Positions 1 to 64,000 of a DNA stretch of 64,000 bases are shown here, in pieces; positions within the stretch are counted from its first letter, which is position 1, and the number at the start of each line of letters is the position of its first letter. The stretch comes from Alteromonas australica (GTDB taxonomy: Bacteria; Pseudomonadota; Gammaproteobacteria; Enterobacterales; Alteromonadaceae). Location: assembly GCF_000730385.1 (NCBI RefSeq), contig NZ_CP008849.1:2356001-2420000 (forward strand), written 5' to 3'. Below the pieces are notes generated by a model, which ran no database searches, had not been told where the DNA came from, and saw nothing but the letters and a program-made list of their open reading frames with translations. Made by a program: the position numbers and the translations under genes.

Positions 1-1238
1 TGAATAAGTGCTGCACTGTCTACCACGCTCAAGCTATTTAAATAGGCGGTAGCGTTCGCGTAACTAGTGACCGAGTTCACATTGGCTATGGATACAGTAA
101 TCGTCACTTTTTCAGCATCGCTGGCCCCTGGGATAATGGCATATTGCGCCGACAGGTAGTTGGAATACGCATCGACAAGAAGCGACGCTAAAGTCGCCGG
201 ATCGTCTGCAAATATGCTGCCGTAACTCACTTTACCACCGCCCACAAATACCCAATCTAACGCGTAGTCACCCTGCTCTGCGCGCTGGGCATAGGTGGTA
301 AATTCATCCATGGTAAAGGGTGGCATAGACACATTTGTAACACCTTCTACTGAATCATCATCGCCCGCCTCTGACATCGCATCGGTGTTATAAGGTTGCT
401 CTGCCGTTTCAGCAGTATAATCACTCTCGTGAGCAACAGGGTTGTCATTCAGATCTGCTGTGACTAAATCCTGAGAATCACCCCGCGTAGCGTCTAATTG
501 CAGCTGTTCCAAACGTGCAGTCTCTCCTGGCACTTCACTCACAGTGCCCGGCTCATTTTTATACACTCTTGCGCCAATGACATTATCCACACTGTAGCGA
601 TTAGACGCCTGAGTGAGCGACTGTACAAAACGCCCCCATACATCATAGATAGAAATGGTGGTTCTGTCGGTTAAATCCATTAAAGGGAAACTTAACGGCA
701 GCCCTCTCTCTTTCGCCTTGGCACTTAAGTGTTCTCGCATCTCGCTAGGGGTAGTTTCATCTAACAGCTGTCTTTCTCCAGACTCACTGTCTTCTGTGGC
801 CATCCATAATAACGTCTCTGGACGGCGTTCCCCCCAAAGCGGCAAGCCTTCTCGCTGCAACAACTCGTTCAGCTTTATTTTATCGAATTCAGCCACATAA
901 AGGGTCTCCCCCTCTCGAAAGTCAAACCGATAAGAACGAAGGTAGGCTTGTGGCGTGCGTAAGGCGGCTTTTACACCTGGGTTTTGCAGCGCATCTTTAT
1001 TGCCCGTAATTTTTATCATTACCTGCTTAAACGCCGATTTTAGCGCGCTATCCTGTGAACGCTGACTTTGGTCGTCTACCGCAATCGCGGCAATATTGGT
1101 TTGTATAACCTGTGTAGCTTCAACATGACCAGACACCAACGCAGACAGTACGATAGACGTTGCCCAAAAACCTAAGCAGCCACGCACGCTTCCTTTTCTA
1201 AGAGAAATCAATTGCTTTATTACTCCAATTACGTTCAT
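1..1238 (-). CDS. DUF2066 domain-containing exported protein (3' end beyond window)
   Basis: About 412 codons are present and the frame is still open at base 1, so the C-terminus is missing. The start at 1238 gives a basic N-terminus and a hydrophobic stretch (residues about 20-35, ending SGHVEA) that looks like a signal peptide. The region with FKQVMIKITGN and LRSYRF is typical of the DUF2066 family, a conserved envelope-associated family of unknown function in gammaproteobacteria. The central part (about residues 230-310) is acidic and Glu/Asp/Thr-rich, probably a flexible linker. It diverges from purM, the usual arrangement in this order. I infer a periplasmic or membrane-anchored protein; no enzymatic motif is visible. 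Confidence 0.8.
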   Translation of the reverse strand, partial: MNVIGVIKQLISLRKGSVRGCLGFWATSIVLSALVSGHVEATQVIQTNIAAIAVDDQSQRSQDSALKSAFKQVMIKITGNKDALQNPGVKAALRTPQAYLRSYRFDFREGETLYVAEFDKIKLNELLQREGLPLWGERRPETLLWMATEDSESGERQLLDETTPSEMREHLSAKAKERGLPLSFPLMDLTDRTTISIYDVWGRFVQSLTQASNRYSVDNVIGARVYKNEPGTVSEVPGETARLEQLQLDATRGDSQDLVTADLNDNPVAHESDYTAETAEQPYNTDAMSEAGDDDSVEGVTNVSMPPFTMDEFTTYAQRAEQGDYALDWVFVGGGKVSYGSIFADDPATLASLLVDAYSNYLSAQYAIIPGASDAEKVTITVSIANVNSVTSYANATAYLNSLSVVDSAALI

Positions 1239-1542
1239 AAGGTCTCACAGATATACGGCTATTCTCTTTCATCTGATGACTTTTTTCATCATTAATTTAT
1301 GCATTACGTGCCACGATGGTGGAATATATCCAGGAAATACTCACTCCACCCCGTACAACGCACTAATGAGACAAAAAATAAAGGCGCACCACATACCCCG
1401 TTGAAAACCCGCCTGCGATCATTTTTAGCCCTTCAACTTTAAATTTGAAGAATATGCCAGATATCCCCGTTTGAAAATTGGACTTGTGGTCACTTGCTGG
1501 TAGAATCCGCGTTTTTCTACCTCTTTGTTCTAGGGTTCACAC
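1239..1542. other. Intergenic region between DUF2066 gene and purM
   Basis: This 304-base divergent spacer holds no credible small gene. The purM-proximal end carries a good sigma-70-like promoter (listed separately). I looked for a PurR operator (GCAAACGTTTGC-like) and found none that convinces. The promoter of the DUF2066 gene must also lie here, but no clear hexamer pair stands out. Confidence 0.5.
1478..1506 (+). promoter_or_regulatory. Candidate sigma-70 promoter of purMN
   Basis: A -35 box TTGGAC (1478-1483) and a -10 box TAGAAT (1501-1506) are separated by 17 bases, the optimal spacing. Transcription would begin near 1513, leaving a leader of about 30 bases before the GTG start of purM at 1543. 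This is read from the sequence only. Confidence 0.55.
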
Positions 1543-2583
1543 GTGAGCGAAAATAAAACCTCTCTAAGTTATAAAGATGCTGGTGTTGATATTGATGCAG
1601 GAAATCAACTTGTCGAACGCATAAAGTCGGTGACGAAAAAAACACACCGACCTGAAGTTAAGGGAAACTTGGGAGGCTTTGGCGCACTTTGCGAATTGCC
1701 GACGAAATACAAGAAACCACTGCTTGTCTCTGGTACTGACGGTGTAGGCACCAAATTACGGGTAGCGATGGATGCAAACCGTCACGATGGTGTAGGTATA
1801 GACTTAGTGGCAATGTGTGTTAACGACCTTATTGTACAAGGTGCAGAGCCATTATTCTTTCTCGATTACTACGCGACAGGTAAACTCGACGTAGACGTAG
1901 CAGCATCGGTGGTTACTGGCATTGGCGAAGGCTGTGAACAAGCAGGCTGCGCACTGATTGGCGGTGAAACTGCTGAAATGCCAGGCATGTACCACGATGG
2001 TGACTATGATATTGCGGGCTTCTGTGTGGGCGTTGTTGAAGCAGATAATGTGATTGATGGCAGTAAAGTCAAACCTGGACAAAAGCTTATCGCCTTAGGA
2101 TCTTCCGGTCCCCATTCCAATGGCTACTCACTTATCCGTAAAATCTTAGAAGTTAGTGAAGCTGATGTAAATGAAGCGCTTGAAGGGCAACCTCTTATTG
2201 AGCACTTGCTAGCCCCTACCCGTATTTACGTAAAATCTGTTTTAGCCCTGCTAGAAGAGGTTGATGTCAGTGCGATTTCACATATTACGGGCGGCGGTTT
2301 CTGGGAAAACATTCCACGTGTACTTCCTGATGATGCGAAAGTGGTGATTGACGAATCTAGCTGGCAGTGGCCATCAATCTTCAATTGGTTACAAGAAAAG
2401 GGCAACGTTACGCAACACGAAATGTACCGTACATTTAACTGCGGTGTTGGTTTAGTTATCGTGGTGGACGAAAACGTTGTAGAGCAAGCGCTAGCAATAC
2501 TGAAAGCTCACGGTGAAAATGCATGGCTCATCGGCCACATCGAAGCGAAAGACGGTGAACAACAGGTAGAGATTAATTCGTGA
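1543..2583 (+). CDS. purM: Phosphoribosylformylglycinamidine cyclo-ligase
   Basis: This is AIR synthetase, the fifth step of purine synthesis, which closes the imidazole ring of FGAM using ATP to give AIR in the cytoplasm. The 346 residues match the usual family length. The N-terminus [19 protein letters not shown], the [10 protein letters not shown] and [13 protein letters not shown] motifs, [11 protein letters not shown] and the [12 protein letters not shown] segment are all family hallmarks. Translation starts at GTG. The stop overlaps the GTG of purN by four bases (GTGA), so the two are translationally coupled. No defect is seen. Confidence 0.97.
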
Positions 2584-3230
2584 GTACAACGAAAGCCAAA
2601 CTGTGTGTGCTGATTTCCGGTAACGGAAGTAACTTGCAGGCCATGATTGATGCCGTAGATGCCGGTAGGCTAAACGCAGAGATTGTTGGGGTTATCAGTA
2701 ATCGCCCCAACGCCTATGGGTTAACGCGAGCTGAAAATGCTGGCATTAAAACGCTTTGCTTAGATCACACCGAATATGCTGATAGAGCGGCCTACGATGT
2801 AGAACTTCAACGAGCCATTGAATCCTTGCAAGCCGATGCTATCGTGCTTGCTGGGTTTATGCGTATCCTCACCCCGGAGTTTGTTGACGCTTTTGCTGGA
2901 AAATTACTGAACATTCATCCGTCTTTGTTGCCTAAATACAAAGGGTTGAACACCCATCAGCGTGCCATAGATAACGGCGACAAAGAACACGGCGTTAGTG
3001 TACACTTTGTTACGCCTGAGCTTGATGGTGGCCCAGTAATCATTCAAAGCCGTGTTCCTGTGTTTGAAGATGACACCGCGGATGATTTGGCTGAGCGTGT
3101 TCAAGAACAGGAACGTCGCATTTACCCACTGGTACTTTCATGGTTCAGTGCAGGGCGACTTAAAATGCTTAACAATAAGGCGATCCTAGATGAACAAGAA
3201 TTACCAGAATCGGGTTATGCAAGCGAGTAA
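2580..3230 (+). CDS. purN: Phosphoribosylglycinamide formyltransferase
   Basis: This enzyme transfers a formyl group from 10-formyl-tetrahydrofolate to GAR in purine synthesis. Its 216 residues fit the family. Visible are the N-terminal [10 protein letters not shown] phosphate-binding loop, the active-site block [12 protein letters not shown] (with the catalytic Asn and His), and LDGGP with the conserved Asp. It starts with GTG inside the purM stop codon and is followed, with overlap, by a DUF3108 gene. The arrangement purM-purN-DUF3108 suggests one transcript. Confidence 0.97.
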
Positions 3231-3945
3231 ACGGGGTGTAGTGGCTGCACTCGCATGGATAGTTGCCTCAGCAGCAACCGCAAGTAGTAGCTCTCCAGAG
3301 CAAGCCATTAGCCATTTAACCCCGTACGAGGCTGTATACACAGCCTATAAGTGGGGTGACGACGTTGGCGAGGCAACACTAAAGTTAGAGTCGCTAAGTA
3401 ACGGTCAATATTCCCTCACCTATTCTTCAAAGGTCTCTAAGTTTTTTCTCTCCGATAAACGTCATGAGCACTCTATCTTCAAAATTGATGAAGGTGCGTT
3501 AGTGCCGATAGAGTATCACTATACACGCACTGGCACAGGGCCAGACAAATCGTTGGATGTGACGTTTAACAAAGACCAAGAAGGTAAAATCAAAGTCAAA
3601 AAAGGCGATACATTTGACTATAATGGCGAATTCGACAATCAAATTTACCGTATCGATTTAGCCAATAAATTAGCCAATGGTGAAACCCAATTTGACTATA
3701 GTTTTATTAATTACCGTGGTGAATTAAGATCTTACGGCGTTGAAGTCATTAAGCGTGAGCCACTGGACTTACCTTTTGGCCAACTCGATGCTGTTAAAGT
3801 GAAGCTTATTCGTGACTCAAATAAGCGAGAAACATTTGCCTGGTTTGCGCCGACCCTCGATTTTGCGTTAGTGCGTTTACAACAGTTCAAAGATGGCGAA
3901 GAACAAGGCGACATAAAACTGAAGTCTTTCGATACCCTCGATTAA
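3190..3945 (+). CDS. DUF3108 domain-containing exported protein
   Basis: A 251-residue protein of the DUF3108 family, which is conserved next to purN in many gammaproteobacteria and has no established function. The N-terminus has a basic stretch followed by a hydrophobic core (GVVAALAWIVASAATA), a likely Sec signal peptide, so the mature protein should be periplasmic or envelope-bound. The start at 3190 overlaps purN by 41 bases and has AAGG nine bases upstream. An internal ATG at 3217 would give a shorter signal peptide but has no clear ribosome binding site. A strong terminator follows, so it ends the purMN transcript. Confidence 0.85.
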   Translation: MNKNYQNRVMQASKRGVVAALAWIVASAATASSSSPEQAISHLTPYEAVYTAYKWGDDVGEATLKLESLSNGQYSLTYSSKVSKFFLSDKRHEHSIFKIDEGALVPIEYHYTRTGTGPDKSLDVTFNKDQEGKIKVKKGDTFDYNGEFDNQIYRIDLANKLANGETQFDYSFINYRGELRSYGVEVIKREPLDLPFGQLDAVKVKLIRDSNKRETFAWFAPTLDFALVRLQQFKDGEEQGDIKLKSFDTLD

Positions 3946-3973
3946 GAAAAAGCGGTCATCTTAACGAAACAAC

Positions 3974-4004
3974 AGGGGGCGATTATATTGAGCCCCCTTT
4001 TTTA
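3974..4004 (+). terminator. Rho-independent terminator after DUF3108 gene
   Basis: The stem AGGGGGC / GCCCCCT (7 bp, 11-base loop) is followed directly by a run of T. It closes the purM-purN-DUF3108 transcription unit. Confidence 0.85.
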
Positions 4005-4126
4005 TTCCTCATTTATCTTCCACCCCACTAACCATAAGGGTTAGTCCTATATCAACTATCACCCAAATTAATGCAAAAATCATGTAAAAATCTTGATCTT
4101 TGGGCAATTAAATAATACGTTTACCT

Positions 4127-4145
4127 AATGCTGGTCAGACCTCAA
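4127..4145 (+). promoter_or_regulatory. Candidate FadR operator upstream of fadE
   Basis: The sequence CTGGTCAGACC (4131-4141) matches the core of the gammaproteobacterial FadR operator, CTGGTC-N-GACCAG, with the left arm complete and the right arm matching only its first four bases. It lies about 90 bases ahead of the fadE start. FadR represses beta-oxidation genes and is released by long-chain acyl-CoA, so the position fits the target. Only one site was seen. Confidence 0.5.
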
Positions 4146-4227
4146 ATTATTGCAAAGTTCTTCAAAGATTTTTGCGGTTTTCTGAGAGAATTCAGTCTAA
4201 CGTTTAACGCCTTTTCAGGAGTGAAGT

Positions 4228-6690
4228 ATGGCAGATTTTATATGGTTTTTACTGGTCGTTTTAGCACTGGCAATTGCCAGCTATCAACGCACCAGTTTGG
4301 TAACAGCAGTCGCCATGGGTGCGGGTGTGATGATTTTAGGTACCCTCTTTGGCGATATCGGCCTGTTTGGATGGGTAGTTTATTTAGCATTAACACTGCC
4401 TTTTACCCTTTCGAACATTCGACAGCCTTACATCACTAAGAAGCTTTTGGCGTTCTATAAAAAAGTGATGCCTGAAATGTCGAGCACTGAACAAGAAGCC
4501 ATCGACGCCGGTACCGTGTGGTGGGACGGTGATATTTTCAGTGGTAAGCCTGACTGGGACAAGCTACACCGAATTCCAAAAGGCCGTCTTTCTGCTGAAG
4601 AGCAAGCCTTCTTAGACGGCCCCGTGGATAAAGTTTGTTCAATGGTGGACGAATGGCAAATTAATCACAAAGACGCCGACCTACCTCCTGAAATTTGGGA
4701 CTTTTTGAAAGAGCACAAATTCTTCGCCATGATCATCAAGAAAAAGTATGGCGGCTTAGAATTTTCAGCTTACGCACAATCTCGCGTATTACAGAAGTTA
4801 GCTGGCGTGAGCGCCGTGCTTTCAAGTACGGTAGGCGTTCCTAACTCTCTTGGCCCTGGTGAACTGCTGCAACACTATGGCACCAAAGAACAGCAAGATC
4901 ATTATTTACCGCGCCTAGCGGGCGGCGAAGAAATCCCTTGTTTTGCACTCACGGGCCCTGAAGCGGGTTCTGATGCAGGGGCAATCCCAGATGTGGGTAT
5001 TGTGTGTAAGGGCGAATGGAACGGTGAAGAAGTGTTGGGTATGCGCCTAACCTTTAATAAGCGTTATATTACGCTTGCGCCTGTTGCGACAGTGATTGGC
5101 TTAGCATTTAAACTTCAAGATCCAGAAGGCTTACTAGGAAGCAATAAAGAGCCAGGCATTACCTGCGCTCTTATACCTCGTGATACCAAGGGTCTAGAAA
5201 TTGGCCGTCGCCACTTCCCGCTTAACACGCCGTTCCAAAACGGGCCTATTCGCGGTGACGATATTTTTGTTCCAATCGATTACATTATTGGTGGCCCCTC
5301 AATGGCCGGTAAAGGCTGGCGTATGCTGGTAGAATGTTTATCGGTGGGTCGTTGTATCACTCTCCCTTCATCTGCAGCGGGTGGTGCTAAGGCGATTTCA
5401 TTGGCAACCGGTGCTTATGCACGAATTCGCCGCCAATTCCGTATGCCTGTCGGCCATATGGAAGGTGTAGAAGAAATGCTTGCCCGTATTGGCGGCAACG
5501 CTTATTTAATGGATGGGGTGACCCGATTCTCTACCGTTGGTGTGGATTTAGGTGAGAAGCCTTCGGTCATTTCTGCCATTTGTAAATACCATCTTACCGA
5601 GAAAATGCGTCAGGTCGTAAATGACTCGATGGACGTTCATGGTGGTAAAGGCGTCATGCTTGGGCCAAACAACTACCTAGGTCGCGGTTATCAAGGTGTG
5701 CCCGTGTCAATTACAGTAGAAGGTGCGAATATCCTTACCCGAAATATGATGATTTTCGGTCAAGGCGCAATGCGCTGCCACCCATATGTACTTCAAGAGA
5801 TTCAAGCTGCGTCTATCGACGACAAGAAAGAAGCGCTAAGTGCATTTGATAAGGCGGTATTTGGGCATATTGGCTTTGCCATTGCTAATACTGTGCGTAG
5901 TGTGTGGTTCTCTCTAACAAATGGTGCATTTAGTGGCGCGCCATTCGCCGACGAAACCGCACGCTATTACAAGTTACTGCAAGGTTACAGTGCTAACCTA
6001 GCGTTACTTACCGATGTTTCTATGGGCGTGCTGGGTGGCGATTTAAAACGTCGTGAACGTTTATCTGCCCGCCTTGGAGATATTTTAAGTGGCTTGTATC
6101 TTGGCAGTACAACCCTTAAGCGGTTCGATGAAGATGGCCGTTTGAAAGAAGATTTACCTTTGCTTCATTGGGCAATGCAAGACACCTTGCACGACATTGA
6201 AACTGCAATTGATGATTTTCTAGCGAACTTCCCGAACAAAGTTATCGCTGGCGTTATGCGTGCACTAGTGATGCCTTTCGGTCGTCGTGTTGGTAAACCT
6301 TCAGACAAAACTGAACACGCGATTGCGCAAATGTTACAAACACCGTGCACTGCACGTAGTCGCTTAGGATACGGACAGTACCTCACCCGTGAAGAAGGCA
6401 ACTTGTTTGGTGATTTAGAGCAAACCTTGGATGACGTGCTTGCAGCTGAGCCTATTTTCGAGCGAATCTGTAAACACAAGAAGGCTAAGTTGCCCTTTAC
6501 TCGCTTAGATGTACTGGCTGATGAAGCGCTATCGGAAGCGTTGATCAATGAAGATGAGGCGAACTTACTGCGTAAAACAGAAGCAGGCCGTTTGCGTACC
6601 ATCAATGTTGACGACTTTGATCACGAAGAGCTTATTGCAAAAGTGAACTCACAAAGCGAAGAGAAAAAACGCAGTGGAAAAGCCGCGTAG
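4228..6690 (+). CDS. fadE: Long-chain acyl-CoA dehydrogenase FadE
   Basis: FAD enzyme for the first step of beta-oxidation, passing electrons to ETF (etfAB and ETF-QO lie at 50.5-54.2 kb). At 820 residues it matches the long FadE of gammaproteobacteria (about 815) rather than the ordinary 380-residue dehydrogenases. Residues 1-70 form two hydrophobic segments, so membrane association is likely. The middle shows the family blocks [24 protein letters not shown] and [13 protein letters not shown], and [12 protein letters not shown] near residue 500. The long C-terminal extension is the DUF1974-type FadE tail. A good CAGGAG ribosome binding site precedes the ATG. A FadR-like site lies upstream. 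Confidence 0.95.
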
Positions 6691-6709
6691 TTAAAGGCGT
6701 TACTTAACT

Positions 6710-6740
6710 AAAAAGGTCACGTTTAACGTGACCTTTTTTT
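6710..6740 (+). terminator. Terminator of fadE
   Basis: A near-perfect hairpin AAGGTCACGT / ACGTGACCTT with a tiny loop, flanked by A and T runs, lies 20 bases after the fadE stop. The flanking A run means it could also work on the other strand. Confidence 0.85.
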
Positions 6741-6770
6741 TGAAAACTTATTCATAGCATAAAACAAATA

Positions 6771-6803
6771 AAAAAGGCGCTTTAACAATAAGCGCCTTTT
6801 TCG
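6771..6803 (-). terminator. Terminator of the response regulator gene (possibly bidirectional)
   Basis: The stem AAAAAGGCGCTT / AAGCGCCTTTTT with a 7-base loop sits 21 bases beyond the stop of the minus-strand regulator gene. It has T runs on both strands. Confidence 0.8.
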
Positions 6804-6823
6804 TCAGTACTTTAAGCCTGTAT

Positions 6824-7459
6824 TTAGCTTAACTGAAGTTTATCCATAAGCAGTACCGCTTGAGTACGCGTATTAATTTCTAGCTTACGCAAAATTGCAC
6901 TGATGTGTGCTTTAATCGTTGCTTCAGTCACGTTCATTTCGTGGGCAATTTGTTTATTCATAAGGCCGTCACGAAGATAAGAAAGTACCTGAATTTGCTT
7001 AGGCGTAAGTTCTCTGAATCGTTGTAATAGTAATTTCAACTCATCATCCACTTTCTCAAGCTCGTCTTCCATACCTTCAGGAAGCCACTTTTTGCCACCA
7101 ATGATATCGATAATCGCTTGTGCAATTTCTCGGGTTGGCGACACTTTCGGAATAAAACCTTGTGCGCCTAAGCTCATTACTTGAGCGACGACTTCAACAG
7201 TATCGCTACCAGACACTACACCAATTGGAATATTTGGAAATTGTTCACGCAAGGTAATGATGCCGTTGAAGTACTCTCCACCGGGCATGTTGAGGTCGAG
7301 AAGAACTAACTCAACACCGTCATATTCATTTAACTTAGCGACAGCATCGTCTAGGCTGCCTGCTTCAAGAATTTGGGCGTTTTCAAAATAGGGTTCCAAC
7401 GCGCCGCTTAACGCTTCGCGAAATAATGGATGGTCATCTGCTACAAGTATTCTTGTCAT
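6824..7459 (-). CDS. Response regulator, NarL/FixJ family
   Basis: A 211-residue two-component regulator. Residues 1-120 are a receiver domain with the acidic pair D8-D9, phospho-acceptor D55 (in LLDLNMP), the conserved Ser83 and Lys105, so phosphorylation residues are intact. Residues about 145-205 are a LuxR-type helix-turn-helix (LTPKQIQVLSYLRDGLMNKQIA, EATIKAHISAILRKL). No histidine kinase is adjacent, so its partner lies elsewhere. It is convergent with fadE and diverges from cmoA. Position near fadE hints at a metabolic role but proves nothing. Confidence 0.85.
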   Translation of the reverse strand: MTRILVADDHPLFREALSGALEPYFENAQILEAGSLDDAVAKLNEYDGVELVLLDLNMPGGEYFNGIITLREQFPNIPIGVVSGSDTVEVVAQVMSLGAQGFIPKVSPTREIAQAIIDIIGGKKWLPEGMEDELEKVDDELKLLLQRFRELTPKQIQVLSYLRDGLMNKQIAHEMNVTEATIKAHISAILRKLEINTRTQAVLLMDKLQLS

Positions 7460-7632
7460 TAGCGTTACTACTTCCTTATTATCTTTACAACCTAGGTTAA
7501 TACGTTAACTAGAATTCGGAAAGCCCTATATCGGAAAAAATAGCATATTTTAGCGAAATTTCTTCTTTTTCAGCGGCAATTTAGTTGTTGAGGGGTTGGT
7601 GATAAAGGTAAAATCGCCCGCAAGTTTTAGCA

Positions 7633-8376
7633 ATGAGTAAAAAATACGTGCAAAAACACGATAACCTGTTTGCCAACCCTTTGAACAAGGTTGCTGATTT
7701 TAAGTTTGATGAATCGGTTGTAGACGTATTCCCAGACATGATTCAACGATCGGTTCCTGGTTATGAATCCATTATTCATACTATTGGGGAATTAGCCAAG
7801 TCCGTGGTAACAGAAGACTCCAATGTTTACGACCTAGGTTGTTCACTGGGTGCCGCCAGTTTATCCGTTGCACGGGCTACCGAATCTAAACGCTGCAATA
7901 TTATTGGTGTAGACAGTTCGCAGGCAATGGTTGAACGCTGCAAGCGCATGGTTCAAGCATTTAATTTGCCCAACCCCATCGATATTATTCAACAAAATGC
8001 GCAAGACACCACCATTGTTAACGGGTCTATGGTTATCATGAACTTTACCCTACAGTTCATTCCCCCCTCTGATCGCGCTGCCTTGTTGGCTAAAATTTAT
8101 GAAGGCCTCAACCCTGGCGGGGTGTTGGTGCTGTCTGAGAAAATCAAACACCCCACTGTGGCGGGCAATGAATTGCTAATCGACCTTCATCACCAATTTA
8201 AACGCAATAATGGTTACAGTGAGTTGGAAGTGAGTCAAAAACGTGCATCGCTGGAAAAAGTGATGTTGACTGACACATTCGCCGAACACGAAAAGCGCCT
8301 ATTAGAAGCTGGGTTTAGCGATGTTGTCATGTGGTTTAAATGCTACAATTTCACCTCTCTTGTTGCCATCAAGTAA
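7633..8376 (+). CDS. cmoA: Carboxy-S-adenosyl-L-methionine synthase
   Basis: CmoA converts SAM and prephenate to carboxy-SAM, the donor used by CmoB to make cmo5U at position 34 of tRNA. The 247 residues match the family. The SAM-fold motif YDLGCSLGAAS sits at residues 66-76, and the N-terminal block ADFKFDESVVDVFPDMIQRSVPGY segment is characteristic. It is 24 bases upstream of cmoB on the same strand, the standard pair. No strong Shine-Dalgarno sequence precedes the ATG. Confidence 0.96.
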   Translation: MSKKYVQKHDNLFANPLNKVADFKFDESVVDVFPDMIQRSVPGYESIIHTIGELAKSVVTEDSNVYDLGCSLGAASLSVARATESKRCNIIGVDSSQAMVERCKRMVQAFNLPNPIDIIQQNAQDTTIVNGSMVIMNFTLQFIPPSDRAALLAKIYEGLNPGGVLVLSEKIKHPTVAGNELLIDLHHQFKRNNGYSELEVSQKRASLEKVMLTDTFAEHEKRLLEAGFSDVVMWFKCYNFTSLVAIK

Positions 8377-8400
8377 GCCAATACCTAACGGAAGGACTAA

Positions 8401-9384
8401 ATGAGTAAGCCAGAAGCGCAGTGGTTTAACGACTGTTATAAATCTCTTTTCGATACCCCTTTAAGCCATTGGCTTCAAACGTTGCCAGCTCAATTAGATC
8501 ACTGGCAACGCAACAGTAAACATGGTGAGTTTGATAAGTGGTGTCGCTTACTTGCCAAGTTACCCTCAACCACCCCTTCTAATATTGAGTTAGATGAGAA
8601 AGTAGCGGTAGGCTCCCTTGCCGATGTAGATGTCTACACGCAAAAGAAAATTAGCGGGTTATTACAGCAGTTTATGCCTTGGCGTAAGGGCCCCTTTTAT
8701 GTGCATGATATTCATGTCGATACAGAGTGGCGTTCAGATTGGAAATGGGATCGGGTATACCCACACATTACGCCACTAAAAAATCGTACGGTTCTCGATG
8801 TGGGCTGTGGAAGTGGCTACCATATGTGGAGAATGCTCGGGCAAGGCGCATCTCGGGTTATCGGTATAGACCCTACCCAACTCTTCTTTATTCAATTTCA
8901 AGCAATTAAGCACTTTATTCCGCGAGATGACATTCACTTCCTGCCTTTGGGAATTGAAGAAATGCAGCCGTTGAACGCCTTTGATACGGTGTTTTCTATG
9001 GGGGTGCTTTACCACAGAAAAGACCCTATTCAATTTCTTAACCAGCTTAAACTCCAGCTTCGCAAGGGCGGTGAGTTGGTGCTTGAGACCCTCGTGGTAG
9101 ATGGTGATGAGCAAACCGTGCTGATGGCCGGCGAGCGATATGCACAAATGCGTAATGTATGGTTTTTGCCTAGCACAAAAGCGTTAGCAGTGTGGCTAGA
9201 AAGGGTGGGATTCGAAAATATTCGTGTGGTAGATGTGAATCACACGACCCTCGATGAACAACGCTCTACACCGTGGATGGATAGCCAGTCACTGAAAGAT
9301 TTTCTCGATCCTGAAGATATTACGCGCACTATTGAAGGATACCCTGCACCACAAAGGGCTGTTTTAATTGCCAATCGTAAATAA
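8401..9384 (+). CDS. cmoB: tRNA U34 carboxymethyltransferase
   Basis: CmoB transfers the carboxymethyl group from carboxy-SAM to 5-hydroxyuridine-34 of tRNA, widening wobble decoding. It is 327 residues, as in relatives. The Rossmann methyltransferase motif VLDVGCGSGYHMWRM begins at residue 131, and the aromatic-rich segment DTEWRSDWKWDRVYPHI just before it is typical of CmoB. A GGAAGGA ribosome binding site lies ahead of the ATG. It follows cmoA in an operon, and transcription may read through into the glycerate-kinase gene because no terminator is visible after it. Confidence 0.96.
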   Translation: MSKPEAQWFNDCYKSLFDTPLSHWLQTLPAQLDHWQRNSKHGEFDKWCRLLAKLPSTTPSNIELDEKVAVGSLADVDVYTQKKISGLLQQFMPWRKGPFYVHDIHVDTEWRSDWKWDRVYPHITPLKNRTVLDVGCGSGYHMWRMLGQGASRVIGIDPTQLFFIQFQAIKHFIPRDDIHFLPLGIEEMQPLNAFDTVFSMGVLYHRKDPIQFLNQLKLQLRKGGELVLETLVVDGDEQTVLMAGERYAQMRNVWFLPSTKALAVWLERVGFENIRVVDVNHTTLDEQRSTPWMDSQSLKDFLDPEDITRTIEGYPAPQRAVLIANRK

Positions 9385-9428
9385 AAGGGGCAACCGCTGC
9401 CTTTACGTGATATTGGCATAAATGTTGA

Positions 9429-9474
9429 TACCTCAATCTTTAGTGAATGTGCTAAATCCGCTTTGATTGAGGTA
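9429..9474 (+). promoter_or_regulatory. Inverted repeat that would mask the ribosome binding site of the glycerate kinase gene
   Basis: TACCTCAATC (9429-9438) and GATTGAGGTA (9465-9474) are exact 10-base complements with a 26-base AT-rich loop. The right arm contains the AGGT that serves as ribosome binding site, six bases before the ATG at 9480. In an mRNA this hairpin would hide the start site. There is no T run, so it is not a normal terminator. It could instead be a DNA operator, though the 26-base gap is wide for that. Confidence 0.55.
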
Positions 9475-9479
9475 GTAAC

Positions 9480-10337
9480 ATGGATATTAAAGGGTTTTTA
9501 AAGACACAACGATTGCCCCTCGCCTACGCGGACACTGCACAAAAATGGTTCATACCTTTATGTGAGCGTCTACTAGAGCACCAAAAAGGTGCAAAGAAAA
9601 CATTTATCGTGGGAATTAACGGTAGTCAAGGGTCTGGAAAATCTACACTGACGGCGTTTATTGCCGCCTATCTGGAGAGTGTGCATAACAAAAACGTGGT
9701 CGCTCTCTCTATTGACGATTTCTATTTCGACAAAGCGCATCGTGGTGAGCTGTCTTCACACGTTCATCCGTTATTAGCCACGCGCGGCGTGCCCGGAACA
9801 CACGATATTTCACTTGCTCTTGATACCATTAATGCGTTGCAATCAGCACAATCGGTGGCAGTCCCGCGTTTCAATAAAGCCACTGATAATCCATTCCCAA
9901 CCGCGCAATGGCCGTTAGTTGATGGCCCCGCCGACGTGGTTATCTTGGAAGGATGGTGTGTGGGAATTAAACCTCAAATTCCTTCACAGTTAAATGCGCC
10001 TGTAAATTCTCTAGAAGAAACTGAGGATCCGCTTGGTATATGGCGCAACTTCGTTAATACTGAACTGGCGAGCACCTATCAAACATTGTTTTCTCTCATT
10101 GATTATCAAGTGATGTTAAAAGCCCCTTCTTTCGATTGCGTGTTTAACTGGCGATTAGAACAAGAAGATAAGCTTCGCGCCGCCACCGAAGGCGAGTCGA
10201 CCGGTATCATGAGTGAGAGTGAAATAGCGCGCTTTATACAGCATTATCAACGTTTGACTGAACATGCGTTAGAGACATTGCCTGACTCTTGCGATACCGT
10301 GTTTACGTTAGATGAAAACAGAGCCATAACATCATAG
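9480..10337 (+). CDS. D-glycerate 3-kinase-like P-loop kinase
   Basis: A 285-residue P-loop kinase of the glycerate kinase (GLYK) type that would phosphorylate D-glycerate to 3-phosphoglycerate. The Walker A motif GINGSQGSGKST lies at residues 45-56, followed by LSIDDFYF (Walker B-like), the P-R-F-N-K-A block near 153 and VILEGWCVG. This is the order seen in plant GLYK and its bacterial relatives. It opens an operon with a phosphatase, a GT81 synthase and a GH13_18 phosphorylase. That fits recycling glycerate released by the phosphorylase into the acceptor for the synthase. Uridine kinase-like P-loop proteins are the main alternative, but context favours glycerate. Confidence 0.8.
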   Translation: MDIKGFLKTQRLPLAYADTAQKWFIPLCERLLEHQKGAKKTFIVGINGSQGSGKSTLTAFIAAYLESVHNKNVVALSIDDFYFDKAHRGELSSHVHPLLATRGVPGTHDISLALDTINALQSAQSVAVPRFNKATDNPFPTAQWPLVDGPADVVILEGWCVGIKPQIPSQLNAPVNSLEETEDPLGIWRNFVNTELASTYQTLFSLIDYQVMLKAPSFDCVFNWRLEQEDKLRAATEGESTGIMSESEIARFIQHYQRLTEHALETLPDSCDTVFTLDENRAITS

Positions 10338-10348
10338 GAAGTTTGTTA

Positions 10349-11158
10349 ATGACAAAAACGCTTGTTTTCACCGATATGGATGGCACTTTATTAGACCATC
10401 ATACTTATTCATTTGACGCGGCGAAGCCCGCGCTAAACGCGCTAGACGAAAAACACATACCCGTTATTCCCACAACCAGTAAAACGTTTGCTGAGTTACA
10501 ACCGCTAAGAAAATCTATCGGCCTCGACGGTCCATTTATTATTGAAAATGGGGCAGCGGTTTTCATACCACATGGCTTTTTTAAGCAAAAACCCACTGGC
10601 ACTGTATGGGTAGATGGGTATTGGTGTAAGTCTTTTATTTCGAATCAGAAATACTGGATTAAGCTTATCGATAAAATTAACGCAGATTTTGCGGGTGAAT
10701 TTAAACAGTTTTCTAAAATGTCGGTTCAAGACATTCAAGACGCCACGGGGTTAGATGAAGCCTCAGCGAAACTTGCGGCTAAGCGACAATTTGGTGAACC
10801 CGTTCTGTGGACGGGTTCCGAAGAAAGAAAACTCGCCTTTATTGAGGCTATCAAGGAAAGGGGGGCATACCCGCTTGAAGGTGGGCGTTTTGTCCACGTT
10901 TCAGGTAACTGCGATAAGGGTCAAGCCCTAAAGTGGCTTGCTCAAGAATTTCAAAAACAACACAACTGCAAGGTTCGCACACTGGCACTTGGCGATGGAA
11001 AAAATGATATTGCCATGCTTGAAGCTGCGCATGTTGCTATACGAATCATTTCACCGGTAAACCCTCCGCCAAACGTAAAAAAAGAAGAGGTTTATACCAG
11101 CACCCTACCCGGCCCTGAAGGCTGGAACGAAATGCTTACTCAATTGCTTTCCCTATGA
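10349..11158 (+). CDS. Mannosyl/glucosyl-3-phosphoglycerate phosphatase (HAD-IIB)
   Basis: A 269-residue HAD hydrolase of the MPGP/YedP type. The catalytic motif VFTDMDGTLLDH holds D9 and D11; IPTTSKT is motif II; and the C-terminal LALGDGKNDIAMLE is motif IV with the metal-binding acidic residues. It would remove phosphate from glucosyl- (or mannosyl-) 3-phosphoglycerate to give the free glycosylglycerate osmolyte. I chose ATG 10349, because AGGAAG lies at a good distance; a TTG two codons earlier is possible. It sits between the kinase and the GT81 synthase. Confidence 0.85.
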   Translation: MTKTLVFTDMDGTLLDHHTYSFDAAKPALNALDEKHIPVIPTTSKTFAELQPLRKSIGLDGPFIIENGAAVFIPHGFFKQKPTGTVWVDGYWCKSFISNQKYWIKLIDKINADFAGEFKQFSKMSVQDIQDATGLDEASAKLAAKRQFGEPVLWTGSEERKLAFIEAIKERGAYPLEGGRFVHVSGNCDKGQALKWLAQEFQKQHNCKVRTLALGDGKNDIAMLEAAHVAIRIISPVNPPPNVKKEEVYTSTLPGPEGWNEMLTQLLSL

Positions 11159-11170
11159 TCAGGAGGACAC

Positions 11171-12397
11171 ATGGCTGATTTTTATCAAAATGGTGTGGTT
11201 ACAACGTTACATAATTTATCTCGTCGACCTACAGAGGAACTAGAAGCCGAGTTACTCCGTTTTTCTCAGAAAAGACCCATGGCGCTTATTCTGCCCTCAC
11301 TTTTTTCTGAGTTAGAAGGAGAAGCTTTACCTCATATTGTGGAAGAACTGACCCAAGTGCCCTACTTATCTGAAATTGTAATAGGCCTTGATAGAGCAAC
11401 CCAAGATCAATACAAACATGCCTTATCGTTTTTCGACAAGCTTCCCCAACACCACAGAGTACTGTGGAATGACGGACCACGCTTAAAAGCCATTGACGAA
11501 GAATTGCAAGCGCAAGGCCTAGCACCAAAAGAATTGGGTAAAGGGCGCAACGTATGGTACTGCATGGGGTACGTTCTCGCCTCTAATCGCGCTGAATCGG
11601 TTGCCTTGCATGATTGCGACATCGTGACGTACAACAAAGATCTACTGGCTAAGTTAATATACCCCGTCGCCAACCCAACCTTTAACTACGAGTTCTGTAA
11701 AGGGTATTATGCCCGTGTAGCAAATGGAAAAATTAACGGTCGTGTTTCTCGTTTGTTAGTTACACCGCTACTTCGCGCCCTTAAACGCATCATGGGCGAT
11801 AACGAATATTTAGAGTTCATGGATAGTTTCAGGTATCCACTGGCGGGCGAGTTCTCCTTCCGTCGAGATGTACTAAATGATATCCGCATTCCCAGCGACT
11901 GGGGCCTAGAAATTGGTGTTCTTTCTGAGATGCACAGAAACTATTCACACAATCGTTTATGCCAAGCAGATATTTGCGATATTTACGATCATAAACATCA
12001 AGATTTGTCGCTGAACAATGACCAAGGCGGCCTATCAAAGATGTCTATCGACATTACCAAAGCGATTTTCAGAAAGTTAGCAACCCAAGGCTACACTTTC
12101 AGTAATGAAATGTTTCGCTCGATTAAAGCAACCTACTTTAGAATTGCATTAGATTTCATCGAAACCTATCACAACGATGCCGTGATGAATGGTCTTACGT
12201 TAGATATACACAGCGAAGAAAAAGCGGTAGAAATGTTTGCAAGTAACATTATGAAAGCTGGCGAGAACTTTTTAGCCAACCCAATGGAAACGCCGTTTAT
12301 TCCAAGTTGGAACCGAGTAACCAGTGCTGTACCCGACATTTTAGAGCGTTTATTAGAAGCCGTAGAAGCCGACACCGCAGAATTTATGGAAAAGTAA
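11171..12397 (+). CDS. gpgS: Glucosyl-3-phosphoglycerate synthase, GT81 family
   Basis: A 408-residue retaining glycosyltransferase that would join glucose from an NDP-glucose donor to 3-phosphoglycerate. The metal-binding D-x-D is DCD at 148-150 within ALHDCDIVTY. Later blocks YPLAGEFSFRRDV, IPSDWGLEIGVLSEM and DICDIYDHKHQDLS are typical of GpgS and the related mannosyl synthase, and the last supplies the metal-binding His region. It is somewhat longer than mycobacterial GpgS (about 320 residues). AGGAGG lies just ahead of the ATG. The next gene follows after three bases, indicating tight coupling. Confidence 0.87.
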   Translation: MADFYQNGVVTTLHNLSRRPTEELEAELLRFSQKRPMALILPSLFSELEGEALPHIVEELTQVPYLSEIVIGLDRATQDQYKHALSFFDKLPQHHRVLWNDGPRLKAIDEELQAQGLAPKELGKGRNVWYCMGYVLASNRAESVALHDCDIVTYNKDLLAKLIYPVANPTFNYEFCKGYYARVANGKINGRVSRLLVTPLLRALKRIMGDNEYLEFMDSFRYPLAGEFSFRRDVLNDIRIPSDWGLEIGVLSEMHRNYSHNRLCQADICDIYDHKHQDLSLNNDQGGLSKMSIDITKAIFRKLATQGYTFSNEMFRSIKATYFRIALDFIETYHNDAVMNGLTLDIHSEEKAVEMFASNIMKAGENFLANPMETPFIPSWNRVTSAVPDILERLLEAVEADTAEFMEK

Positions 12398-12400
12398 ACT

Positions 12401-14155
12401 ATGACTTGGAATATCCTCCATGACAAAGTAAAGCACCACTTGGAATTCATCTATGCTGATGTGGATTTACCGTTAACCATAGACCAGTTAGCAGTATCTT
12501 TGATGAAAACCATAGGAATTGATGATGAGGTGGATATCGCTCAACCTCAGTCCCATTACAATTATTGGGACGAGGACGACATCATCATGATTACTTATGG
12601 TGATAGCGTGATTGATGGTGACGAGCGACCGCTTGTCACCTTAAACCGCTTTTTGCACCGCTACTGCAAAAACACGGTCAATAATGTTCATATTCTTCCT
12701 TTTTTCCCTTATAGCTCTGATGATGGCTTTTCCGTCATCGATTACTCTAGTGTCAATGAGTCGTTAGGTACATGGGAAGATATTGAAGCCATAGCAAAAG
12801 ACTATGGTCTAATGACGGATTTGGTGATTAATCATTGCTCTGCCCGTAGCGCCTGGTTTGACAACTTCGTCAAAGGTGAAGGCACAGGTTCAGATTTTTT
12901 CTTTACCGCCGACCCTGCCGATGACCTATCTATGGTGACACGGCCACGTGTTTCACCGTTATTGCGTGAAACCGAAACGGCCAAGGGTACTAAACACGTG
13001 TGGTGTACCTTTAGCCACGATCAGGTAGATTTTGATTTTAGAAATCCAAACGTCTTATTGGCCTTTGTCGATATCATTCGCCTGTACATCGATAAAGGCG
13101 CGAAACTGTTCAGGTTAGATGCGGTGGCGTTTCTTTGGAAAATTGTGGGCACAAATTGTATTAACTTGCCGCAGACACATGAAGTTATTCGCTTATTACG
13201 TACCCTCATTGAGCATGTAGACCCGTCAATTATTATCATTACCGAAACGAACATCCCAAATAGAGAAAATCTCACCTATTTTGGCAACGCCAATGAAGCC
13301 CACGCTATCTACAATTTCTCGCTACCTCCCTTATTAGTAAACACCTTGGTTAGCGGTGATTGTAAGTACCTTAAAAGCTGGATGATGAGTATGCCACCGG
13401 CTCAAAATGGCACGGCATATTTTAACTTTATTGCCTCTCATGACGGCATTGGTCTTCGCCCTGCGGAAGGCTTGTTAAGTGACGAAGAAATATCTGAACT
13501 TGTGCATACTATGCAAAACTTCGGCGGTAAAATTTCATGGCGAGCGTCTGATCACGGCCAACAAAAGCCTTATGAAATTAATATTACCTTGTTTGACGCA
13601 CTACAAGGCACGATCAAAGGGCCCGATAGGTGGCAGATCGATCGCTTCATATGTGCCCATGCCATTATGTTAGGCATGGAAGGCATACCCGGTTTATACA
13701 TTCATAGCTTGTTAGGCACATCCAACGACTACGAAAAGGTAGCCAATACGGGGCAAAACCGCTCTATTAACCGCAGGCGCTGGGAGCTAACCGAATTAGA
13801 GGCACTGTTAGATTCGCCTTACTCTCAGCACCATAAAGTGCTAACTCGTCTATCGCAGCTTATTCGGGTAAGAAAAGCCCAACCAGCATTTCATCCTAAC
13901 GCCACCCAATTTACCTTGCAGTTGGGAAATCAGATATTTGGATATTGGCGACAAAGTCTCGATCGAAAACAGAGCGTTTTCTGTATCAGTAATATCAGTG
14001 ACGAAGAGCAATCTGTGCTTTTGTCTGACATTAACCTTATTGGTACAGATAACTGGATTGACTTAATTACACGTCAAGAAATTGCGTTATCAAGCAGCTT
14101 TTTACAAATGAAGCCGTATCAAACACTGTGGATCAGTAATCAAGATTTTGAATAA
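12401..14155 (+). CDS. ggaP: GH13_18 phosphorylase, probably glucosylglycerate phosphorylase
   Basis: A 584-residue GH13 enzyme of the sucrose-phosphorylase subfamily. The predicted catalytic residues are D240 (LFRLDAVAF), E282 (ITETNIPN) and D348 (ASHDGIG). True sucrose phosphorylases are near 500 residues, whereas glucosylglycerate phosphorylases such as E. coli YcjM are about 560. The acceptor loop here reads [13 protein letters not shown], unlike the sucrose enzyme. With GpgS, a phosphatase and glycerate kinase beside it, I infer that it splits glucosylglycerate with phosphate to glucose-1-phosphate and glycerate. The name on homology alone would be sucrose phosphorylase. Confidence 0.82.
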
Positions 14156-14852
14156 CATTGACGAAAGTACCTCGTTGCCGTCTGCACAAGACGGCGCGTT
14201 CATCTTTGATTTAGATGGCACCTTAGTAGACTCTGTTCCAGACATTACCCGCGCTATCAACCTCGCCTTAAAGGCACTTAAGCGTCCAACTTGTGAAGAG
14301 GGTGACGTTCGACATTGGATAGGAAATGGCGCGAAGGCGCTTGTGAGACGCGCCGTATCCTCTGGGTTTCGCCCTACCATTGACGTGCCACAGAGACTAT
14401 TGGAAGAGACCCATACCCAGTTTCTTAAATACTATAGCGACACACTGTGTGAAAGCTCTACCCTTTACCCTGGTGTAAAAGAAACCCTCGCCGAATTGAA
14501 ACGCATTGGCTACCCATTGGCTATTGCGACTAACAAGCCTGCGCGTTTTATCGCGCCAATATGTGAAACCTTAGAGATAAACACTTTTTTCAGTCTTTGC
14601 GTAGGGGGAGATTCATTACCCGAGAAAAAACCTTCACCCTTGCCTCTTGCGCATCTATGCCACCAGCTCAACAAACAGTCTCACCATTGCATCATGGTGG
14701 GCGATTCTAAAAATGACATTTTGGCTGCCAAAGCCGCGGGCATGCGAAGTGTTGGCCTTACCTATGGGTATAATTATGGCGAGTCAATAAGCCAATATCA
14801 CCCTGATTGGGTGTTTGACGATTTTAGCGAAATCACCTCCCTGTTACCTTAA
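14148..14852 (+). CDS. HAD phosphatase, phosphoglycolate phosphatase-like
   Basis: A 234-residue HAD hydrolase of the Gph/PGMB type: motif [13 protein letters not shown] (D21, D23), the helical cap domain (about residues 35-100), motif II IATNKPA, and [14 protein letters not shown] as motif III/IV. The start is a TTG that overlaps the end of the preceding gene by eight bases; no ATG is available before motif I, so translation by coupling is likely. In a genome a Gph relative usually clears 2-phosphoglycolate. Here, as last gene of the glucosylglycerate operon, it might instead act on glucosyl-3-phosphoglycerate or on a damaged by-product. Confidence 0.82.
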
Positions 14853-15014
14853 TCACGGTTGCGTTTGTTATCCTATTTACACTGCGTTGTTCCCAAGCAA
14901 ACATAGGCCGCAAATGGCCTACCCCGCTTTCTTAATTATCACACATTAATCTTTGGTATAACCGCAATTTTTCTGTAATATCCTGCTGTTCAAAATATTC
15001 GAGGAGTTATTAGG

Positions 15015-16256
15015 ATGTCAGCGAGTTGGCTTTCACTGGAGAGCGCATTAGACAAAGCGTTATCTGCCGCACACACAGTAACAGAATGTGAAACCGTATC
15101 GCTGTTTAGTGCTAATAACAGAATTGTGGCGACAGACATTGTTGCCACTCTAGATGTCCCGCCTTGGGATAACTCAGCCATGGATGGGTACGCAGTGAAT
15201 ACTGCCGGCCTGTCTACGTCATCCCCGCTAGAGGTTCAGGGTACTATTACCGCCGGCATGGCCGCTGATACCCCGTTATCAACTAATCGTGCTTTTAAAA
15301 TTATGACAGGGGCTCCCGTGCCACCTAACGCTGATGCGGTGGTGATGGTAGAGAATACGGAACAACGGGAAAATAAGGTCATCATCAAATCCTTGCCAAC
15401 GTCAGGTGAAAATATCCGTTTGAAAGCTAACGATATCTCAGCCGGCGAAGTACTTATCGCAAAAGGCACGCGATTAAATGCTGAACATTTAATGTTGTTA
15501 TCGTCTCAAGGGCTAGACAAAGTCTCAGTATATAGAAAGCTTAAAGTCGGCGTTGTGGCCACTGGCAGCGAATTAGCACAGCCAGGTGACAACCGAAGTT
15601 CAACGCAAATATTTGAATCTAACCGTGTTGGCGTTTGTGCAATTTTAGGCAATGAAAACCTGGATATCGTGGATTTTGGTATTGTTGAGGACGACAAAGA
15701 CAGCTTGCAGCAACTGTTTGAAAGTGCAATAGGCCAAGTGGATATTATGGTAAGCAGTGGCGGCGTTTCAGTGGGCGATGCCGACTACGTGAAAGAAATC
15801 ATCAATCGTCTAGGTGGCGTAGATTTCTGGAAAGTCGCCATTAAGCCAGGGAAGCCTTTCGCCCTAGGTTATTTACAACAAAGTGATGCGCAAAAAAATA
15901 GCCAACGTACCTTATTTTGTGGGTTACCCGGCAATCCCGTGTCTTCCTTTGTTACCGCAAAACTCCTTGTCGTACCGGTGATACGAAAAATGCAGGGACA
16001 AGTCAATGTGTCTGCACCGCTAACGATGAATGCAACATTAACTCACCCCATTAAGCGCCGTGCTAGGCGACGGGATTTTCAGCGCGCAACCATGCACAAA
16101 ATGGCCGATGGTGGCTACGAGGTAACGCCGTTTAAAACTCAGAGTTCCGGTGTCATGACCTCTATCACCTCAGCAAATTGCTTTATGATCCTTCATGAAG
16201 ACGTGAGTCAATTAGACGCTGGCGACACCGTACCTGTGATGCCATTTACACTGTAA
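15015..16256 (+). CDS. moeA: Molybdopterin molybdenumtransferase
   Basis: MoeA inserts molybdate into adenylated molybdopterin, the last common step of Mo-cofactor synthesis. The 413 residues match the family. Visible are PPWDNSAMDGYA near residue 50, IMTGAPVPPNADAVV, GVVATGSEL, VSSGGVSVGDADYVKE and LPGNPVSSFV, i.e. all four domains in order. AGGAG precedes the ATG. MogA/MoaB partners are not adjacent; a MocA-like transferase and a CoxDE-like pair lie 2-5 kb downstream on the other strand. Confidence 0.95.
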   Translation: MSASWLSLESALDKALSAAHTVTECETVSLFSANNRIVATDIVATLDVPPWDNSAMDGYAVNTAGLSTSSPLEVQGTITAGMAADTPLSTNRAFKIMTGAPVPPNADAVVMVENTEQRENKVIIKSLPTSGENIRLKANDISAGEVLIAKGTRLNAEHLMLLSSQGLDKVSVYRKLKVGVVATGSELAQPGDNRSSTQIFESNRVGVCAILGNENLDIVDFGIVEDDKDSLQQLFESAIGQVDIMVSSGGVSVGDADYVKEIINRLGGVDFWKVAIKPGKPFALGYLQQSDAQKNSQRTLFCGLPGNPVSSFVTAKLLVVPVIRKMQGQVNVSAPLTMNATLTHPIKRRARRRDFQRATMHKMADGGYEVTPFKTQSSGVMTSITSANCFMILHEDVSQLDAGDTVPVMPFTL

Positions 16257-16295
16257 CCTTTTTTTGACGAAAATGGCGAATACGTCGTGTCCGGT

Positions 16296-16328
16296 ACAAC
16301 ACTAGGGTGACGTCCTCGTGTTGTTTTA
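16296..16328 (+). terminator. Candidate terminator after moeA
   Basis: ACAACAC / GTGTTGT form a 7-bp stem around a 15-base loop that can itself pair AGG with CCT. Four T follow. It lies between moeA and the MATE gene. Confidence 0.55.
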
Positions 16329-16371
16329 ATCAAACAATATTGAATTATCTGGCCCATAAGCACCTCTGCAT

Positions 16372-17763
16372 GTGGCCATCATTGAAAAGAGTACTAGGGT
16401 GAATAAGAAACGCTTTTTGCTAGAAGCTAGAGATGTATTAAAACTGGCCTGGCCGTTGTTGATAGCACAAATAACACAGATGCTCATGGGCGTGAGTGAT
16501 ACCATTATGGCTGGCCGCTACAGTGCCACCGACATGGCCGCTGTAGCACTGGGTTTTAGTATCACCATTCCGCTACTTTGTTTTATTCAAGGAATCGCCC
16601 TCGCGCTTCCCCCCATTATTTCAAGGTTACAGGGGAACAAAAACTTAGCGGGCATTGCGGATGCTAGCCAACAGGCCGGCTACTTGGTCTTTTCCGTAGG
16701 CGTAGTGATTACGGCTTTTATTCCCTTTGTTTCCAACATTGTGTCTATGTTCCCCATGGCTCCCGAGCTTTACACCATCACGGTCGATTATGTCACTTAT
16801 GTATTGCTTGCTATGCCTGGGTTCGCCTTGTATCAATGGCTACGTAATTATTGTGAAGGGCTAGGTAAAACCAAACCCACTATGACCATTACTGTCATTG
16901 GCCTAATGGCCAATATCCTGGGTAACTATTTGTTTATTTACGGTGCTGGACCTATTCCTGCCATGGGGGGGGCCGGCTGTGGTGCCGCTACCGCTATTGT
17001 TATTTACACCATGCTCATTGCCACCGTCATTTACGTGCGATTTGCTCCGGCATTAAAAATGTATCGCTTATTTGATACGCTATACCGCCCTAACCTAGCC
17101 GTGATTCATCGAACCTTTAAAATGGGCTTGCCCATTGCAATGACCATATTGTTTGAAGTTACGCTGTTTTCAGTCATTGCTCTTTTACTCGCGCCATTCG
17201 GCGCCACCATGGTGGCTGCCCACCAGGTGGCGCTAAACTTCTCTGCACTGATGTTTATGTTTCCTATGAGCATTGGCATGGCGGTGGCCATTAGAATAGG
17301 GTATAGAATTGGTCAGAATAATCACAGACAAGCGAAAATTGCCGCTCGTAGTGCAATAATGATTGGCTTTTTCACCTCCGTTTGTACTGCCACCTTCACC
17401 CTGTCTGCCAAAGCATTTATTATTGGCTTATATACCAGTGATGAAGCCGTCTACTCTCTGGCGAATGCGCTACTGATATACGCCGCCCTTTTTCAACTGT
17501 CTGATGCCGTGCAAGTTATTTCAGCCAATGCACTTCGCGGTTATAAAGATACAACGGCAATGTTTATTATTACCTTCGTATCTTACTGGTTGATTGGCTT
17601 ACCTACAGGGGTCATTCTAGGGCGTACACAGTGGTTAACGGATGAACCTATGGCTGCGGCAGGCTTTTGGATTGGCTTATTTGTTGGGCTAAGTGCGGCG
17701 GCCATTATGCTTGGTGCTCGCCTACTGTATATTCAACGGCCTTCGGCGCGAGTCGCTAGCTGA
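16372..17763 (+). CDS. MATE family efflux transporter (NorM-like)
   Basis: A 463-residue inner-membrane antiporter with about twelve hydrophobic segments. The N-terminal block LAWPLLIAQITQMLMGVSDTIMAGRYS is the MATE signature, with the duplicated half starting near residue 245 (GLPIAMTILFEV). Such proteins export cationic drugs or metabolites using Na+ or H+. The start is uncertain: GTG 16372 is used here, and GTG 16399 is possible. Neither has a good ribosome binding site. Its last 31 bases overlap the end of the convergent MocA-like gene. Confidence 0.9.
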   Translation: MAIIEKSTRVNKKRFLLEARDVLKLAWPLLIAQITQMLMGVSDTIMAGRYSATDMAAVALGFSITIPLLCFIQGIALALPPIISRLQGNKNLAGIADASQQAGYLVFSVGVVITAFIPFVSNIVSMFPMAPELYTITVDYVTYVLLAMPGFALYQWLRNYCEGLGKTKPTMTITVIGLMANILGNYLFIYGAGPIPAMGGAGCGAATAIVIYTMLIATVIYVRFAPALKMYRLFDTLYRPNLAVIHRTFKMGLPIAMTILFEVTLFSVIALLLAPFGATMVAAHQVALNFSALMFMFPMSIGMAVAIRIGYRIGQNNHRQAKIAARSAIMIGFFTSVCTATFTLSAKAFIIGLYTSDEAVYSLANALLIYAALFQLSDAVQVISANALRGYKDTTAMFIITFVSYWLIGLPTGVILGRTQWLTDEPMAAAGFWIGLFVGLSAAAIMLGARLLYIQRPSARVAS

Positions 17764-18380
17764 TCCCAATCCTCGGGTGTATCTATATCCCATTGTGCAT
17801 TGGGTATAGATACAGCCGTTACTTTGCCGTTCTCCTGCCAATGCGAGATCAGGTGTTTAGCGCCTTTGTCCCCACTCAGTTGTATTAGCTCTTCAAACGC
17901 CTTTTGGGGGAAAATAGCCGGTACCGTATAGTTACCTTGCCATTCACAGCAAATAATATGCTCAGGTTCACGCTCACTGGCGTGAAGCAGCGCACGGTAA
18001 TCTCCGTCGGTTAAACAAGGTAAATCGGCAAGGCCCACCATAATATGGGATGGCCTAGAAGAAAATGGCTGTGATTGCGACATAACGGACGACACCCCCA
18101 AGCTAAGGCTTGTCCCCATGCCCTTATGCCAATTGGGATTAAAAACGCTTTGCACTGGCAGGGCATTCAGGCTTGGTTGAATGGCTTTTTGCCATTTACC
18201 CGTGACCACCACTACCGAAGGCGTTGTGGCCTGATAACTCAAAGCCTGAATAAATCGTGCGGCAGTATGGCTCAATAATGTTTGGCCTGTTTCTGGGTGA
18301 CAGGACATTAACTTATTACCATGGAACCGGCGACTTTGCCCTGCACTTAGCAGTACACCGGCTACCGTTAACTTACTCAT
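17733..18380 (-). CDS. MocA-like molybdenum cofactor nucleotidyltransferase
   Basis: A 215-residue NTP-transferase. The N-terminal GVLLSAGQSRRFHGNKL loop binds the nucleotide and GLADLPCLT carries the metal-binding Asp. The later PAIFPQKAFEELIQLSGDKGAKHLI is typical of MocA (CTP:molybdopterin cytidylyltransferase), which makes the cytosine dinucleotide cofactor of xanthine dehydrogenase/CO dehydrogenase-type enzymes. It shares a strand with the CoxE-like and CoxD-like genes, which are also tied to such enzymes. The hydroxylase structural genes are not in the window. MobA (GTP form) is a less likely alternative. Confidence 0.75.
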   Translation of the reverse strand: MSKLTVAGVLLSAGQSRRFHGNKLMSCHPETGQTLLSHTAARFIQALSYQATTPSVVVVTGKWQKAIQPSLNALPVQSVFNPNWHKGMGTSLSLGVSSVMSQSQPFSSRPSHIMVGLADLPCLTDGDYRALLHASEREPEHIICCEWQGNYTVPAIFPQKAFEELIQLSGDKGAKHLISHWQENGKVTAVSIPNAQWDIDTPEDWDQLATRAEGR

Positions 18381-18408
18381 TCACGCTTTTTGCCCATAAG
18401 TTGATGAA

Positions 18409-19590
18409 TTAACGAGAACGACTTAACCCTTTAATGGCTTGGGTTAATCCTTCTAAAGTTAACCCATACATTTTATCTTCCACTATCTCTTGCATAATTT
18501 TTATAGAAGAATAATAAGGCCAATATTGCTCAGGCTGCGGATTAAGCCACACCGCATGGCTAAAGTGATTGAGCAATCGCTGCATCCAAGCGCTTCCCGG
18601 CTCTTCGTTCCAATGTTCTACGCTTCCACCTGGATACGTAATTTCATAGGGGCCCATGGTGGCATCTCCAACGAAAATAACTTTATAGTCACTGCCGTAT
18701 CGATGAATAATGTCCCACACAGGAATACGCTCTTTATCTCTGCGCGCGTTATCTTTCCACACCTCTTCATACACGCAATTGTGAAAGTAAAAGTACTCAA
18801 GGTACTTAAATTCAGTTTGCACGGCGGAAAACAGCTCCTGTGTGGTTTTAACATGGGAATCCATTGAGCCACCTACATCGAAGAACATCAGTACCTTAAC
18901 CGCATTGTGCCGTTGCGGCGTCATGTGAATATCTAACATGCCCCCTTTTTTAGCGGTTTCTCCGATGGTAGTGGCCACATCAAGTTCTTCACTTGCCCCC
19001 GTTCGGGCAAACTTGCGTAATTTTCGTAGTGCTACCTTGATATTTCGCGTACCCAGTTCAACGTCTGAAGACAGGTTTTTAAACTCTCGTTTGTCCCACA
19101 CCTTTGCAGCAGAAAATTTTCGATTCCCTTTTTGCCCTATGCGTACGCCTTCAGGATTGTCGCCATACGCACCAAAAGGCGACGTTCCGCCAGTGCCTAT
19201 CCATTTATTTCCGCCTTGGTGACGCTTTTCTTGCTCTTCTAAACGCTTCTTCAGCGTTTCCATCAGTGCCTCTAATCCCCCGGCTTGCCGCAAGGCTTCC
19301 CGCTCTTCTGGGCTAAGGTTTTTTTCTAATTCTTTTCGCAACCACTCTTCAGGTATGTCTTTGCCGAACAAGTCTATGGACTCAACCCCCTCGAAATAAT
19401 CCGCAAATGCCCTATCGAATTTGTCGTACTGGGTTTCGTCCTTAACCATAATCGTGCGAGATAGGCTGTAAAACCCGTCGAGATCGGCGTAAACCACGTG
19501 CTTTTCTAACGCTCGCAGCAAATCAAGCAATTCCCGTAGGGTGGTTTTAACCTGATATTTTCGTAACGTAAAAAAGAACTGAATAAGCAT
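18409..19590 (-). CDS. VWA domain-containing CoxE-like protein
   Basis: A 393-residue protein of the VWA_CoxE type. The N-terminal half is charged and partly coiled (residues 80-125). The C-terminal half is a von Willebrand A domain with an intact MIDAS motif DVGGS at 238-242 in the block VLMFFDVGGSMDSH. Its ATG overlaps the stop of the upstream MoxR ATPase gene by one base, so the two form a translationally coupled ATPase-VWA pair. Such pairs act as chaperones that insert metals or remodel target complexes; in the CO dehydrogenase system CoxD/CoxE process the active-site cluster. The target here is unknown. Confidence 0.88.
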   Translation of the reverse strand: MLIQFFFTLRKYQVKTTLRELLDLLRALEKHVVYADLDGFYSLSRTIMVKDETQYDKFDRAFADYFEGVESIDLFGKDIPEEWLRKELEKNLSPEEREALRQAGGLEALMETLKKRLEEQEKRHQGGNKWIGTGGTSPFGAYGDNPEGVRIGQKGNRKFSAAKVWDKREFKNLSSDVELGTRNIKVALRKLRKFARTGASEELDVATTIGETAKKGGMLDIHMTPQRHNAVKVLMFFDVGGSMDSHVKTTQELFSAVQTEFKYLEYFYFHNCVYEEVWKDNARRDKERIPVWDIIHRYGSDYKVIFVGDATMGPYEITYPGGSVEHWNEEPGSAWMQRLLNHFSHAVWLNPQPEQYWPYYSSIKIMQEIVEDKMYGLTLEGLTQAIKGLSRSR

Positions 19591-20426
19591 TATCGACGCG
19601 CCATAAAGACCAGTTTTTCAAACAAATGAATATCCTGCTCGTTCTTTAACAACGCACCGTATAAAGGCGGGATAGCCGCTTTGCCATCTTTATTGTGTAG
19701 AGCTTCAGGAGAAATATCTTCCGCCACTAACAATTTTAACCAATCAATCAGTTCTGAGGTTGATGGCTTTTTCTTTAATCCCGGTACTTCTCGAATGTTG
19801 AAAAACGCCTTTAACGCCTCATCCAATAAACGCTTTTTCAAGTGTGGAAAGTGAACGTTGACAATCTCTTGCATATCTTCTGGTGAAGGGAATTGAATAT
19901 AGTGGAAGAAGCAACGGCGGAGAAACGCATCGGGTAGCTCTTTTTCATTATTAGAGGTAATAATAACAATGGGTCGCTGTTTTGCCACAACTCGCTCTTG
20001 AGTTTCATAAACAAAAAATTCCATTTTATCTAACTCAAGGAGAAGATCGTTTGGAAACTCAATGTCGGCTTTATCAATTTCGTCAATCAATAACACGGGG
20101 CGCTTTTCAGCGCTGAACGCCTCCCACAACTTGCCTTTAACAATATAGTTACCTATATCGTGAACGCGATCATCCCCTAACTGTGAATCTCGCAAACGCG
20201 AAACGGCGTCGTATTCGTACAACCCTTGCTGAGCTTTCGTCGTAGATTTGATATGCCACTGAATAAGATCGGTACCAAGACTTTCAGCCAATTCTTCGGC
20301 TAACATGGTTTTACCTGTGCCCGGCTCACCCTTAATAAGCAGCGGTCGCTCTAGGGTGATGGCTGCATTAACGGCCAGTTGAAGATCTTTGGTTGCGATA
20401 TAGTTAGACGTGCCACTAAAAGCCAT
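19590..20426 (-). CDS. MoxR/CoxD-family AAA+ ATPase
   Basis: A 278-residue AAA+ ATPase. Walker A is GEPGTGKT at 33-40, Walker B is VLLIDEIDKAD, followed by sensor 1 (IVIITSNNEKELPDAFLRR, which includes the arginine region). Length and order match MoxR chaperone ATPases, which work with VWA partners; that partner is encoded immediately downstream with a one-base overlap. It is the first gene of a moxR-VWA-mocA-like operon. The specific client enzyme is not shown by the sequence. Confidence 0.9.
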   Translation of the reverse strand: MAFSGTSNYIATKDLQLAVNAAITLERPLLIKGEPGTGKTMLAEELAESLGTDLIQWHIKSTTKAQQGLYEYDAVSRLRDSQLGDDRVHDIGNYIVKGKLWEAFSAEKRPVLLIDEIDKADIEFPNDLLLELDKMEFFVYETQERVVAKQRPIVIITSNNEKELPDAFLRRCFFHYIQFPSPEDMQEIVNVHFPHLKKRLLDEALKAFFNIREVPGLKKKPSTSELIDWLKLLVAEDISPEALHNKDGKAAIPPLYGALLKNEQDIHLFEKLVFMARR

Positions 20427-20653
20427 TGTGCTCTTACTCCGTATAATTCTTCGTCTTCATGTATTTTAACAATAACATATAGCTAAAAAACACTTTGCAT
20501 TTTTACGTTTGGGACCAATGATATAAGGGTAAAGTGAAATTCCCTAATTCAGGCTATGAATTATTAACTATTATTAGTGCCTGTATTCTTTGTTCACAAC
20601 TAACACGACAGACGGAATTTCCACATAAATCAGGAACGAGTTAAGGATTAATA

Positions 20654-21619
20654 ATGAACGTATTTGACGACAATTCGCTTTCTATTGGCCGTACGCCACT
20701 AGTTAAATTAAACCGCGTAACCTCAGGTAACGTGTACGCTAAAATTGAATCGCGTAACCCAAGCTTCAGTGTGAAGTGCCGTATCGGTGCCAATATGATT
20801 TGGGATGCTGAGCAACGTGGCGTGCTTACGGAAGGTAAAGAAATTGTTGAACCTACCAGTGGTAACACGGGTATTGCATTAGCCTTTGTGGCGGCTTCAC
20901 GCGGTTACAAGCTAACCCTAACTATGCCTAGCAGCATGAGTTTAGAACGCCGTAAGCTACTTAAAGCATTAGGCGCAAACTTGGTGCTTACCGAAGCGCC
21001 TAAAGGCATGAAAGGTGCCGTCGCCGCAGCGCAAGAAATTGTCGCCTCTGATCCTGATAAATATGTCTTGCTTCAACAATTCGACAACCCTGCTAACCCC
21101 GCTATTCACGAAAAAACCACTGGCCCTGAAATTTGGGAAGACACAGACGGTAAAGTAGACGCGTTTGTCGCAGGTGTGGGCACAGGCGGTACTATTACAG
21201 GGGTAAGTCGTTACCTTAAAAATACCCAAGGCAAAGCGATTACCTCCATTGCGGTAGAGCCTACTGATTCACCGGTTATTACACAAGCACTGGCAGGTGA
21301 AGAATTAACACCAGGGCCGCACAAAATTCAAGGTATTGGCGCAGGTTTCATTCCTGGTAACCTCGATCTGGATCTGATTGACGAAGTTGAGCAAGTCACC
21401 AACGAAGAATGTATGGAAATGGCTCGCAAACTGATGACAGATGAAGGGATACTTGCGGGTATTTCATCTGGTGCAGCAGTAGTGGCCGCTAAACGCTTCG
21501 CTGAACGCCCAGAAAATAAAGACAAAGTTGTGGTGGTTCTACTTGCCAGCGGAACAGAGCGTTATTTAAGTAGCCCACTTTTTGCGGGCGCATTTGATGA
21601 GCAAGAAGAAGTGCAGTAA
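20654..21619 (+). CDS. cysK: Cysteine synthase A
   Basis: PLP enzyme (O-acetylserine sulfhydrylase) that makes L-cysteine from O-acetylserine and sulfide. The 321 residues align with Cys[15 protein letters not shown] with the PLP lysine K41, [12 protein letters not shown] for substrate binding, [11 protein letters not shown] for phosphate binding, and EPTDSPVI further on. The CysK-type SVKCR block and length favour CysK over CysM. AAGGAT lies ahead of the ATG. The 227-base leader upstream probably holds its promoter, but I could not assign a CysB site. Confidence 0.95.
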
Positions 21620-21647
21620 CGCACGCATTAAATGTAATATAACGATG

Positions 21648-21675
21648 AAAAGCGAGGTTTAGCCTCGCTTTTTTG
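21648..21675 (+). terminator. Terminator of cysK
   Basis: The stem AAGCGAGG / CCTCGCTT with a 5-base loop is followed by a run of T. Confidence 0.85.
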
Positions 21676-21822
21676 TTTATGTATTGTAGCCGTAGGAAGT
21701 TTGTAGAATAATTTACCTTCTGAGGTGGTCTTTTCGACTAAATTCGCCGGTTTGAAATTGAAACACTGGTGCCCTCATACTATGTATTAGAAACGGACGT
21801 CGACTTAAAAGGTAACCTATCT

Positions 21823-22281
21823 ATGACTACACGTAAGTGGTACGCCCTCATTGGGCTTTTTACGGTGGTGTTTTTAACCGCATGCGGTGAAAAAGAAAAA
21901 GGCATTGGCCGATACGGAATGCTTGACGAAAGCACCCCCGAGTACGTGACTGTGGTCTTTTTGCAAAGTATTTATGAAGACGATAATTTGGATTTAGCCA
22001 TGCGCCTGTCGAGTGACAGATTAGCGCGCATTTTGAAGAAATATCATACTAATCGGAACGTACAGCGGCATTTATTAAATTTAAAGTACGATTCAGTAAC
22101 AATAACACCGCAGAGCAACAATAGCGTTGGACGAAGCGAGTTCGCTGAAAAATCCACCATCACCGTGTTTCTTAGCGGACAATACGACAACGATAAAGTT
22201 GAAGATATTCGAAGCCTAGATTTAGAAAAAATAGATGGTGAGTGGAAAGTCACAAAAATTCACCCCGATCATTTCTTTTAA
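21823..22281 (+). CDS. Small lipoprotein of unknown function
   Basis: I use the ATG at 21823, which places a classic lipoprotein signal at the N-terminus (MTTRKWYALIGLFTVVFLTAC; lipobox LTAC, Cys21) and has AAAAGG upstream. An upstream GTG at 21769 would add 18 residues that spoil the signal. The mature part (about 130 residues) contains TPEYVTVVFLQSIYEDDNLD and ends in DGEWKVTKIHPDHFF, which resembles small NTF2-like or DUF4878-type folds, but I do not recognise the family with certainty. It is probably an outer- or inner-membrane lipoprotein. It stands alone between cysK and a terminator. Confidence 0.7.
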   Translation: MTTRKWYALIGLFTVVFLTACGEKEKGIGRYGMLDESTPEYVTVVFLQSIYEDDNLDLAMRLSSDRLARILKKYHTNRNVQRHLLNLKYDSVTITPQSNNSVGRSEFAEKSTITVFLSGQYDNDKVEDIRSLDLEKIDGEWKVTKIHPDHFF

Positions 22282-22306
22282 ACGTAGCGAACATAAAATC
22301 GATAGT

Positions 22307-22335
22307 AAAAGGCCGCGTGATACGCGGCCTTTTTC
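22307..22335. terminator. Bidirectional terminator between lipoprotein gene and ggt
   Basis: AAAGGCCGCGT / ACGCGGCCTTT with a 4-base loop is flanked by A and T runs, so it can stop transcription from both convergent genes. Confidence 0.85.
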
Positions 22336-22351
22336 GTTTTTCATCAGTGCA

Positions 22352-24109
22352 TTACTGGCCTACGGCCACTCCTTCTCGGCGTGGATCTGCACCACCAATT
22401 AATTTACCTGACTTAAACTGGATCCCATGCAAGCCACTGTTTAAATCTACCACTTTCACTGTGTGACCTAGCTTTGTTAACGGCGCCTCTAAATCGGCGA
22501 TGGGCGTACCTTTCTCCAGCGCGGTGTAGTCATTTCTATTGGTCATTTTTGGCAGGTTGATAGCCTGTTGGATATCAAGACCAAAATCGATAATACCAAT
22601 CAGGGTTTGCGCCACATAACTAATGATACGCGAGCCGCCTGGCGAGCCAATCACCACTTCGAGGTCCCCCTTATCATCGAACACCATCGTTGGGCTCATC
22701 GCACTGCGTGGACGCTTTCCAGGTTCAACCCTGTTCGGCACAGGGAAACGATTCTTGGTGGGTGAGAACGAAAAGTCGGTAAGCTGGTTATTTAACAAGA
22801 AGCCCCCCACCATAATGCCCGAACCAAACATAAATTCGATACTGGTGGTCATCGACACCGCATTCCCTTCTTTATCTACTATAGAGAAATGCGAGGTATT
22901 GGGCAGCTCCATTGACGTGCCCATGGCAATTTCAGCATCACCATATGGATTTCCAGCCTTCGCTTTGCGCCATGGCTTGTCAGCATCAATACTTTCAGCG
23001 CGTCTGGCTAAATAAGCGGTATTGATCATGGCTGCATAGGGCAATTTGGTAAAGTCCGTATCCGCTATAAACTTTTCGCGGTCGGCGTAGGTTAGCGCGC
23101 TCGCTTGGCTATACACGTTCGCAAAGGCCACTGAGTCTGGTTTCATGGTACTCAGTGGCTGGCCTTCCAGCATTTTAAGGAGTTGGAACACGTTAATGCC
23201 GCCTGAACTCGGCGGAGCCATTCCGCAAATACTCTTATCACGGTAAACACCGCATACAGGATCGCGTTCTTTTGGCGTATAGTTTGCTAAATCTTCCAGC
23301 GTCATTTTACCTGGGTTGATACTTGCGGTATTCACCGCTTTGACTATTTTCTCAGCCAGTTCACCGGTGTGGAGGTAATCAGCGCCATGCTCAGCAATAC
23401 CCGTTAAAGTTTTGGCAAGTGCCTTGTTCTTTTTAATGGTGCCTTCTTTTAACGGCATGCCAGCGGGATAAAAATAAGTTGAACTGCTAGGAAAGGTTTT
23501 TAACCCCGGATGATAGTCCAGTGCCACCAGCTTAGCTAAACGTGGCGATACCTTAAAGCCTTTCTCCGCTGTTTCTATGGTATCGTCGAATAAGGTGTTC
23601 CACGGTAACTTGCCGAATTGTTTATGCGCAAGTTCAAGTGCTTTAACCGCACCGGGCACCCCCACTGATTTGCCTCCGACCACAGCCTCTAGCCACTTCA
23701 TTGGTTTGTTGCCATCCATAAACCAATGCCCATCTACAGCTGAAGGCGCCATCTCTCGGCCATCAAACGTATGTAGCACTTTATTTTTATTATCCCAATA
23801 TAAAATAAAGGCCCCGCCGCCGATTCCAGAAGATTGAGGTTCAACCAAGGACAACATAGATTGAATGGCTACCGCGGCATCTATTGCACTCCCCCCTTTC
23901 TCAATAATATTCTTACCGGTCCACGAAGCATAAGGGTTAGCAGCCACCACCATGTAGTCCTCTGCCACAAATGCCTTTTTCTCAATATAGCCAGTTGCCG
24001 CTTCGGGTTCACCAACCTCACGCTTTTGCTGCGCGCTGGCAGAAAAAACAATACAACTCGTTAATGCCAATGTAATGGCAGATGAATAGAACCAAGAACG
24101 TCGTATCAA
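22352..24109 (-). CDS. ggt: Gamma-glutamyltransferase
   Basis: A 585-residue precursor of the Ntn-hydrolase that cleaves or transfers the gamma-glutamyl group of glutathione and related compounds. An N-terminal signal peptide (residues 1-26, ending SASA) sends it to the periplasm. Autoprocessing should occur before T405 in LPNTSHFSIVD, giving large and small subunits. The Gly-rich MAPPSSGG region and GSPGGSRII are family features. The start is probably TTG 24109 with AGGA ten bases before it. It lies 15 bases after a crotonase gene. Products may feed the pxpABC operon at 60-62.7 kb. Confidence 0.94.
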   Translation of the reverse strand: MIRRSWFYSSAITLALTSCIVFSASAQQKREVGEPEAATGYIEKKAFVAEDYMVVAANPYASWTGKNIIEKGGSAIDAAVAIQSMLSLVEPQSSGIGGGAFILYWDNKNKVLHTFDGREMAPSAVDGHWFMDGNKPMKWLEAVVGGKSVGVPGAVKALELAHKQFGKLPWNTLFDDTIETAEKGFKVSPRLAKLVALDYHPGLKTFPSSSTYFYPAGMPLKEGTIKKNKALAKTLTGIAEHGADYLHTGELAEKIVKAVNTASINPGKMTLEDLANYTPKERDPVCGVYRDKSICGMAPPSSGGINVFQLLKMLEGQPLSTMKPDSVAFANVYSQASALTYADREKFIADTDFTKLPYAAMINTAYLARRAESIDADKPWRKAKAGNPYGDAEIAMGTSMELPNTSHFSIVDKEGNAVSMTTSIEFMFGSGIMVGGFLLNNQLTDFSFSPTKNRFPVPNRVEPGKRPRSAMSPTMVFDDKGDLEVVIGSPGGSRIISYVAQTLIGIIDFGLDIQQAINLPKMTNRNDYTALEKGTPIADLEAPLTKLGHTVKVVDLNSGLHGIQFKSGKLIGGADPRREGVAVGQ

Positions 24110-24124
24110 AATGTGTGATCCTCA

Positions 24125-24889
24125 TTATTTGAATTTGTCTGGATTAATTGGGCGCTTATTTAAGAAAGCATCAAAGGCTTCTTGGGCTGCATCCATACCC
24201 ATAGCTTGAATAAACACATCTAGCTCTATGTCCATCTGTTGACGGATAAGATCTGTGTCGTTGTTTAAAAGCGATTTAGTTTGCAGTAATGAAAACGCTG
24301 GTTTCTCTACTAGCTTCTTACACACTGACATGACTTTATCAGACAAGCTTGTCTCGGGCACAATGTCAGTAAGTAGGCCAAATTGATAGGCATCTTCTGT
24401 GCCAAAGGGTTCGCCTAGCATTAACCACTCGCTGGCTTTTCGACGCCCAGCTATTTTGGGTAAAAGATAACTTGAGGCATATTCAGGAACAAGGCCTAAG
24501 TTGATGAATGGCAGAACAAATCGGGTATTTGGTTGGGCATACACAAAATCACAGTGTAATAGCATGGTGGTCCCTATCCCTACCGCAACACCATGAACTT
24601 GAGCAATAACCGGCTTTTCACAATCCATTAGCGCGCGCATAAAGGCTGCAGTTTCTGCTACGTGCTCGCTCTCTTCTTTGCTGGCAAAATCCTGAATATC
24701 GTTGCCAGCGGTAAAACAATCTCCGTGACCCTTCAATAAAATAACCCGTATGTCTGGGTGATGCTTTGCATCAAAAATAGCATCCGCCATTTGTTGATAC
24801 ATACTACGAGTTAAGGCGTTTTTCTTGTCTACGCGATTGATGACAATGTGTAAAACGTGATCTTCTATATGGGTGAGAATGTGAGACAT
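24125..24889 (-). CDS. Enoyl-CoA hydratase/isomerase family protein, ECI2-like
   Basis: A 254-residue crotonase-fold protein. Oxyanion-hole segments are CFTAGNDIQDF (residues 58-68) and HGVAVGIG (99-106). The two glutamates used by true enoyl-CoA hydratases are missing here: the first position reads GIGTTML and the second reads LPFI. Instead a single glutamate, E136 in GLVPEYASSYLLP, occupies the place used by delta3-delta2-enoyl-CoA isomerases. I therefore favour an isomerase that shifts the double bond of unsaturated acyl-CoA for beta-oxidation. An AGGAGG ribosome binding site precedes the ATG. It is upstream of ggt in the same direction, an odd pairing. Confidence 0.82.
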   Translation of the reverse strand: MSHILTHIEDHVLHIVINRVDKKNALTRSMYQQMADAIFDAKHHPDIRVILLKGHGDCFTAGNDIQDFASKEESEHVAETAAFMRALMDCEKPVIAQVHGVAVGIGTTMLLHCDFVYAQPNTRFVLPFINLGLVPEYASSYLLPKIAGRRKASEWLMLGEPFGTEDAYQFGLLTDIVPETSLSDKVMSVCKKLVEKPAFSLLQTKSLLNNDTDLIRQQMDIELDVFIQAMGMDAAQEAFDAFLNKRPINPDKFK

Positions 24890-24905
24890 ACCTACCTCCT
24901 GCGAT

Positions 24906-24953
24906 TAGGTGTAGCGTCCAACACCTATGTAGCGGTGGGTGATCACCCTACAC
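24906..24953 (-). promoter_or_regulatory. Palindromes in the divergent crotonase/rhombosortase spacer
   Basis: GGGTGATCACCC (24937-24948) is a perfect 12-base palindrome, and TAGGTGT / ACACCTA (24906-24912 and 24921-24927) form a 7-bp inverted repeat close to the crotonase start. The first looks like a protein-binding operator and the second like an mRNA leader hairpin. No known regulator motif was recognised. Confidence 0.35.
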
Positions 24954-25047
24954 AATGGACGAGTGAGAATTTTGCCAAGCTTTTACACGCTCAAGGCTAT
25001 TTTTTTGTATCATAGCCAGCAAATCACTATTTCAACAATAATTTACA

Positions 25048-25650
25048 ATGATAATGTCACTGCCGTATTCGCTTAAGTATTCTCTTGGCCCTTTAATTTT
25101 AGCCTTCATCACAACCTTAGCCTTTTTCTTCGAACCCGCTTCAGGCCAATACTTCGCCTATGACAGATACGCCATTCAGGGCCTAGAAACATGGCGCTTG
25201 CTAACCGGTAATCTGGTTCACACTAATGGCTACCACTTATTGCTCAATTTAGCTGGCGTCGTATTACTGTGGGCGTTACATGGCGAACACTACAGAGCGG
25301 GCTTATATTTAAAAGTATTTGCGTGGTGTGGTTTGGGCACTAGTGCGGGTCTTTATTTCTATGCCCCGGATCTTATTTGGTATGCCGGGTTATCGGGTGC
25401 GCTGCATGGCATTTTTGCATGGGGCGCATGTATGGATATTCTCAATCGTATGAAATCAGGTTGGGTACTACTGGCTGGCGTGGCAGTTAAAGTGATTTAC
25501 GAACAGACGGTGGGCGGCAGTGCTGATGTGGCTGCACTTATTGATGCCAAAGTCGCCATTGACGCGCACTTATTCGGTGCAATGAGTGGCGTACTTTTGT
25601 TTTTCCTTATGTGGTTAACGAAATTACCCTTTCGCAAAACGGCGAAGTAA
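25048..25650 (+). CDS. rrtA: Rhombosortase (rhomboid-family intramembrane protease)
   Basis: A 200-residue membrane protein with about six hydrophobic segments. Rhomboid hallmarks are GNLVHTNGYHLLLNLAG (residues 54-70), the catalytic serine S116 in AGLSGALHG and the catalytic histidine H174 in DAHLFGAMSG. Its short length and these motif forms match the rhombosortase subfamily, which cleaves proteins carrying a C-terminal GlyGly-CTERM anchor after their export. No protein with such a tail is coded in this window, so its clients lie elsewhere. The ATG at 25048 has no clear ribosome binding site; ATG 25054 is an alternative. Confidence 0.85.
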   Translation: MIMSLPYSLKYSLGPLILAFITTLAFFFEPASGQYFAYDRYAIQGLETWRLLTGNLVHTNGYHLLLNLAGVVLLWALHGEHYRAGLYLKVFAWCGLGTSAGLYFYAPDLIWYAGLSGALHGIFAWGACMDILNRMKSGWVLLAGVAVKVIYEQTVGGSADVAALIDAKVAIDAHLFGAMSGVLLFFLMWLTKLPFRKTAK

Positions 25651-25705
25651 AAAATAAGGCGCCCATGAAGTGCGCCTTACTCATCTGTTGTTATACCGAT
25701 AATGA

Positions 25706-28231
25706 CTAAAGGTGAGTTTCAAACAACTTGTAGATACGTCGGTACTCATCTAGCCACGAGCTAGGCTGCACAAAGCCATGGGGTTCGACCGGGTAAATTG
25801 CGGTTTCAAAATTTTCTTTTTCTAATTCGATTAAACGCTGCACTAAACGCACGGTATCATGAAAAAACACGTTGTTATCCACCATAGGTGCATTAATCAG
25901 TAACGGCTTTTGCAGCCCATCGGCAAAATAGATAGGCGAGCTGCGCTTATAGGCAATAGGGTCGATTTGAGGCGTGTTTAAAATATTCGACGTATAACCG
26001 GTATTATAATGCGCCCAGTCTGTTACCGGCCTTAACGCAGCGCCGGCTGCAAACAAATCAGGTTCTTTGAACATGGCCATAAACGTAAGGAAACCACCAT
26101 AAGAACCGCCGTAGGTCCCAATTCGTGATGTATCCACATTCGCATGGTTGGCTAACCAATTTACCCCGTCTCGTAAGTCTTCAAGTTCTGGTTTGCCCAT
26201 GTGGCGGTAGATAGCCGTTCTCCAGGCACTGCCATAGCCCGCGGACGCACGGTAATCCATATCGAGCACGACATAACCTTGCTGTGCCAACATGCTGTTA
26301 AACATAAACTCTCTGAAATAAAGCGACCAGCCATAGTGTGCATTTTGTAAGTAGCCTGATCCATGGTTAAAAACCACGGCTTTATTCGGTGTACTGCTGT
26401 CGCTATTTTTCGGCAAATACAGTCTGGCGTAAATTGGCGCTTCGGTATGGCTTGAAGGTATTTCAATAATGCGTGGTTCAGTCCAAGGCATCGCATTGTA
26501 GGCGTCGGTGGTACCGAACGTCACTTGCTGGGCAGCGCTATCTTGGCCAATCTTTTTAACATACAACTCAGGCGGACGCTGGATTTTGCTGTGGGTTAAC
26601 AGCAGCGTTTGTTCGTCGGGACTGAGTTTGTAGTCAGCCATGCCGCCCAAATTCGTCAGGGCTTCTGACTGCAGCGTCTCCACATTCACCCGATAAATCT
26701 CGTACATACCGGGGTGCTTGACATTCGCCTTATAGTAAACGTATTTGTCATCCTTGGTTAACGTAGGATGACTGGCCACAAATGAGCCGGCAGTCAGCGC
26801 CACAGGGCTTTCATTTAACGCTTTGATATAAAGGTGAGCGTAACCCGTTTCTTCTGATTGATAATAAAGGACATCTGAATGGTGAAGCCAGCCAAACGCA
26901 TTGTGACGGTAATTAATCCAAGCGTCATTGTGTAAGCGATGTTGATTCACCAATTCGCCATTCTTAAAATTTACTGTCGCAATCCATCGGTCTTTATTGT
27001 CCCAGGCCTCCAGCATGACGGCCACTTTTTCACCCGATGTATTCCAACGAATTGTGGGTTTGTTCCAACGGGTAGCAGACATTAACCGAATATCCCGTGG
27101 AAGGCGGTTTATTTCGTAGCGCTCGCCTTTCGCTTCTGCATTTTCTCTTTTAACGTCTGCCAATACGTCTTCGTTAAAGCCGGGTAAATTAAAATACGTC
27201 AGTTCACGCTTTTCTCCAGCCGTTAAATCAATTAACCACAATTGATGGTTAACTGGCTTAGCATCAACTACACGCTGACGGACAGACTGGCTCGCAATAC
27301 GCCCATCTTCTTGAATATAGTGAGGCATAATGTCGGATTTATCGCGAGTTGCTCGTTTTTCTTTAGTGGCGATAATGGCATATCGGCCATTTGGCGAGAC
27401 ACTCACTCCCGCCAAAGTGTGAGCGGCGTCAAAGTAAAATGGCACAGGAGCAATACTGTTATTGTACTCAGCGATTTGACGTTTTTGCGCTGCTTTTTCT
27501 GTTTTGTTGTGACGTTGTTTCTTTATGTATTCAATTAAGGTTTGTTGCTCTTTAGCAATGTAATCCTTAGCAGGCTTCACCGGTGAGGGCTTTTCGCCGA
27601 ATACCCACTGAAGTAGTTCTTCACGTTGACCATTTTCTAAGTTAATGGCAATAAATCTATTGCCATTAAGTGCCATTAGTCGTCCATCGGTCATAAACGA
27701 CAGCATGGAAAGTCGTGAGCCCCCCCTGGTTAACTGGACAAGCTCACCATCGGTAAACTGTACATACGCACTGTCGCCGTAAAGAAATGCAACCACGCCA
27801 TCGTTACGTTCTACCCGCTCTTTGAAACGATATTTATGAAGTTGGCTTAACGGTGCCTTTTGTGTTGCCGTTGGCGCGGTTAACGGCGCAATATAGGTTT
27901 CTCGATTCACGCTTCCTTCTTCGTTAAGTTCGTAGACTAACGCCTTACCATCGACAGACCAGTTCATAGAAACAGGAAAACGCCCCATCCAACTGGGATC
28001 TGACATGATTTTCTCTAACCTAATGACGGTTTCGCCATTCTGTTTGAGCGACGACGACTGAGAGGTCGATTCCAAGGTATCATTGTTGCTTAAGCCCTTG
28101 ATATCTTGAGTTATCGCGGATTCTGACTTTACTGCATGAGAGGGAGCTTGCTTCTCCGTAGACGTTGTTTGACACCCTGTGACCACCACTGTCATTAATG
28201 TGGTCAAAAATAAACATGACGAAACTTTCAT
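25706..28231 (-). CDS. S9 family peptidase (prolyl oligopeptidase/DPP-IV type) lipoprotein
   Basis: An 841-residue exported serine peptidase. The N-terminus is a lipoprotein signal (TTLMTVVVTGC, lipobox Cys20). Residues about 60-590 form the beta-propeller region and the last 260 residues the alpha/beta-hydrolase domain. The predicted catalytic triad is S710 (GTYGGSYGGF), D785 (APMVDNNV) and H818 (VEPHGF). Such enzymes remove dipeptides or cut after proline in imported or external peptides. The segment before the Asp is NAPMVDNN rather than the usual HGxxDDN, a mild deviation. It stands alone, convergent with the rhombosortase gene. Confidence 0.92.
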   Translation of the reverse strand: MKVSSCLFLTTLMTVVVTGCQTTSTEKQAPSHAVKSESAITQDIKGLSNNDTLESTSQSSSLKQNGETVIRLEKIMSDPSWMGRFPVSMNWSVDGKALVYELNEEGSVNRETYIAPLTAPTATQKAPLSQLHKYRFKERVERNDGVVAFLYGDSAYVQFTDGELVQLTRGGSRLSMLSFMTDGRLMALNGNRFIAINLENGQREELLQWVFGEKPSPVKPAKDYIAKEQQTLIEYIKKQRHNKTEKAAQKRQIAEYNNSIAPVPFYFDAAHTLAGVSVSPNGRYAIIATKEKRATRDKSDIMPHYIQEDGRIASQSVRQRVVDAKPVNHQLWLIDLTAGEKRELTYFNLPGFNEDVLADVKRENAEAKGERYEINRLPRDIRLMSATRWNKPTIRWNTSGEKVAVMLEAWDNKDRWIATVNFKNGELVNQHRLHNDAWINYRHNAFGWLHHSDVLYYQSEETGYAHLYIKALNESPVALTAGSFVASHPTLTKDDKYVYYKANVKHPGMYEIYRVNVETLQSEALTNLGGMADYKLSPDEQTLLLTHSKIQRPPELYVKKIGQDSAAQQVTFGTTDAYNAMPWTEPRIIEIPSSHTEAPIYARLYLPKNSDSSTPNKAVVFNHGSGYLQNAHYGWSLYFREFMFNSMLAQQGYVVLDMDYRASAGYGSAWRTAIYRHMGKPELEDLRDGVNWLANHANVDTSRIGTYGGSYGGFLTFMAMFKEPDLFAAGAALRPVTDWAHYNTGYTSNILNTPQIDPIAYKRSSPIYFADGLQKPLLINAPMVDNNVFFHDTVRLVQRLIELEKENFETAIYPVEPHGFVQPSSWLDEYRRIYKLFETHL

Positions 28232-28426
28232 AATTACTGCAATTTCTTTTTAGTTGTTTTAATTTGTACTCAGTATACCCAATTACGCTAGATTAGGGCG
28301 CGGCGCTTGCCGCTCACTATTGTCTAACAAACGCATACTTAACCCTAATAACGTTTAACCTAAACCACTTTGCTAATAACGCTGTGTAGCAAAGCCATAA
28401 TACTAATACACTATAGGACAGCCACT

Positions 28427-28990
28427 GTGAAGTTATTCAGCCGACACACCATTGCCTCAATACTGACCCTTGTAAGCTTATTCCTTGCCCCCACCATCAG
28501 CGCAAGTGAATGCCCCGCCGTACTTAAATTTATGAAACGAAAATTAAACTCGCAAGAAACCGTCAACCTATGTGAAGACTACGCAGGAAAAACCGTGCTT
28601 GTGGTTAATACCGCCAGTTATTGTGGTTACACGCCGCAATTTGAAGGATTGGAAGCCTTATACAGTGATTATAAGGATAAGGATTTTGTGGTGTTAGGCT
28701 TTCCTTCTCACGACTTCAACCAAGAAGATAATGACGAAGGTAAAACAGCAGAACTTTGCGAGCTCACCTACGGCGTGAAATTCCCCATGTTTGAACCCAC
28801 ATCGGTGAAGGGAGATGATGCTGATCCCATGTTTAGAATGCTGGCAAAAGCCACGGGGAAAGCACCAAGTTGGAATTTCAATAAATACCTAATCTCACCG
28901 GATGGAAAAACCATTACTCACTATCCTGGTTCAGTAAAACCTTCTGATTACGGATTTATTGATGATGTAAAAGCGTATGTAGAAAATTAA
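28427..28990 (+). CDS. Glutathione peroxidase family protein, exported
   Basis: I start at GTG 28427, which has AGGA eight bases upstream; a longer frame begins at 28370 but gives an unnatural N-terminus. The resulting 187-residue protein has a signal peptide (residues 1-27, ending ISAS). The peroxidatic cysteine is C66 in NTASYCGYTPQFEG, the lysine of the usual SKCGFTPQ being Tyr here. The later FNQED block and SWNFNKYLI supply the remaining active-site Gln, Trp and Asn. It would reduce hydroperoxides in the periplasm using thioredoxin-like or thiol donors. Confidence 0.88.
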   Translation: MKLFSRHTIASILTLVSLFLAPTISASECPAVLKFMKRKLNSQETVNLCEDYAGKTVLVVNTASYCGYTPQFEGLEALYSDYKDKDFVVLGFPSHDFNQEDNDEGKTAELCELTYGVKFPMFEPTSVKGDDADPMFRMLAKATGKAPSWNFNKYLISPDGKTITHYPGSVKPSDYGFIDDVKAYVEN

Positions 28991-29020
28991 GCGTTTGTGC
29001 CTATTCCTACACTGGCAAAC

Positions 29021-29049
29021 ATAAAAAAGCCCCGCGTGATACGCGGGGC
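29021..29049 (-). terminator. Terminator downstream of azoR
   Basis: GCCCCGCGT / ACGCGGGGC with a 3-base loop has its A run on the left, so it works as a T-run terminator for the minus-strand azoreductase gene, about 80 bases past its stop. The loop and arms resemble those of the hairpin at 22307. Confidence 0.75.
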
Positions 29050-29131
29050 AACAAGCACACTCAACTTGGAACACACTTTAGCGGTAACGTAGAAGATACG
29101 TTTCGCCAACTGCAATAATTTAGTCAACAAA

Positions 29132-29731
29132 CTAGCTTAAGAGTTCAACAATTTCGCCCTTCGCTTGCTCAATACTTTTCGTTGCTTGTTCCTCACCCAT
29201 GTTAAGTCCTTCTGCATAAACAAAATTAATCTCTTTTATGCCAATAAAATTAAGGAAATGTTTTAGGTATGGTGTTTGGGTATCAAAATCTGAGCCCGCA
29301 TAAATTCCACCCCGCGCAGAGAAGACGGTTGCGGACTTACTCTCAAGCAAACCAACCGGCCCGGTTTCAGTGTACTTAAATGTAATTCCTGCCCGCGCAA
29401 TACGATCGAAGTAGGCCTTTAAGCTTGAAGGAATACCGAAGTTGTACATAGGAACCGCGAGTACAATTTCATCCGCCTGTTTGAGCGATTCAATCAGATC
29501 ATCAGAATGTTTCGCCAATGCAACTTGCTCATCAGAGCGAGCATTTTCTTCTGTCATCCACGCTTGCATCTCAGCCTGCGTTAAATGAGGCAAGGCGAGA
29601 TCAGCAACATCTAAAGTAGTCACCGACGCTTGGTCGCTCGCCGTCAGCTTATTTAAATAGTCACGCGCTAAGGTTGTAGAGTTACCACTTTCGCCATTTA
29701 AGCTAGAAAATACAGCAAGTACCTTTTTCAT
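29132..29731 (-). CDS. azoR: FMN-dependent NADH-azoreductase / NAD(P)H quinone reductase
   Basis: A 199-residue flavodoxin-fold protein that reduces quinones and azo dyes with NADH and FMN. Motifs include SSLNGESGNSTTLARDYL (phosphate loop for FMN), VPMYNFGIPSSLKAYFDRI and FSARGGIY. I chose the ATG at 29731, since GGAG lies seven bases before it; the frame extends ten codons further upstream without a good start. It is a single-gene unit with its own terminator, and probably protects against quinone stress. Confidence 0.92.
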   Translation of the reverse strand: MKKVLAVFSSLNGESGNSTTLARDYLNKLTASDQASVTTLDVADLALPHLTQAEMQAWMTEENARSDEQVALAKHSDDLIESLKQADEIVLAVPMYNFGIPSSLKAYFDRIARAGITFKYTETGPVGLLESKSATVFSARGGIYAGSDFDTQTPYLKHFLNFIGIKEINFVYAEGLNMGEEQATKSIEQAKGEIVELLS

Positions 29732-30065
29732 ATCTGTTCTCCAATAATAAAGTGAGCCCACTTTATTGCATATTTAAAAGAACAAAAATAAGAAAAAAAC
29801 CTTACTAACATTTCAAAAAAACGAATGGTAATGCAGAAGGGTATGGAAAGAACACCGATGATATGCTGCAAGAAGCATGATCCTATACATATTTCGTCAC
29901 GCAATCGAGTTTGCCACAACACAATTAGGAAGAACTAAGATGCAAAGGACCAAGATGCTTCTTGCAAAAATAATACTATCACTGTTTTTACACGAGATGC
30001 GACTTTATATTTAACGAACAGCTCTGGCCGCCCGTTAACACCTATCGCCGACACCAACATTTCCG
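29732..30065. other. Gene-poor spacer between azoR and the Cys/Met PLP enzyme gene
   Basis: This 334-base stretch contains the azoR promoter region and the end of the preceding transcript. A 64-codon minus-strand frame (29728-29922) is AT-rich, hydrophobic and lacks a ribosome binding site, so I do not call it. I see no terminator or repeat here. Confidence 0.4.
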
Positions 30066-31379
30066 TTAGCCGAAATACTCCGCGTTTAATGCCTGTAAAA
30101 AATCGGCAATCAAATCGTCTGTATCTTCAATACCTACTGATACACGCAGCATATTGTTTGAAATGCCCATCTCTTCGCGTTCTTGGGCACTGTTTTCAAA
30201 GTAGATGGTTGGTGCTACGGGCAATGCCAAAGTGCGGTTATCCCCTAAGTGCGTTGCACATATGACCAAATCCAGGTTGTTTAAAAACGCCACGGGGTCA
30301 ATACCGTCAATTAAGTCGAAACTTAAAATTGCGCCATACCCTGCGTTTAATTGCTCTCGTGCCATAAAGTGTTGCGGGTGATCGACCAAACCTGGGTAAA
30401 ACACCTTCGCTACGTTAGGATGATTGTCTAAGAAGGTCGCTAGTTTCATTGCATTTTGCTGACTACGCATCAGACGCAGCGCTAAGGTTTCCATTCCCAA
30501 TGCAATAGCACTAGCAGATTGCGGCGATAATGTTGCTCCTAAGTCGCGCAAACCGCGCTTCTTAATTTGGGTTAAGCCCCATTGTGTTTCATCAGCCACT
30601 TGATAAGCCGGCTTAATGCCTCCAAACGCTTTCCAATTAAACAAGCCAGTATCAATAACCGCACCACCCAATACATTGCCATGACCGGCAATATACTTGG
30701 TTAAGGAGGTAAAAATTAATGACGCTTTGTAGTCTTTAGCACGCAGTAACGGTGGCGGCGTCATGGTATTGTCAACCATAAACAGAATGTTCTTTTCTTC
30801 ACAGAATTGACCAATGGCGTGTAAGTCAGCGACCTGAGTCACCGGATTTGCAACCGTTTCTGTGTACACTCCTCGGGTATTCGGCTGGTAGGCATCCATA
30901 ACCAATTCAATGTCAGTCACATCGGTATAGGTCACTTGTACACCAAAATCTTTAATGGTTTCAAAGAAACTGCGGGTATTACCAAAAAGGTATTGGCTAA
31001 CAATGAGGTGGTCGCCAGCTTTAAGTAACGCAAATAAACTGCTGCTGATTGCCGCCATTCCGGTAGCATAGCAAAGTGCACCAACGCCCCCTTCTAACTC
31101 GTTTAGCATTGCTTGTAACGCCGCCACAGAGGGTGACGATGAACGAGAGTAAACATGTGCAGCCTGCTTGCCCTGAAATGCATCAATTATGCCTTGGGCA
31201 TCTTTAAATTCGAACAGAACAGAGTTAGAGGTACTCGTATGAACGCCACCATGTTCAGGCGTATTAAGCATGCGATCAGCATGCACTTGTCGGGTGGTGA
31301 ATCCCATTTTTGTCACGGGTGAAGCTCCGAAGTCAATATACGCGCCAGCCCCGAATTCTGCCTGACATGACAGGCTCAC
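30066..31379 (-). CDS. Cystathionine gamma-synthase family PLP enzyme
   Basis: A 437-residue enzyme of the Cys/Met metabolism PLP family, to which MetB, MetZ and methionine gamma-lyase belong. The PLP lysine is K228 in FTSLTKYIAGHGNVLGGAV; YSRSSSPSVAAL and ALCYATGMAA are the usual cofactor contacts. The N-terminal GFTTRQVHAD is where relatives begin. The start is uncertain: GTG 31379 gives 24 extra residues, and ATG 31307 begins just before GFTTR. Neither has a good ribosome binding site. The exact substrate cannot be told from sequence. The methionine genes mesDX lie 3.6 kb away, not adjacent. Confidence 0.85.
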   Translation of the reverse strand: MSLSCQAEFGAGAYIDFGASPVTKMGFTTRQVHADRMLNTPEHGGVHTSTSNSVLFEFKDAQGIIDAFQGKQAAHVYSRSSSPSVAALQAMLNELEGGVGALCYATGMAAISSSLFALLKAGDHLIVSQYLFGNTRSFFETIKDFGVQVTYTDVTDIELVMDAYQPNTRGVYTETVANPVTQVADLHAIGQFCEEKNILFMVDNTMTPPPLLRAKDYKASLIFTSLTKYIAGHGNVLGGAVIDTGLFNWKAFGGIKPAYQVADETQWGLTQIKKRGLRDLGATLSPQSASAIALGMETLALRLMRSQQNAMKLATFLDNHPNVAKVFYPGLVDHPQHFMAREQLNAGYGAILSFDLIDGIDPVAFLNNLDLVICATHLGDNRTLALPVAPTIYFENSAQEREEMGISNNMLRVSVGIEDTDDLIADFLQALNAEYFG

Positions 31380-31409
31380 GCCTTCGCCTTACGCGTAGGA
31401 CATCGTAAA

Positions 31410-31979
31410 CTAGGGCTGCGTTATGCAGTTTTTAGGATATTTGCCGCAAACATTACCATAAAATGCATAAATAGTTTGCATTTGTTCGTGGGTATTCGTG
31501 ACTTCGCGAATTACCGGCCCAAAAACAATCTGTTTATGTTTGTAGTCCAGCCCAATTAGTTGAATCGGAATTTGCGCTTGTTTAGCGATATGGACGAATC
31601 CTTGTTTCCAGGGAAAAGCGGCTTTTCTCGTGCCTTCTGGCGCAAGGGCCAATATGAGATCTTCCGATTGGCTTATTTGTGATGCTATGGCTGTCACCAC
31701 ACCATGAGCCCGGCTACGTTCGATAGGAATGCCGCCTAACTTTCGAACAATGTAACCAAGGGGGGGAACGAAAATACTGTGTTTGCCGAAAAAGCTTAGC
31801 TTCAACTGACACGAAAACACCACCAGCAAGCCAATAAAAAAATCCCAATTAGAGGTATGAGGCGCGACCGCTAAAATCGCTTTTGGCGCATTGATTAACT
31901 CACCTTTTACCGTCCACCCTCTTTGTGTCAGTAACCAGGAAGAACATCGGGACAACCATTGAGGCCATTTTCGCGGCAT
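31410..31979 (-). CDS. PlsC-type lysophospholipid acyltransferase
   Basis: A glycerolipid acyltransferase with the catalytic H-x4-D motif (PHTSNWDF) and the substrate-binding APEGTRKAAFPWKQGF block, separated by the IPIERSRAHG segment. It would place an acyl group on a lysophosphatidate-like acceptor at the inner membrane. I use ATG 31979 (189 residues) because AGGTG lies five bases upstream; longer in-frame starts at 32045 and 32096 lack ribosome binding sites. It lies 30 bases from the next minus-strand gene, so they may be cotranscribed. Confidence 0.85.
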   Translation of the reverse strand: MPRKWPQWLSRCSSWLLTQRGWTVKGELINAPKAILAVAPHTSNWDFFIGLLVVFSCQLKLSFFGKHSIFVPPLGYIVRKLGGIPIERSRAHGVVTAIASQISQSEDLILALAPEGTRKAAFPWKQGFVHIAKQAQIPIQLIGLDYKHKQIVFGPVIREVTNTHEQMQTIYAFYGNVCGKYPKNCITQP

Positions 31980-32228
31980 TAATTCACCTATGGATACTTG
32001 CCCAATGTACGACACCTGTTCTGAATATTGAGGATCATTTTTCATTTTTATTTTTCTGTTACCGCACAATATGTTAATAAGCAATTGGTTAAGCATAATG
32101 GAAACATGAATCCATGATTATTGCTAACATAAATTTAACAATGCTCGCACTCTCTCTTTTATGGTGAACCCACAAAGGGTATAGATGCTTATTCATTAAC
32201 AAGACACAATTAGGCGAAAGAGTAGATT

Positions 32229-33020
32229 ATGTGTATTTTGTTTATTGCTCGTAGAAAACGCGCTGACTACCCACTTATTATTGCGGCCAATCGTGACGAA
32301 TTTTACCAGCGCCCTACCGCGCCCTCGGCGTTTTGGAAACATCATCCACACATGCTTGCTGGGCAAGATTTAGAAGCACGTGGGACTTGGATGGGGGTAA
32401 CCCGCCAAGGCAAAATTGCTGCCTTAACCAATGTACGCGCGCCATCAGAAATGAAAACTGACGTAAACTCTCGCGGCGAACTCGTGGCTAATTGGTTGCA
32501 GCAACCCTTGGCTGATCATCAAAATAACAGCCTCGTGGCGATAGATGAATATTTGCAGTCGCTGCATCTATCGCGAAACCAATACAATGGTTATAACCTT
32601 TTGTTCGGCGATGTCGCGCATCTGTGTGTTTATAACAACGTGAATGACACCACCCACGGCGTTGAACAGGGCGTGTTTGGTTTGTCGAATGCAGATATTG
32701 TCACCCCTTGGCCTAAAGTTACTCAAGGTGTCACTGCATTAAATCAGTACGTTGACGCACAAGCTAAAATTGACTGTGAAGACCTATTTGCGCTTTTGAA
32801 ACAAGACACAAAAGCCCAGGATCAAGCGCTACCTGACACCGGAATTGGCTATGAGTGGGAAAAGGCACTTTCCTCTATTTTTATTCAGACGCCTAAATAC
32901 GGCACACGCACCTCAACCTTGCTGCTTGTGGATGCTAACAACGTGCTGACATGGAAGGAAAGAAGCTTTTCAGACACCGGGCTAGCAACGCAAACACGGG
33001 AATTTAGTTTTCAAATTTAG
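32229..33020 (+). CDS. NRDE (TANGO2-like) family protein
   Basis: A 263-residue protein of the NRDE family, named for the motif visible near the N-terminus (AANRDEFYQRP, residues 19-29). Met-Cys at the start (C2 would be exposed as an N-terminal nucleophile) and the GTWMGVT and ALTNVRAPSEM segments are conserved. The eukaryotic homologue TANGO2 has been linked to Golgi organisation and heme handling; no bacterial activity is firmly established. It is a monocistronic gene upstream of the aminotransferase. Confidence 0.88.
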   Translation: MCILFIARRKRADYPLIIAANRDEFYQRPTAPSAFWKHHPHMLAGQDLEARGTWMGVTRQGKIAALTNVRAPSEMKTDVNSRGELVANWLQQPLADHQNNSLVAIDEYLQSLHLSRNQYNGYNLLFGDVAHLCVYNNVNDTTHGVEQGVFGLSNADIVTPWPKVTQGVTALNQYVDAQAKIDCEDLFALLKQDTKAQDQALPDTGIGYEWEKALSSIFIQTPKYGTRTSTLLLVDANNVLTWKERSFSDTGLATQTREFSFQI

Positions 33021-33161
33021 TGCATTTTTAGCATGACGCTTTCGCGTTTTATTAAAAAGCCGCTTTATTGAAATATTTTCAACTAATAGGGGTCGTTTTT
33101 TCTATCATCGGTGGCATAATGCCTGCCTGCTACTTTTTGCATACCAACGTGAGGACATAAC

Positions 33162-34352
33162 GTGTTTGAAGTATTACCCCATCTCGCCCCAGATCCAATT
33201 CTTGGCCTGTCAGCTGCTTATCGCGAAGACACTAACCCTAATAAAATTGATTTAGGTGTAGGTGTCTATAAAGATGAGCAAGGTAATACCCCTATTCTTT
33301 CAAGTGTAGCGAAAGCACAAAAGATGCTATTAGAGACTGAAACCAGTAAAACGTATATTACCCCGCAAGGTAATCAAGGTTTTATTGATGGCATGCTATC
33401 GCTATTGTTAGGCAAAAGCAGTCCAGTGTTGTTATCTGATCGTGTTGCTGCAGTGCAAGCCCCAGGCGGTTGTGGCGCACTGCGTATTTTGTCTGAATTA
33501 CTTGTACGTTGTAACGATAATGCGAAAGTATGGGTCAGCGATCCCACATGGGCAAACCATATCCCGCTCATCGGTTCAGCTGGCCTTAAGATTGAGAAAT
33601 ATCCTTATTTCGACAAAGCGACTGCTAGCATCCGTTTTGATGCCATGATGGAAACACTACGCCAAGTTGAAAAAGGCGATGTGGTATTACTTCATGGTTG
33701 CTGCCATAACCCTACGGGCGCAGATTTAACCAACGCGCAGTGGGACGAAGTACTGGAAGTGGCAAAAGAGCGTGAGTTCTTACCCTTTATCGACGTTGCA
33801 TATTTAGGTTTTGGTGAAGGTTTAGACGAAGACGCCTACGGCCTTCGCTTACTCATTGAAAACCTGCCTGAAGTTATCGTAGCGGCGTCTTGCTCGAAAA
33901 ACTTTGGTTTGTATCGTGAGCGTGTAGGTCTCGCCGCTATTATTACCGAAGACAGCAAAACCCGTAATATTGCACAAGCGCAAATTCAATCTATTGCTCG
34001 TGGCATTTACTCTATGCCGCCTAGCTACGGTGGCGCTTTGGTGGATATTATTTTAGCTGACGAAGCACTTAATAATGAATGGGTAAGCGAAGTTAATGAT
34101 ATGCGTGAACGCATGAAAACGCTGCGTGCTATGTTGGTGAAAAATCTTCACGAGAATGGCTCGCCGAAAGATTTCAGCTTCGTAAACGATCAAAAAGGCA
34201 TGTTTTCGTTCCTGTGTATTACCCCAGAGCAAGTGCGCGAAGTTCGTGAAAAACACAGTGTCTACTTCGTCGACTCAAGCCGCGTAAACATTGCAGGCAT
34301 TAACCAGCAAAATGTTGAAACCTTAGCGAAAGCGCTGGTATCCGTACTCTAA
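33162..34352 (+). CDS. Aromatic amino acid / aspartate aminotransferase
   Basis: A 396-residue class I PLP aminotransferase. The PLP lysine is K246 in ASCSKNFGLYRERVG; LHGCCHNPTGADL and PFIDVAYLGFGEG supply the other cofactor contacts. Length and motifs fit the AspC/TyrB group, which interconverts aspartate, phenylalanine or tyrosine with 2-oxoglutarate. Sequence does not decide between AspC and TyrB. Translation starts with GTG behind a GAGGA site. A strong terminator follows. Confidence 0.93.
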   Translation: MFEVLPHLAPDPILGLSAAYREDTNPNKIDLGVGVYKDEQGNTPILSSVAKAQKMLLETETSKTYITPQGNQGFIDGMLSLLLGKSSPVLLSDRVAAVQAPGGCGALRILSELLVRCNDNAKVWVSDPTWANHIPLIGSAGLKIEKYPYFDKATASIRFDAMMETLRQVEKGDVVLLHGCCHNPTGADLTNAQWDEVLEVAKEREFLPFIDVAYLGFGEGLDEDAYGLRLLIENLPEVIVAASCSKNFGLYRERVGLAAIITEDSKTRNIAQAQIQSIARGIYSMPPSYGGALVDIILADEALNNEWVSEVNDMRERMKTLRAMLVKNLHENGSPKDFSFVNDQKGMFSFLCITPEQVREVREKHSVYFVDSSRVNIAGINQQNVETLAKALVSVL

Positions 34353-34400
34353 AATAGGTGTGATACACAGAATACATCTGTGTACCAATACCCTAAATAG

Positions 34401-34438
34401 AAAAGTCGCCATGCTTTTTAAAAGCTGGCGACTTTTTT
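34401..34438 (+). terminator. Terminator of the aminotransferase gene
   Basis: AAAAGTCGCCA / TGGCGACTTTT pair around a loop that can also pair GCTTTT with AAAAGC; six T follow. Confidence 0.85.
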
Positions 34439-34517
34439 GTTTTATTTGCTCTATTTGCTAAGCATGTCAATTCGGTGTCATACTCCTATCACCGATAAAA
34501 TGAGGCACAGCAAACCC

Positions 34518-34898
34518 ATGAAAATGAACCGCCTAGTAAGCCAGTTTACCAAGAACATCACGCCTCACGTTGAAGCTGAGCTTCGCCTGGCCCAACTAGC
34601 CAGCTCAAATAACCAATCATCGAAGGCGTTTTTTCACTTAGAAAATGCCCATGTACTTGGGCAAGAGTCTACGTACTGGCACGTAAAGGTTCATTTGCTG
34701 ATGTTTTTGTGGGCCATTAAAAATACAAAACTCTCTGAATGTCTCGGGCAAGCTTTTCGTTTAGTTGGTGCTTTAACAAAAACGGCGCTGGGGCTGGTAC
34801 CTAAAGGTAATACCGGAGGGAGCAATATAAGCCCGTTTAAAACACTCCCCTTACGACCTGAGCATGCTAGGGCCATCCAAGCCGCTAAAGGTATTTAA
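34518..34898 (+). CDS. DUF3703 family protein
   Basis: A 126-residue protein of the DUF3703 family. The N-terminal half (HVEAELRLAQLA...KAFFHLENAHVLGQESTYWHVKVHLLMFLWAIK) resembles a pair of helices as in TPR-like repeats, and the end LRPEHARAIQAAKGI is conserved. Function is not known; relatives often lie near metal or methionine genes. GAGG lies 12 bases ahead of ATG 34518, and ATG 34524 is a near alternative. It is convergent with mesD. Confidence 0.8.
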   Translation: MKMNRLVSQFTKNITPHVEAELRLAQLASSNNQSSKAFFHLENAHVLGQESTYWHVKVHLLMFLWAIKNTKLSECLGQAFRLVGALTKTALGLVPKGNTGGSNISPFKTLPLRPEHARAIQAAKGI

Positions 34899-34909
34899 AA
34901 ACGCGGATA

Positions 34910-34942
34910 AAAAACAGCGTTTCATCAAACGCTGTTTTTTAT
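34910..34942. terminator. Bidirectional terminator between DUF3703 and mesD
   Basis: AAAACAGCGTTT / AAACGCTGTTTT with a 4-base loop has T runs on both strands and lies between convergent genes. Confidence 0.85.
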
Positions 34943-34959
34943 TTAGTCAACGGGATTGG

Positions 34960-35985
34960 CTAGCCGAGTTCGCCTCGGACTATGGCGGCCCCGGCACTCA
35001 GCGCTTGCATTTTACCTTCGGCAACAGTGCGTGAAAGCGGTGTCATACCGCAATTTGTTGACGGGTAAAGTTTGTCTGCATCAACAAACTGCAGCACTTT
35101 TCTTAAGGTGTCAGCCACTTCCTCAGGGGTTTCTATGCTATTCGTTGCGACATCAATTGCGCCTACCATGACCTTTTTACCACGTATAAGCTCAATTAAG
35201 TCCATTGGCACCCGTGAGTTTTGACATTCTAACGAAACAATATCGATAGTAGAACTTTGTAACTTAGGAAAAACATCTTCATACTGACGCCATTCTGAGC
35301 CCAGTGTTTTCTTCCAATCGGTATTCGCTTTAATGCCATAGCCGTAGCAGATATGCACGGCGGTTTCACATTTAAGGCCCTCTGCTGCGCGCTCTAATGC
35401 CGCTATGCCCCAATCGTTGACTTCATCAAAAAATACATTAAAAGCAGGCTCATCAAACTGAATGATATCAACCCCAGCCGCTTCTAGCTCTTTAGCTTCT
35501 TGATTAAGTAACTTTGCAAATTCCCATGCGAGCGCACCACGATTCTTGTAGTGGTCGTCAAAAAGTGTATCCACCATTGTCATGGGGCCTGGCAAAGCCC
35601 ACTTAATGGGTTGCTTGGTGAGTTTACGCAGAAACTTAGCATCTTCCACAAATACCGACGAAGGACGAGTAACCTCATCCACCACCATTGGCACACTGGC
35701 CTCGTAACGATTGCGAATTTTAACTGTTTTACGCTTTTTAAAATCGACACCATTGAGCTGTTCAATGAATGTGGTGACAAAATGCTGGCGAGACTGCTCA
35801 CCGTCACTAATGATGTCTATACCAGATTGTCTTTGATTTTGAAGGGCTAAGCGCAGTGCGTCTTGTTTCCCTTCGACTAATTCTGCGCCCTGTAACTTCC
35901 ATGGTGACCATAGCGTTTCAGGCTGAGCGAGCCACGCAGGTTTAGGTAGACTTCCGGCGATTGACGTAGGTAATAGTGTATTCAT
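34960..35985 (-). CDS. mesD: Folate-independent (core) methionine synthase MesD
   Basis: A 341-residue protein equal to the C-terminal catalytic half of MetE without its folate-binding N-terminal half. Zinc ligands are all present: H211 and C213 (VHICYGYG), E253 (VSLEC) and C312 (STNCGM). D-E-P at 178-180 matches the homocysteine-binding region. Core-MetE proteins of this kind make methionine from homocysteine with a methyl donor other than methyl-folate. MesD is the subgroup that requires a DUF1852 partner, and that partner is encoded 28 bases upstream on the same strand. The natural methyl donor is not known to me. Confidence 0.88.
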   Translation of the reverse strand: MNTLLPTSIAGSLPKPAWLAQPETLWSPWKLQGAELVEGKQDALRLALQNQRQSGIDIISDGEQSRQHFVTTFIEQLNGVDFKKRKTVKIRNRYEASVPMVVDEVTRPSSVFVEDAKFLRKLTKQPIKWALPGPMTMVDTLFDDHYKNRGALAWEFAKLLNQEAKELEAAGVDIIQFDEPAFNVFFDEVNDWGIAALERAAEGLKCETAVHICYGYGIKANTDWKKTLGSEWRQYEDVFPKLQSSTIDIVSLECQNSRVPMDLIELIRGKKVMVGAIDVATNSIETPEEVADTLRKVLQFVDADKLYPSTNCGMTPLSRTVAEGKMQALSAGAAIVRGELG

Positions 35986-36013
35986 GTTTGATACTGCTTA
36001 TAGGTAAAGTAAA

Positions 36014-36991
36014 TTAAAGGGCGGCGCTAGCTGACCACTGCTCAAGGGCAGATTGATACGGTTTTATGAAGTGCTCTTCTACGTATTTCCCCTGTTTCAC
36101 TGCTAATTGGCTACGCTCTTCACGATCGTAAACAATGCGTGTTAAAGAGTGATCTTGTTGTCGCAATGAAGGCTTATAACAAGCTCCGGCGACTGCATTC
36201 GCGTTATAAATTTCAGGGCGATAAATTTTTTGAAACGTTTCCATTGTGCTGATAGTACTGATTAGCTCAAGATGGGTGTAATCATTGAGAAGATCGCCAA
36301 AGAAATAGAACGCTAGCGGAGCCACACTGTTCGGCGGCATAAAATAACGCACCTTCAGCCCCATTTTGTTGAAATACATTTCGGTTAGCGACGACGAATC
36401 AGGCTGATATTCGATACCCAATACAGGGTGACGATTCTCGGTTCTATGATAGGTTTTATTTTCTGACACACTTAAGCAGATAACCGGCGGTTTCTTAAAA
36501 TGGGTTTGATAAACATCAGAATTAACAAAGTGTTTAAATATCTTGCCGTGCAACTCGCCGAAATTCTCTGGTATGGCGAATTTAGGCTGACCCTTATTGT
36601 AGTCAGATAACACAATGCTGAAATCGTAATCGCGCACATAGGATGAAAAGTTATTCCCCACTATGCCTTCAATGCGTTTCTGGGTATGCGTATCGACGAT
36701 ATTCGTTTTCAAAACTTCAATGCTTGGGAACGTTTCCCCATTGCCTTTTACATCGATATCCACAGAGACGATTTCGAGTTCAACAGAATAGCGATCGCCC
36801 GATGCATTATCCCAATGTGCGAGTGCGTTAAATCGGTTATCAATCATTGCCAGCGTATTACGCAAGTTTTCTTCACGCTGAGCGCCGCGCGCTAAGTTTG
36901 CAAAGTTAGTTGTAATACGGGTATGGCTAGATGGACGATAAGATTCATCAAAGCGCTGGTGCTTTACGGTAAATGTGACATCTTTATTCAT
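36014..36991 (-). CDS. mesX: DUF1852 family protein MesX, partner of MesD
   Basis: A 325-residue DUF1852 protein. The block TTNFANLARGAQREENLRNTL and MIDNRFNALAHWDN near the N-terminus are diagnostic. DUF1852 has been named MesX because it is needed together with MesD for folate-independent methionine synthesis in aerobic bacteria; it may help obtain the methyl group. It has no obvious cofactor motif. It is the first gene of the mesX-mesD operon, and its leader contains unusual inverted repeats and MetR-like palindromes, listed separately. Confidence 0.88.
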   Translation of the reverse strand: MNKDVTFTVKHQRFDESYRPSSHTRITTNFANLARGAQREENLRNTLAMIDNRFNALAHWDNASGDRYSVELEIVSVDIDVKGNGETFPSIEVLKTNIVDTHTQKRIEGIVGNNFSSYVRDYDFSIVLSDYNKGQPKFAIPENFGELHGKIFKHFVNSDVYQTHFKKPPVICLSVSENKTYHRTENRHPVLGIEYQPDSSSLTEMYFNKMGLKVRYFMPPNSVAPLAFYFFGDLLNDYTHLELISTISTMETFQKIYRPEIYNANAVAGACYKPSLRQQDHSLTRIVYDREERSQLAVKQGKYVEEHFIKPYQSALEQWSASAAL

Positions 36992-37019
36992 TGCAATCTA
37001 CTGTGTTGTATTTTGACAA

Positions 37020-37080
37020 GTTAAACCTAATGGCGACATGCGCATTGTGCGCTTAACGAGGGTTATACGCGGTTTAACCC
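37020..37080 (-). promoter_or_regulatory. mesX leader with two mutually exclusive pairings
   Basis: On the transcript of the minus strand, GGGUUA (37080-37075) can pair with UAACCC (37065-37060), giving a 6-bp hairpin. Alternatively GUUAAACC, overlapping the first arm (37078-37071), can pair with GGUUUAAC (37027-37020) to enclose a second hairpin GCGCA/UGCGC (37040-37052). The two folds cannot coexist, as in attenuators and riboswitches. It lies 30-90 bases upstream of the mesX ATG. It matches no riboswitch class that I know. Confidence 0.4.
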
Positions 37081-37091
37081 ATGAATAAAAA

Positions 37092-37116
37092 TGACATTAT
37101 TTCATTAATTAATGAA
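37092..37116. promoter_or_regulatory. MetR-like palindromes upstream of mesX
   Basis: TGACATTATTTCA (37092-37104) is one base off the MetR pattern TGAA-N5-TTCA. It overlaps the perfect 16-base palindrome TTCATTAATTAATGAA (37101-37116). MetR activates methionine-synthase genes with homocysteine as co-effector, so this is a sensible place. The assignment is by motif only. Confidence 0.4.
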
Positions 37117-37164
37117 CAATCCTCATAGTTTGAAATGTGAGCGTAGAAAAAAGAACGAAAAGAA

Positions 37165-37196
37165 AGGAGAAAGCGCGCAAAGTTACTTGGCGCGCA
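37165..37196 (-). terminator. Terminator of yaiI overlapping its stop codon
   Basis: GCGCGC (37190-37195) and GCGCGC (37173-37178) pair around an 11-base loop, with a T-rich tract following on the minus strand. The TAA of yaiI (37185-37183) lies inside the loop. Confidence 0.5.
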
Positions 37197-37638
37197 TGCC
37201 TTGTGTAAGCAGTCTGTCTAGGGAATTAGCAAAGTTTTGTTTGTCTCGCTGGGAGAACGCTTTAGGCCCACCTGTGTGTTCGCCGCTTGAACGTAAGGTA
37301 TCCATAAAATCCCGCATGGTGAGCGCAGCACGAATAGAAGACTTGTCGTATTCATCCCCTCGAGTATTAATGGCGCTGGCATTTTTCGCGAGCAAATCTG
37401 CGGCTAACGGGATGTCATTGGTGACCACAAGGTCACCTGGCTGCACTTTCTCAACAATATAGTCATCGGCGGCATCAAAGCCTGCGGGCACCAATGTAAG
37501 GGTGATATGTTTGTCTGGTGGTACAGACATAGAATGGTTCGCAACTAAAGATAAAGGCAGACCAGTACGTCGGGCTGCCTTAAAAAGTATATCTTTAATG
37601 ACACTAGGGCACGCATCAGCGTCTACCCATATATGCAT
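37183..37638 (-). CDS. yaiI: YaiI/YqxD family (DUF188) protein
   Basis: A 151-residue protein with the family start [16 protein letters not shown] and the later [16 protein letters not shown], both conserved acidic blocks suggesting a PIN-like nuclease fold. No function is established. Length is normal. It lies 25 bases downstream of the SDR gene on the same strand, so it may be transcribed with the acyl-CoA dehydrogenase operon. Confidence 0.9.
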
Positions 37639-37663
37639 AGTAAAATCTCGTTCGCTTTTATTT

Positions 37664-38425
37664 TTACGCTAGCATACCACCATCAACAACCACTGTCGTG
37701 CCTGTCGTATAGCTTGAGGCATCGGACACGAGGTACAACACGGTGCCTGCCATTTCGTCAGGATCCGCTACCCGTCCTAGCGGGATAACCTTAAGGGCGT
37801 GTTTTAATATTTGCTCATTGGTGGTGAGCGCTGAAGCAAACTTAGTATCGGTGAGCCCTGGCAATAACGCATTAACACGAATATTCAGCTTTCCACACTC
37901 TTTGGCAAATGACTTAGTCATGCTAATAACCGCAGCCTTAGTGATAGAGTAAATGCCCTGCATATCGCCAGGGGTCACGCCGTTAACTGACGCCGTATTT
38001 AAAATAACACCGCCACCCTGCTCTTTCATCATCTTGCCCGCTTCAATGGACATAAAGAAATAGCCACGAATATTAACATCAACGGTTTTATTGTAAGCGC
38101 CTAAATCGGTATCAAGAATGTGACCGAAATAGGGGTTTGCCGCCGCATTATTTACCAAGATATCCAGCTTTTTAAACTCTTGCTTGATCGTGGCAAAGGT
38201 ATCCGTAATTTGAGCCATATCCCCCACATGGCAGGCCATGGCTGTTGCTTTACCGCCGGCATCTCGAATGGACGACGCCACCGCTTCACAGCCGTCTAAT
38301 TTGCGGCTAGATACAATAACGTGCGCACCATACTGGGCTAAAAGTCGAGCAATTGACTCTCCAATTCCGCGACTCGCACCAGTCACTAGTGCCACTTTTC
38401 CCGTTAAATCAAATAAATCTTTCAT
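37664..38425 (-). CDS. SDR family oxidoreductase
   Basis: A 253-residue classical short-chain dehydrogenase. Cofactor loop TGASRGIG near residue 16, NNAA motif, and active-site Tyr-x3-Lys in YSITKAAV with Ser in NTASVNG. It is third in a set acyl-CoA dehydrogenase - SDR - SDR, with 28 bases between the two SDR genes. I infer oxidation of hydroxyacyl-type intermediates of the same pathway; the substrate is not shown by sequence. Arg after TGAS suggests NADPH or mixed preference. Confidence 0.88.
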
Positions 38426-38453
38426 GTATTTTGTCCTTTTTCACTCTGTTTGC

Positions 38454-39221
38454 CTAAGCCAACATTCCACCATCAAGTACCACAGATTGGCCCGTCATAA
38501 ACGATGACTCATCACTACACAACCAGGCAATCGCATTGGCAATTTCCTCAGGCTTGCCCAACCGTTTCATTGGGTTTGCCGCAACCAGCCCTTTTTGGCC
38601 TCGCTCATCTAATTTTGACAACACCCCTTGTACCATAGGCGTATCAACAAAACTGGGGCACACAGCATTAATACGAATATTGGCTCTGGCGTACTCAACA
38701 GCGGCAGATTTCGTTAAACCAATAACGCCATGCTTAGATGCGCTATAAGCACTGATCATGGGCGCTGATCGCAACCCTGCTACCGATGCCACATTAATAA
38801 TGTGGCCCCCACCTGTTGCCGTCATGTGTTTAAGCGCATTTTTCATGCAATACCACACACCGGCCAAATTCACTTGAATGTTTTTCATAAACATCTCATC
38901 GTCAACATCGGTCATGGGAGCGGGGAAATGGTCAATACCCGCGTTGTTGATGATCACATCAATTTTTTCAACCTGGGATAAGGCGCTTTCAAACATGGCT
39001 TTTACTTGCTCAGGGTTTGTCACATCCACAGTCACCGCATAAGCTTTGCCGCCAGCGGCTTGTAATTCAGCGACTAAGGCATTCGCGTTTTCTTCATTCA
39101 CATCGGCCACGCCAACAATAGCGCCTCTGGCACATAAGACAGTCGCCGACGCCGCACCAATACCAGAACCTCCGCCCGTTATTAAGATATGTTTACCTTC
39201 AACATTTGCCGCTACGTTCAT
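38454..39221 (-). CDS. SDR family oxidoreductase
   Basis: A 255-residue classical SDR. Cofactor loop ILITGGGSGIGAASA, a VADVNEEN segment after beta-2 whose Asp suggests NAD rather than NADP, NNAGID, and the active site YSASKHGVIG with Ser in NVASVAG. It lies 24 bases downstream of the acyl-CoA dehydrogenase gene and upstream of a second SDR gene. Together they look like a short beta-oxidation-style pathway for an unidentified acid. Confidence 0.88.
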   Translation of the reverse strand: MNVAANVEGKHILITGGGSGIGAASATVLCARGAIVGVADVNEENANALVAELQAAGGKAYAVTVDVTNPEQVKAMFESALSQVEKIDVIINNAGIDHFPAPMTDVDDEMFMKNIQVNLAGVWYCMKNALKHMTATGGGHIINVASVAGLRSAPMISAYSASKHGVIGLTKSAAVEYARANIRINAVCPSFVDTPMVQGVLSKLDERGQKGLVAANPMKRLGKPEEIANAIAWLCSDESSFMTGQSVVLDGGMLA

Positions 39222-39245
39222 TCGTTGTGCTCCACATTTATTCTG

Positions 39246-41048
39246 TTAGAAATAGCTTGCTTTAACGTTGTTGCATGTAGCATTTTGGCCACGCAACACT
39301 TCTATATCTCTTGAAACCAAGGGTAATTCCCAGTGTAAAAAGTATTCTGCTGCCGCCAATTTACCTTCGTAAAAGTCCACATCATGACCCTGTATACCCG
39401 TGCTTAATGCACGCTCTGCCACATTGGCTTGGCGCAACCAAATCCAACTCACCACACACGCTGAAAATATGCTTAAAAAGCAACTTGCGTTGGTCAGTAG
39501 TACAGATTGTTTGTCTGATGTTAAGTCTTTGCCGGCCTGTTGAATTAGTGCACCTAATTCGTCTAAGTAGGGTTTTAGTTTTGCAGCCAGAGCCTGTGCT
39601 CTAGGGGTTTCTGCACGGGTCATGTCATCAGTCACGCGGGTTAGCAACACTTGTAAACCTTTACCCTCGTGTTGCCATAGCTTTCTTCCCAACAAATCTA
39701 GCGCTTGAATACCGTTGGTTCCCTCATGAATAGGGTTAAGTCGATTGTCGCGCCAGCATTGCTCAACAGGGTACTCTCGGGTGTACCCTGCCCCCCCTAA
39801 AATTTGAATAGCGAGATCATTCGCCTTGGGGCCAAATTCTGACGGCCATGCCTTAAAAACAGGGGTTAATAAATCCAGTAATTGAGAGAGTTCTGCGCGC
39901 TTTGCTTCATCGACTTCGGTTTCTAATTCGTCAATTAACATACTGCCATAAAGGCACAATGACATGCCGCCTTCACAGTAGGCCTTTTGCGCTAGGAGCA
40001 TTCGCCGTACATCACCGTGATTTATAATTGGCGTTGGGTCGTCCTCTGGCGCTAAATGAGGTGCTGCCCGGCCTTGCGTTCTATCTTTGGCATAGTCTAA
40101 TGAGTAACGGAACCCTCTATAGCCAATCATGGCCGCGCCATAACCAACGCCTATACGAGCCTCGTTCATCATCATAAACATATACCGCAAGCCTTGATGG
40201 GGCTCACCAATCAAATAGCCGTGGCAATCGCCATTTTCACCGAAGGTTAATGCGGTAGAGGTGGTACCACGGTAGCCCATTTTGTGTATAAGCCCCGCTA
40301 ATGTTACATCGTTACGCTTATCCGGGTTTCCTTCCTCATTCAATCGGTACTTAGGCACGGCGAACAGCGAAATGCCTTTTACCCCAGCAGGCCCACCTGG
40401 AATTTTTGCCAAAACTAGGTGAACAATGTTGTCAGACAGCTCGTGTTCTCCGCCTGAAATATAGATTTTACTCCCCTTTACCCGGTAACTGCCGTCACTT
40501 TGTAACTTTGCAGAAGTGCGAATATCAGCGAGTGATGAGCCAGCGTGAGGCTCGGTTAAGGCCATGGTGCCAGTAAAATCCCCGCTAAGCATCTTCGGCA
40601 AAAATGCCTGTTTAATTGTATCTGAGGCAAAATGCTTAATTACATTCGCGGCAGCAGCGGTGAGAAAAGGGTATGCAGTGGAAGAGGGGTTGGCGGCTAA
40701 GAAGTAGCCTGCGCACGCATTCATCACCGTTACCGGTAATTGCATCCCCCCCTCTTCAAAATCGAAATGACCCGCAATAAAACCGGCATCACGATAGGTG
40801 TCAAAAGCGTCCTTTACCTCATCAATCATTGATACTTTGGTGCCATCGAAGGTGGGCTCGTTCTTGTCTGCGGTGGCGTTATGGGGCAAGAACTTCTCTT
40901 CTGCCATCTTTTCAGCCATATCTATAACCGCATTAAAGGTTTCAACATTGTGTTCGTTAAAGCGAGTTCGACTGCACAGGCCTGCCGTATCTAAAACTTC
41001 ATATAGTTGGAATTGCATTTCTCGACGAGGAATGAGTTGGTCGGCCAT
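39246..41048 (-). CDS. Acyl-CoA dehydrogenase with C-terminal extension (DmdC-like)
   Basis: A 600-residue FAD enzyme, longer than ordinary acyl-CoA dehydrogenases (about 380) and of the size of the DmdC/AidB-like group. Blocks seen are MALTEPHAGSSLADI, KGSKIYISGGEHE, LGGAGYTREYPVEQ and RLNPIHEGTNGIQALDLLG, the last with the likely catalytic Glu. DmdC acts on methylmercaptopropionyl-CoA from DMSP, but relatives take other acyl-CoAs, so the substrate is open. ATG 41048 has GGAG six bases upstream, which decides the start. It diverges from a GlxA-type regulator. Confidence 0.88.
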   Translation of the reverse strand: MADQLIPRREMQFQLYEVLDTAGLCSRTRFNEHNVETFNAVIDMAEKMAEEKFLPHNATADKNEPTFDGTKVSMIDEVKDAFDTYRDAGFIAGHFDFEEGGMQLPVTVMNACAGYFLAANPSSTAYPFLTAAAANVIKHFASDTIKQAFLPKMLSGDFTGTMALTEPHAGSSLADIRTSAKLQSDGSYRVKGSKIYISGGEHELSDNIVHLVLAKIPGGPAGVKGISLFAVPKYRLNEEGNPDKRNDVTLAGLIHKMGYRGTTSTALTFGENGDCHGYLIGEPHQGLRYMFMMMNEARIGVGYGAAMIGYRGFRYSLDYAKDRTQGRAAPHLAPEDDPTPIINHGDVRRMLLAQKAYCEGGMSLCLYGSMLIDELETEVDEAKRAELSQLLDLLTPVFKAWPSEFGPKANDLAIQILGGAGYTREYPVEQCWRDNRLNPIHEGTNGIQALDLLGRKLWQHEGKGLQVLLTRVTDDMTRAETPRAQALAAKLKPYLDELGALIQQAGKDLTSDKQSVLLTNASCFLSIFSACVVSWIWLRQANVAERALSTGIQGHDVDFYEGKLAAAEYFLHWELPLVSRDIEVLRGQNATCNNVKASYF

Positions 41049-41076
41049 AATGATCTCCACGAATAATTGTTAATGC

Positions 41077-41124
41077 ATTGTGTCATATTCGTTACCATGG
41101 CATTATTGTCATTAATGACACAAT
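41077..41124. promoter_or_regulatory. Inverted operator in the acyl-CoA dehydrogenase / GlxA spacer
   Basis: ATTGTGTCAT (41077-41086) is repeated in inverse orientation as ATGACACAAT (41115-41124), and TGTCATTAATGACA (41108-41121) is a perfect 14-base palindrome sharing the second copy. The set lies between two divergent genes, one of them a DNA-binding regulator. It is most simply the operator of that regulator. Confidence 0.5.
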
Positions 41125-41185
41125 TATGGTGAAAACTGCCAACCATAATTTAAACTTATCCACTCAAATAAATTATATTACTCAT

Positions 41186-42175
41186 ATGAATAGAACGCCT
41201 TTTATTGTTACTGTGTTCGGCTTTGAACATGCACTGGCGTCGGCCATTACGGGGGCGTTAGATTTGTTTGCTTTTGCCGGTATCAGTTGGCAGCGTATCC
41301 ATCATCAACGCCCCACGCCCCAATTTACCGTGCAATTAGCGAGCTCCCACGGCCAACCCATTGTGTGTTCAAACCAATTAACACTGAACCCTCATTTAGC
41401 CATTGAAGATGTGGCACACACGGATATTTTGCTTATTCCCACCATTGGCGGCGATATTGATACTGTGCTGCAAAACAACGCAAATCAATTGGTTCAGTTA
41501 CGACGGTTACACAAGCAAGGTGCGGATATCGCTGCAAACTGCACAGGCACATTTTTGCTAGCAGAAACGGGAATTTTGAATGATAAAGTCGCCACGACCC
41601 ACTGGGGTTATGCAGATAAATTCAAAGCGCGCTATCCAATGGTAAATGTACAGCCAGATAAAATGGTGACCGAAGATAACAGCGTGTTTTGTGCTGGTGG
41701 CGGAATGGCGTGGATTGACTTAGCCCTGTTGCTTATTGAACGGTATTGCGGGAACGGCATAGCAAGTGACACAGCCAAATCTCATGTACTCGATTTGTCC
41801 CGAGCTAATCAAACTGCCTATGCAAGCAGTCGACAATTTAAGTTTCATCAAGACAAAGATATTTTGGCGGTCCAACACTATATTGACGCCCATCTGCACA
41901 CGCCGATGACCCTCAACGAATTAGCGGGAAAACATAATCTTACGGAACGCACGCTTATTCGTCGGTTTAAACATGCATGTGGGTTTACCCCCTTACAGTA
42001 CTTACAACGCATCCGATTGGAACGGGCGCGGAAACTACTTGAAACCACGCATGCACCTATAGAGAGCATAGTGAACCAAATTGGATATGAGGATCTCAGT
42101 TCCTTTTCACGACTTTTCAAAAAGAACACTAGCCTCTCTCCATCGCAGTACCGGTCTAAGTTTCAGCGGTTTTAA
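41186..42175 (+). CDS. GlxA/FtrA-type AraC family transcriptional regulator
   Basis: A 329-residue regulator. Residues about 1-190 form a DJ-1/PfpI-like domain (VTVFGFEHALASAITGALDLF, TGTFLLAETGILNDKVATTHW). The C-terminal 100 residues are an AraC helix-turn-helix pair (LTERTLIRRFKHACGFTPLQYLQRIRLERARKLLE). The Cys in NCTGTF aligns with the DJ-1 nucleophile-elbow position, although these domains are sensors. I use ATG 41186 since it begins right at the conserved domain; longer frames lack support. It diverges from the acyl-CoA dehydrogenase operon and probably controls it. Confidence 0.88.
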   Translation: MNRTPFIVTVFGFEHALASAITGALDLFAFAGISWQRIHHQRPTPQFTVQLASSHGQPIVCSNQLTLNPHLAIEDVAHTDILLIPTIGGDIDTVLQNNANQLVQLRRLHKQGADIAANCTGTFLLAETGILNDKVATTHWGYADKFKARYPMVNVQPDKMVTEDNSVFCAGGGMAWIDLALLLIERYCGNGIASDTAKSHVLDLSRANQTAYASSRQFKFHQDKDILAVQHYIDAHLHTPMTLNELAGKHNLTERTLIRRFKHACGFTPLQYLQRIRLERARKLLETTHAPIESIVNQIGYEDLSSFSRLFKKNTSLSPSQYRSKFQRF

Positions 42176-42298
42176 TTTATTAAAAATAAAGTGAAGTTTT
42201 TATTAACCGAATTGTGTAAACTATCTCGCCGCGTGCATGATGATTATTTTTTGCACCAAAACACTACAAAAGCATAAACTACAATTCTTGGTGGACAC

Positions 42299-44545
42299 AT
42301 GAGAACACACAACTTAGCGACATTAGCGCTGGCTATCAGCACAGCGTTTAGCGCCCCCGTTCTTGCTCAAGACACAGAAACGACAGAAAAAAAACAATCT
42401 GCGCTTGAACAAATCACAGTTACAGCCCAAAAACGCACCCAGTCAATTCAAGAAGTACCTATTTCCGTTGCTACCCTAAGCGGAGAAAAGTTTGAAAGCC
42501 TATTCTCCGGTGGAGAGGATATCCTGGCACTTGCTGTACGCGTTCCAGGCCTTTACGCAGAATCGTCCAATGGACGCGTTGCCCCTCGATTTTACATTCG
42601 CGGATTAGGTAACACCGACTTTGACCTAGCGGCGTCGCAGCCAGTGTCAATTATCATGGATGAAGTGGTTATGGAAAACGTTGTACTAAAAAGCTTCCCG
42701 CTTTTCGACGTACAACAAGTTGAAGTACTTCGCGGTCCTCAGGGTACGTTATTTGGACGCAATACCACTGCAGGTATCATTAAGTTCGATACGGTTAAAC
42801 CCACTCAAGATGTTGAAGGTTATGCAAAGGCTGGTTTCGGCTCTTACGGTACGATGAACTTTGAAGGTGCTGTCAGCGGTGGACTTACCGATGAGTTATC
42901 AGCACGTCTCTCATTACTTTCTCAAGAACGTGATGACTATATTGATAACGCGGCTTCTGGTCAAAAGGACGCACTAGGCGGCTATGACGAAAAAGCGTAT
43001 CGCTTGCAACTTCTGTGGGAACCGTCGGCAGACTTTTCTGCGTTACTGAATGTCCACGGTCGTGAGTTAGAAGGCACAGCGTCCATATTTCGCGGTAATG
43101 TCTTCGATGAAGGTAGCAATGAACTTAATGATAGCTACGATCGTGACACCGTCAATTATGATGGTGATTTAGAGGCCGATGGCACCGACAACAATCCTCA
43201 AGAATACGAAGGTTTTGGCGCGTCTCTTAAGCTTGAATATGATATGGACGAGGTCACTTTCACCTCAATTACCGCCATGGAAACTGCCGAAGGCTCAAGC
43301 CTTGGCGATATTGACGGTGATGCTATTGCCTCGCAAAACTTTGTCACTCAAGACGACCTCAACGATTTGGAACAATATACCCAAGAATTTCGTTTAGCGA
43401 GCAATACCTCAGATGCGATTAACTGGCAATTAGGTGCCTTTTACTATGACGCATCCTTCAACGTTACCACCACTGATGGGTTCTTCGGTGCGACGACGGT
43501 ATTCCATGATAACCAAACCTGGGCCCTGTTCGGCCAATCGTCTTACCAAGTTAATGAAAGACTAAACATCACTGGCGGGATCCGTTACACCCACGATAAG
43601 AAATCTCTGATATTGGGTGAACAAAATGCAGATAGTTTGGGCGTATTGCTAGGTTTTGTGAGTGTTCAAGCGTATGACGACATCATGGTTGATGATGGGC
43701 AAACCAGCTACGAGTTGAGCGCAAATTATCGCGTGACCGACGATATGTCAGTATTTGCTCGCTATGCGAATGGGTTTAGAGCGCAAAGTATACAAGGGCG
43801 TGCGGTCGCATTTACAGAGTCTCCATCGGTGGCTGACGCTGAAACAATTAACTCATTTGAAGTGGGTGTTAAGTCGGATTTACTGGATGACACGCTACGC
43901 TTAAATGCCGCAGCATTTTTCTATACCGTCGACGATATGCAGTTTTCAGCCATCGGCGGTTCAGATAACCTAACCCAGCTGGTGAATGCCGATAAGGGCG
44001 AAGCGTATGGCTTTGAAGTTGATGCTCAATGGTTGGCCACTGATGAGCTTACATTCACTGCAGGTTATAGCTACAACCACACTGAAATTCAAGATGACAC
44101 TTTGACCGTTGCGCCATGTGGAGCGAGCATAGCCACTGCTACCCAAAGCCACTGCACTGTATTAGACGATCGTCCTGACGGTTACAATGCAGTCATCGAC
44201 GGAAACCCCTTCCCCCAAGCACCAGAGTCTATATTCAACTTTACTGCGCGTTACACCATCCCTATGGGTGATGACGGTGAGTTCTTTGTATTCACTGATT
44301 GGGCATTCCAGGGCGAAACAAACATCTTCTTATACGAAGCTGCTGAATTCAAAACAGACGATAATTTCGAAGGTGGCCTACGTATTGGTTACGAGAACTT
44401 TGCCCATAACTACACGGTGGCCTTGTTTGGACGTAACATTACCGACGAAAATAACGTTAAAGGTGCAATCGACTTTGCAAACCTGACTGGTATTGTTAAC
44501 GAGCCGCGTATCTGGGGTGTTGAGTTTAAATACACCTATTACTAA
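42299..44545 (+). CDS. TonB-dependent receptor
   Basis: A 748-residue outer-membrane transporter. There is a signal peptide (residues 1-23, ending VLAQ), a TonB box-like ITVTAQKR segment at about 39-46, the plug domain (SVATLSGEKF, RFYIRGLGN, VEVLRGPQGTLFGRNTTAGII), and a long beta-barrel ending in aromatic Tyr-Tyr. The ligand cannot be told from the sequence; only a weak Fur-like patch lies upstream. It is single and follows the GlxA regulator. Confidence 0.92.
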   Translation: MRTHNLATLALAISTAFSAPVLAQDTETTEKKQSALEQITVTAQKRTQSIQEVPISVATLSGEKFESLFSGGEDILALAVRVPGLYAESSNGRVAPRFYIRGLGNTDFDLAASQPVSIIMDEVVMENVVLKSFPLFDVQQVEVLRGPQGTLFGRNTTAGIIKFDTVKPTQDVEGYAKAGFGSYGTMNFEGAVSGGLTDELSARLSLLSQERDDYIDNAASGQKDALGGYDEKAYRLQLLWEPSADFSALLNVHGRELEGTASIFRGNVFDEGSNELNDSYDRDTVNYDGDLEADGTDNNPQEYEGFGASLKLEYDMDEVTFTSITAMETAEGSSLGDIDGDAIASQNFVTQDDLNDLEQYTQEFRLASNTSDAINWQLGAFYYDASFNVTTTDGFFGATTVFHDNQTWALFGQSSYQVNERLNITGGIRYTHDKKSLILGEQNADSLGVLLGFVSVQAYDDIMVDDGQTSYELSANYRVTDDMSVFARYANGFRAQSIQGRAVAFTESPSVADAETINSFEVGVKSDLLDDTLRLNAAAFFYTVDDMQFSAIGGSDNLTQLVNADKGEAYGFEVDAQWLATDELTFTAGYSYNHTEIQDDTLTVAPCGASIATATQSHCTVLDDRPDGYNAVIDGNPFPQAPESIFNFTARYTIPMGDDGEFFVFTDWAFQGETNIFLYEAAEFKTDDNFEGGLRIGYENFAHNYTVALFGRNITDENNVKGAIDFANLTGIVNEPRIWGVEFKYTYY

Positions 44546-44574
44546 ACGGCGTTTTTGACCCATTCTGGTTTACC

Positions 44575-44607
44575 AAAGCGGCAATGTTATTCATTGCCGC
44601 TTTTTTA
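44575..44607 (+). terminator. Terminator of the TonB receptor gene
   Basis: AAGCGGCAATG / CATTGCCGCTT with a short loop, followed by a T run. Confidence 0.85.
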
Positions 44608-44697
44608 TATAAGGTAAGCAACGTATTAACACCATTGTGCTTAGCCATGATAAACCCGGCCGTAATACTCACTGACCTGCATCCATTAATGTACTAG

Positions 44698-45054
44698 CTA
44701 TGCTGCTAAGTGAACATCCCGAGACGTCCCTTGCACTAATTGCTGTAATTTTTTACACACTTTTACCCAGCGCGTCACACGTTGGTAATAGACTTGTTCA
44801 ATTAATACCCCTTTCTCATCAAAAAGGAAGCTGGCTAACTTGCCTTTGTTCGACGGCAGATAGAAGTGATGCACCGTAAAATAGCGCGACAGCGGAGCAT
44901 GAGATATTTTCGTATACATACAAAAAGGCAGAGTATCGGCTCGCTTATCTCCCCCCGTTAAGCGCATTCTGCGTTGAAAGGTATCGTAGCCCGGACAAGA
45001 CATAATGCCGTGCTTAACAATAAGTTGATCTACTGCTTTTACACCTGTTTGCAT
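44698..45054 (-). CDS. Orphan 118-residue protein of unknown function
   Basis: I do not recognise this gene. It codes for 118 residues, net basic, with no signal peptide or membrane segment. It contains CPGYDTFQRRMRLTGGDKRADTLPFCMYTK and FLFDEKGVLIEQVYYQRVTRWVKVCKKLQQLV segments. The ATG has a good AGCGAGG site seven bases upstream, which makes it likely to be real. A LexA-like box lies about 150 bases upstream with a possible promoter beside it, suggesting induction by DNA damage. Confidence 0.6.
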   Translation of the reverse strand: MQTGVKAVDQLIVKHGIMSCPGYDTFQRRMRLTGGDKRADTLPFCMYTKISHAPLSRYFTVHHFYLPSNKGKLASFLFDEKGVLIEQVYYQRVTRWVKVCKKLQQLVQGTSRDVHLAA

Positions 45055-45204
45055 ACGTTAACCTCGCTTTCTGATAGTCGGCATTGACAGCGCTTTGTTC
45101 TAACGCGCCTCGCGCTAGAATGACTTACGGATAATGATGTGCGGAAATCATCGTACCAACAGAAAAATAGCACTCAAAATAAACCGCAGATTCATTTTAA
45201 ACCA

Positions 45205-45224
45205 TACTGATTTTTCATACAGTA
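45205..45224 (-). promoter_or_regulatory. LexA-like (SOS) box
   Basis: TACTGATTTTTCATACAGTA matches the LexA pattern TACTGT-N8-ACAGTA with one mismatch in the conserved half-sites and correct spacing. On the minus strand it overlaps the -35 area of a possible promoter with -10 TAAAAT (45197-45192). The first gene reached is the 118-residue orphan. Confidence 0.5.
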
Positions 45225-45248
45225 TAATCATGTTTGTACGAAATGCAA

Positions 45249-45289
45249 ACAAAAAAGCCGCTGACACTTTATTCAAGCGTCAGCGGCTA
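45249..45289 (-). terminator. Terminator of the RND efflux operon
   Basis: AGCCGCTGACA / CGTCAGCGGCT (10-bp stem) with its A run at the left end; it serves the minus-strand RND genes, whose last stop is at 45322. Confidence 0.85.
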
Positions 45290-45321
45290 TGACTTTATCC
45301 TTCTGCCAGGTAGCAGACGGT

Positions 45322-48300
45322 TTAGGACGTAGGAGGTTCTGAATGTGCCAAATGAGAGTGCTTTTTCTTATTCACGAACACATTTTTGATGTCATTAAGA
45401 ATGAGATACAGTGCAGGCACTAGCAGCAATGTAATAACGGTGGCAAAAAGAATACCGAACGCTAATGAAATCGCCATGGGGATAACGATTTGTGCTTGTA
45501 AGCTTCGCTCGAACACAATTGGCATCAAGCCCATAAAGGTCGTCAATGAGGTCAGGATAATAGCGCGAAAACGCTGCGTCCCGGCACTTATTGCTGCATC
45601 AATCAGCGACAAGCCTTCTTTGCGCGCGCGGTTGACGAAGTCCACCATAATCAAGCTATCATTAACCACTACTCCGGAAAGCGCGATAATGCCACAAATA
45701 GACAGCACGCTCACGGCCATGCCTAGCACCAAGTGCCCTATGATTGCCCCTACTATGCCGAAAGGGATCACAGACATAATGATAAATGGCTGGCTGTAAG
45801 ATTTGAGCGGGATAGCCAACAAGGTATAAATGGCAAACAGCGCAAATAACAAACCTTTCATTAAGCTAAACATCGCATCCGCTTGTTCTTTTGAATTGCC
45901 CTGCAATTGAAATTCTACGTTAGGGTATCGAGCAAGTAGGTCTGACATGAGGTTATTGACCACGTCATTGGTAATTTCAGAAGGATCCATCAAGGCTTTA
46001 TCAACCACAGCCGTCACGGTAACCGAACGCTTTCCATCTACTCGAATAATTGAATCAAAGCCTTGACCCACAGTAAAGGTGGCCACTTGTTGAAACGGGA
46101 TCTCTTGACCGTTAGGTGCGCGTACTCGCATGTTCTCAAGGTGCTCTATGGAACTACGTTCAGATTTAGGGTAACGAACCATCACCTTAATTTCTTCATC
46201 ATCCCGCTGAATGCGCTGTACTTCTGCACCATAAAAGCCAAACCTTACCTGTTGACCTAGTTGCTGTAGGGTAATACCAAGTGCATCAGCTTGCGGCTTA
46301 AGTGCCAATTGAACTTCTTCGCTCCCCCCGGAGAAAGTATCGTTTATATCTGTGACCCCTTCATAAGCATCTAGGGCTTCTTTTAACTCATTGCTGATCG
46401 CTCGAAGCGCTTTAATATCACCTGAACTAAATTCAAAACTGAGATCTGCGCCGCCACCAGGGCCGCCTGGAGAGCTAATGTTAAATGATTTTACGCCAGG
46501 TATTTCAGGTAGCTCTTGTCGCCACCTATCTTGGATTTCAAAATCTCTTAACGTACGGTTTTCACCCTTAGTCAACTCAACAAGAATTTGACCACCTAAA
46601 TTCCCTTCATCGAAGGCTATAGCATGTTTCACCACACCTTCGCCGTCGTCTTCGGCTATTTTGTCATCCATTATCTGCATGGCATCACGAAGTGTATTGA
46701 GCACATTATCGCGCTGCTCTAGGGAAGAACCAGGCTCAAGCTCGAAACTGGCGACCATGAAATCATTAGGAATACTCGGGAAAAAGACAAAACGCACAAT
46801 GCCACCACCGAATAAGCCCACGGTCAAAATTAACATCGCAACAAACACCGACACTGTGGTGTAACGATTTCGAATCGCTTTAGCTAAAAATGGCGCATAG
46901 GTATTTTGAATGAAACGCTTTATCCCTTCACTGAATATATCTCTGAATCGTTGGAAACCATTCGCCGTTGCCTGGTCGTATGGCTTCAACTTCATGTGAA
47001 CTAAGTGAGCAGGTAAAATGAGTTTGGATTCGATCAAAGAGAAGGCAAGGCAAACAATCACCACCATACCGATGGTTTTCCAGATAATACCAAATGGTCC
47101 TGACACCATCAGCATAGGCGCAAAGGCAGCGATGGTGGTAAGAACTCCAAAGGTCGCTGGCATGGCAACTTTTTTCACGCCAGCGATAACGTTATCGGTA
47201 CTGTGGCCTTTTTTATCAATTTCAGAATAGGCTGATTCGCCCATAATAATGGCATCATCGACGACAATCCCCAATACCAATATGAAGGCAAACAAGCTAA
47301 GCATGTTAATAGAAACGCCTATCATATCTAACGGCATCACGAGTAACGTACCCAAAAAGCACACTGGCAGGCCGACTATCACCCAAAATGCCAGTTTAAT
47401 TTTTAGAAATAGCGACAACACCAAGAAAACTAGCAACGCCCCAAAGAACATATTTTCCAGCATCATATTCAAACGGTCGGCCAGATAGAAAGAGCTATCT
47501 CCCCATGTATCTGCCGTAATATGTGCAGGGAATATGTCTTTTTGGCTGTCGATATATTGATTAACTTGTTTTGAAATTTCTAGGGCATTTTGGTCGCCTA
47601 CTGCGCGGACGCGCAAGCTAACAGCGGGTTTGTTGTCGAACAAGGCATATTGATTGTTTTCAATGAATCCATCATTGATGTACGCCACATCGCCCAGCGT
47701 TACTCTGGTTCCGTTTGCATTGGTGACTAATACAATTTGAGAAAAGTCCCACCCTGTATAGGCCTGGCCTTTAGTCCGTAATAAAATGTCGCCGTTTTCG
47801 GTTCGAATAGAGCCACCAGGCAAATCAACGCTGCTTTGACTCAAACGCGTGACTACGTCTGCAAAAGTAAGGTTGTACTTTTGCAAGTCTACCTCGGATA
47901 ACTCAACTGAAATTTCATAATCTCTTGCGCCAACTACCTGTACGCTAGATATTCCCGGTAAATTGGCAATGTCGTCACGAAGGTTTTTGGCAAACTCTTT
48001 CAGCTCTCGCTCTGTGGCATCACCATAGACGGACACCCAAATAACGTCCTGCATCACTTTTTGACGATAAACCACCGGCTTTTCTGTGTCTGCCGGGAAG
48101 CTGGGAATGGCATCTACCTGCACTTTTACTTCATCAAGCAACGATTGTACGTCGTAGTCTTCTTCCACTTGAATCGTTACAGTACCCATTCCCTCTACAG
48201 CCGTTGAGTTGAGCTGTTTTATACCCTCGAGGTCTTTTACCGCTTCTTCAATCTTAAGCAACACCCCTTCTTCAACTTCTTGTGGCGCAGCGCCCAAGTA

Positions 48301-48471
48301 AGGTACCCGTACGTTGACAACATCAAACTCAAAACTGGGAAATACTTGTTTTTGAATACTAAAAGCACTGAACAGGCCGCCCACAACCAGCAGCCACATC
48401 AATAAATTCGCCGCAACGCTGTTACGAGCAAACCAGGCAATCAGCCCTTTTTGCGTATCAATTCGGCTCAT
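45322..48471 (-). CDS. RND efflux transporter, permease subunit
   Basis: A 1049-residue inner-membrane proton antiporter of the AcrB/MexB superfamily. It has twelve predicted membrane segments in two halves with large periplasmic loops. The acidic pair in TM4 that relays protons is in LGIVVDDAIIMGESAY, and FIMSVIPFGIVGAIIGH and GVVVNDSLIMVDFVNRAR lie in the second half. Its ATG overlaps the stop of the adaptor gene by one base. No outer-membrane factor gene is adjacent, so it may use a shared TolC. Substrate unknown. Confidence 0.93.
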   Translation of the reverse strand: MSRIDTQKGLIAWFARNSVAANLLMWLLVVGGLFSAFSIQKQVFPSFEFDVVNVRVPYLGAAPQEVEEGVLLKIEEAVKDLEGIKQLNSTAVEGMGTVTIQVEEDYDVQSLLDEVKVQVDAIPSFPADTEKPVVYRQKVMQDVIWVSVYGDATERELKEFAKNLRDDIANLPGISSVQVVGARDYEISVELSEVDLQKYNLTFADVVTRLSQSSVDLPGGSIRTENGDILLRTKGQAYTGWDFSQIVLVTNANGTRVTLGDVAYINDGFIENNQYALFDNKPAVSLRVRAVGDQNALEISKQVNQYIDSQKDIFPAHITADTWGDSSFYLADRLNMMLENMFFGALLVFLVLSLFLKIKLAFWVIVGLPVCFLGTLLVMPLDMIGVSINMLSLFAFILVLGIVVDDAIIMGESAYSEIDKKGHSTDNVIAGVKKVAMPATFGVLTTIAAFAPMLMVSGPFGIIWKTIGMVVIVCLAFSLIESKLILPAHLVHMKLKPYDQATANGFQRFRDIFSEGIKRFIQNTYAPFLAKAIRNRYTTVSVFVAMLILTVGLFGGGIVRFVFFPSIPNDFMVASFELEPGSSLEQRDNVLNTLRDAMQIMDDKIAEDDGEGVVKHAIAFDEGNLGGQILVELTKGENRTLRDFEIQDRWRQELPEIPGVKSFNISSPGGPGGGADLSFEFSSGDIKALRAISNELKEALDAYEGVTDINDTFSGGSEEVQLALKPQADALGITLQQLGQQVRFGFYGAEVQRIQRDDEEIKVMVRYPKSERSSIEHLENMRVRAPNGQEIPFQQVATFTVGQGFDSIIRVDGKRSVTVTAVVDKALMDPSEITNDVVNNLMSDLLARYPNVEFQLQGNSKEQADAMFSLMKGLLFALFAIYTLLAIPLKSYSQPFIIMSVIPFGIVGAIIGHLVLGMAVSVLSICGIIALSGVVVNDSLIMVDFVNRARKEGLSLIDAAISAGTQRFRAIILTSLTTFMGLMPIVFERSLQAQIVIPMAISLAFGILFATVITLLLVPALYLILNDIKNVFVNKKKHSHLAHSEPPTS

Positions 48472-49703
48472 TATCTACCTCCGTCAGAGGCGTCGCTAGG
48501 CACCGCATCGGTGTCGCTAGCTTTGTCTGATTCTGCTTCTTCCGATAACACAGGATCGTCGCCAGGCAAACGGACTTTCATTCCATTGTACGGGTTTGGT
48601 ACCGCACTGGTGACCACCAAACTGCCTTCGTCTATGCCACCAGCAAGGTAAACATGGCTGGCAGTCGTACGGGCAACCTCCACCGGCTTAATCTCAATTT
48701 CTCTATTGTCGTTAACGACTAACACGGTGTTATCCAGCCGCAATAGGCTACGCGGTAACACCATGAGATTTTCTTGCTGACGTGATGTCACTTGTGCTTC
48801 AACAAACTGTCCAAATCTGAGCGGCGCAGCGTGAGTGGCGGCAAGGTTGTAAGGGTCTGAAACCTCCACTATCGCGTACACTACTCTACTTCCGGTATCT
48901 AACACACCTTCTGAACGCACAAGCTTGCCTTCCCAAGTACGAGTCATCCCGCCCACCGTGGCTCGCAGTGACACAGGGGCACCTTCGCTAGATTGACCCG
49001 CGATATCAATAAACATCAAATCACTGTCAGTGATAGGTAATCTAACTTCTGCTGTGTCGGTTGAGTACACGGTACCTATGGGTGTGCCCGAGGTCACAAA
49101 TTGTCCTAAATCAATATTTCGTTCTACCACAATACCATTGTAGGGAGCCCGAATACGGGTACGCGCTAAATTACGTTTGGCACGTTCTAACTTTGCCTCT
49201 GCCGCTTTTACATTCGCTTGCTCTTTTGCCAATTGCGGTTTGCGCAAACCTAATTCTGGCGGCGCCACACTGCTCACTGAACGCCATTCTTGCTCGGCTA
49301 CCTTACCGCGCGCAATTTCTTCTTCTAACGCCGCTTGGGCCTGTGCTAACTCTGCCTCAGCAAGCTTTACGTCGGTTCTGTAATCATCTTGCTCTAAGGT
49401 GGCCAGTACGTCCCCTTTTTTAAACGTACCGCCGACAATAAATTGAGGGGATAAACTCACTAGCTGGCCGCTCACTTGCGCGCTCAACGACGTTTTATTT
49501 CGGGGAACCACGTTACCTTGAGACGTAACGATAAAATTAACCGGCTCGCTATTCGCTGGCTTGGCATCAACTAAAAATGCGGGAATTTCGACGGGTACTT
49601 GTTCGGGCGGCTTTCGCGAACCAATCATGATTACTGCGGCTACTACAGCTACAAGTATAATCACCAACGGAACAACACTTCTTATCAGGTTGGAGTTTTT
49701 CAT
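48471..49703 (-). CDS. RND efflux periplasmic adaptor subunit (HlyD/AcrA family)
   Basis: A 410-residue membrane-fusion protein. The N-terminus has one membrane anchor (VVPLVIILVAVVAAVIMIG, about residues 10-28). Then come the lipoyl half-motifs, a helical hairpin (residues about 115-190, LAEAELAQAQAALEEEIARGKVAEQ) and beta-barrel domain. The last 30 residues are acidic and Ser/Asp-rich. First gene of the two-gene efflux operon, coupled to the permease by a TAATG overlap. Confidence 0.92.
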   Translation of the reverse strand: MKNSNLIRSVVPLVIILVAVVAAVIMIGSRKPPEQVPVEIPAFLVDAKPANSEPVNFIVTSQGNVVPRNKTSLSAQVSGQLVSLSPQFIVGGTFKKGDVLATLEQDDYRTDVKLAEAELAQAQAALEEEIARGKVAEQEWRSVSSVAPPELGLRKPQLAKEQANVKAAEAKLERAKRNLARTRIRAPYNGIVVERNIDLGQFVTSGTPIGTVYSTDTAEVRLPITDSDLMFIDIAGQSSEGAPVSLRATVGGMTRTWEGKLVRSEGVLDTGSRVVYAIVEVSDPYNLAATHAAPLRFGQFVEAQVTSRQQENLMVLPRSLLRLDNTVLVVNDNREIEIKPVEVARTTASHVYLAGGIDEGSLVVTSAVPNPYNGMKVRLPGDDPVLSEEAESDKASDTDAVPSDASDGGR

Positions 49704-50118
49704 TTACTATCCCTAGGAATGCTAAAACATAACGCGTGGTGAGGGCTTGAAACCTATATTCACCCTGTACCGACTCAACGCCGTATGCATTAATGCAAAG
49801 CAAGATTGTTTTATTATTAATAACTGCGTAAGAGCAAGTTGCTCTAGTCTACTTTTTTTATTGTCGAAGCGCTTGCTGAAGATTGTTAGATTTTGTGAAT
49901 ACATTCAGCATTTCTTATATTTAACCTCTTTTTCTTGCAAGCCTAATATAAAAAATTATCAAAAGATTACAAAGTAAGATTGATAAATAATGCCTTTTCG
50001 TTGATTATTTAATCACCCACTGTACATGGGTTAACCGATGAGCCTGTTAAAACTTAATGAACGCTCAACCAGTTATCGGGACAATCAAGATTTCGCTACA
50101 TTGAAGGGAAAACACACT
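49704..50118. other. AT-rich spacer between efflux operon and CBM48 gene
   Basis: This 415-base divergent spacer contains the two promoters but no credible gene. TGCTGAA / TTCAGCA (49874-49880 and 49904-49910) is a 7-bp inverted repeat with a wide gap, and GAAGCGCTTGC (49866-49876) has the AAGCGCTT core of LacI-family operators. Neither is strong enough to call alone. The first part is poor in recognisable promoter elements. Confidence 0.35.
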
Positions 50119-50427
50119 ATGAGTCTCAAGAAGCAATACCTTAAATCAAAACCTCTGTGCAAAGTAACTTTTCGACTAAATGCGGAAGCCGCGCAAGACG
50201 TGAAAGAAGCCGCGCTTTGCGGTGACTTCACCGACTGGAAAACACAGCCTCTCACAATGAAAAAGCTCAAAAGTGGTGACTTCACGCTGACGGTAGACCT
50301 AGAAAAAGATAACGAGTATCAATTCCGCTATTTACTCGATGGGGAAAAATGGGAAAACGACTGGGAAGCAGATGCGTATATTCCCTCCCCGGTTAGCATT
50401 GAGGATAACTCTGTTGTCAGGGTTTAA
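50119..50427 (+). CDS. Free-standing CBM48/AMPK-type glycogen-binding protein
   Basis: A 102-residue protein that is almost only an isoamylase N-terminal (CBM48) domain. VTFRLNAEAAQDVKEAALCGDFTDWKTQPLTMKKLKSGDFTLTVDL and FRYLLDGEKWENDWEADAYIPSP carry the tryptophans and the Asn/Asp pattern that bind alpha-glucan in AMPK beta and starch enzymes. No catalytic domain follows. I use ATG 50119 with AGGGAA upstream; an in-frame start at 50038 adds 27 unrelated residues. It may target or regulate glycogen enzymes encoded elsewhere. Confidence 0.82.
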   Translation: MSLKKQYLKSKPLCKVTFRLNAEAAQDVKEAALCGDFTDWKTQPLTMKKLKSGDFTLTVDLEKDNEYQFRYLLDGEKWENDWEADAYIPSPVSIEDNSVVRV

Positions 50428-50469
50428 TCCTCGCAAGGCTGTCATTTAATCAGCTCGACGCCAAGCAGA

Positions 50470-50506
50470 TATAAAAAAGGCTGCAAGATGACCCCTTGCA
50501 GCCTCA
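50470..50506 (-). terminator. Terminator of the etfBA operon
   Basis: AGGCTGCAA / TTGCAGCCT with an 8-9-base loop has a run of A to the left, i.e. T run on the minus strand, just beyond the etfA stop at 50525. Confidence 0.8.
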
Positions 50507-50524
50507 TTATCTTATTGCGTTTGC

Positions 50525-51451
50525 TTATAACGAACTTTCTAATTCAGGAAGCACTTCAAACAAATCACCGACTAAACCGTAGTCGGCAACTTGGAATATT
50601 GGCGCTTCTTCGTCTTTGTTGATAGCCACAATAACTTTAGAGTCTTTCATACCTGCAAGGTGCTGGATAGCGCCTGAGATACCTACCGCGATATAAAGCT
50701 GTGGTGCAACAATTTTACCTGTTTGACCTACCTGCATATCGTTAGGAACAAACCCAGCATCAACTGCAGCGCGGGATGCGCCGATAGCAGCACCTAGTTT
50801 GTCTGCAATACCTTCGAGAAGTTTGAAGTTGTCGCCGTTTTGCATACCACGACCGCCAGAAATAACCACTTCTGCCGCCGTAAGCTCAGGGCGCTCTGAC
50901 TCCGTCAGTTCTGCAGAAACAAAATCAGACTTTTCGCTGCCTTTAACTACATCAATTGCTGCAATTTCAGCGCTGCCGCTTGTTCCAGCTGCATCAAATG
51001 ATGCTGCACGTACAGTAATCACTTTTTTACCATCAGACGATTGTACAGTTGCGATAGCGTTACCCGCGTAAATCGGACGAACAAACGTGTCTTCACTCTC
51101 AACACCGATAATGTCTGAGATTTGCGCAACGTCTAATAATGCCGCTACGCGAGGCATGAAGTTTTTACCCGTAGTCGTAGCAGCAGCCACAACATGACTG
51201 TAATCACCTGCCAGTTCAAGCACTAAGTCAGCGGTATTTTCAGCTAATTGATGTTTGTACGCAGCGTTGTCAGCAACCAGTACTTTTGCAACACCGTCAA
51301 TTTGGGCTGCGGCTTCAGCAACGGCTTGGCAACCTTCTCCCGCAACAAGTATATGGATGTCGCCACCCATTTTCTGCGCGGCATTCACAAGCTTATGGGT
51401 TTCCGTCTTCAAGCTTGCATTATCGTGTTCTGCATATACGAGTACGCTCAT
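50525..51451 (-). CDS. etfA: Electron transfer flavoprotein alpha subunit
   Basis: A 308-residue FAD-binding subunit that carries electrons from acyl-CoA dehydrogenases to ETF-QO. The C-terminal FAD domain is clear: [44 protein letters not shown] and [16 protein letters not shown]. The ATG overlaps the etfB stop by four bases, the standard etfBA pair. It is the natural acceptor for FadE and for the 39-41 kb dehydrogenase. Confidence 0.96.
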
Positions 51452-52200
51452 GAGATCACCTTTGCTTCATTCTTTAACTTTTCTACCAACTCAGCAACGT
51501 CTGCTACCTTAATACCACCCTCGCGCTGCGGTGTTGGTGTCACTTTCAGTACTTTCACATTTGATTCCAGTGAAACACCAAAGTCAGCTGCCGCTTTTAC
51601 ATCAAGAGGCTTGCGTTTTGCCTTCATGATATTGGGTAGTGACGCATAACGGGGCTCGTTCAAGCGAAGATCGGTAGTGACCACGGCGGGAAGCGAAAGC
51701 GCGACAGTTTGAAGGCCGCCATCAATTTCACGAGTCACATTCACTTTTTCGCCATCTACAACCACTTCTGACGCGAATGTGCCTTGGGGCATACCTGTCA
51801 GTGCTGCAAGCATTTGGCCTGTTTGGTTATTGTCAGAGTCGATACTCTGCTTACCAAGAATAACAAGTTGCGGTTGTTCTTCTTCAACGACTTTTGATAA
51901 AAGCTTTGCCACTTGAAGTGAATCAAGATTTTGATCGGTATCGATTTGAATACCACGATCAGCACCTAGGGCAAGTGCTGTACGTATTTGTTCTTGGCAG
52001 CTTTTGTCACCAATTGAAACAACAACGATTTCAGTGGCAACGCCTTTTTCTTTTAATCGAACGGCCTCTTCAACCGCAATTTCACAAAAAGGATTAATGG
52101 CCATTTTCGCGTTTGTAAGGTCTACGCCAGATTCATCGGCCTTCACTCTTACCTTAACGTTGTAATCGATCGCGCGTTTGACCGGTACGAGTATCTTCAT
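51448..52200 (-). CDS. etfB: Electron transfer flavoprotein beta subunit
   Basis: A 250-residue subunit that binds AMP and shapes the ETF dimer. The N-terminus [20 protein letters not shown], the [17 protein letters not shown] region and the recognition-loop segment [21 protein letters not shown] that contacts dehydrogenases are intact. First gene of etfBA, divergent from the ETF-QO gene across a spacer that holds two LiuR-like sites. Confidence 0.96.
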
Positions 52201-52410
52201 ATTTACCTCAATTGTTGAGTTCGTCGGTGCCGATTACGTTTCACTAATAATTATCTATTAAAAAATAAAAACGTATTTCTTCACCACGCTTTTTGAAACT
52301 TTAACAATGCACGCTACGTTAAAATGAATCCGTGGAACGTACGTCTTGTAAAGGCTAGCTCCAAAACGCCGTTAACACCACGTTTACGAGCATATAAAAT
52401 GCTTCGCCAG

Positions 52411-52426
52411 TTAACGTTAACGTAAA
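52411..52426. promoter_or_regulatory. Candidate LiuR operator 1
   Basis: TTAACGTTAACGTAAA fits the 16-base palindromic pattern TTTACGTAAACGTAAA remembered for LiuR, the MerR-family repressor of branched-chain amino-acid and fatty-acid oxidation genes in gammaproteobacteria. It lies between etfB and ETF-QO, 38 bases from the second site. Confidence 0.55.
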
Positions 52427-52448
52427 CTGCCCTGCAATGTACTTACTG

Positions 52449-52464
52449 TTGACGTAAACGTCAA
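52449..52464. promoter_or_regulatory. Candidate LiuR operator 2
   Basis: TTGACGTAAACGTCAA is a near-perfect palindrome, broken only by the central AA, and matches the same LiuR-type pattern with ACGT in both halves. The centre-to-centre distance to site 1 is 38 bases. Confidence 0.6.
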
Positions 52465-52570
52465 CCTGCATTACCTTTCAGGTCGACATTTAATTTACAT
52501 GTTTTTGACACATCGCATTATTTGTTTCATCAATAGTGCACTATAAAAACACGAACATAAGGAGCCTCCC

Positions 52571-54220
52571 GTGGAACGAGAATCGATGGAGTTTGACGTT
52601 GTCATCGTCGGTGCCGGCCCAGCTGGACTATCAACCGCGTGCAAGCTGATGCAGCTTGCCAATGAAAAAGACCAAGAGCTCATGGTTTGTGTGGTCGAAA
52701 AAGGCTCAGAAGTCGGTGCACATATTCTCTCTGGTGCGGTGTTTGAACCTCGCGCTATGAATGAACTTTTCCCCGATTGGAAAGAAAAAGGCGCGCCACT
52801 CAATACGCCGGTAACCGAAGACCACATTTATTTACTTAATGACGAAACATCTGCCAAAAAATTGCCTAACGGCATGACACCCAAGACAATGCATAACGAC
52901 GGCAACTTTATTGTGTCTATGGGTAATGTGTGTCGTTGGTTGGCAGAGCAAGCGGAACAACTTGGCGTAGAAGTATTCCCTGGATTTGCCGCCTCCGACG
53001 TTATTTATAATGACGATGGCAGTGTGGCGGGCGTGCTTACTGGCGACATGGGTGTAGGTGAAAATGGCGAACCTAAAGAGGGTTATATGCCGGGCATGGA
53101 GCTTCGCGCTAAATACACTGTGTTTGCAGAAGGCTGTCGCGGGCATCTAGGTAAAGACCTCATTGAACACTTTGCGCTAGACAAAGACAGCTCACCTCAA
53201 CATTACGCCATCGGGTTTAAAGAGATTTGGGACATCGACCCCGCTAAACATCAGCCGGGCTTAGTGGTTCATAGTGCAGGCTGGCCACTTGAGGATGCCA
53301 CCGGCGGTAGCTACTTGTATCACGCAGAAGACAACCAAGTGTTCGTTGGCTTAATTGTTGACCTTAATTACGACAACCCGTATTTAAGCCCCTTTGATGA
53401 ATTCCAACGTTTAAAACATCACCCTGTATTTAAGCAATATTTAGACGGTGGAAAACGTGTATCTTACGGTGCTCGTGCCATTGCAAAAGGTGGTTTTAAC
53501 TCACTACCTAAAATGACCTTCCCTGGTGGCTTGTTAGTGGGTTGCGAAGCGGGCACTTTAAATTTCGCCAAAATTAAAGGTAACCACACAGCAATGAAAT
53601 CAGGCATGTTGGCAGCGGAAAGTATTTTCGAAGCCATCAGTGAAAATGCAGACACACCAGAAAAAGAACTTACTCGCTATACGGATAAATTTAAATCGTC
53701 TTGGTTGTACGACGAGCTGTTCCGTTCGCGGAATTTCGGCCCGGCAATTCATAAATTAGGTAATTTCTGGGGTGGAGCATTTAATACGTTGGAGCAAAAC
53801 TTCTTTAACGGTAACTTATTTTTCACCATGAAAGATGAGCATAAAGATTATGCTCAACTTAAAGAAGCCCAGAGCAGCAAAGAAATTAATTATCCAAAGC
53901 CTGATGGTGTGTTGAGCTTTGATAAATTATCTTCCGTTTTTTTATCAAACACCAACCACGAAGAAGACCAACCTTGCCACCTTCAATTAAAAGATCCATC
54001 AATTCCTTTGCAGGTTAATTTACCTAAATTTGCAGAGCCAGCGCAACGCTACTGCCCTGCTGGCGTGTATGAGATTATTGAAGAAGAAGGTGAAAAGCGC
54101 TTTCAAATTAATGCCCAAAACTGCGTACATTGTAAAACCTGTGATATAAAAGATCCCAGCCAAAATATTAAATGGGTAGTGCCGGAAGGTGCTGGTGGCC
54201 CAAATTATCCGAATATGTAA
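52571..54220 (+). CDS. etfD: Electron transfer flavoprotein-ubiquinone oxidoreductase
   Basis: A 549-residue membrane-associated flavoprotein that passes electrons from ETF to ubiquinone. N-terminal FAD motif VIVGAGPAGLSTACKL, a GGFNSLPKMTFPGG ubiquinone-side region, and a C-terminal 4Fe-4S site with C495, C518, C521 and C524 (CPAGVYE, NCVHCKTCD). Starts with GTG 52571, with GGAG six bases upstream; an internal ATG at 52586 is the alternative. It diverges from etfBA and shares their control region. Confidence 0.95.
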   Translation: MERESMEFDVVIVGAGPAGLSTACKLMQLANEKDQELMVCVVEKGSEVGAHILSGAVFEPRAMNELFPDWKEKGAPLNTPVTEDHIYLLNDETSAKKLPNGMTPKTMHNDGNFIVSMGNVCRWLAEQAEQLGVEVFPGFAASDVIYNDDGSVAGVLTGDMGVGENGEPKEGYMPGMELRAKYTVFAEGCRGHLGKDLIEHFALDKDSSPQHYAIGFKEIWDIDPAKHQPGLVVHSAGWPLEDATGGSYLYHAEDNQVFVGLIVDLNYDNPYLSPFDEFQRLKHHPVFKQYLDGGKRVSYGARAIAKGGFNSLPKMTFPGGLLVGCEAGTLNFAKIKGNHTAMKSGMLAAESIFEAISENADTPEKELTRYTDKFKSSWLYDELFRSRNFGPAIHKLGNFWGGAFNTLEQNFFNGNLFFTMKDEHKDYAQLKEAQSSKEINYPKPDGVLSFDKLSSVFLSNTNHEEDQPCHLQLKDPSIPLQVNLPKFAEPAQRYCPAGVYEIIEEEGEKRFQINAQNCVHCKTCDIKDPSQNIKWVVPEGAGGPNYPNM

Positions 54221-54245
54221 TTAACGTTATTCATCTTACTAAATT

Positions 54246-54275
54246 AAAAAGCGGACTTTCTCCGCTTTTTTTTTG
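54246..54275 (+). terminator. Terminator of ETF-QO gene
   Basis: AAAAAGCGGA / TCCGCTTTTT with a 5-base loop and a long T run lies about 25 bases past the stop. Confidence 0.85.
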
Positions 54276-54332
54276 CACTAAATTTCTTTATTATCCGTTT
54301 AAATACTTCCCACAAACGCATAAGGTTAATAA

Positions 54333-54734
54333 ATGATCGATTTTATAGATATTTTAACCCATGGAAGACGTTTACAAGGTGCTGTTAAGGAATTAAGCAT
54401 TGAAGAACTTGAAAGTGTGCAAGAAAAATTAGCAAACATTGTTAATAAGCGTAAAGAAAAAGCACTTGAAGAAGAAAGAGCTGAAATTGAAAAACGTGAA
54501 AAGCTAGCGGCAATTCAAAAACAAATGGAAGAAGCAGGCTTAAATGTAGAAGATTTGCAAGCCTTAACTCAGGACGCACCAAAGAAAACCGGCAAGAAAC
54601 GCCCGGTAAAATTTGAACTGACAGACAGTGAAGGTGTCACCCACCCTTGGACTGGCATTGGACGCATGCCTCGCGTTTATAAAGATGCCCTTGATAGCGG
54701 AAAATCTCTAGACGATTTCGCTATCGAAAAGTAA
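54333..54734 (+). CDS. H-NS family nucleoid-associated protein
   Basis: A 133-residue protein with the H-NS build: an N-terminal coiled dimerisation domain (residues 1-70, Lys/Glu-rich), a short linker and a C-terminal DNA-binding domain (95-128). The signature WTGQGR appears here as PWTGIGRMP (105-113), the first Gln of the QGR minor-groove hook being Ile. H-NS proteins silence AT-rich DNA. It is a single gene; an imperfect hairpin (GGCATATCA / TGGTATGCC, 54743-54779) follows. Confidence 0.85.
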   Translation: MIDFIDILTHGRRLQGAVKELSIEELESVQEKLANIVNKRKEKALEEERAEIEKREKLAAIQKQMEEAGLNVEDLQALTQDAPKKTGKKRPVKFELTDSEGVTHPWTGIGRMPRVYKDALDSGKSLDDFAIEK

Positions 54735-54859
54735 AAAATTTAACGGCATATCAGGCCATCTAATCAGGCTCTGGTATGCCACTTTTACTTCACTTCCCCC
54801 TTGCCTTTTAAGGTATATGCCCCACATTAATGTCGTGGTTTTTTATTTAAAGGTGCTAT

Positions 54860-55645
54860 GTGAACCTGCATTATAATTTATCAGAAGCGTCCTCGTCTTC
54901 TCCTTGGCTAGTGCTTATTCATGGACTATTTGGCAGTGCTGATAATTTGTCTGTGGTAAAACGTCATTTTGAGAAAACGCACAATATTATTAGTGTTGAT
55001 TTACCCGATCATGGCCAATCACCATGGAGTGAAGGTTTTAGTATTGTGGATGCAGCGGAAGATGTACTTTCTCTCTTGTCATCGCTAAACGTTCAGCGTG
55101 CCGCATTTTTAGGCCATTCGTTGGGTGGCAAGGTAGCTATGCAAATTGCCTTACGAAAACCAGAATGTGTCGCTGCACTTATTGTGGCAGATATAGCACC
55201 CTCTGCGTATACGCATAGACATCAATCTGTTTTCGATGGTTTAAACGCGGTTGATTTAGAAAATATTCAATCCCGCGGCGATGCAGACAAAGCTATGTCT
55301 AAATTTATTGATGAACCAGGAGTTCGCCAATTTCTTTTAAAAAGTTTATATAAAGATGAGCATAATCATTGGGCTTGGCGTTTTAATTTAGCGGGTTTAA
55401 TTTCAAGTTATTCACATATTATTGATTGGCCTCAAGACAATCGACAATTTAGCGGGTTAACCTTATTTATAAAGGGTGCAGAGTCAGATTACATCACCGC
55501 CGCAAATCGTGATGATATTGCTAAGCATTTTCCTCACGCGAAGGCACATATTATTGAGGGCACGGGGCATTGGTTGCACGCCGAAAAAACCGCCGCCTTT
55601 AATGCCGTGGTCTCCCGCACACTCAATAAGGCAGAACGCCTCTAG
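54860..55645 (+). CDS. ybfF: YbfF-like alpha/beta hydrolase (esterase)
   Basis: A 261-residue hydrolase. HGLFGSADN carries the oxyanion residues, the nucleophile elbow is GHSLGGK, and the catalytic His is in GTGHWLH near the end. E. coli YbfF hydrolyses acyl-CoA and ester substrates and lies in the ybfF-fldA-fur region, as here. It starts with GTG 54860 behind AGGTG. It heads a group ybfF - DUF2788 - fldA on the same strand, before fur. Confidence 0.88.
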   Translation: MNLHYNLSEASSSSPWLVLIHGLFGSADNLSVVKRHFEKTHNIISVDLPDHGQSPWSEGFSIVDAAEDVLSLLSSLNVQRAAFLGHSLGGKVAMQIALRKPECVAALIVADIAPSAYTHRHQSVFDGLNAVDLENIQSRGDADKAMSKFIDEPGVRQFLLKSLYKDEHNHWAWRFNLAGLISSYSHIIDWPQDNRQFSGLTLFIKGAESDYITAANRDDIAKHFPHAKAHIIEGTGHWLHAEKTAAFNAVVSRTLNKAERL

Positions 55646-55755
55646 CGTCACTGCAGATGCGAATAACAATTATTACCAGATTTTGACCCATTGGGTCTCT
55701 GCTCGGCGTATATACTGTGATATAGTTGCGCCAGATTTTTTAAAGTAAAAACACT

Positions 55756-55974
55756 ATGCTTGCAGAAAACTTTGAGCTTATAGAGTCCATAATGCTGTAC
55801 GGCGGCTTATTTGTACTGTTTGTACTGATGACATTCGCTGTCCACGATGTATTAACAAAAAATAACGTGCCCCTTATCGGTCGCGTTGTAACCTACGGTG
55901 TGCTCGGGCTCGGTGCAATTGGCTTTTTAGCCAAAGGCATCATTGAATGGTTCTGGTTAAGCACAGGCGTATAA
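55756..55974 (+). CDS. DUF2788 small membrane protein
   Basis: A 72-residue protein with two hydrophobic helices (residues about 11-30 and 45-66), conserved next to fldA in Alteromonadales and Vibrio-type bacteria as DUF2788. The segment VHDVLTKNNVPLIGR between the helices is conserved. It has no known function. It lies 26 bases upstream of fldA and is probably cotranscribed. Confidence 0.88.
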   Translation: MLAENFELIESIMLYGGLFVLFVLMTFAVHDVLTKNNVPLIGRVVTYGVLGLGAIGFLAKGIIEWFWLSTGV

Positions 55975-56000
55975 ATAGTAACGATTAATAGAGGTTTGAT

Positions 56001-56525
56001 ATGGCAAGCGTTGGCCTGTTTTTCGGTAGCGACACGGGTAACACCGAACATGTAGCAAAAATGATCCAAAAGGAATTGGGTAAACAGCTCATTGATGTAA
56101 AAGATATTGCCAAAAGTAGCAAAGAAGATATTGCCGAATTCGATCTGTTGATTTTCGGTATTCCCACTTGGTACTACGGCGAAGCGCAATGTGACTGGGA
56201 CGACTTTTTCCCAGAATTAGAAGACATCGACTTTACCGATAAGCTAGTGGCCATCTTCGGCTGCGGTGACCAAGAAGATTACGCTGAGTATTTCTTGGAC
56301 GCAATGGGTATGGTACGTGACATCGTTGAAGCTAAAGGGGCTATATTAGTGGGTCAGTGGTCTACTGACGGCTACGATTTTGAAGCCTCTAAAGGGATGG
56401 CAGATGACAATCACTTTGTCGGTTTGGGTATTGACGAAGACAGACAACCTGAGTTGACTGAATCACGTGTTAAAGCATGGTGTCAGCAAATTCACGATGA
56501 GCTTTGTTTATCTGAACTAGCCTGA
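56001..56525 (+). CDS. fldA: Flavodoxin
   Basis: A 174-residue FMN-binding electron carrier. The FMN phosphate loop GSDTGNTEHVAKMI lies at residues 9-22; PTWYYGEAQCDWDDF and GCGDQEDYAEYFLDAM contact the flavin ring. Long-chain flavodoxin length. It replaces ferredoxin under low iron and is commonly next to fur; here fur follows on the same strand, but a chemoreceptor gene separates them. No clear Fur box was seen upstream. Confidence 0.96.
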   Translation: MASVGLFFGSDTGNTEHVAKMIQKELGKQLIDVKDIAKSSKEDIAEFDLLIFGIPTWYYGEAQCDWDDFFPELEDIDFTDKLVAIFGCGDQEDYAEYFLDAMGMVRDIVEAKGAILVGQWSTDGYDFEASKGMADDNHFVGLGIDEDRQPELTESRVKAWCQQIHDELCLSELA

Positions 56526-56553
56526 GGGCCTCAAAGGGTCTCTTAAAACTAAC

Positions 56554-56590
56554 GCGCCTCTAGCACGATGAGGCGCTCGTTTTCTCTTTT
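56554..56590. terminator. Terminator between fldA and the chemoreceptor gene
   Basis: GCGCCTC / GAGGCGC form a 7-bp stem with a 9-base loop, followed by a T-rich stretch on the plus strand. It stops fldA transcripts; the minus strand lacks a good T run. Confidence 0.65.
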
Positions 56591-58595
56591 ATAATTGAAA
56601 CCGCTCCACGGCTTTCCGTAAGCTTTCGGTTTGCGCATCCAATAACATTGTAGATTCATTCGCCTGACGGGTGCTAGTTGCACTAGAGTCGGCTAAACTG
56701 ACGATGGTATTAAGGCTTTGTGCCACATCGGCCAGTAAAACATCCTGTTGTTGCGTGTCGGCCACAATATGCTCATTAATGTCATGTAATCCAGCAATTA
56801 TCTCCCGTATTTCTGCCATTTGCGACGCCACCTGCTCTGTAATTTCAACGCCTTCCCGGGCTTGCTCGCGACCATCACGAATGGCCGTTACCGCTTCACT
56901 CGCATCTTTTTGCAAATTCCGGATCATGGCTTCAATTTCTTCAGTCGAGTCATGGGTTCTATTGGCCAAGGTTCTTACCTCATCTGCCACCACCGCAAAG
57001 CCTCTTCCTTGCTCTCCTGCTCTCGCAGCTTCAATAGCGGCATTCAAAGCTAGCAAGTTTGTTTGCTCTGCAATGGTCTTGATAACGTCTAAAATGCTAC
57101 CTATGTTGCGGGAGTTTTCATCGAGGCGGTTAATGGTTTTGGCCGATGCTTCAGCCAGTTTCGCTTGGTGAAGCACTTGACGTTTATTCTCGTCCACAAG
57201 CTTACCGATGTCGCCACTTTGTTCACTCACCCGATGCAGTGATTCCATGGCTTGGGTAATTTGAGCTAAATTACTTCGACTTGTGTCTTGAACGTGTTGC
57301 GTATTAGTAGAGGTGGCTGTGACATGTTCACGTTGGGCATTCACCTCTGTTAAACTTTTCTCACCTAAGGCCACACTGTCTTTGGTAATTTCGATTAAAC
57401 GCTTTTCTTGTTCAAGGATATTGCCAACAAGGGCTCTCAAACCATCGGTTAAACTATTCACTTTTGCCGAAAGCGCGGCAAATTCATCACTGCCATTTTC
57501 CGGCAATTTGTGACTTAGGTCTCCCTTACTCAATTGACTTAAGCCACGATTAATACGCCCAAGGGGACGGGAAATACTGCGGGTAGACACAACAGCCAGC
57601 GCAATAGCACCAAACAAACCAATAATGGCCACCACAACATTTTTAAGTAAATTAATCTCTACTGTATCTGCAATGGCTCGCTGCCCCGCTATCGCCTCTG
57701 CTTGCACCTTTTCAAATAACGCATTTATTTTTTCCAGCGCTTGGTTGAGTGCATCAATCGCTGCTGAACGTTTAGCAAAAGCAATGTCGATAAACGACAG
57801 CTTTTGTTTTTGCAAGGCAATTAAGCCGTCACGACTATTCAGCAAAGTTAGTAGGCTATCAAATTGCGAATTAAAGGCTTCAACCGTGCCCCCATCGTCT
57901 ACATCAGCAGCCAAACGATTGATATACTCCTTGTCCACTTGCAAGTTGCTTATCTGGTAGCTTAAGTCATCAATAATATTCTGTGTTGCTTGAGAATCGG
58001 TGTTTTCGGTTAATTCACTAAAGGTATCGTTCATGGTCAGCAGCTTGTTGTCGATAGCAGTGCCTGCCCCTATAAGGGTTTCTACCACGGGGACATCGCT
58101 TTCTAAATAAGACAAATCAAGCATGAGTGCACTGGCCTCATCCGCTGCTCGTAAGACCTCTTCAAGTTTAGCCTCCAGCGCTATTTCAGTGCTCATACGC
58201 GATGCTAATGCTTGGTACATTTGCTTGCTATTCTCTACATACAAATTGCTCGCCTGTACCGCGTCGTTAACAAGAGGGGTATTGGATAAAGACTGACTAA
58301 GCGCGTTAAGGTCTTCTACGAACAGCACAGACAATGAAGAGAACTCTTTTTCATTTTCTGCGAGCAAACTGGGGGTGGCTTCATGAAAGCCATTCGCGGT
58401 TATCACCGATAAAGACAAAATATCTGTTTTTACTTTTACCATCTGGGTTTGAACTGGCATTTTGCGTTCAACCACATCGTCTGCAGAATGACGGATGTCA
58501 CTTAAACCCACGTAAGAAAGGATACTTGTGAGAAGTAATAGGCAACCAAATAATCCAAATCCGAGTTTAATCTTATTTACTACTGTTAACTGCAT
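56589..58595 (-). CDS. Methyl-accepting chemotaxis protein
   Basis: A 668-residue transmembrane chemoreceptor. TM1 (about residues 10-28) and TM2 (about 317-337) bracket a periplasmic helical domain of nearly 290 residues, followed by a HAMP domain and a long methylation/signalling coiled coil. The tip hairpin EQTNLLALNAAIEAARAGEQG followed by RGFAVVADEVRTLANRT lies in the last third and is intact. The sensed ligand is unknown; the periplasmic part has no recognised sensor domain and looks like a large helical bundle. The gene lies on the opposite strand between fldA and fur. Confidence 0.93.
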   Translation of the reverse strand: MQLTVVNKIKLGFGLFGCLLLLTSILSYVGLSDIRHSADDVVERKMPVQTQMVKVKTDILSLSVITANGFHEATPSLLAENEKEFSSLSVLFVEDLNALSQSLSNTPLVNDAVQASNLYVENSKQMYQALASRMSTEIALEAKLEEVLRAADEASALMLDLSYLESDVPVVETLIGAGTAIDNKLLTMNDTFSELTENTDSQATQNIIDDLSYQISNLQVDKEYINRLAADVDDGGTVEAFNSQFDSLLTLLNSRDGLIALQKQKLSFIDIAFAKRSAAIDALNQALEKINALFEKVQAEAIAGQRAIADTVEINLLKNVVVAIIGLFGAIALAVVSTRSISRPLGRINRGLSQLSKGDLSHKLPENGSDEFAALSAKVNSLTDGLRALVGNILEQEKRLIEITKDSVALGEKSLTEVNAQREHVTATSTNTQHVQDTSRSNLAQITQAMESLHRVSEQSGDIGKLVDENKRQVLHQAKLAEASAKTINRLDENSRNIGSILDVIKTIAEQTNLLALNAAIEAARAGEQGRGFAVVADEVRTLANRTHDSTEEIEAMIRNLQKDASEAVTAIRDGREQAREGVEITEQVASQMAEIREIIAGLHDINEHIVADTQQQDVLLADVAQSLNTIVSLADSSATSTRQANESTMLLDAQTESLRKAVERFQL

Positions 58596-58905
58596 ACCGT
58601 GTCCGCTATTAAGAAGGTACCTAAACTGAAAATTTTCGTTTACCGTTTCATTTAGTTTAACAGGATGTTAACAGCTTGCATTAAAACTTTGCATTTTTTT
58701 GTTGAATTGTTCGGTATAACGGTAACTTACAAACTGGTCTGTCCTGAAAAATGCCGTTCGGAATTTACGCCACAAAGCTAATTAAAAAAACTGATTAAGG
58801 TAATTTTTCGCCAACTGGACACAGAAATAACGGTTTTACTTTTAAATCCTTGTGAGTTACCTATAATACCCGCAACAGACAATTGCTCTTTCTCAGTAGG
58901 TTGAA
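58596..58905. other. Divergent spacer of the chemoreceptor gene and fur
   Basis: This 310-base spacer has no gene. TTGCATT is repeated at 58676-58682 and 58689-58695. A perfect -10 box TATAAT (58862-58867) with only a weak -35 lies upstream of fur, with a leader of about 30 bases. I saw no classic Fur box. Confidence 0.4.
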
Positions 58906-59331
58906 ATGGATCAAAATAAAGAACTTAAAAAAGCAGGTCTAAAAGTTACCCTGCCACGCCTTAAAATTCTTCAGATACTTCAAGAGCCTGAAAATCAACA
59001 TATCAGTGCTGAAGATGTCTACAAGATCCTTATTGAGCAAGGAGAAGAAATTGGCTTAGCGACCGTGTACCGCGTACTAAACCAATTCGACGATGCTGGC
59101 ATCTTAAATCGTCATCATTTTGAAGGCGGCAAGTCTGTTTTCGAAATTAGCCACAAAGAACATCATGATCATCTTGTGTGCCTAAAATGTGGAAAAGTGA
59201 TTGAATTTGAAGACGATATCATCGAAGAACGTCAAGAAATGATTGCGAAAAAACACAATATTAAGCTAACTCACCACAGTTTGTATTTGTACGGTGAGTG
59301 TACAGACGGAAACTGCGACAACGCTGAATAA
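58906..59331 (+). CDS. fur: Ferric uptake regulator
   Basis: A 141-residue Fe(II)-dependent repressor. The N-terminal winged helix (LPRLKILQILQ, ISAEDVYKILIEQGEEIGLATVYRVLNQF) and the C-terminal metal domain are complete. HHDH lies at 86-89, structural zinc pairs at C92 and C95 and C132 and C137. It is preceded by a consensus TATAAT. A bidirectional terminator follows. Confidence 0.97.
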   Translation: MDQNKELKKAGLKVTLPRLKILQILQEPENQHISAEDVYKILIEQGEEIGLATVYRVLNQFDDAGILNRHHFEGGKSVFEISHKEHHDHLVCLKCGKVIEFEDDIIEERQEMIAKKHNIKLTHHSLYLYGECTDGNCDNAE

Positions 59332-59346
59332 TTTATTTGGTAAATT

Positions 59347-59381
59347 AAAAAAGGCCCGCGACAATCGCGGGCCTTTTTGTT
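59347..59381. terminator. Bidirectional terminator between fur and dat
   Basis: AAAAAGGCCCGCG / CGCGGGCCTTTTT with a 5-base loop and T runs on both strands lies between convergent genes. Confidence 0.85.
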
Positions 59382-59424
59382 AGAGGTGGGCATTCAGCCT
59401 GTTTTTATGGCCAAGTACCTAGCG

Positions 59425-60291
59425 TTAAGCAATAAACTTGTAATCGTGATAAGCCTTAATGGCCTTCTGCCACATATCACCCACATTACCATCACCAATC
59501 GCCATGCCGTTAACTTCCACCACAGGCGCAATTTCTTTGCTTGATGAAGATAGCCATACTTCATCCGCATTGAGTAAATCATCAATACTAAAACGAGACT
59601 CTTCTACTTCAATGCTTGCTCTCGTAAAGGCTTCTAACGCGATACTTCGGGTAATGCCTGGCAATAATTGATTATCCAGTGGAGGCGTATACACAACGTT
59701 ATTTTTCACGATAAATACGTTGCACGAGCTGGCTTCCGTAATTTCACCCGCACTATTGTGCAATATCGTTTCATTCACCCCCTGCTCTACACCTGTTTGG
59801 AAATGCAATACATTCCCTAACAGCGAGGTTGACTTTATATGGCAGCGTTGCCAACGTTTGTCTTCCTCGAGTGCCACTTTAAATGCTTTAACGTCGTGTT
59901 TATTGAGGGGCTGCGCTGGCGCAATTTCAAATGCAAAACCAAATACTGTTGGGGCAATATTGTCTGGAAATGCGTGAAAGCGCTTGCTGTCTGTTCCTCT
60001 GCTTACATGAAAGTAAATACCTATGTTGCCACTAGGAATATAAGGGCTATTTTTCTCCACTAAGGTCGCTAGAATGTCCCGCCATTGCGTTTCGTCATAA
60101 GGATTGGTAATGGAAATAGCAGATAAGCCACTTTTCAATCTGGCCATATGCCCTTTCATGCCCACGGGTTTAGCTTGGTAAGTAGGGATCACTTCGTAAA
60201 TACCATCACCAAATAAAAAACCTCTGTCCATGGGCGAAATTTTTGCTTCAGACAGCGGTAGAAAATCACCATTTAGAAAAGCGATGGTCAT
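59425..60291 (-). CDS. dat: D-amino-acid aminotransferase (PLP fold type IV)
   Basis: A 288-residue enzyme. MDRGFLFGDGIYEVIPTY (21-38) is the fold-IV start. The PLP lysine is K153 in RCHIKSTSLLGN, followed by EASSCNVFIVK and LPGITRS. I use ATG 60291 with AGGAG seven bases before it; the ATG overlaps the pxpC stop by four bases (ATGA), so it belongs to the pxp operon. Family members swap amino groups between D-alanine, D-glutamate and 2-oxo acids. Branched-chain aminotransferase or ADC lyase are less likely alternatives. Confidence 0.83.
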   Translation of the reverse strand: MTIAFLNGDFLPLSEAKISPMDRGFLFGDGIYEVIPTYQAKPVGMKGHMARLKSGLSAISITNPYDETQWRDILATLVEKNSPYIPSGNIGIYFHVSRGTDSKRFHAFPDNIAPTVFGFAFEIAPAQPLNKHDVKAFKVALEEDKRWQRCHIKSTSLLGNVLHFQTGVEQGVNETILHNSAGEITEASSCNVFIVKNNVVYTPPLDNQLLPGITRSIALEAFTRASIEVEESRFSIDDLLNADEVWLSSSSKEIAPVVEVNGMAIGDGNVGDMWQKAIKAYHDYKFIA

Positions 60292-61235
60292 TGAATGTCT
60301 CCTGATAAACGAAGGCGTTTTTGCCATTGTAAAAGAAAGCGGGCGCGAGCGTTGTCGCTATGTTCACGAACAAAGCTTACGCATTCTCCAGGCACAGCTT
60401 GTGCCAGTTTAGTTAAGTCATTAGGGGTAACACTGCCAATTTTGGGATAGCCCCCGAGTGTTTGCCTATCTTTCATCATAACGATAGGCTGGCCATCTTT
60501 AGGTATCTGAATGGCGCCTAAATGTATCCCCTCTGAGTACATACTGTCTTGTGTACTTTGTACCGGCGTACCAGATAAACGGTATCCCATACGGCTTATA
60601 TCAGACGTTACCTTGTAGTCACTAGTGAAAAAAACCTGCTTAGCCACACCACTGAAACTATCGCTTTGATAGCCCTCTACTACCCGTAGGGGCTCGGTTA
60701 AATCATAACTCGGCCAGTATTTCTCAGGCAACGAACGAGAACGAAATACACGGGAAGTATCATTGTTCACTGTGATCTCTAATCCATCACCTATCTGAAG
60801 CGGCTTTCCATTGTTATGTAGTCCGCCAATGTGTTCTCGGGTGACCGTACACGCACTACCTAAATGCCTTGGCACCTGCCATAGGCCTGCCACCGCTAAG
60901 TAAGTTCGGCTACCCAACGTTTCGCTACGCAGGCTAATCTCATCCCCCTCTTTAACCCTGTAGCTCGTATAGGGGGACTTTTGCTGTTGATTAATATAAA
61001 GCACAGCATCTCGACCAGTGGCGGCAATGGTGCCATGCAATGCACATATTAAGGCTAGCTCTCCCACAATCTCGATACATGGAGTACCATGGGGGTTTGA
61101 CACCAAAAAATTAGCCCACCAATATGCCTCTTCGTCCATGGCACCAGACTGGCAATACCCTTGATGCTGATGACCTTTTCTTCCCTCATCAACGAGAAGG
61201 CTTTGCATACCATTTTGTGTGATTTTAAGATGCAT
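60288..61235 (-). CDS. pxpC: 5-oxoprolinase subunit C (biotin-dependent carboxyltransferase family)
   Basis: A 315-residue protein of the PxpC/KipA group. MHLKITQNGMQSLLVDEGRKGHQHQG is the usual start; VAGLWQVPRHLGSACTVTREHIGG and SRMGYRLSGTPV follow. With PxpA and PxpB it opens 5-oxoproline (pyroglutamate) to glutamate with ATP. ATG 61235 overlaps pxpB by 11 bases; upstream starts (61271) are possible. Followed by dat with an ATGA overlap. Confidence 0.93.
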   Translation of the reverse strand: MHLKITQNGMQSLLVDEGRKGHQHQGYCQSGAMDEEAYWWANFLVSNPHGTPCIEIVGELALICALHGTIAATGRDAVLYINQQQKSPYTSYRVKEGDEISLRSETLGSRTYLAVAGLWQVPRHLGSACTVTREHIGGLHNNGKPLQIGDGLEITVNNDTSRVFRSRSLPEKYWPSYDLTEPLRVVEGYQSDSFSGVAKQVFFTSDYKVTSDISRMGYRLSGTPVQSTQDSMYSEGIHLGAIQIPKDGQPIVMMKDRQTLGGYPKIGSVTPNDLTKLAQAVPGECVSFVREHSDNARARFLLQWQKRLRLSGDIQ

Positions 61236-61932
61236 TACGCGCTCTAAACTCTTGCTCTGATATGGGTTCAAATTTCACACTATCGCCTACGGCTAAAAAG
61301 CTCGCGTGATTGTGACTGTCGACTAAAAGGTCTGGACATAAACCTAGCAGGTGCCAGCCGCCGGGCGATTCAGATGGGTAAACCGCGGTTTGGTTATCTG
61401 CAATGGCAACAGCGCCCTTGGGCACTCGCTTTCGCGGCGTAGACAAACGGGGACAATGTAACTGTGGCGGCGTATCCGCCATATAAGCAAAGCCGGGCGC
61501 AAATCCAACCGCATAAACTTTGTATATCGTTTCCCCATGCATTTGCACTATGCTGTCTTCGGTTAGTCCTGTGGTTTGAGCCACCCGTGCCAAGTCGTTT
61601 GCGCCTTCGGCGCCATACCAAACCGACAACACCTTAATATCCTGTTGTTTTTCCAGCGATACGTCCTGCGTAGCCAAAGTAGATAACGCCATATACACAC
61701 CGTGACTATCAATAGTAAAAGGGTCAAATACCAGCATAAGCGAGTCGTAAGCCGGCACACACTCTACTATCCATGAAAACCCGCGTTTTTCACGGGTTAA
61801 CGCATGCACCCACTGCTGACAATATGCGTTTGCCTCGTCGAGCTTTTCACCCTTAAAATAAATCATCAGTGCGTCTATCCCAACAGGAACAATCCGTTGT
61901 ATGGTTCCAAAGGGTTGCATCACCTGTTTCAT
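61225..61932 (-). CDS. pxpB: 5-oxoprolinase subunit B
   Basis: A 235-residue PxpB/KipI-family protein. VYAVGFAPGFAYM with the TPRKRVPKGAVAIADNQTAVYPSESPGGWHLLG part is the family signature. It pairs with PxpC, formerly mistaken for allophanate hydrolase subunits. It lies second of pxpA-pxpB-pxpC-dat, 84 bases after pxpA. Confidence 0.94.
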   Translation of the reverse strand: MKQVMQPFGTIQRIVPVGIDALMIYFKGEKLDEANAYCQQWVHALTREKRGFSWIVECVPAYDSLMLVFDPFTIDSHGVYMALSTLATQDVSLEKQQDIKVLSVWYGAEGANDLARVAQTTGLTEDSIVQMHGETIYKVYAVGFAPGFAYMADTPPQLHCPRLSTPRKRVPKGAVAIADNQTAVYPSESPGGWHLLGLCPDLLVDSHNHASFLAVGDSVKFEPISEQEFRARNAS

Positions 61933-62016
61933 GGCTACTATTATTCCTACTTAATAAGGTTAAAATGTGGCGTTCGTGAGGAGTTTTCGGGAAAAAAGCT
62001 AGCGAAAAAGGGGGAA

Positions 62017-62760
62017 TTATCCACTCTGCTTAACCTGTAAAGCTTTTATTTGCCTAGCAATGACCACCGCCCCCGGTGTATCACCATGCACACACAGTGA
62101 ATCTGCATTTAATAATAAGGAGCGGTTAGACACCGAGGTTACCCTTCCCTCGCTTAATAATTGCTTTGCTTGGTTTAATGCTTCTTGCTCACTCAATACA
62201 GCGCCAGGTTCCTGTCGAGATTTCAAAAAGCCGTCGTCGGTATATTGTCTATCTGCAAACGCTTCAAAACGTAACCTTATACCAAACTCATCAGCGACGG
62301 TCTGACGGGAGAAATTATCTGGGGTAGCCTGAATCATTAACGCTAGTGGCACGTTTTTAGACACCCCCGAGACGGCTTCCATGACGCTGCGCAATATTGA
62401 TGTGTTTTGCATCATATCGTTGTAAAGGGCTCCGTGGGGCTTAACGTAAGTTACCTGTGCCCCTACTACCTCCGCCATGCCTAGTAGCGCGCATACCTGA
62501 TATTGAACGCACGCCACAAGCTCGTCGCTTGCCATGGCTAAGCTACGACGACCAAAGCCTTGTAGATCGGGGTACGAGGGATGCGCCCCAATTTCCACAC
62601 CATGTTGTTTTGCGAGGGTTAGCGCTTGTTTCATCACTATAGGATCGCCCGCATGAAACCCACAGGCCACATTGGCTTGATCAATAATAGACATAATCTC
62701 GTCGTCTACTGGCATTGTCCAAGCCCCGAAACTTTCACCTAAATCGCAATTTAACTTCAT
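62017..62760 (-). CDS. pxpA: 5-oxoprolinase subunit A (LamB/YcsF family)
   Basis: A 247-residue protein beginning KLNCDLGESFGAW, followed by ANVACGFHAGDP and GAHPSYPDLQGFGRR, the hallmark blocks of PxpA. YVKPHGALYNDM and SLCVHGDTPGAV also fit. It opens the pxpABC operon, which turns damage-derived or glutathione-derived 5-oxoproline into glutamate. The gene diverges from the S1-domain gene. Confidence 0.95.
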   Translation of the reverse strand: MKLNCDLGESFGAWTMPVDDEIMSIIDQANVACGFHAGDPIVMKQALTLAKQHGVEIGAHPSYPDLQGFGRRSLAMASDELVACVQYQVCALLGMAEVVGAQVTYVKPHGALYNDMMQNTSILRSVMEAVSGVSKNVPLALMIQATPDNFSRQTVADEFGIRLRFEAFADRQYTDDGFLKSRQEPGAVLSEQEALNQAKQLLSEGRVTSVSNRSLLLNADSLCVHGDTPGAVVIARQIKALQVKQSG

Positions 62761-62826
62761 AATGGTTTAGCTCTTACCCTCAATCCGATATCATGTTACC
62801 TGTTCTTGTAAAAACAGTCAGTCTTA

Positions 62827-63690
62827 ATGATTACTATCGGAAAAATTAATACATTACGCGTTATCGCGGAATACCCCTTCGGCTACGCGTTAGCGCCACT
62901 GGTCGATTCACAAGATTACGATGATGAAAATGACCTACCTACGGTCACACTCTCTCGCGATCATGTTGAAACGCCCCTTACCCTAGAGCAAACCTTAGAC
63001 GTATTTGTTGCCACAGATCAACAAGGTGAACTGTACGCCTCGATCACTGTACCTCACATACAGGTAGGTGAAACAAAGGTGTTGAAGGCCGTATCTGCTA
63101 CTCACTTCGGCGCCTTCTTTGATTGGGGGTTAGAGAACGATCTCCTCATTCCTAACGACTATCAAGACACGCCGATTAATCCAGGTATGCATTACGTTGT
63201 GCATAGTTTCTTTGACGAAAAAACAAACCGGATTTTGGGCGCTACTCGCCTTCATTACTTCTTGAAGGAAGGCAGTGCCTACCTAAATGAAGGGGATGAA
63301 GTGGCGTGTTTAGTGTACGCGAAGTCAGATTTAGGCTTTAAAGTGGTTATTTGTGAAAAAGCACTGGGTCTCATTTTTCATAGCGACGCCTTTAAACCGC
63401 TAAAAGTGGGGCAAAAAACCACTGGCGTTATTAAACACATACGTGAAGACGGTAAAATAGATGTGTCTTTACAACGCCAAGATAAAACCGGTCGAGATAC
63501 GCTTCAACAAGCCATTCTTGATGATCTGCATGCCCATGGTGGCATTTCTACATTAACGGACAAAAGCGCCCCTGACGCCATTTATCAGCACTTTAATGTG
63601 AGTAAAGCGGCTTACAAAAAAGCACTAGGCGCCTTATACAAGCAGAAGAAAATCACCATCAACCCAGATGCCATCAGGCTCGTAAAATAA
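62827..63690 (+). CDS. CvfB-like S1 RNA-binding domain protein
   Basis: A 287-residue protein of the CvfB/YitL family. It contains several S1-like beta-barrels (roughly residues 1-60, 65-140, 145-215) and a C-terminal winged helix (KAAYKKALGALYKQKKITI). SATHFGAFFDWGLENDLLIP and TGVIKHIREDGKIDVSLQRQD are S1-type segments. Such proteins bind RNA and affect translation or virulence genes in Firmicutes; the role in this group is unknown. It is followed within 16 bases by the OsmC-like gene. Confidence 0.88.
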   Translation: MITIGKINTLRVIAEYPFGYALAPLVDSQDYDDENDLPTVTLSRDHVETPLTLEQTLDVFVATDQQGELYASITVPHIQVGETKVLKAVSATHFGAFFDWGLENDLLIPNDYQDTPINPGMHYVVHSFFDEKTNRILGATRLHYFLKEGSAYLNEGDEVACLVYAKSDLGFKVVICEKALGLIFHSDAFKPLKVGQKTTGVIKHIREDGKIDVSLQRQDKTGRDTLQQAILDDLHAHGGISTLTDKSAPDAIYQHFNVSKAAYKKALGALYKQKKITINPDAIRLVK

Positions 63691-63705
63691 GGAGCACAAT
63701 AAAGT

Positions 63706-64000
63706 ATGAAAGCAAACGTTTCTTGAGATAAAGACCTGACCTTTACGGGAACCACAGAAAGCGGCTACAAAACGGTTATGGACGGCAGCGGTGATGCCAT
63801 TTCACCCATGGAATCGGTTTTGTTATCGGTAGGCGCTTGTTCAAGCATCGATGTGGTGGATATTTTAAAGAAAGGGCGTCATCAAATTGATGGATGTCAG
63901 TGCGAACTTAATGCAGAACGCGCAGAAAACCCTCCAAAGGTGTTCGAAAAGATTCACGCTCATTACACGGTAACGGGCAGCGGATTAACGGACAAGAGTG
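63706..64000 (+). pseudogene. OsmC family gene interrupted by TGA (3' end beyond window)
   Basis: The frame from ATG 63706 reads MKANVS, then TGA (63724-63726), then continues DKDLTFTGTTESGYKTVMDG and SVGACSSIDVVDILKKGRH, which is a typical OsmC-family peroxiredoxin-like protein with its conserved Cys. In relatives the position after the basic start carries Trp (TGG), so one G-to-A change explains the stop. The next ATG at 63778 would remove two strands of the domain. It could be a true null allele or a sequence error. Confidence 0.7.

Follow-up and report, generated by a model that had tools for sequence, protein, structure and literature searches.

Glucosylglycerate is a salt-protecting sugar acid, and the marine bacterium Alteromonas australica appears to hold genes for making it and for breaking it down side by side. 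What does such a locus do, and how might its expression be set? We addressed these questions computationally in a window of 64,000 nucleotides from contig NZ_CP008849.1, to which all coordinates refer.

Results

A conserved four-gene core with a variable neighbour

ORF calling placed five open reading frames on the + strand at 9480–14852, assigned as follows.

9480–10337, + strand: glyK, class III (GLYK-type, plant-type) D-glycerate 3-kinase, 285 aa; phmmer kinship to GLYK
10343–11158, + strand: gpgP, glucosyl(mannosyl)-3-phosphoglycerate phosphatase, HAD-IIB MPGP, 271 aa; NF001218, 1xvi
11171–12397, + strand: gpgS, GT81 glucosyl-3-phosphoglycerate synthase, 408 aa; NF040724, GpgS matches
12401–14155, + strand: ggaP, GH13_18 glucosylglycerate phosphorylase (GGaP), 584 aa; TETN (E282), PYE (E392), YcjM identity
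14148–14852, + strand: gph2, phosphoglycolate-phosphatase-type HAD, accessory neighbour; NF009695, patchy presence

The tight same-strand layout described in an earlier, sequence-only reading of this DNA is therefore correct. The glyK–gpgP gap is 5 nt, or 11 nt if gpgP begins at an ATG 6 nt further in; gpgP and gpgS are separated by 12 nt and gpgS and ggaP by 3 nt, while ggaP and gph2 overlap by 8 nt. The motifs named in that reading are likewise present in the translations: Walker A of the kinase (GINGSQGSGKST), HDCD of the synthase, which contains the DxD as DCD (D148-C-D150), and D240/E282/D348 of the phosphorylase.

The first four genes are grouped in 23/23 other same-genus loci fetched (24/24 genomes with the window included) and clustered in 75/80 named loci, the contigs of which are partly shared with the 23-locus set. 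Since the core is kept together in both sets, its clustering is not a matter of chance. Among 247 genomes of the order, GpgS was found in 70, a GGaP-type protein in 78 and both in 67, and in 6/6 Pseudoalteromonas records found the kinase and GpgP form a single fused protein. The cluster itself is already known. A 2020 review reports such a neighbourhood, with GGaP genes often beside those for glycerate kinase, GpgS or GpgP in Meiothermus silvanus, Spirochaeta thermophila and others, and the diagnostic residues of its GGaP proteins are identical to those of GgaP in the window (PMC7178133).

The second HAD phosphatase, which had been counted as a member of the system, did not keep that place. 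Gph2 is of the phosphoglycolate-phosphatase type (NF009695, 284 bits; cut-off 225), and its gene is at the locus in 10/24 same-genus genomes; not being conserved with the set, it was rejected as part of the glucosylglycerate cycle and probably lies outside the system. Terminator-like repeats, seen without a shuffle control, precede gph2.

Synthesis and recycling of glucosylglycerate

The glyK-gpgP-gpgS-ggaP set very probably makes and recycles the compatible solute 2-O-alpha-glucosylglycerate, with substrates and flux taken from family knowledge. GpgS would join NDP-glucose and 3-phosphoglycerate, and removal of the phosphate by GpgP would give glucosylglycerate. GgaP would then use phosphate to cleave glucosylglycerate into D-glycerate and glucose 1-phosphate, after which GlyK would turn the D-glycerate directly into 3-phosphoglycerate, the GpgS acceptor. 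Families and motifs both favour the earlier assignment of the operon to glucosylglycerate, the donor sugar of the synthase being a prediction.

The two best PDB matches of GlyK by phmmer are D-glycerate 3-kinases (7xpc, GLYK, E 4.4e-22; 6ckg, 1.2e-19); pantothenate and uridine kinases match at 5e-7 or weaker, and the score against PF00485 is only 30.2 bits. Sequence kinship thus places GlyK in class III. Kinases of this class yield 3-phosphoglycerate, whereas other-class bacterial and animal glycerate kinases yield 2-phosphoglycerate (PMC10970406). The predicted GlyK product is the acceptor of the synthase, which supports the proposal that the kinase closes the cycle. Profiles for the GlxK-type (PF02595) and MOFRL-type (PF05161) glycerate kinases found neither in the A. 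australica genome.

GpgP scores above the cut-offs of the MPGP-type (HAD-IIB) models NF001218 (413.6 bits; cut-off 362) and TIGR01486 (223.4 bits; cut-off 164.75), and matches 1xvi at 1.5e-32. The synthase matches NF040724 (glucosyl-3-phosphoglycerate synthase) over its full length at 382.8 bits, below the cut-off of 700, and matches GpgS at 6e-5. Its predicted structure is poor (pLDDT 57.8); with this weak model, the 29 Foldseek matches at E up to 0.001 were GpgS, Rubrobacter MpgS or two 'Mycobacterial Protein' entries, and Rubrobacter MpgS scored near GpgS in what is a weak comparison. The same enzymes might instead serve mannosylglycerate, the synthase taking GDP-mannose and the phosphatase mannosyl-3-phosphoglycerate: the phosphatase's top model bears the name mannosyl-3-phosphoglycerate phosphatase, Rubrobacter MpgS is among the fold and profile matches, and GT81 includes an MpgS. 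We consider this very unlikely, given that GpgS models and GpgS chains come first for the synthase and that the neighbouring phosphorylase bears glucosylglycerate marks.

GgaP carries both of the published EC 2.4.1.352 marks, (T/S)ETN at strand 5, here TETN, and a loop-A Glu replacing Gln, here in PYE. TETN occurs in 33/33 GGaP-type, 0/6 sucrose-phosphorylase-type and 0/2 amylosucrase-like rows, and loop A reads (P/A)YE in 33/33 GGaP-type rows and YQ in 6/6 sucrose-phosphorylase-type rows. GgaP is 42% identical over 531 columns to E. coli K-12 YcjM, a GGaP with which it shares these motifs and aligns at the D240/E282/D348 triad, and 30% identical to the separate sucrose phosphorylase of its own genome.

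Could GgaP be a sucrose, sucrose 6-phosphate or glucosylglycerol phosphorylase that lies here by coincidence? These enzymes have subfamily GH13_18 in common, the top PDB sequence matches are sucrose and glucosylglycerol phosphorylases, and none among the best 60 of 118 PDB matches is named glucosylglycerate phosphorylase. Such a coincidence is nonetheless most improbable: loop A of GgaP differs from NVDLYQ, GFDVHQ, KXXYYQ and VGAIYQ, TETN and PYE match YcjM, and a distinct protein of the genome already bears the marks of a sucrose phosphorylase. That protein, the other GH13_18 member, contains the sucrose phosphorylase motif and scores 881 bits against 7znp; the motif, N(L/V)D(I/L/V)YQ, is absent from loop A of GgaP, and GgaP scores 207 bits against TIGR03852 (sucrose phosphorylase), below the cut-off of 334. 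On the motifs, the identities and this second protein, we rejected sucrose phosphorylase as the identity of GgaP. The sequence-only reading had warned against that label and had offered kinship comparison with true sucrose phosphorylases as a test that might overturn its view; the comparison left it standing. In the GH13_18 tree 16/38 forks are open and the branches to sucrose phosphorylases and amylosucrases are very long, and the identity of GgaP is therefore based on motifs and identities, not on tree shape. Rows L148 and L149 of this tree are labelled GGaPonly though their source genomes have GpgS elsewhere. No acceptor-site geometry was taken from the GgaP structure model (mean pLDDT 81.7), because stretches 105–114 and 284–298, which adjoin the motif regions, fall under 50. 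The 2020 review describes the metabolic function of GGaP as lacking experimental confirmation (PMC7178133).

A promoter-like element and a hairpin in the leader

Upstream of glyK we found three features, which are the addition of the present analysis to the known cluster.

9413–9429, + strand: conserved promoter-like element TTGGCATAAATGTTGAT, TGGCAY-N5-TTGW; conservation in glyK leaders
9424–9438, + strand: 5′ arm of the leader hairpin, GTTGATACCTCAATC; pairs with 9465–9479 at 14/15 positions, z −5.04
9465–9479, + strand: 3′ arm of the leader hairpin, GATTGAGGTAGTAAC; pairing, covariation

TGGCAY-N5-TTG(A/T) precedes the kinase gene in 90/99 distinct glyK leaders, as against 1/652 control upstream regions. 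Compared with the sigma-54 consensus (PMC12316311), the element has the −24 box and the spacing, TGGCAY standing at a fixed distance from TTG, and lacks the GC at −13/−12. In 26/27 genomes of the same order, the glnA promoter shares TGGCAY and the 5-nt spacing; its −12 region reads T-(C/A/G)-G-C, however, and that of the glyK element T-T-G-(A/T). Because C is at −12 in 0/99 glyK leaders versus 26/27 glnA leaders, it is doubtful that sigma-54 is used. We also rejected a sigma-70 −10 box with constant spacing to TTGGCA, no such column being present in the anchored profile. The element is missing before gpgP in 13/21 loci without a glyK match.

The element is the sole zero-mismatch site for TTGGCAYANNTGTTGWW in the genome. 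Allowing up to one mismatch gave 5 sites including the element, against 0 and 6 for reversed-pattern controls, and a wider regulon defined by this pattern was rejected. One of the four other sites, L155, lies inside an opposite-strand 333-aa ORF, and no osmolyte gene was seen there. YTGGCACGNNNNTTGCW had no exact match in the genome, and TTGGCAYNNNNNTTGCW had three.

The likely glyK Shine-Dalgarno sequence, GAGGT at 9469–9473, lies inside the 3′ arm, which ends at the start codon. A covarying hairpin with its 3′ arm over the kinase ribosome-binding site is present in part of the genus. In 40 leaders with an element-to-ATG distance of 63–67 and glyK identity of at least 53% (33 distinct arm pairs), pairing averaged 11.58/15, whereas 5000 random reassignments of the 3′ arms to species gave 10.56 (sd 0.19) and never more than 11.24. 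The four innermost positions, which belong to neither the element nor the Shine-Dalgarno sequence, gave 2.61/4 versus 2.02 (sd 0.14), the observed level being reached in 0/5000 shuffles. A pairing-selected test on 16 pairs was biased and was left out of the evidence. For the 20 leaders with at least 13 pairs, predicted openness of the Shine-Dalgarno sequence was 0.08 in the long RNA versus 0.51 in the short. The other 20/40 fixed-spacing leaders have fewer than 13/15 pairs, with the Shine-Dalgarno sequence still predicted closed in 7 of them. Hairpin and short spacer are not cleanly coupled, since the weakly pairing leaders L050–L052 have spacers to cmoB of 97–98 nt and L057 retains 12 pairs despite one of 399 nt. 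An intrinsic terminator was rejected on inspection, as no T run follows the hairpin. A known Rfam element was also rejected, the sole match at E up to 1 in 7400–15100 being mir-33 on the other strand (8466–8525, 20.8 bits; gathering score 50).

The arms could act as a DNA operator or cruciform and not as RNA structure. The long inverted repeat spans the predicted start, and G-T outnumber A-C mismatches by 71 to 12 overall but by only 7 to 5 at free positions, where a strand-specific wobble bias is thus lacking; the excess falls mostly at positions whose bases are set by the element or by the Shine-Dalgarno sequence, and we withdrew it as evidence for RNA, which made a DNA role slightly more probable and the promoter-in-hairpin reading slightly less so. 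We judge a DNA role unlikely, in that the arm sequences vary with pairing kept, unlike a fixed protein site, and the 3′ arm covers the Shine-Dalgarno sequence and ends at the start codon.

For an RNA hairpin, one tentative possibility is that the leader sets expression according to the origin of the transcript. The −24/−12-like element would direct the operon's own transcription to begin immediately downstream of the first arm, and the resulting RNA, without the 5′ arm, would leave the kinase ribosome-binding site free; read-through RNA from cmoAB would carry both arms and be folded shut. Element and hairpin are conserved; their action is what we infer. A fuller version, in which promoter-in-hairpin insulates the Alteromonas operon and an atypical sigma-54-like promoter (TTGW at −12) answers a nitrogen-type signal, seems rather doubtful. 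A serious candidate, somewhat short of an even chance, is that the element is the site of a DNA-binding regulator, transcription starts upstream, and the hairpin, present on all transcripts, is a translational switch. In its favour, the −12 C is never present, and a functional RNA hairpin requires transcripts with both arms. Against it, the element matches the same-order glnA promoters in −24 box and spacing and is retained in glyK leaders where the hairpin is missing.

Discussion

Making and recycling genes also stand together in the glucosylglycerate operon of Prochlorococcus NATL2A, where recycling to glucose 1-phosphate and 3-phosphoglycerate has been described; that operon adds a putative transporter gene, and none was seen at the Alteromonas locus (PMC11631117). 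The annotated neighbours of ycjM (16 kb) are an ABC transporter and other sugar genes, with synthase and glycerate kinase absent. The step from one transcript to control of turnover, taken in the sequence-only reading, goes by inference. The review's passages on Meiothermus/Spirochaeta-type neighbourhoods mention neither leader nor promoter (PMC7178133).

In phage T4, a hairpin covers the ribosome-binding site of genes such as I-TevI, soc and e, and own-promoter transcripts of I-TevI lack sequence required for the hairpin (PMC2988022), as proposed for the Alteromonas leader. The latter differs in belonging to a bacterial metabolic operon, and its promoter and start are predicted. If transcript origin does set expression here, the leader would give the T4 design a counterpart in bacteria, and the element would be a promoter variant common to several of the order's families. 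Glucosylglycerate is reportedly favoured when nitrogen is low (PMC11009771), an effect that a sigma-54-type promoter, if the element is one, could explain. The leader offers a concrete handle on the timing of operon expression. One study has raised the possibility that Prochlorococcus might obtain glucosylglycerate from Alteromonas (PMC11631117), and the full make-and-break set in 24/24 same-genus genomes provides a gene base for that idea.

Gene order of the glucosylglycerate locus

ORF translation of the window bore out the coordinates, short gaps and motifs that the sequence-only reading gave for five + strand genes, which lie downstream of cmoA-cmoB (7633-9384; named from NCBIfam) and upstream of moeA (named from its translation) in a single-contig genome of 4.31 Mb (window at 2356001-2420000). 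The features concerned are:

9413-9429, element TGGCAY-N5-TTGW before glyK
9424-9438 paired with 9465-9479, leader hairpin directly before the glyK ATG, with the likely Shine-Dalgarno sequence in its 3′ arm
9480-10337, + strand, glyK, D-glycerate 3-kinase
10343-11158, + strand, gpgP, MPGP-type phosphatase
11171-12397, + strand, gpgS, GT81 synthase
12401-14155, + strand, ggaP, GH13_18 phosphorylase (GGaP)
14148-14852, + strand, gph2, phosphoglycolate-phosphatase-type HAD protein

The order glyK-gpgP-gpgS-ggaP is contiguous in the window and 23/23 other same-genus loci, and in 75/80 named loci (the best 80 of 306 relatives), the two sets sharing some contigs. These 80 are mostly from Alteromonas, with others from Salinimonas, Paraglaciecola, Glaciecola, Aliiglaciecola, Vibrio, Psychromonas and further genera, which places the window in Alteromonas or a closely neighbouring genus. 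A survey of 247 genomes of the order found GpgS in 70, GGaP-type GH13 in 78 and both in 67; GpgS occurs without GGaP in 3, and GGaP-type GH13_18 without a GpgS match in 11 (loci L146, L147, L150, L151 and L276-L282). Four of these eleven group with E. coli YcjM in the tree, and may be consumers of glucosylglycerate only. Within the genus (loci L039-L061), identity to the window is highest for gpgS (87-97%) and lowest for the kinase (52-67%). In one genome of the same family gpgS is broken into two pieces that overlap, one of them containing a stop (G112:C1:1931551-1932767), reflecting either a frameshift or a sequencing error.

The gene set itself is already known. GGaP genes are described as often lying beside glycerate kinase, GpgS or GpgP genes (2020 review, PMC7178133), the enzyme's discovery is traced to this neighbourhood in a 2024 review (PMC11009771), and a glucosylglycerate operon has been named in Prochlorococcus (PMC11631117). 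Neither the glyK leader nor a kinase-phosphatase fusion was described in a title or displayed abstract among the open-licence papers listed by full-text searches, which is weak evidence of absence.

Identity of the enzymes

The sequence-only reading held that the GH13 protein is not a sucrose phosphorylase, and the residue comparison agrees. The marks reported for glucosylglycerate phosphorylase are (T/S)ETN and a loop-A Glu, and that for sucrose phosphorylase N(L/V)D(I/L/V)YQ (PMC7178133). In a 41-row alignment, TETN and loop-A YE are present in 33/33 GGaP-type rows, including the window protein and YcjM, while EIH and NVDLYQ are present in 6/6 sucrose-phosphorylase-type rows; the other 2 are amylosucrase-like. 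The Glu of TETN in the window protein aligns with a Glu of 7qqj. The column of E282 holds H in the sucrose-type rows, which we take to be a local shift of the alignment. The ggaP product is 42% identical to YcjM, whose RefSeq name is glucosylglycerate phosphorylase, versus 30% to the second GH13_18 protein of its own genome. That paralogue (L034:5320-6801, - strand) has the sucrose phosphorylase marks, matches the solved sucrose phosphorylase 7znp with 881 bits, and is a natural control for specificity tests.

Of solved relatives, the two that match the glyK product best are plant-type (GLYK) D-glycerate 3-kinases. Class III GLYK enzymes are reported to yield 3-phosphoglycerate, and bacterial and animal glycerate kinases of other classes 2-phosphoglycerate (PMC10970406); GlyK would therefore convert glycerate straight back into the acceptor of the synthase. 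The genome itself has no GlxK-type (PF02595) and no MOFRL-type (PF05161) glycerate kinase; the latter is present in 5/24 same-genus genomes. The gpgP product exceeds the cut-off of the MPGP model. The gpgS product aligns with the GpgS model over its full length but scores below the cut-off, and it matches mycobacterial GpgS weakly in sequence. Its predicted structure, of low confidence (pLDDT 57.8), gave 29 Foldseek matches at E <= 0.001, all to mycobacterial GpgS, to Rubrobacter MpgS or to two entries with no title beyond 'Mycobacterial Protein'.

Kinase and GpgP form one protein of 580-581 aa in 6/6 plasmid records found, all large plasmids of Pseudoalteromonas (L283:1764-3509, L284:766-2511, L285:779-2521, L286:779-2521, L287:779-2521 and L288:767-2509). 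The fusion, which joins the breakdown and synthesis arms, is annotated only as HAD-IIB family hydrolase, and GpgS there as hypothetical protein or glycosyl transferase.

Inclusion of the second HAD phosphatase, gph2, was not supported. It adjoins ggaP in 10/24 same-genus genomes, window counted; a homologue (E <= 1e-30) is present in 13/24, three of these homologues being distant and located elsewhere in the genome, and missing from 11/24. With a TTG start, gph2 overlaps ggaP by 8 nt in the window, whereas 20/20 other gph2 loci (some duplicates) have a gap of 82-223 nt to the aligned start, with a hairpin of 8-13 pairs and mostly weak T tails, as counted with no shuffle control. Patchy presence and a gap with a hairpin are our grounds for setting gph2 provisionally outside the system. 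It is the only protein of the genome above the TIGR01449 phosphoglycolate phosphatase cut-off.

A conserved element and hairpin in the glyK leader

The 200 bp upstream of glyK contain TGGCAY-N5-TTG in 90/99 distinct leaders, which are related sequences and not independent events, compared with 1/652 control regions upstream of eleven other genes of the same loci, that one being a ggaP; there were 0 occurrences on the opposite strand. Among 21 loci without a glyK match (not de-duplicated), the element or a near variant precedes gpgP in 8 and is absent in 13. The base 3′ of TTG is A or T in 90/90 elements, and the two bases following it in 91 leaders are TA (41), TT (20), AT (16) or AA (14). Leaders of glnA from 27 genomes of the order (L242-L268) contain TGGCAY-N5-NNGC in 26 and TTGW in none, while NNGC at that position was found in 0/99 glyK leaders. 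In the 26 glnA leaders with this sigma-54-type site, the -12 box always reads T-(C, A or G)-G-C. The glyK element thus shares the -24 box and spacing of sigma-54 promoters and differs in its -12 box; it may be either a variant promoter or the site of another factor.

For the window leader the predicted folding energy is -22.5 kcal/mol, with z -5.04 and 0/200 shuffles as good. Of six other RNAs folded, the window leader lacking its 5′ arm gave z of 0.16, L041, L114, L057 and L055 gave -5.54, -3.37, -2.53 and -1.22, and L058 (-0.88) lacks such a hairpin. In a set of 33 distinct arm pairs, pairing extends to 11.58 of the 15 positions, versus 10.56 (sd 0.19; maximum 11.24 in 5000 shuffles) after 3′ arms are reassigned between species; for the four innermost positions alone the figures are 2.61 and 2.02 (sd 0.14; 0/5000 as high). 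In a MAFFT alignment of 22 leaders, some with gapped 3′ arms, 80.9% of cells pair versus 74.0 (sd 1.2; 0/500), and 22-51% in slid registers. Pairs changed on both sides are not raised (6 versus 5.5 shuffled), but cells changed on both sides are (25 versus 11.6). There are 71 G-T cells and 12 A-C cells, the excess lying mostly where the element or Shine-Dalgarno sequence fixes one side; at free positions the count is 7 versus 5, and the excess therefore cannot separate RNA from DNA. The hairpin thus belongs to part of the genus.

Proposed operation of the leader

If the element acted as a sigma-54-type promoter, transcription would begin at about 9440, two bases beyond the 5′ arm. Because transcripts from the operon's own promoter would then lack that arm, their ribosome-binding site would be left open, and in cmoAB read-through RNA the hairpin would shut it. 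Predicted openness of the Shine-Dalgarno sequence in 20 leaders with at least 13 pairs is 0.08 in long RNA and 0.51 in RNA starting past the 5′ arm; the other 20 leaders give 0.36 and 0.54. Equally or more probable than closure of read-through RNA only is a switch that every transcript carries. For closure of read-through RNA, the same promoter/hairpin arrangement is reported in use at phage T4 I-TevI (PMC2988022). From family knowledge, the operon would make glucosylglycerate through GpgS and then GpgP, and GgaP with GlyK would return it to glucose 1-phosphate and 3-phosphoglycerate.
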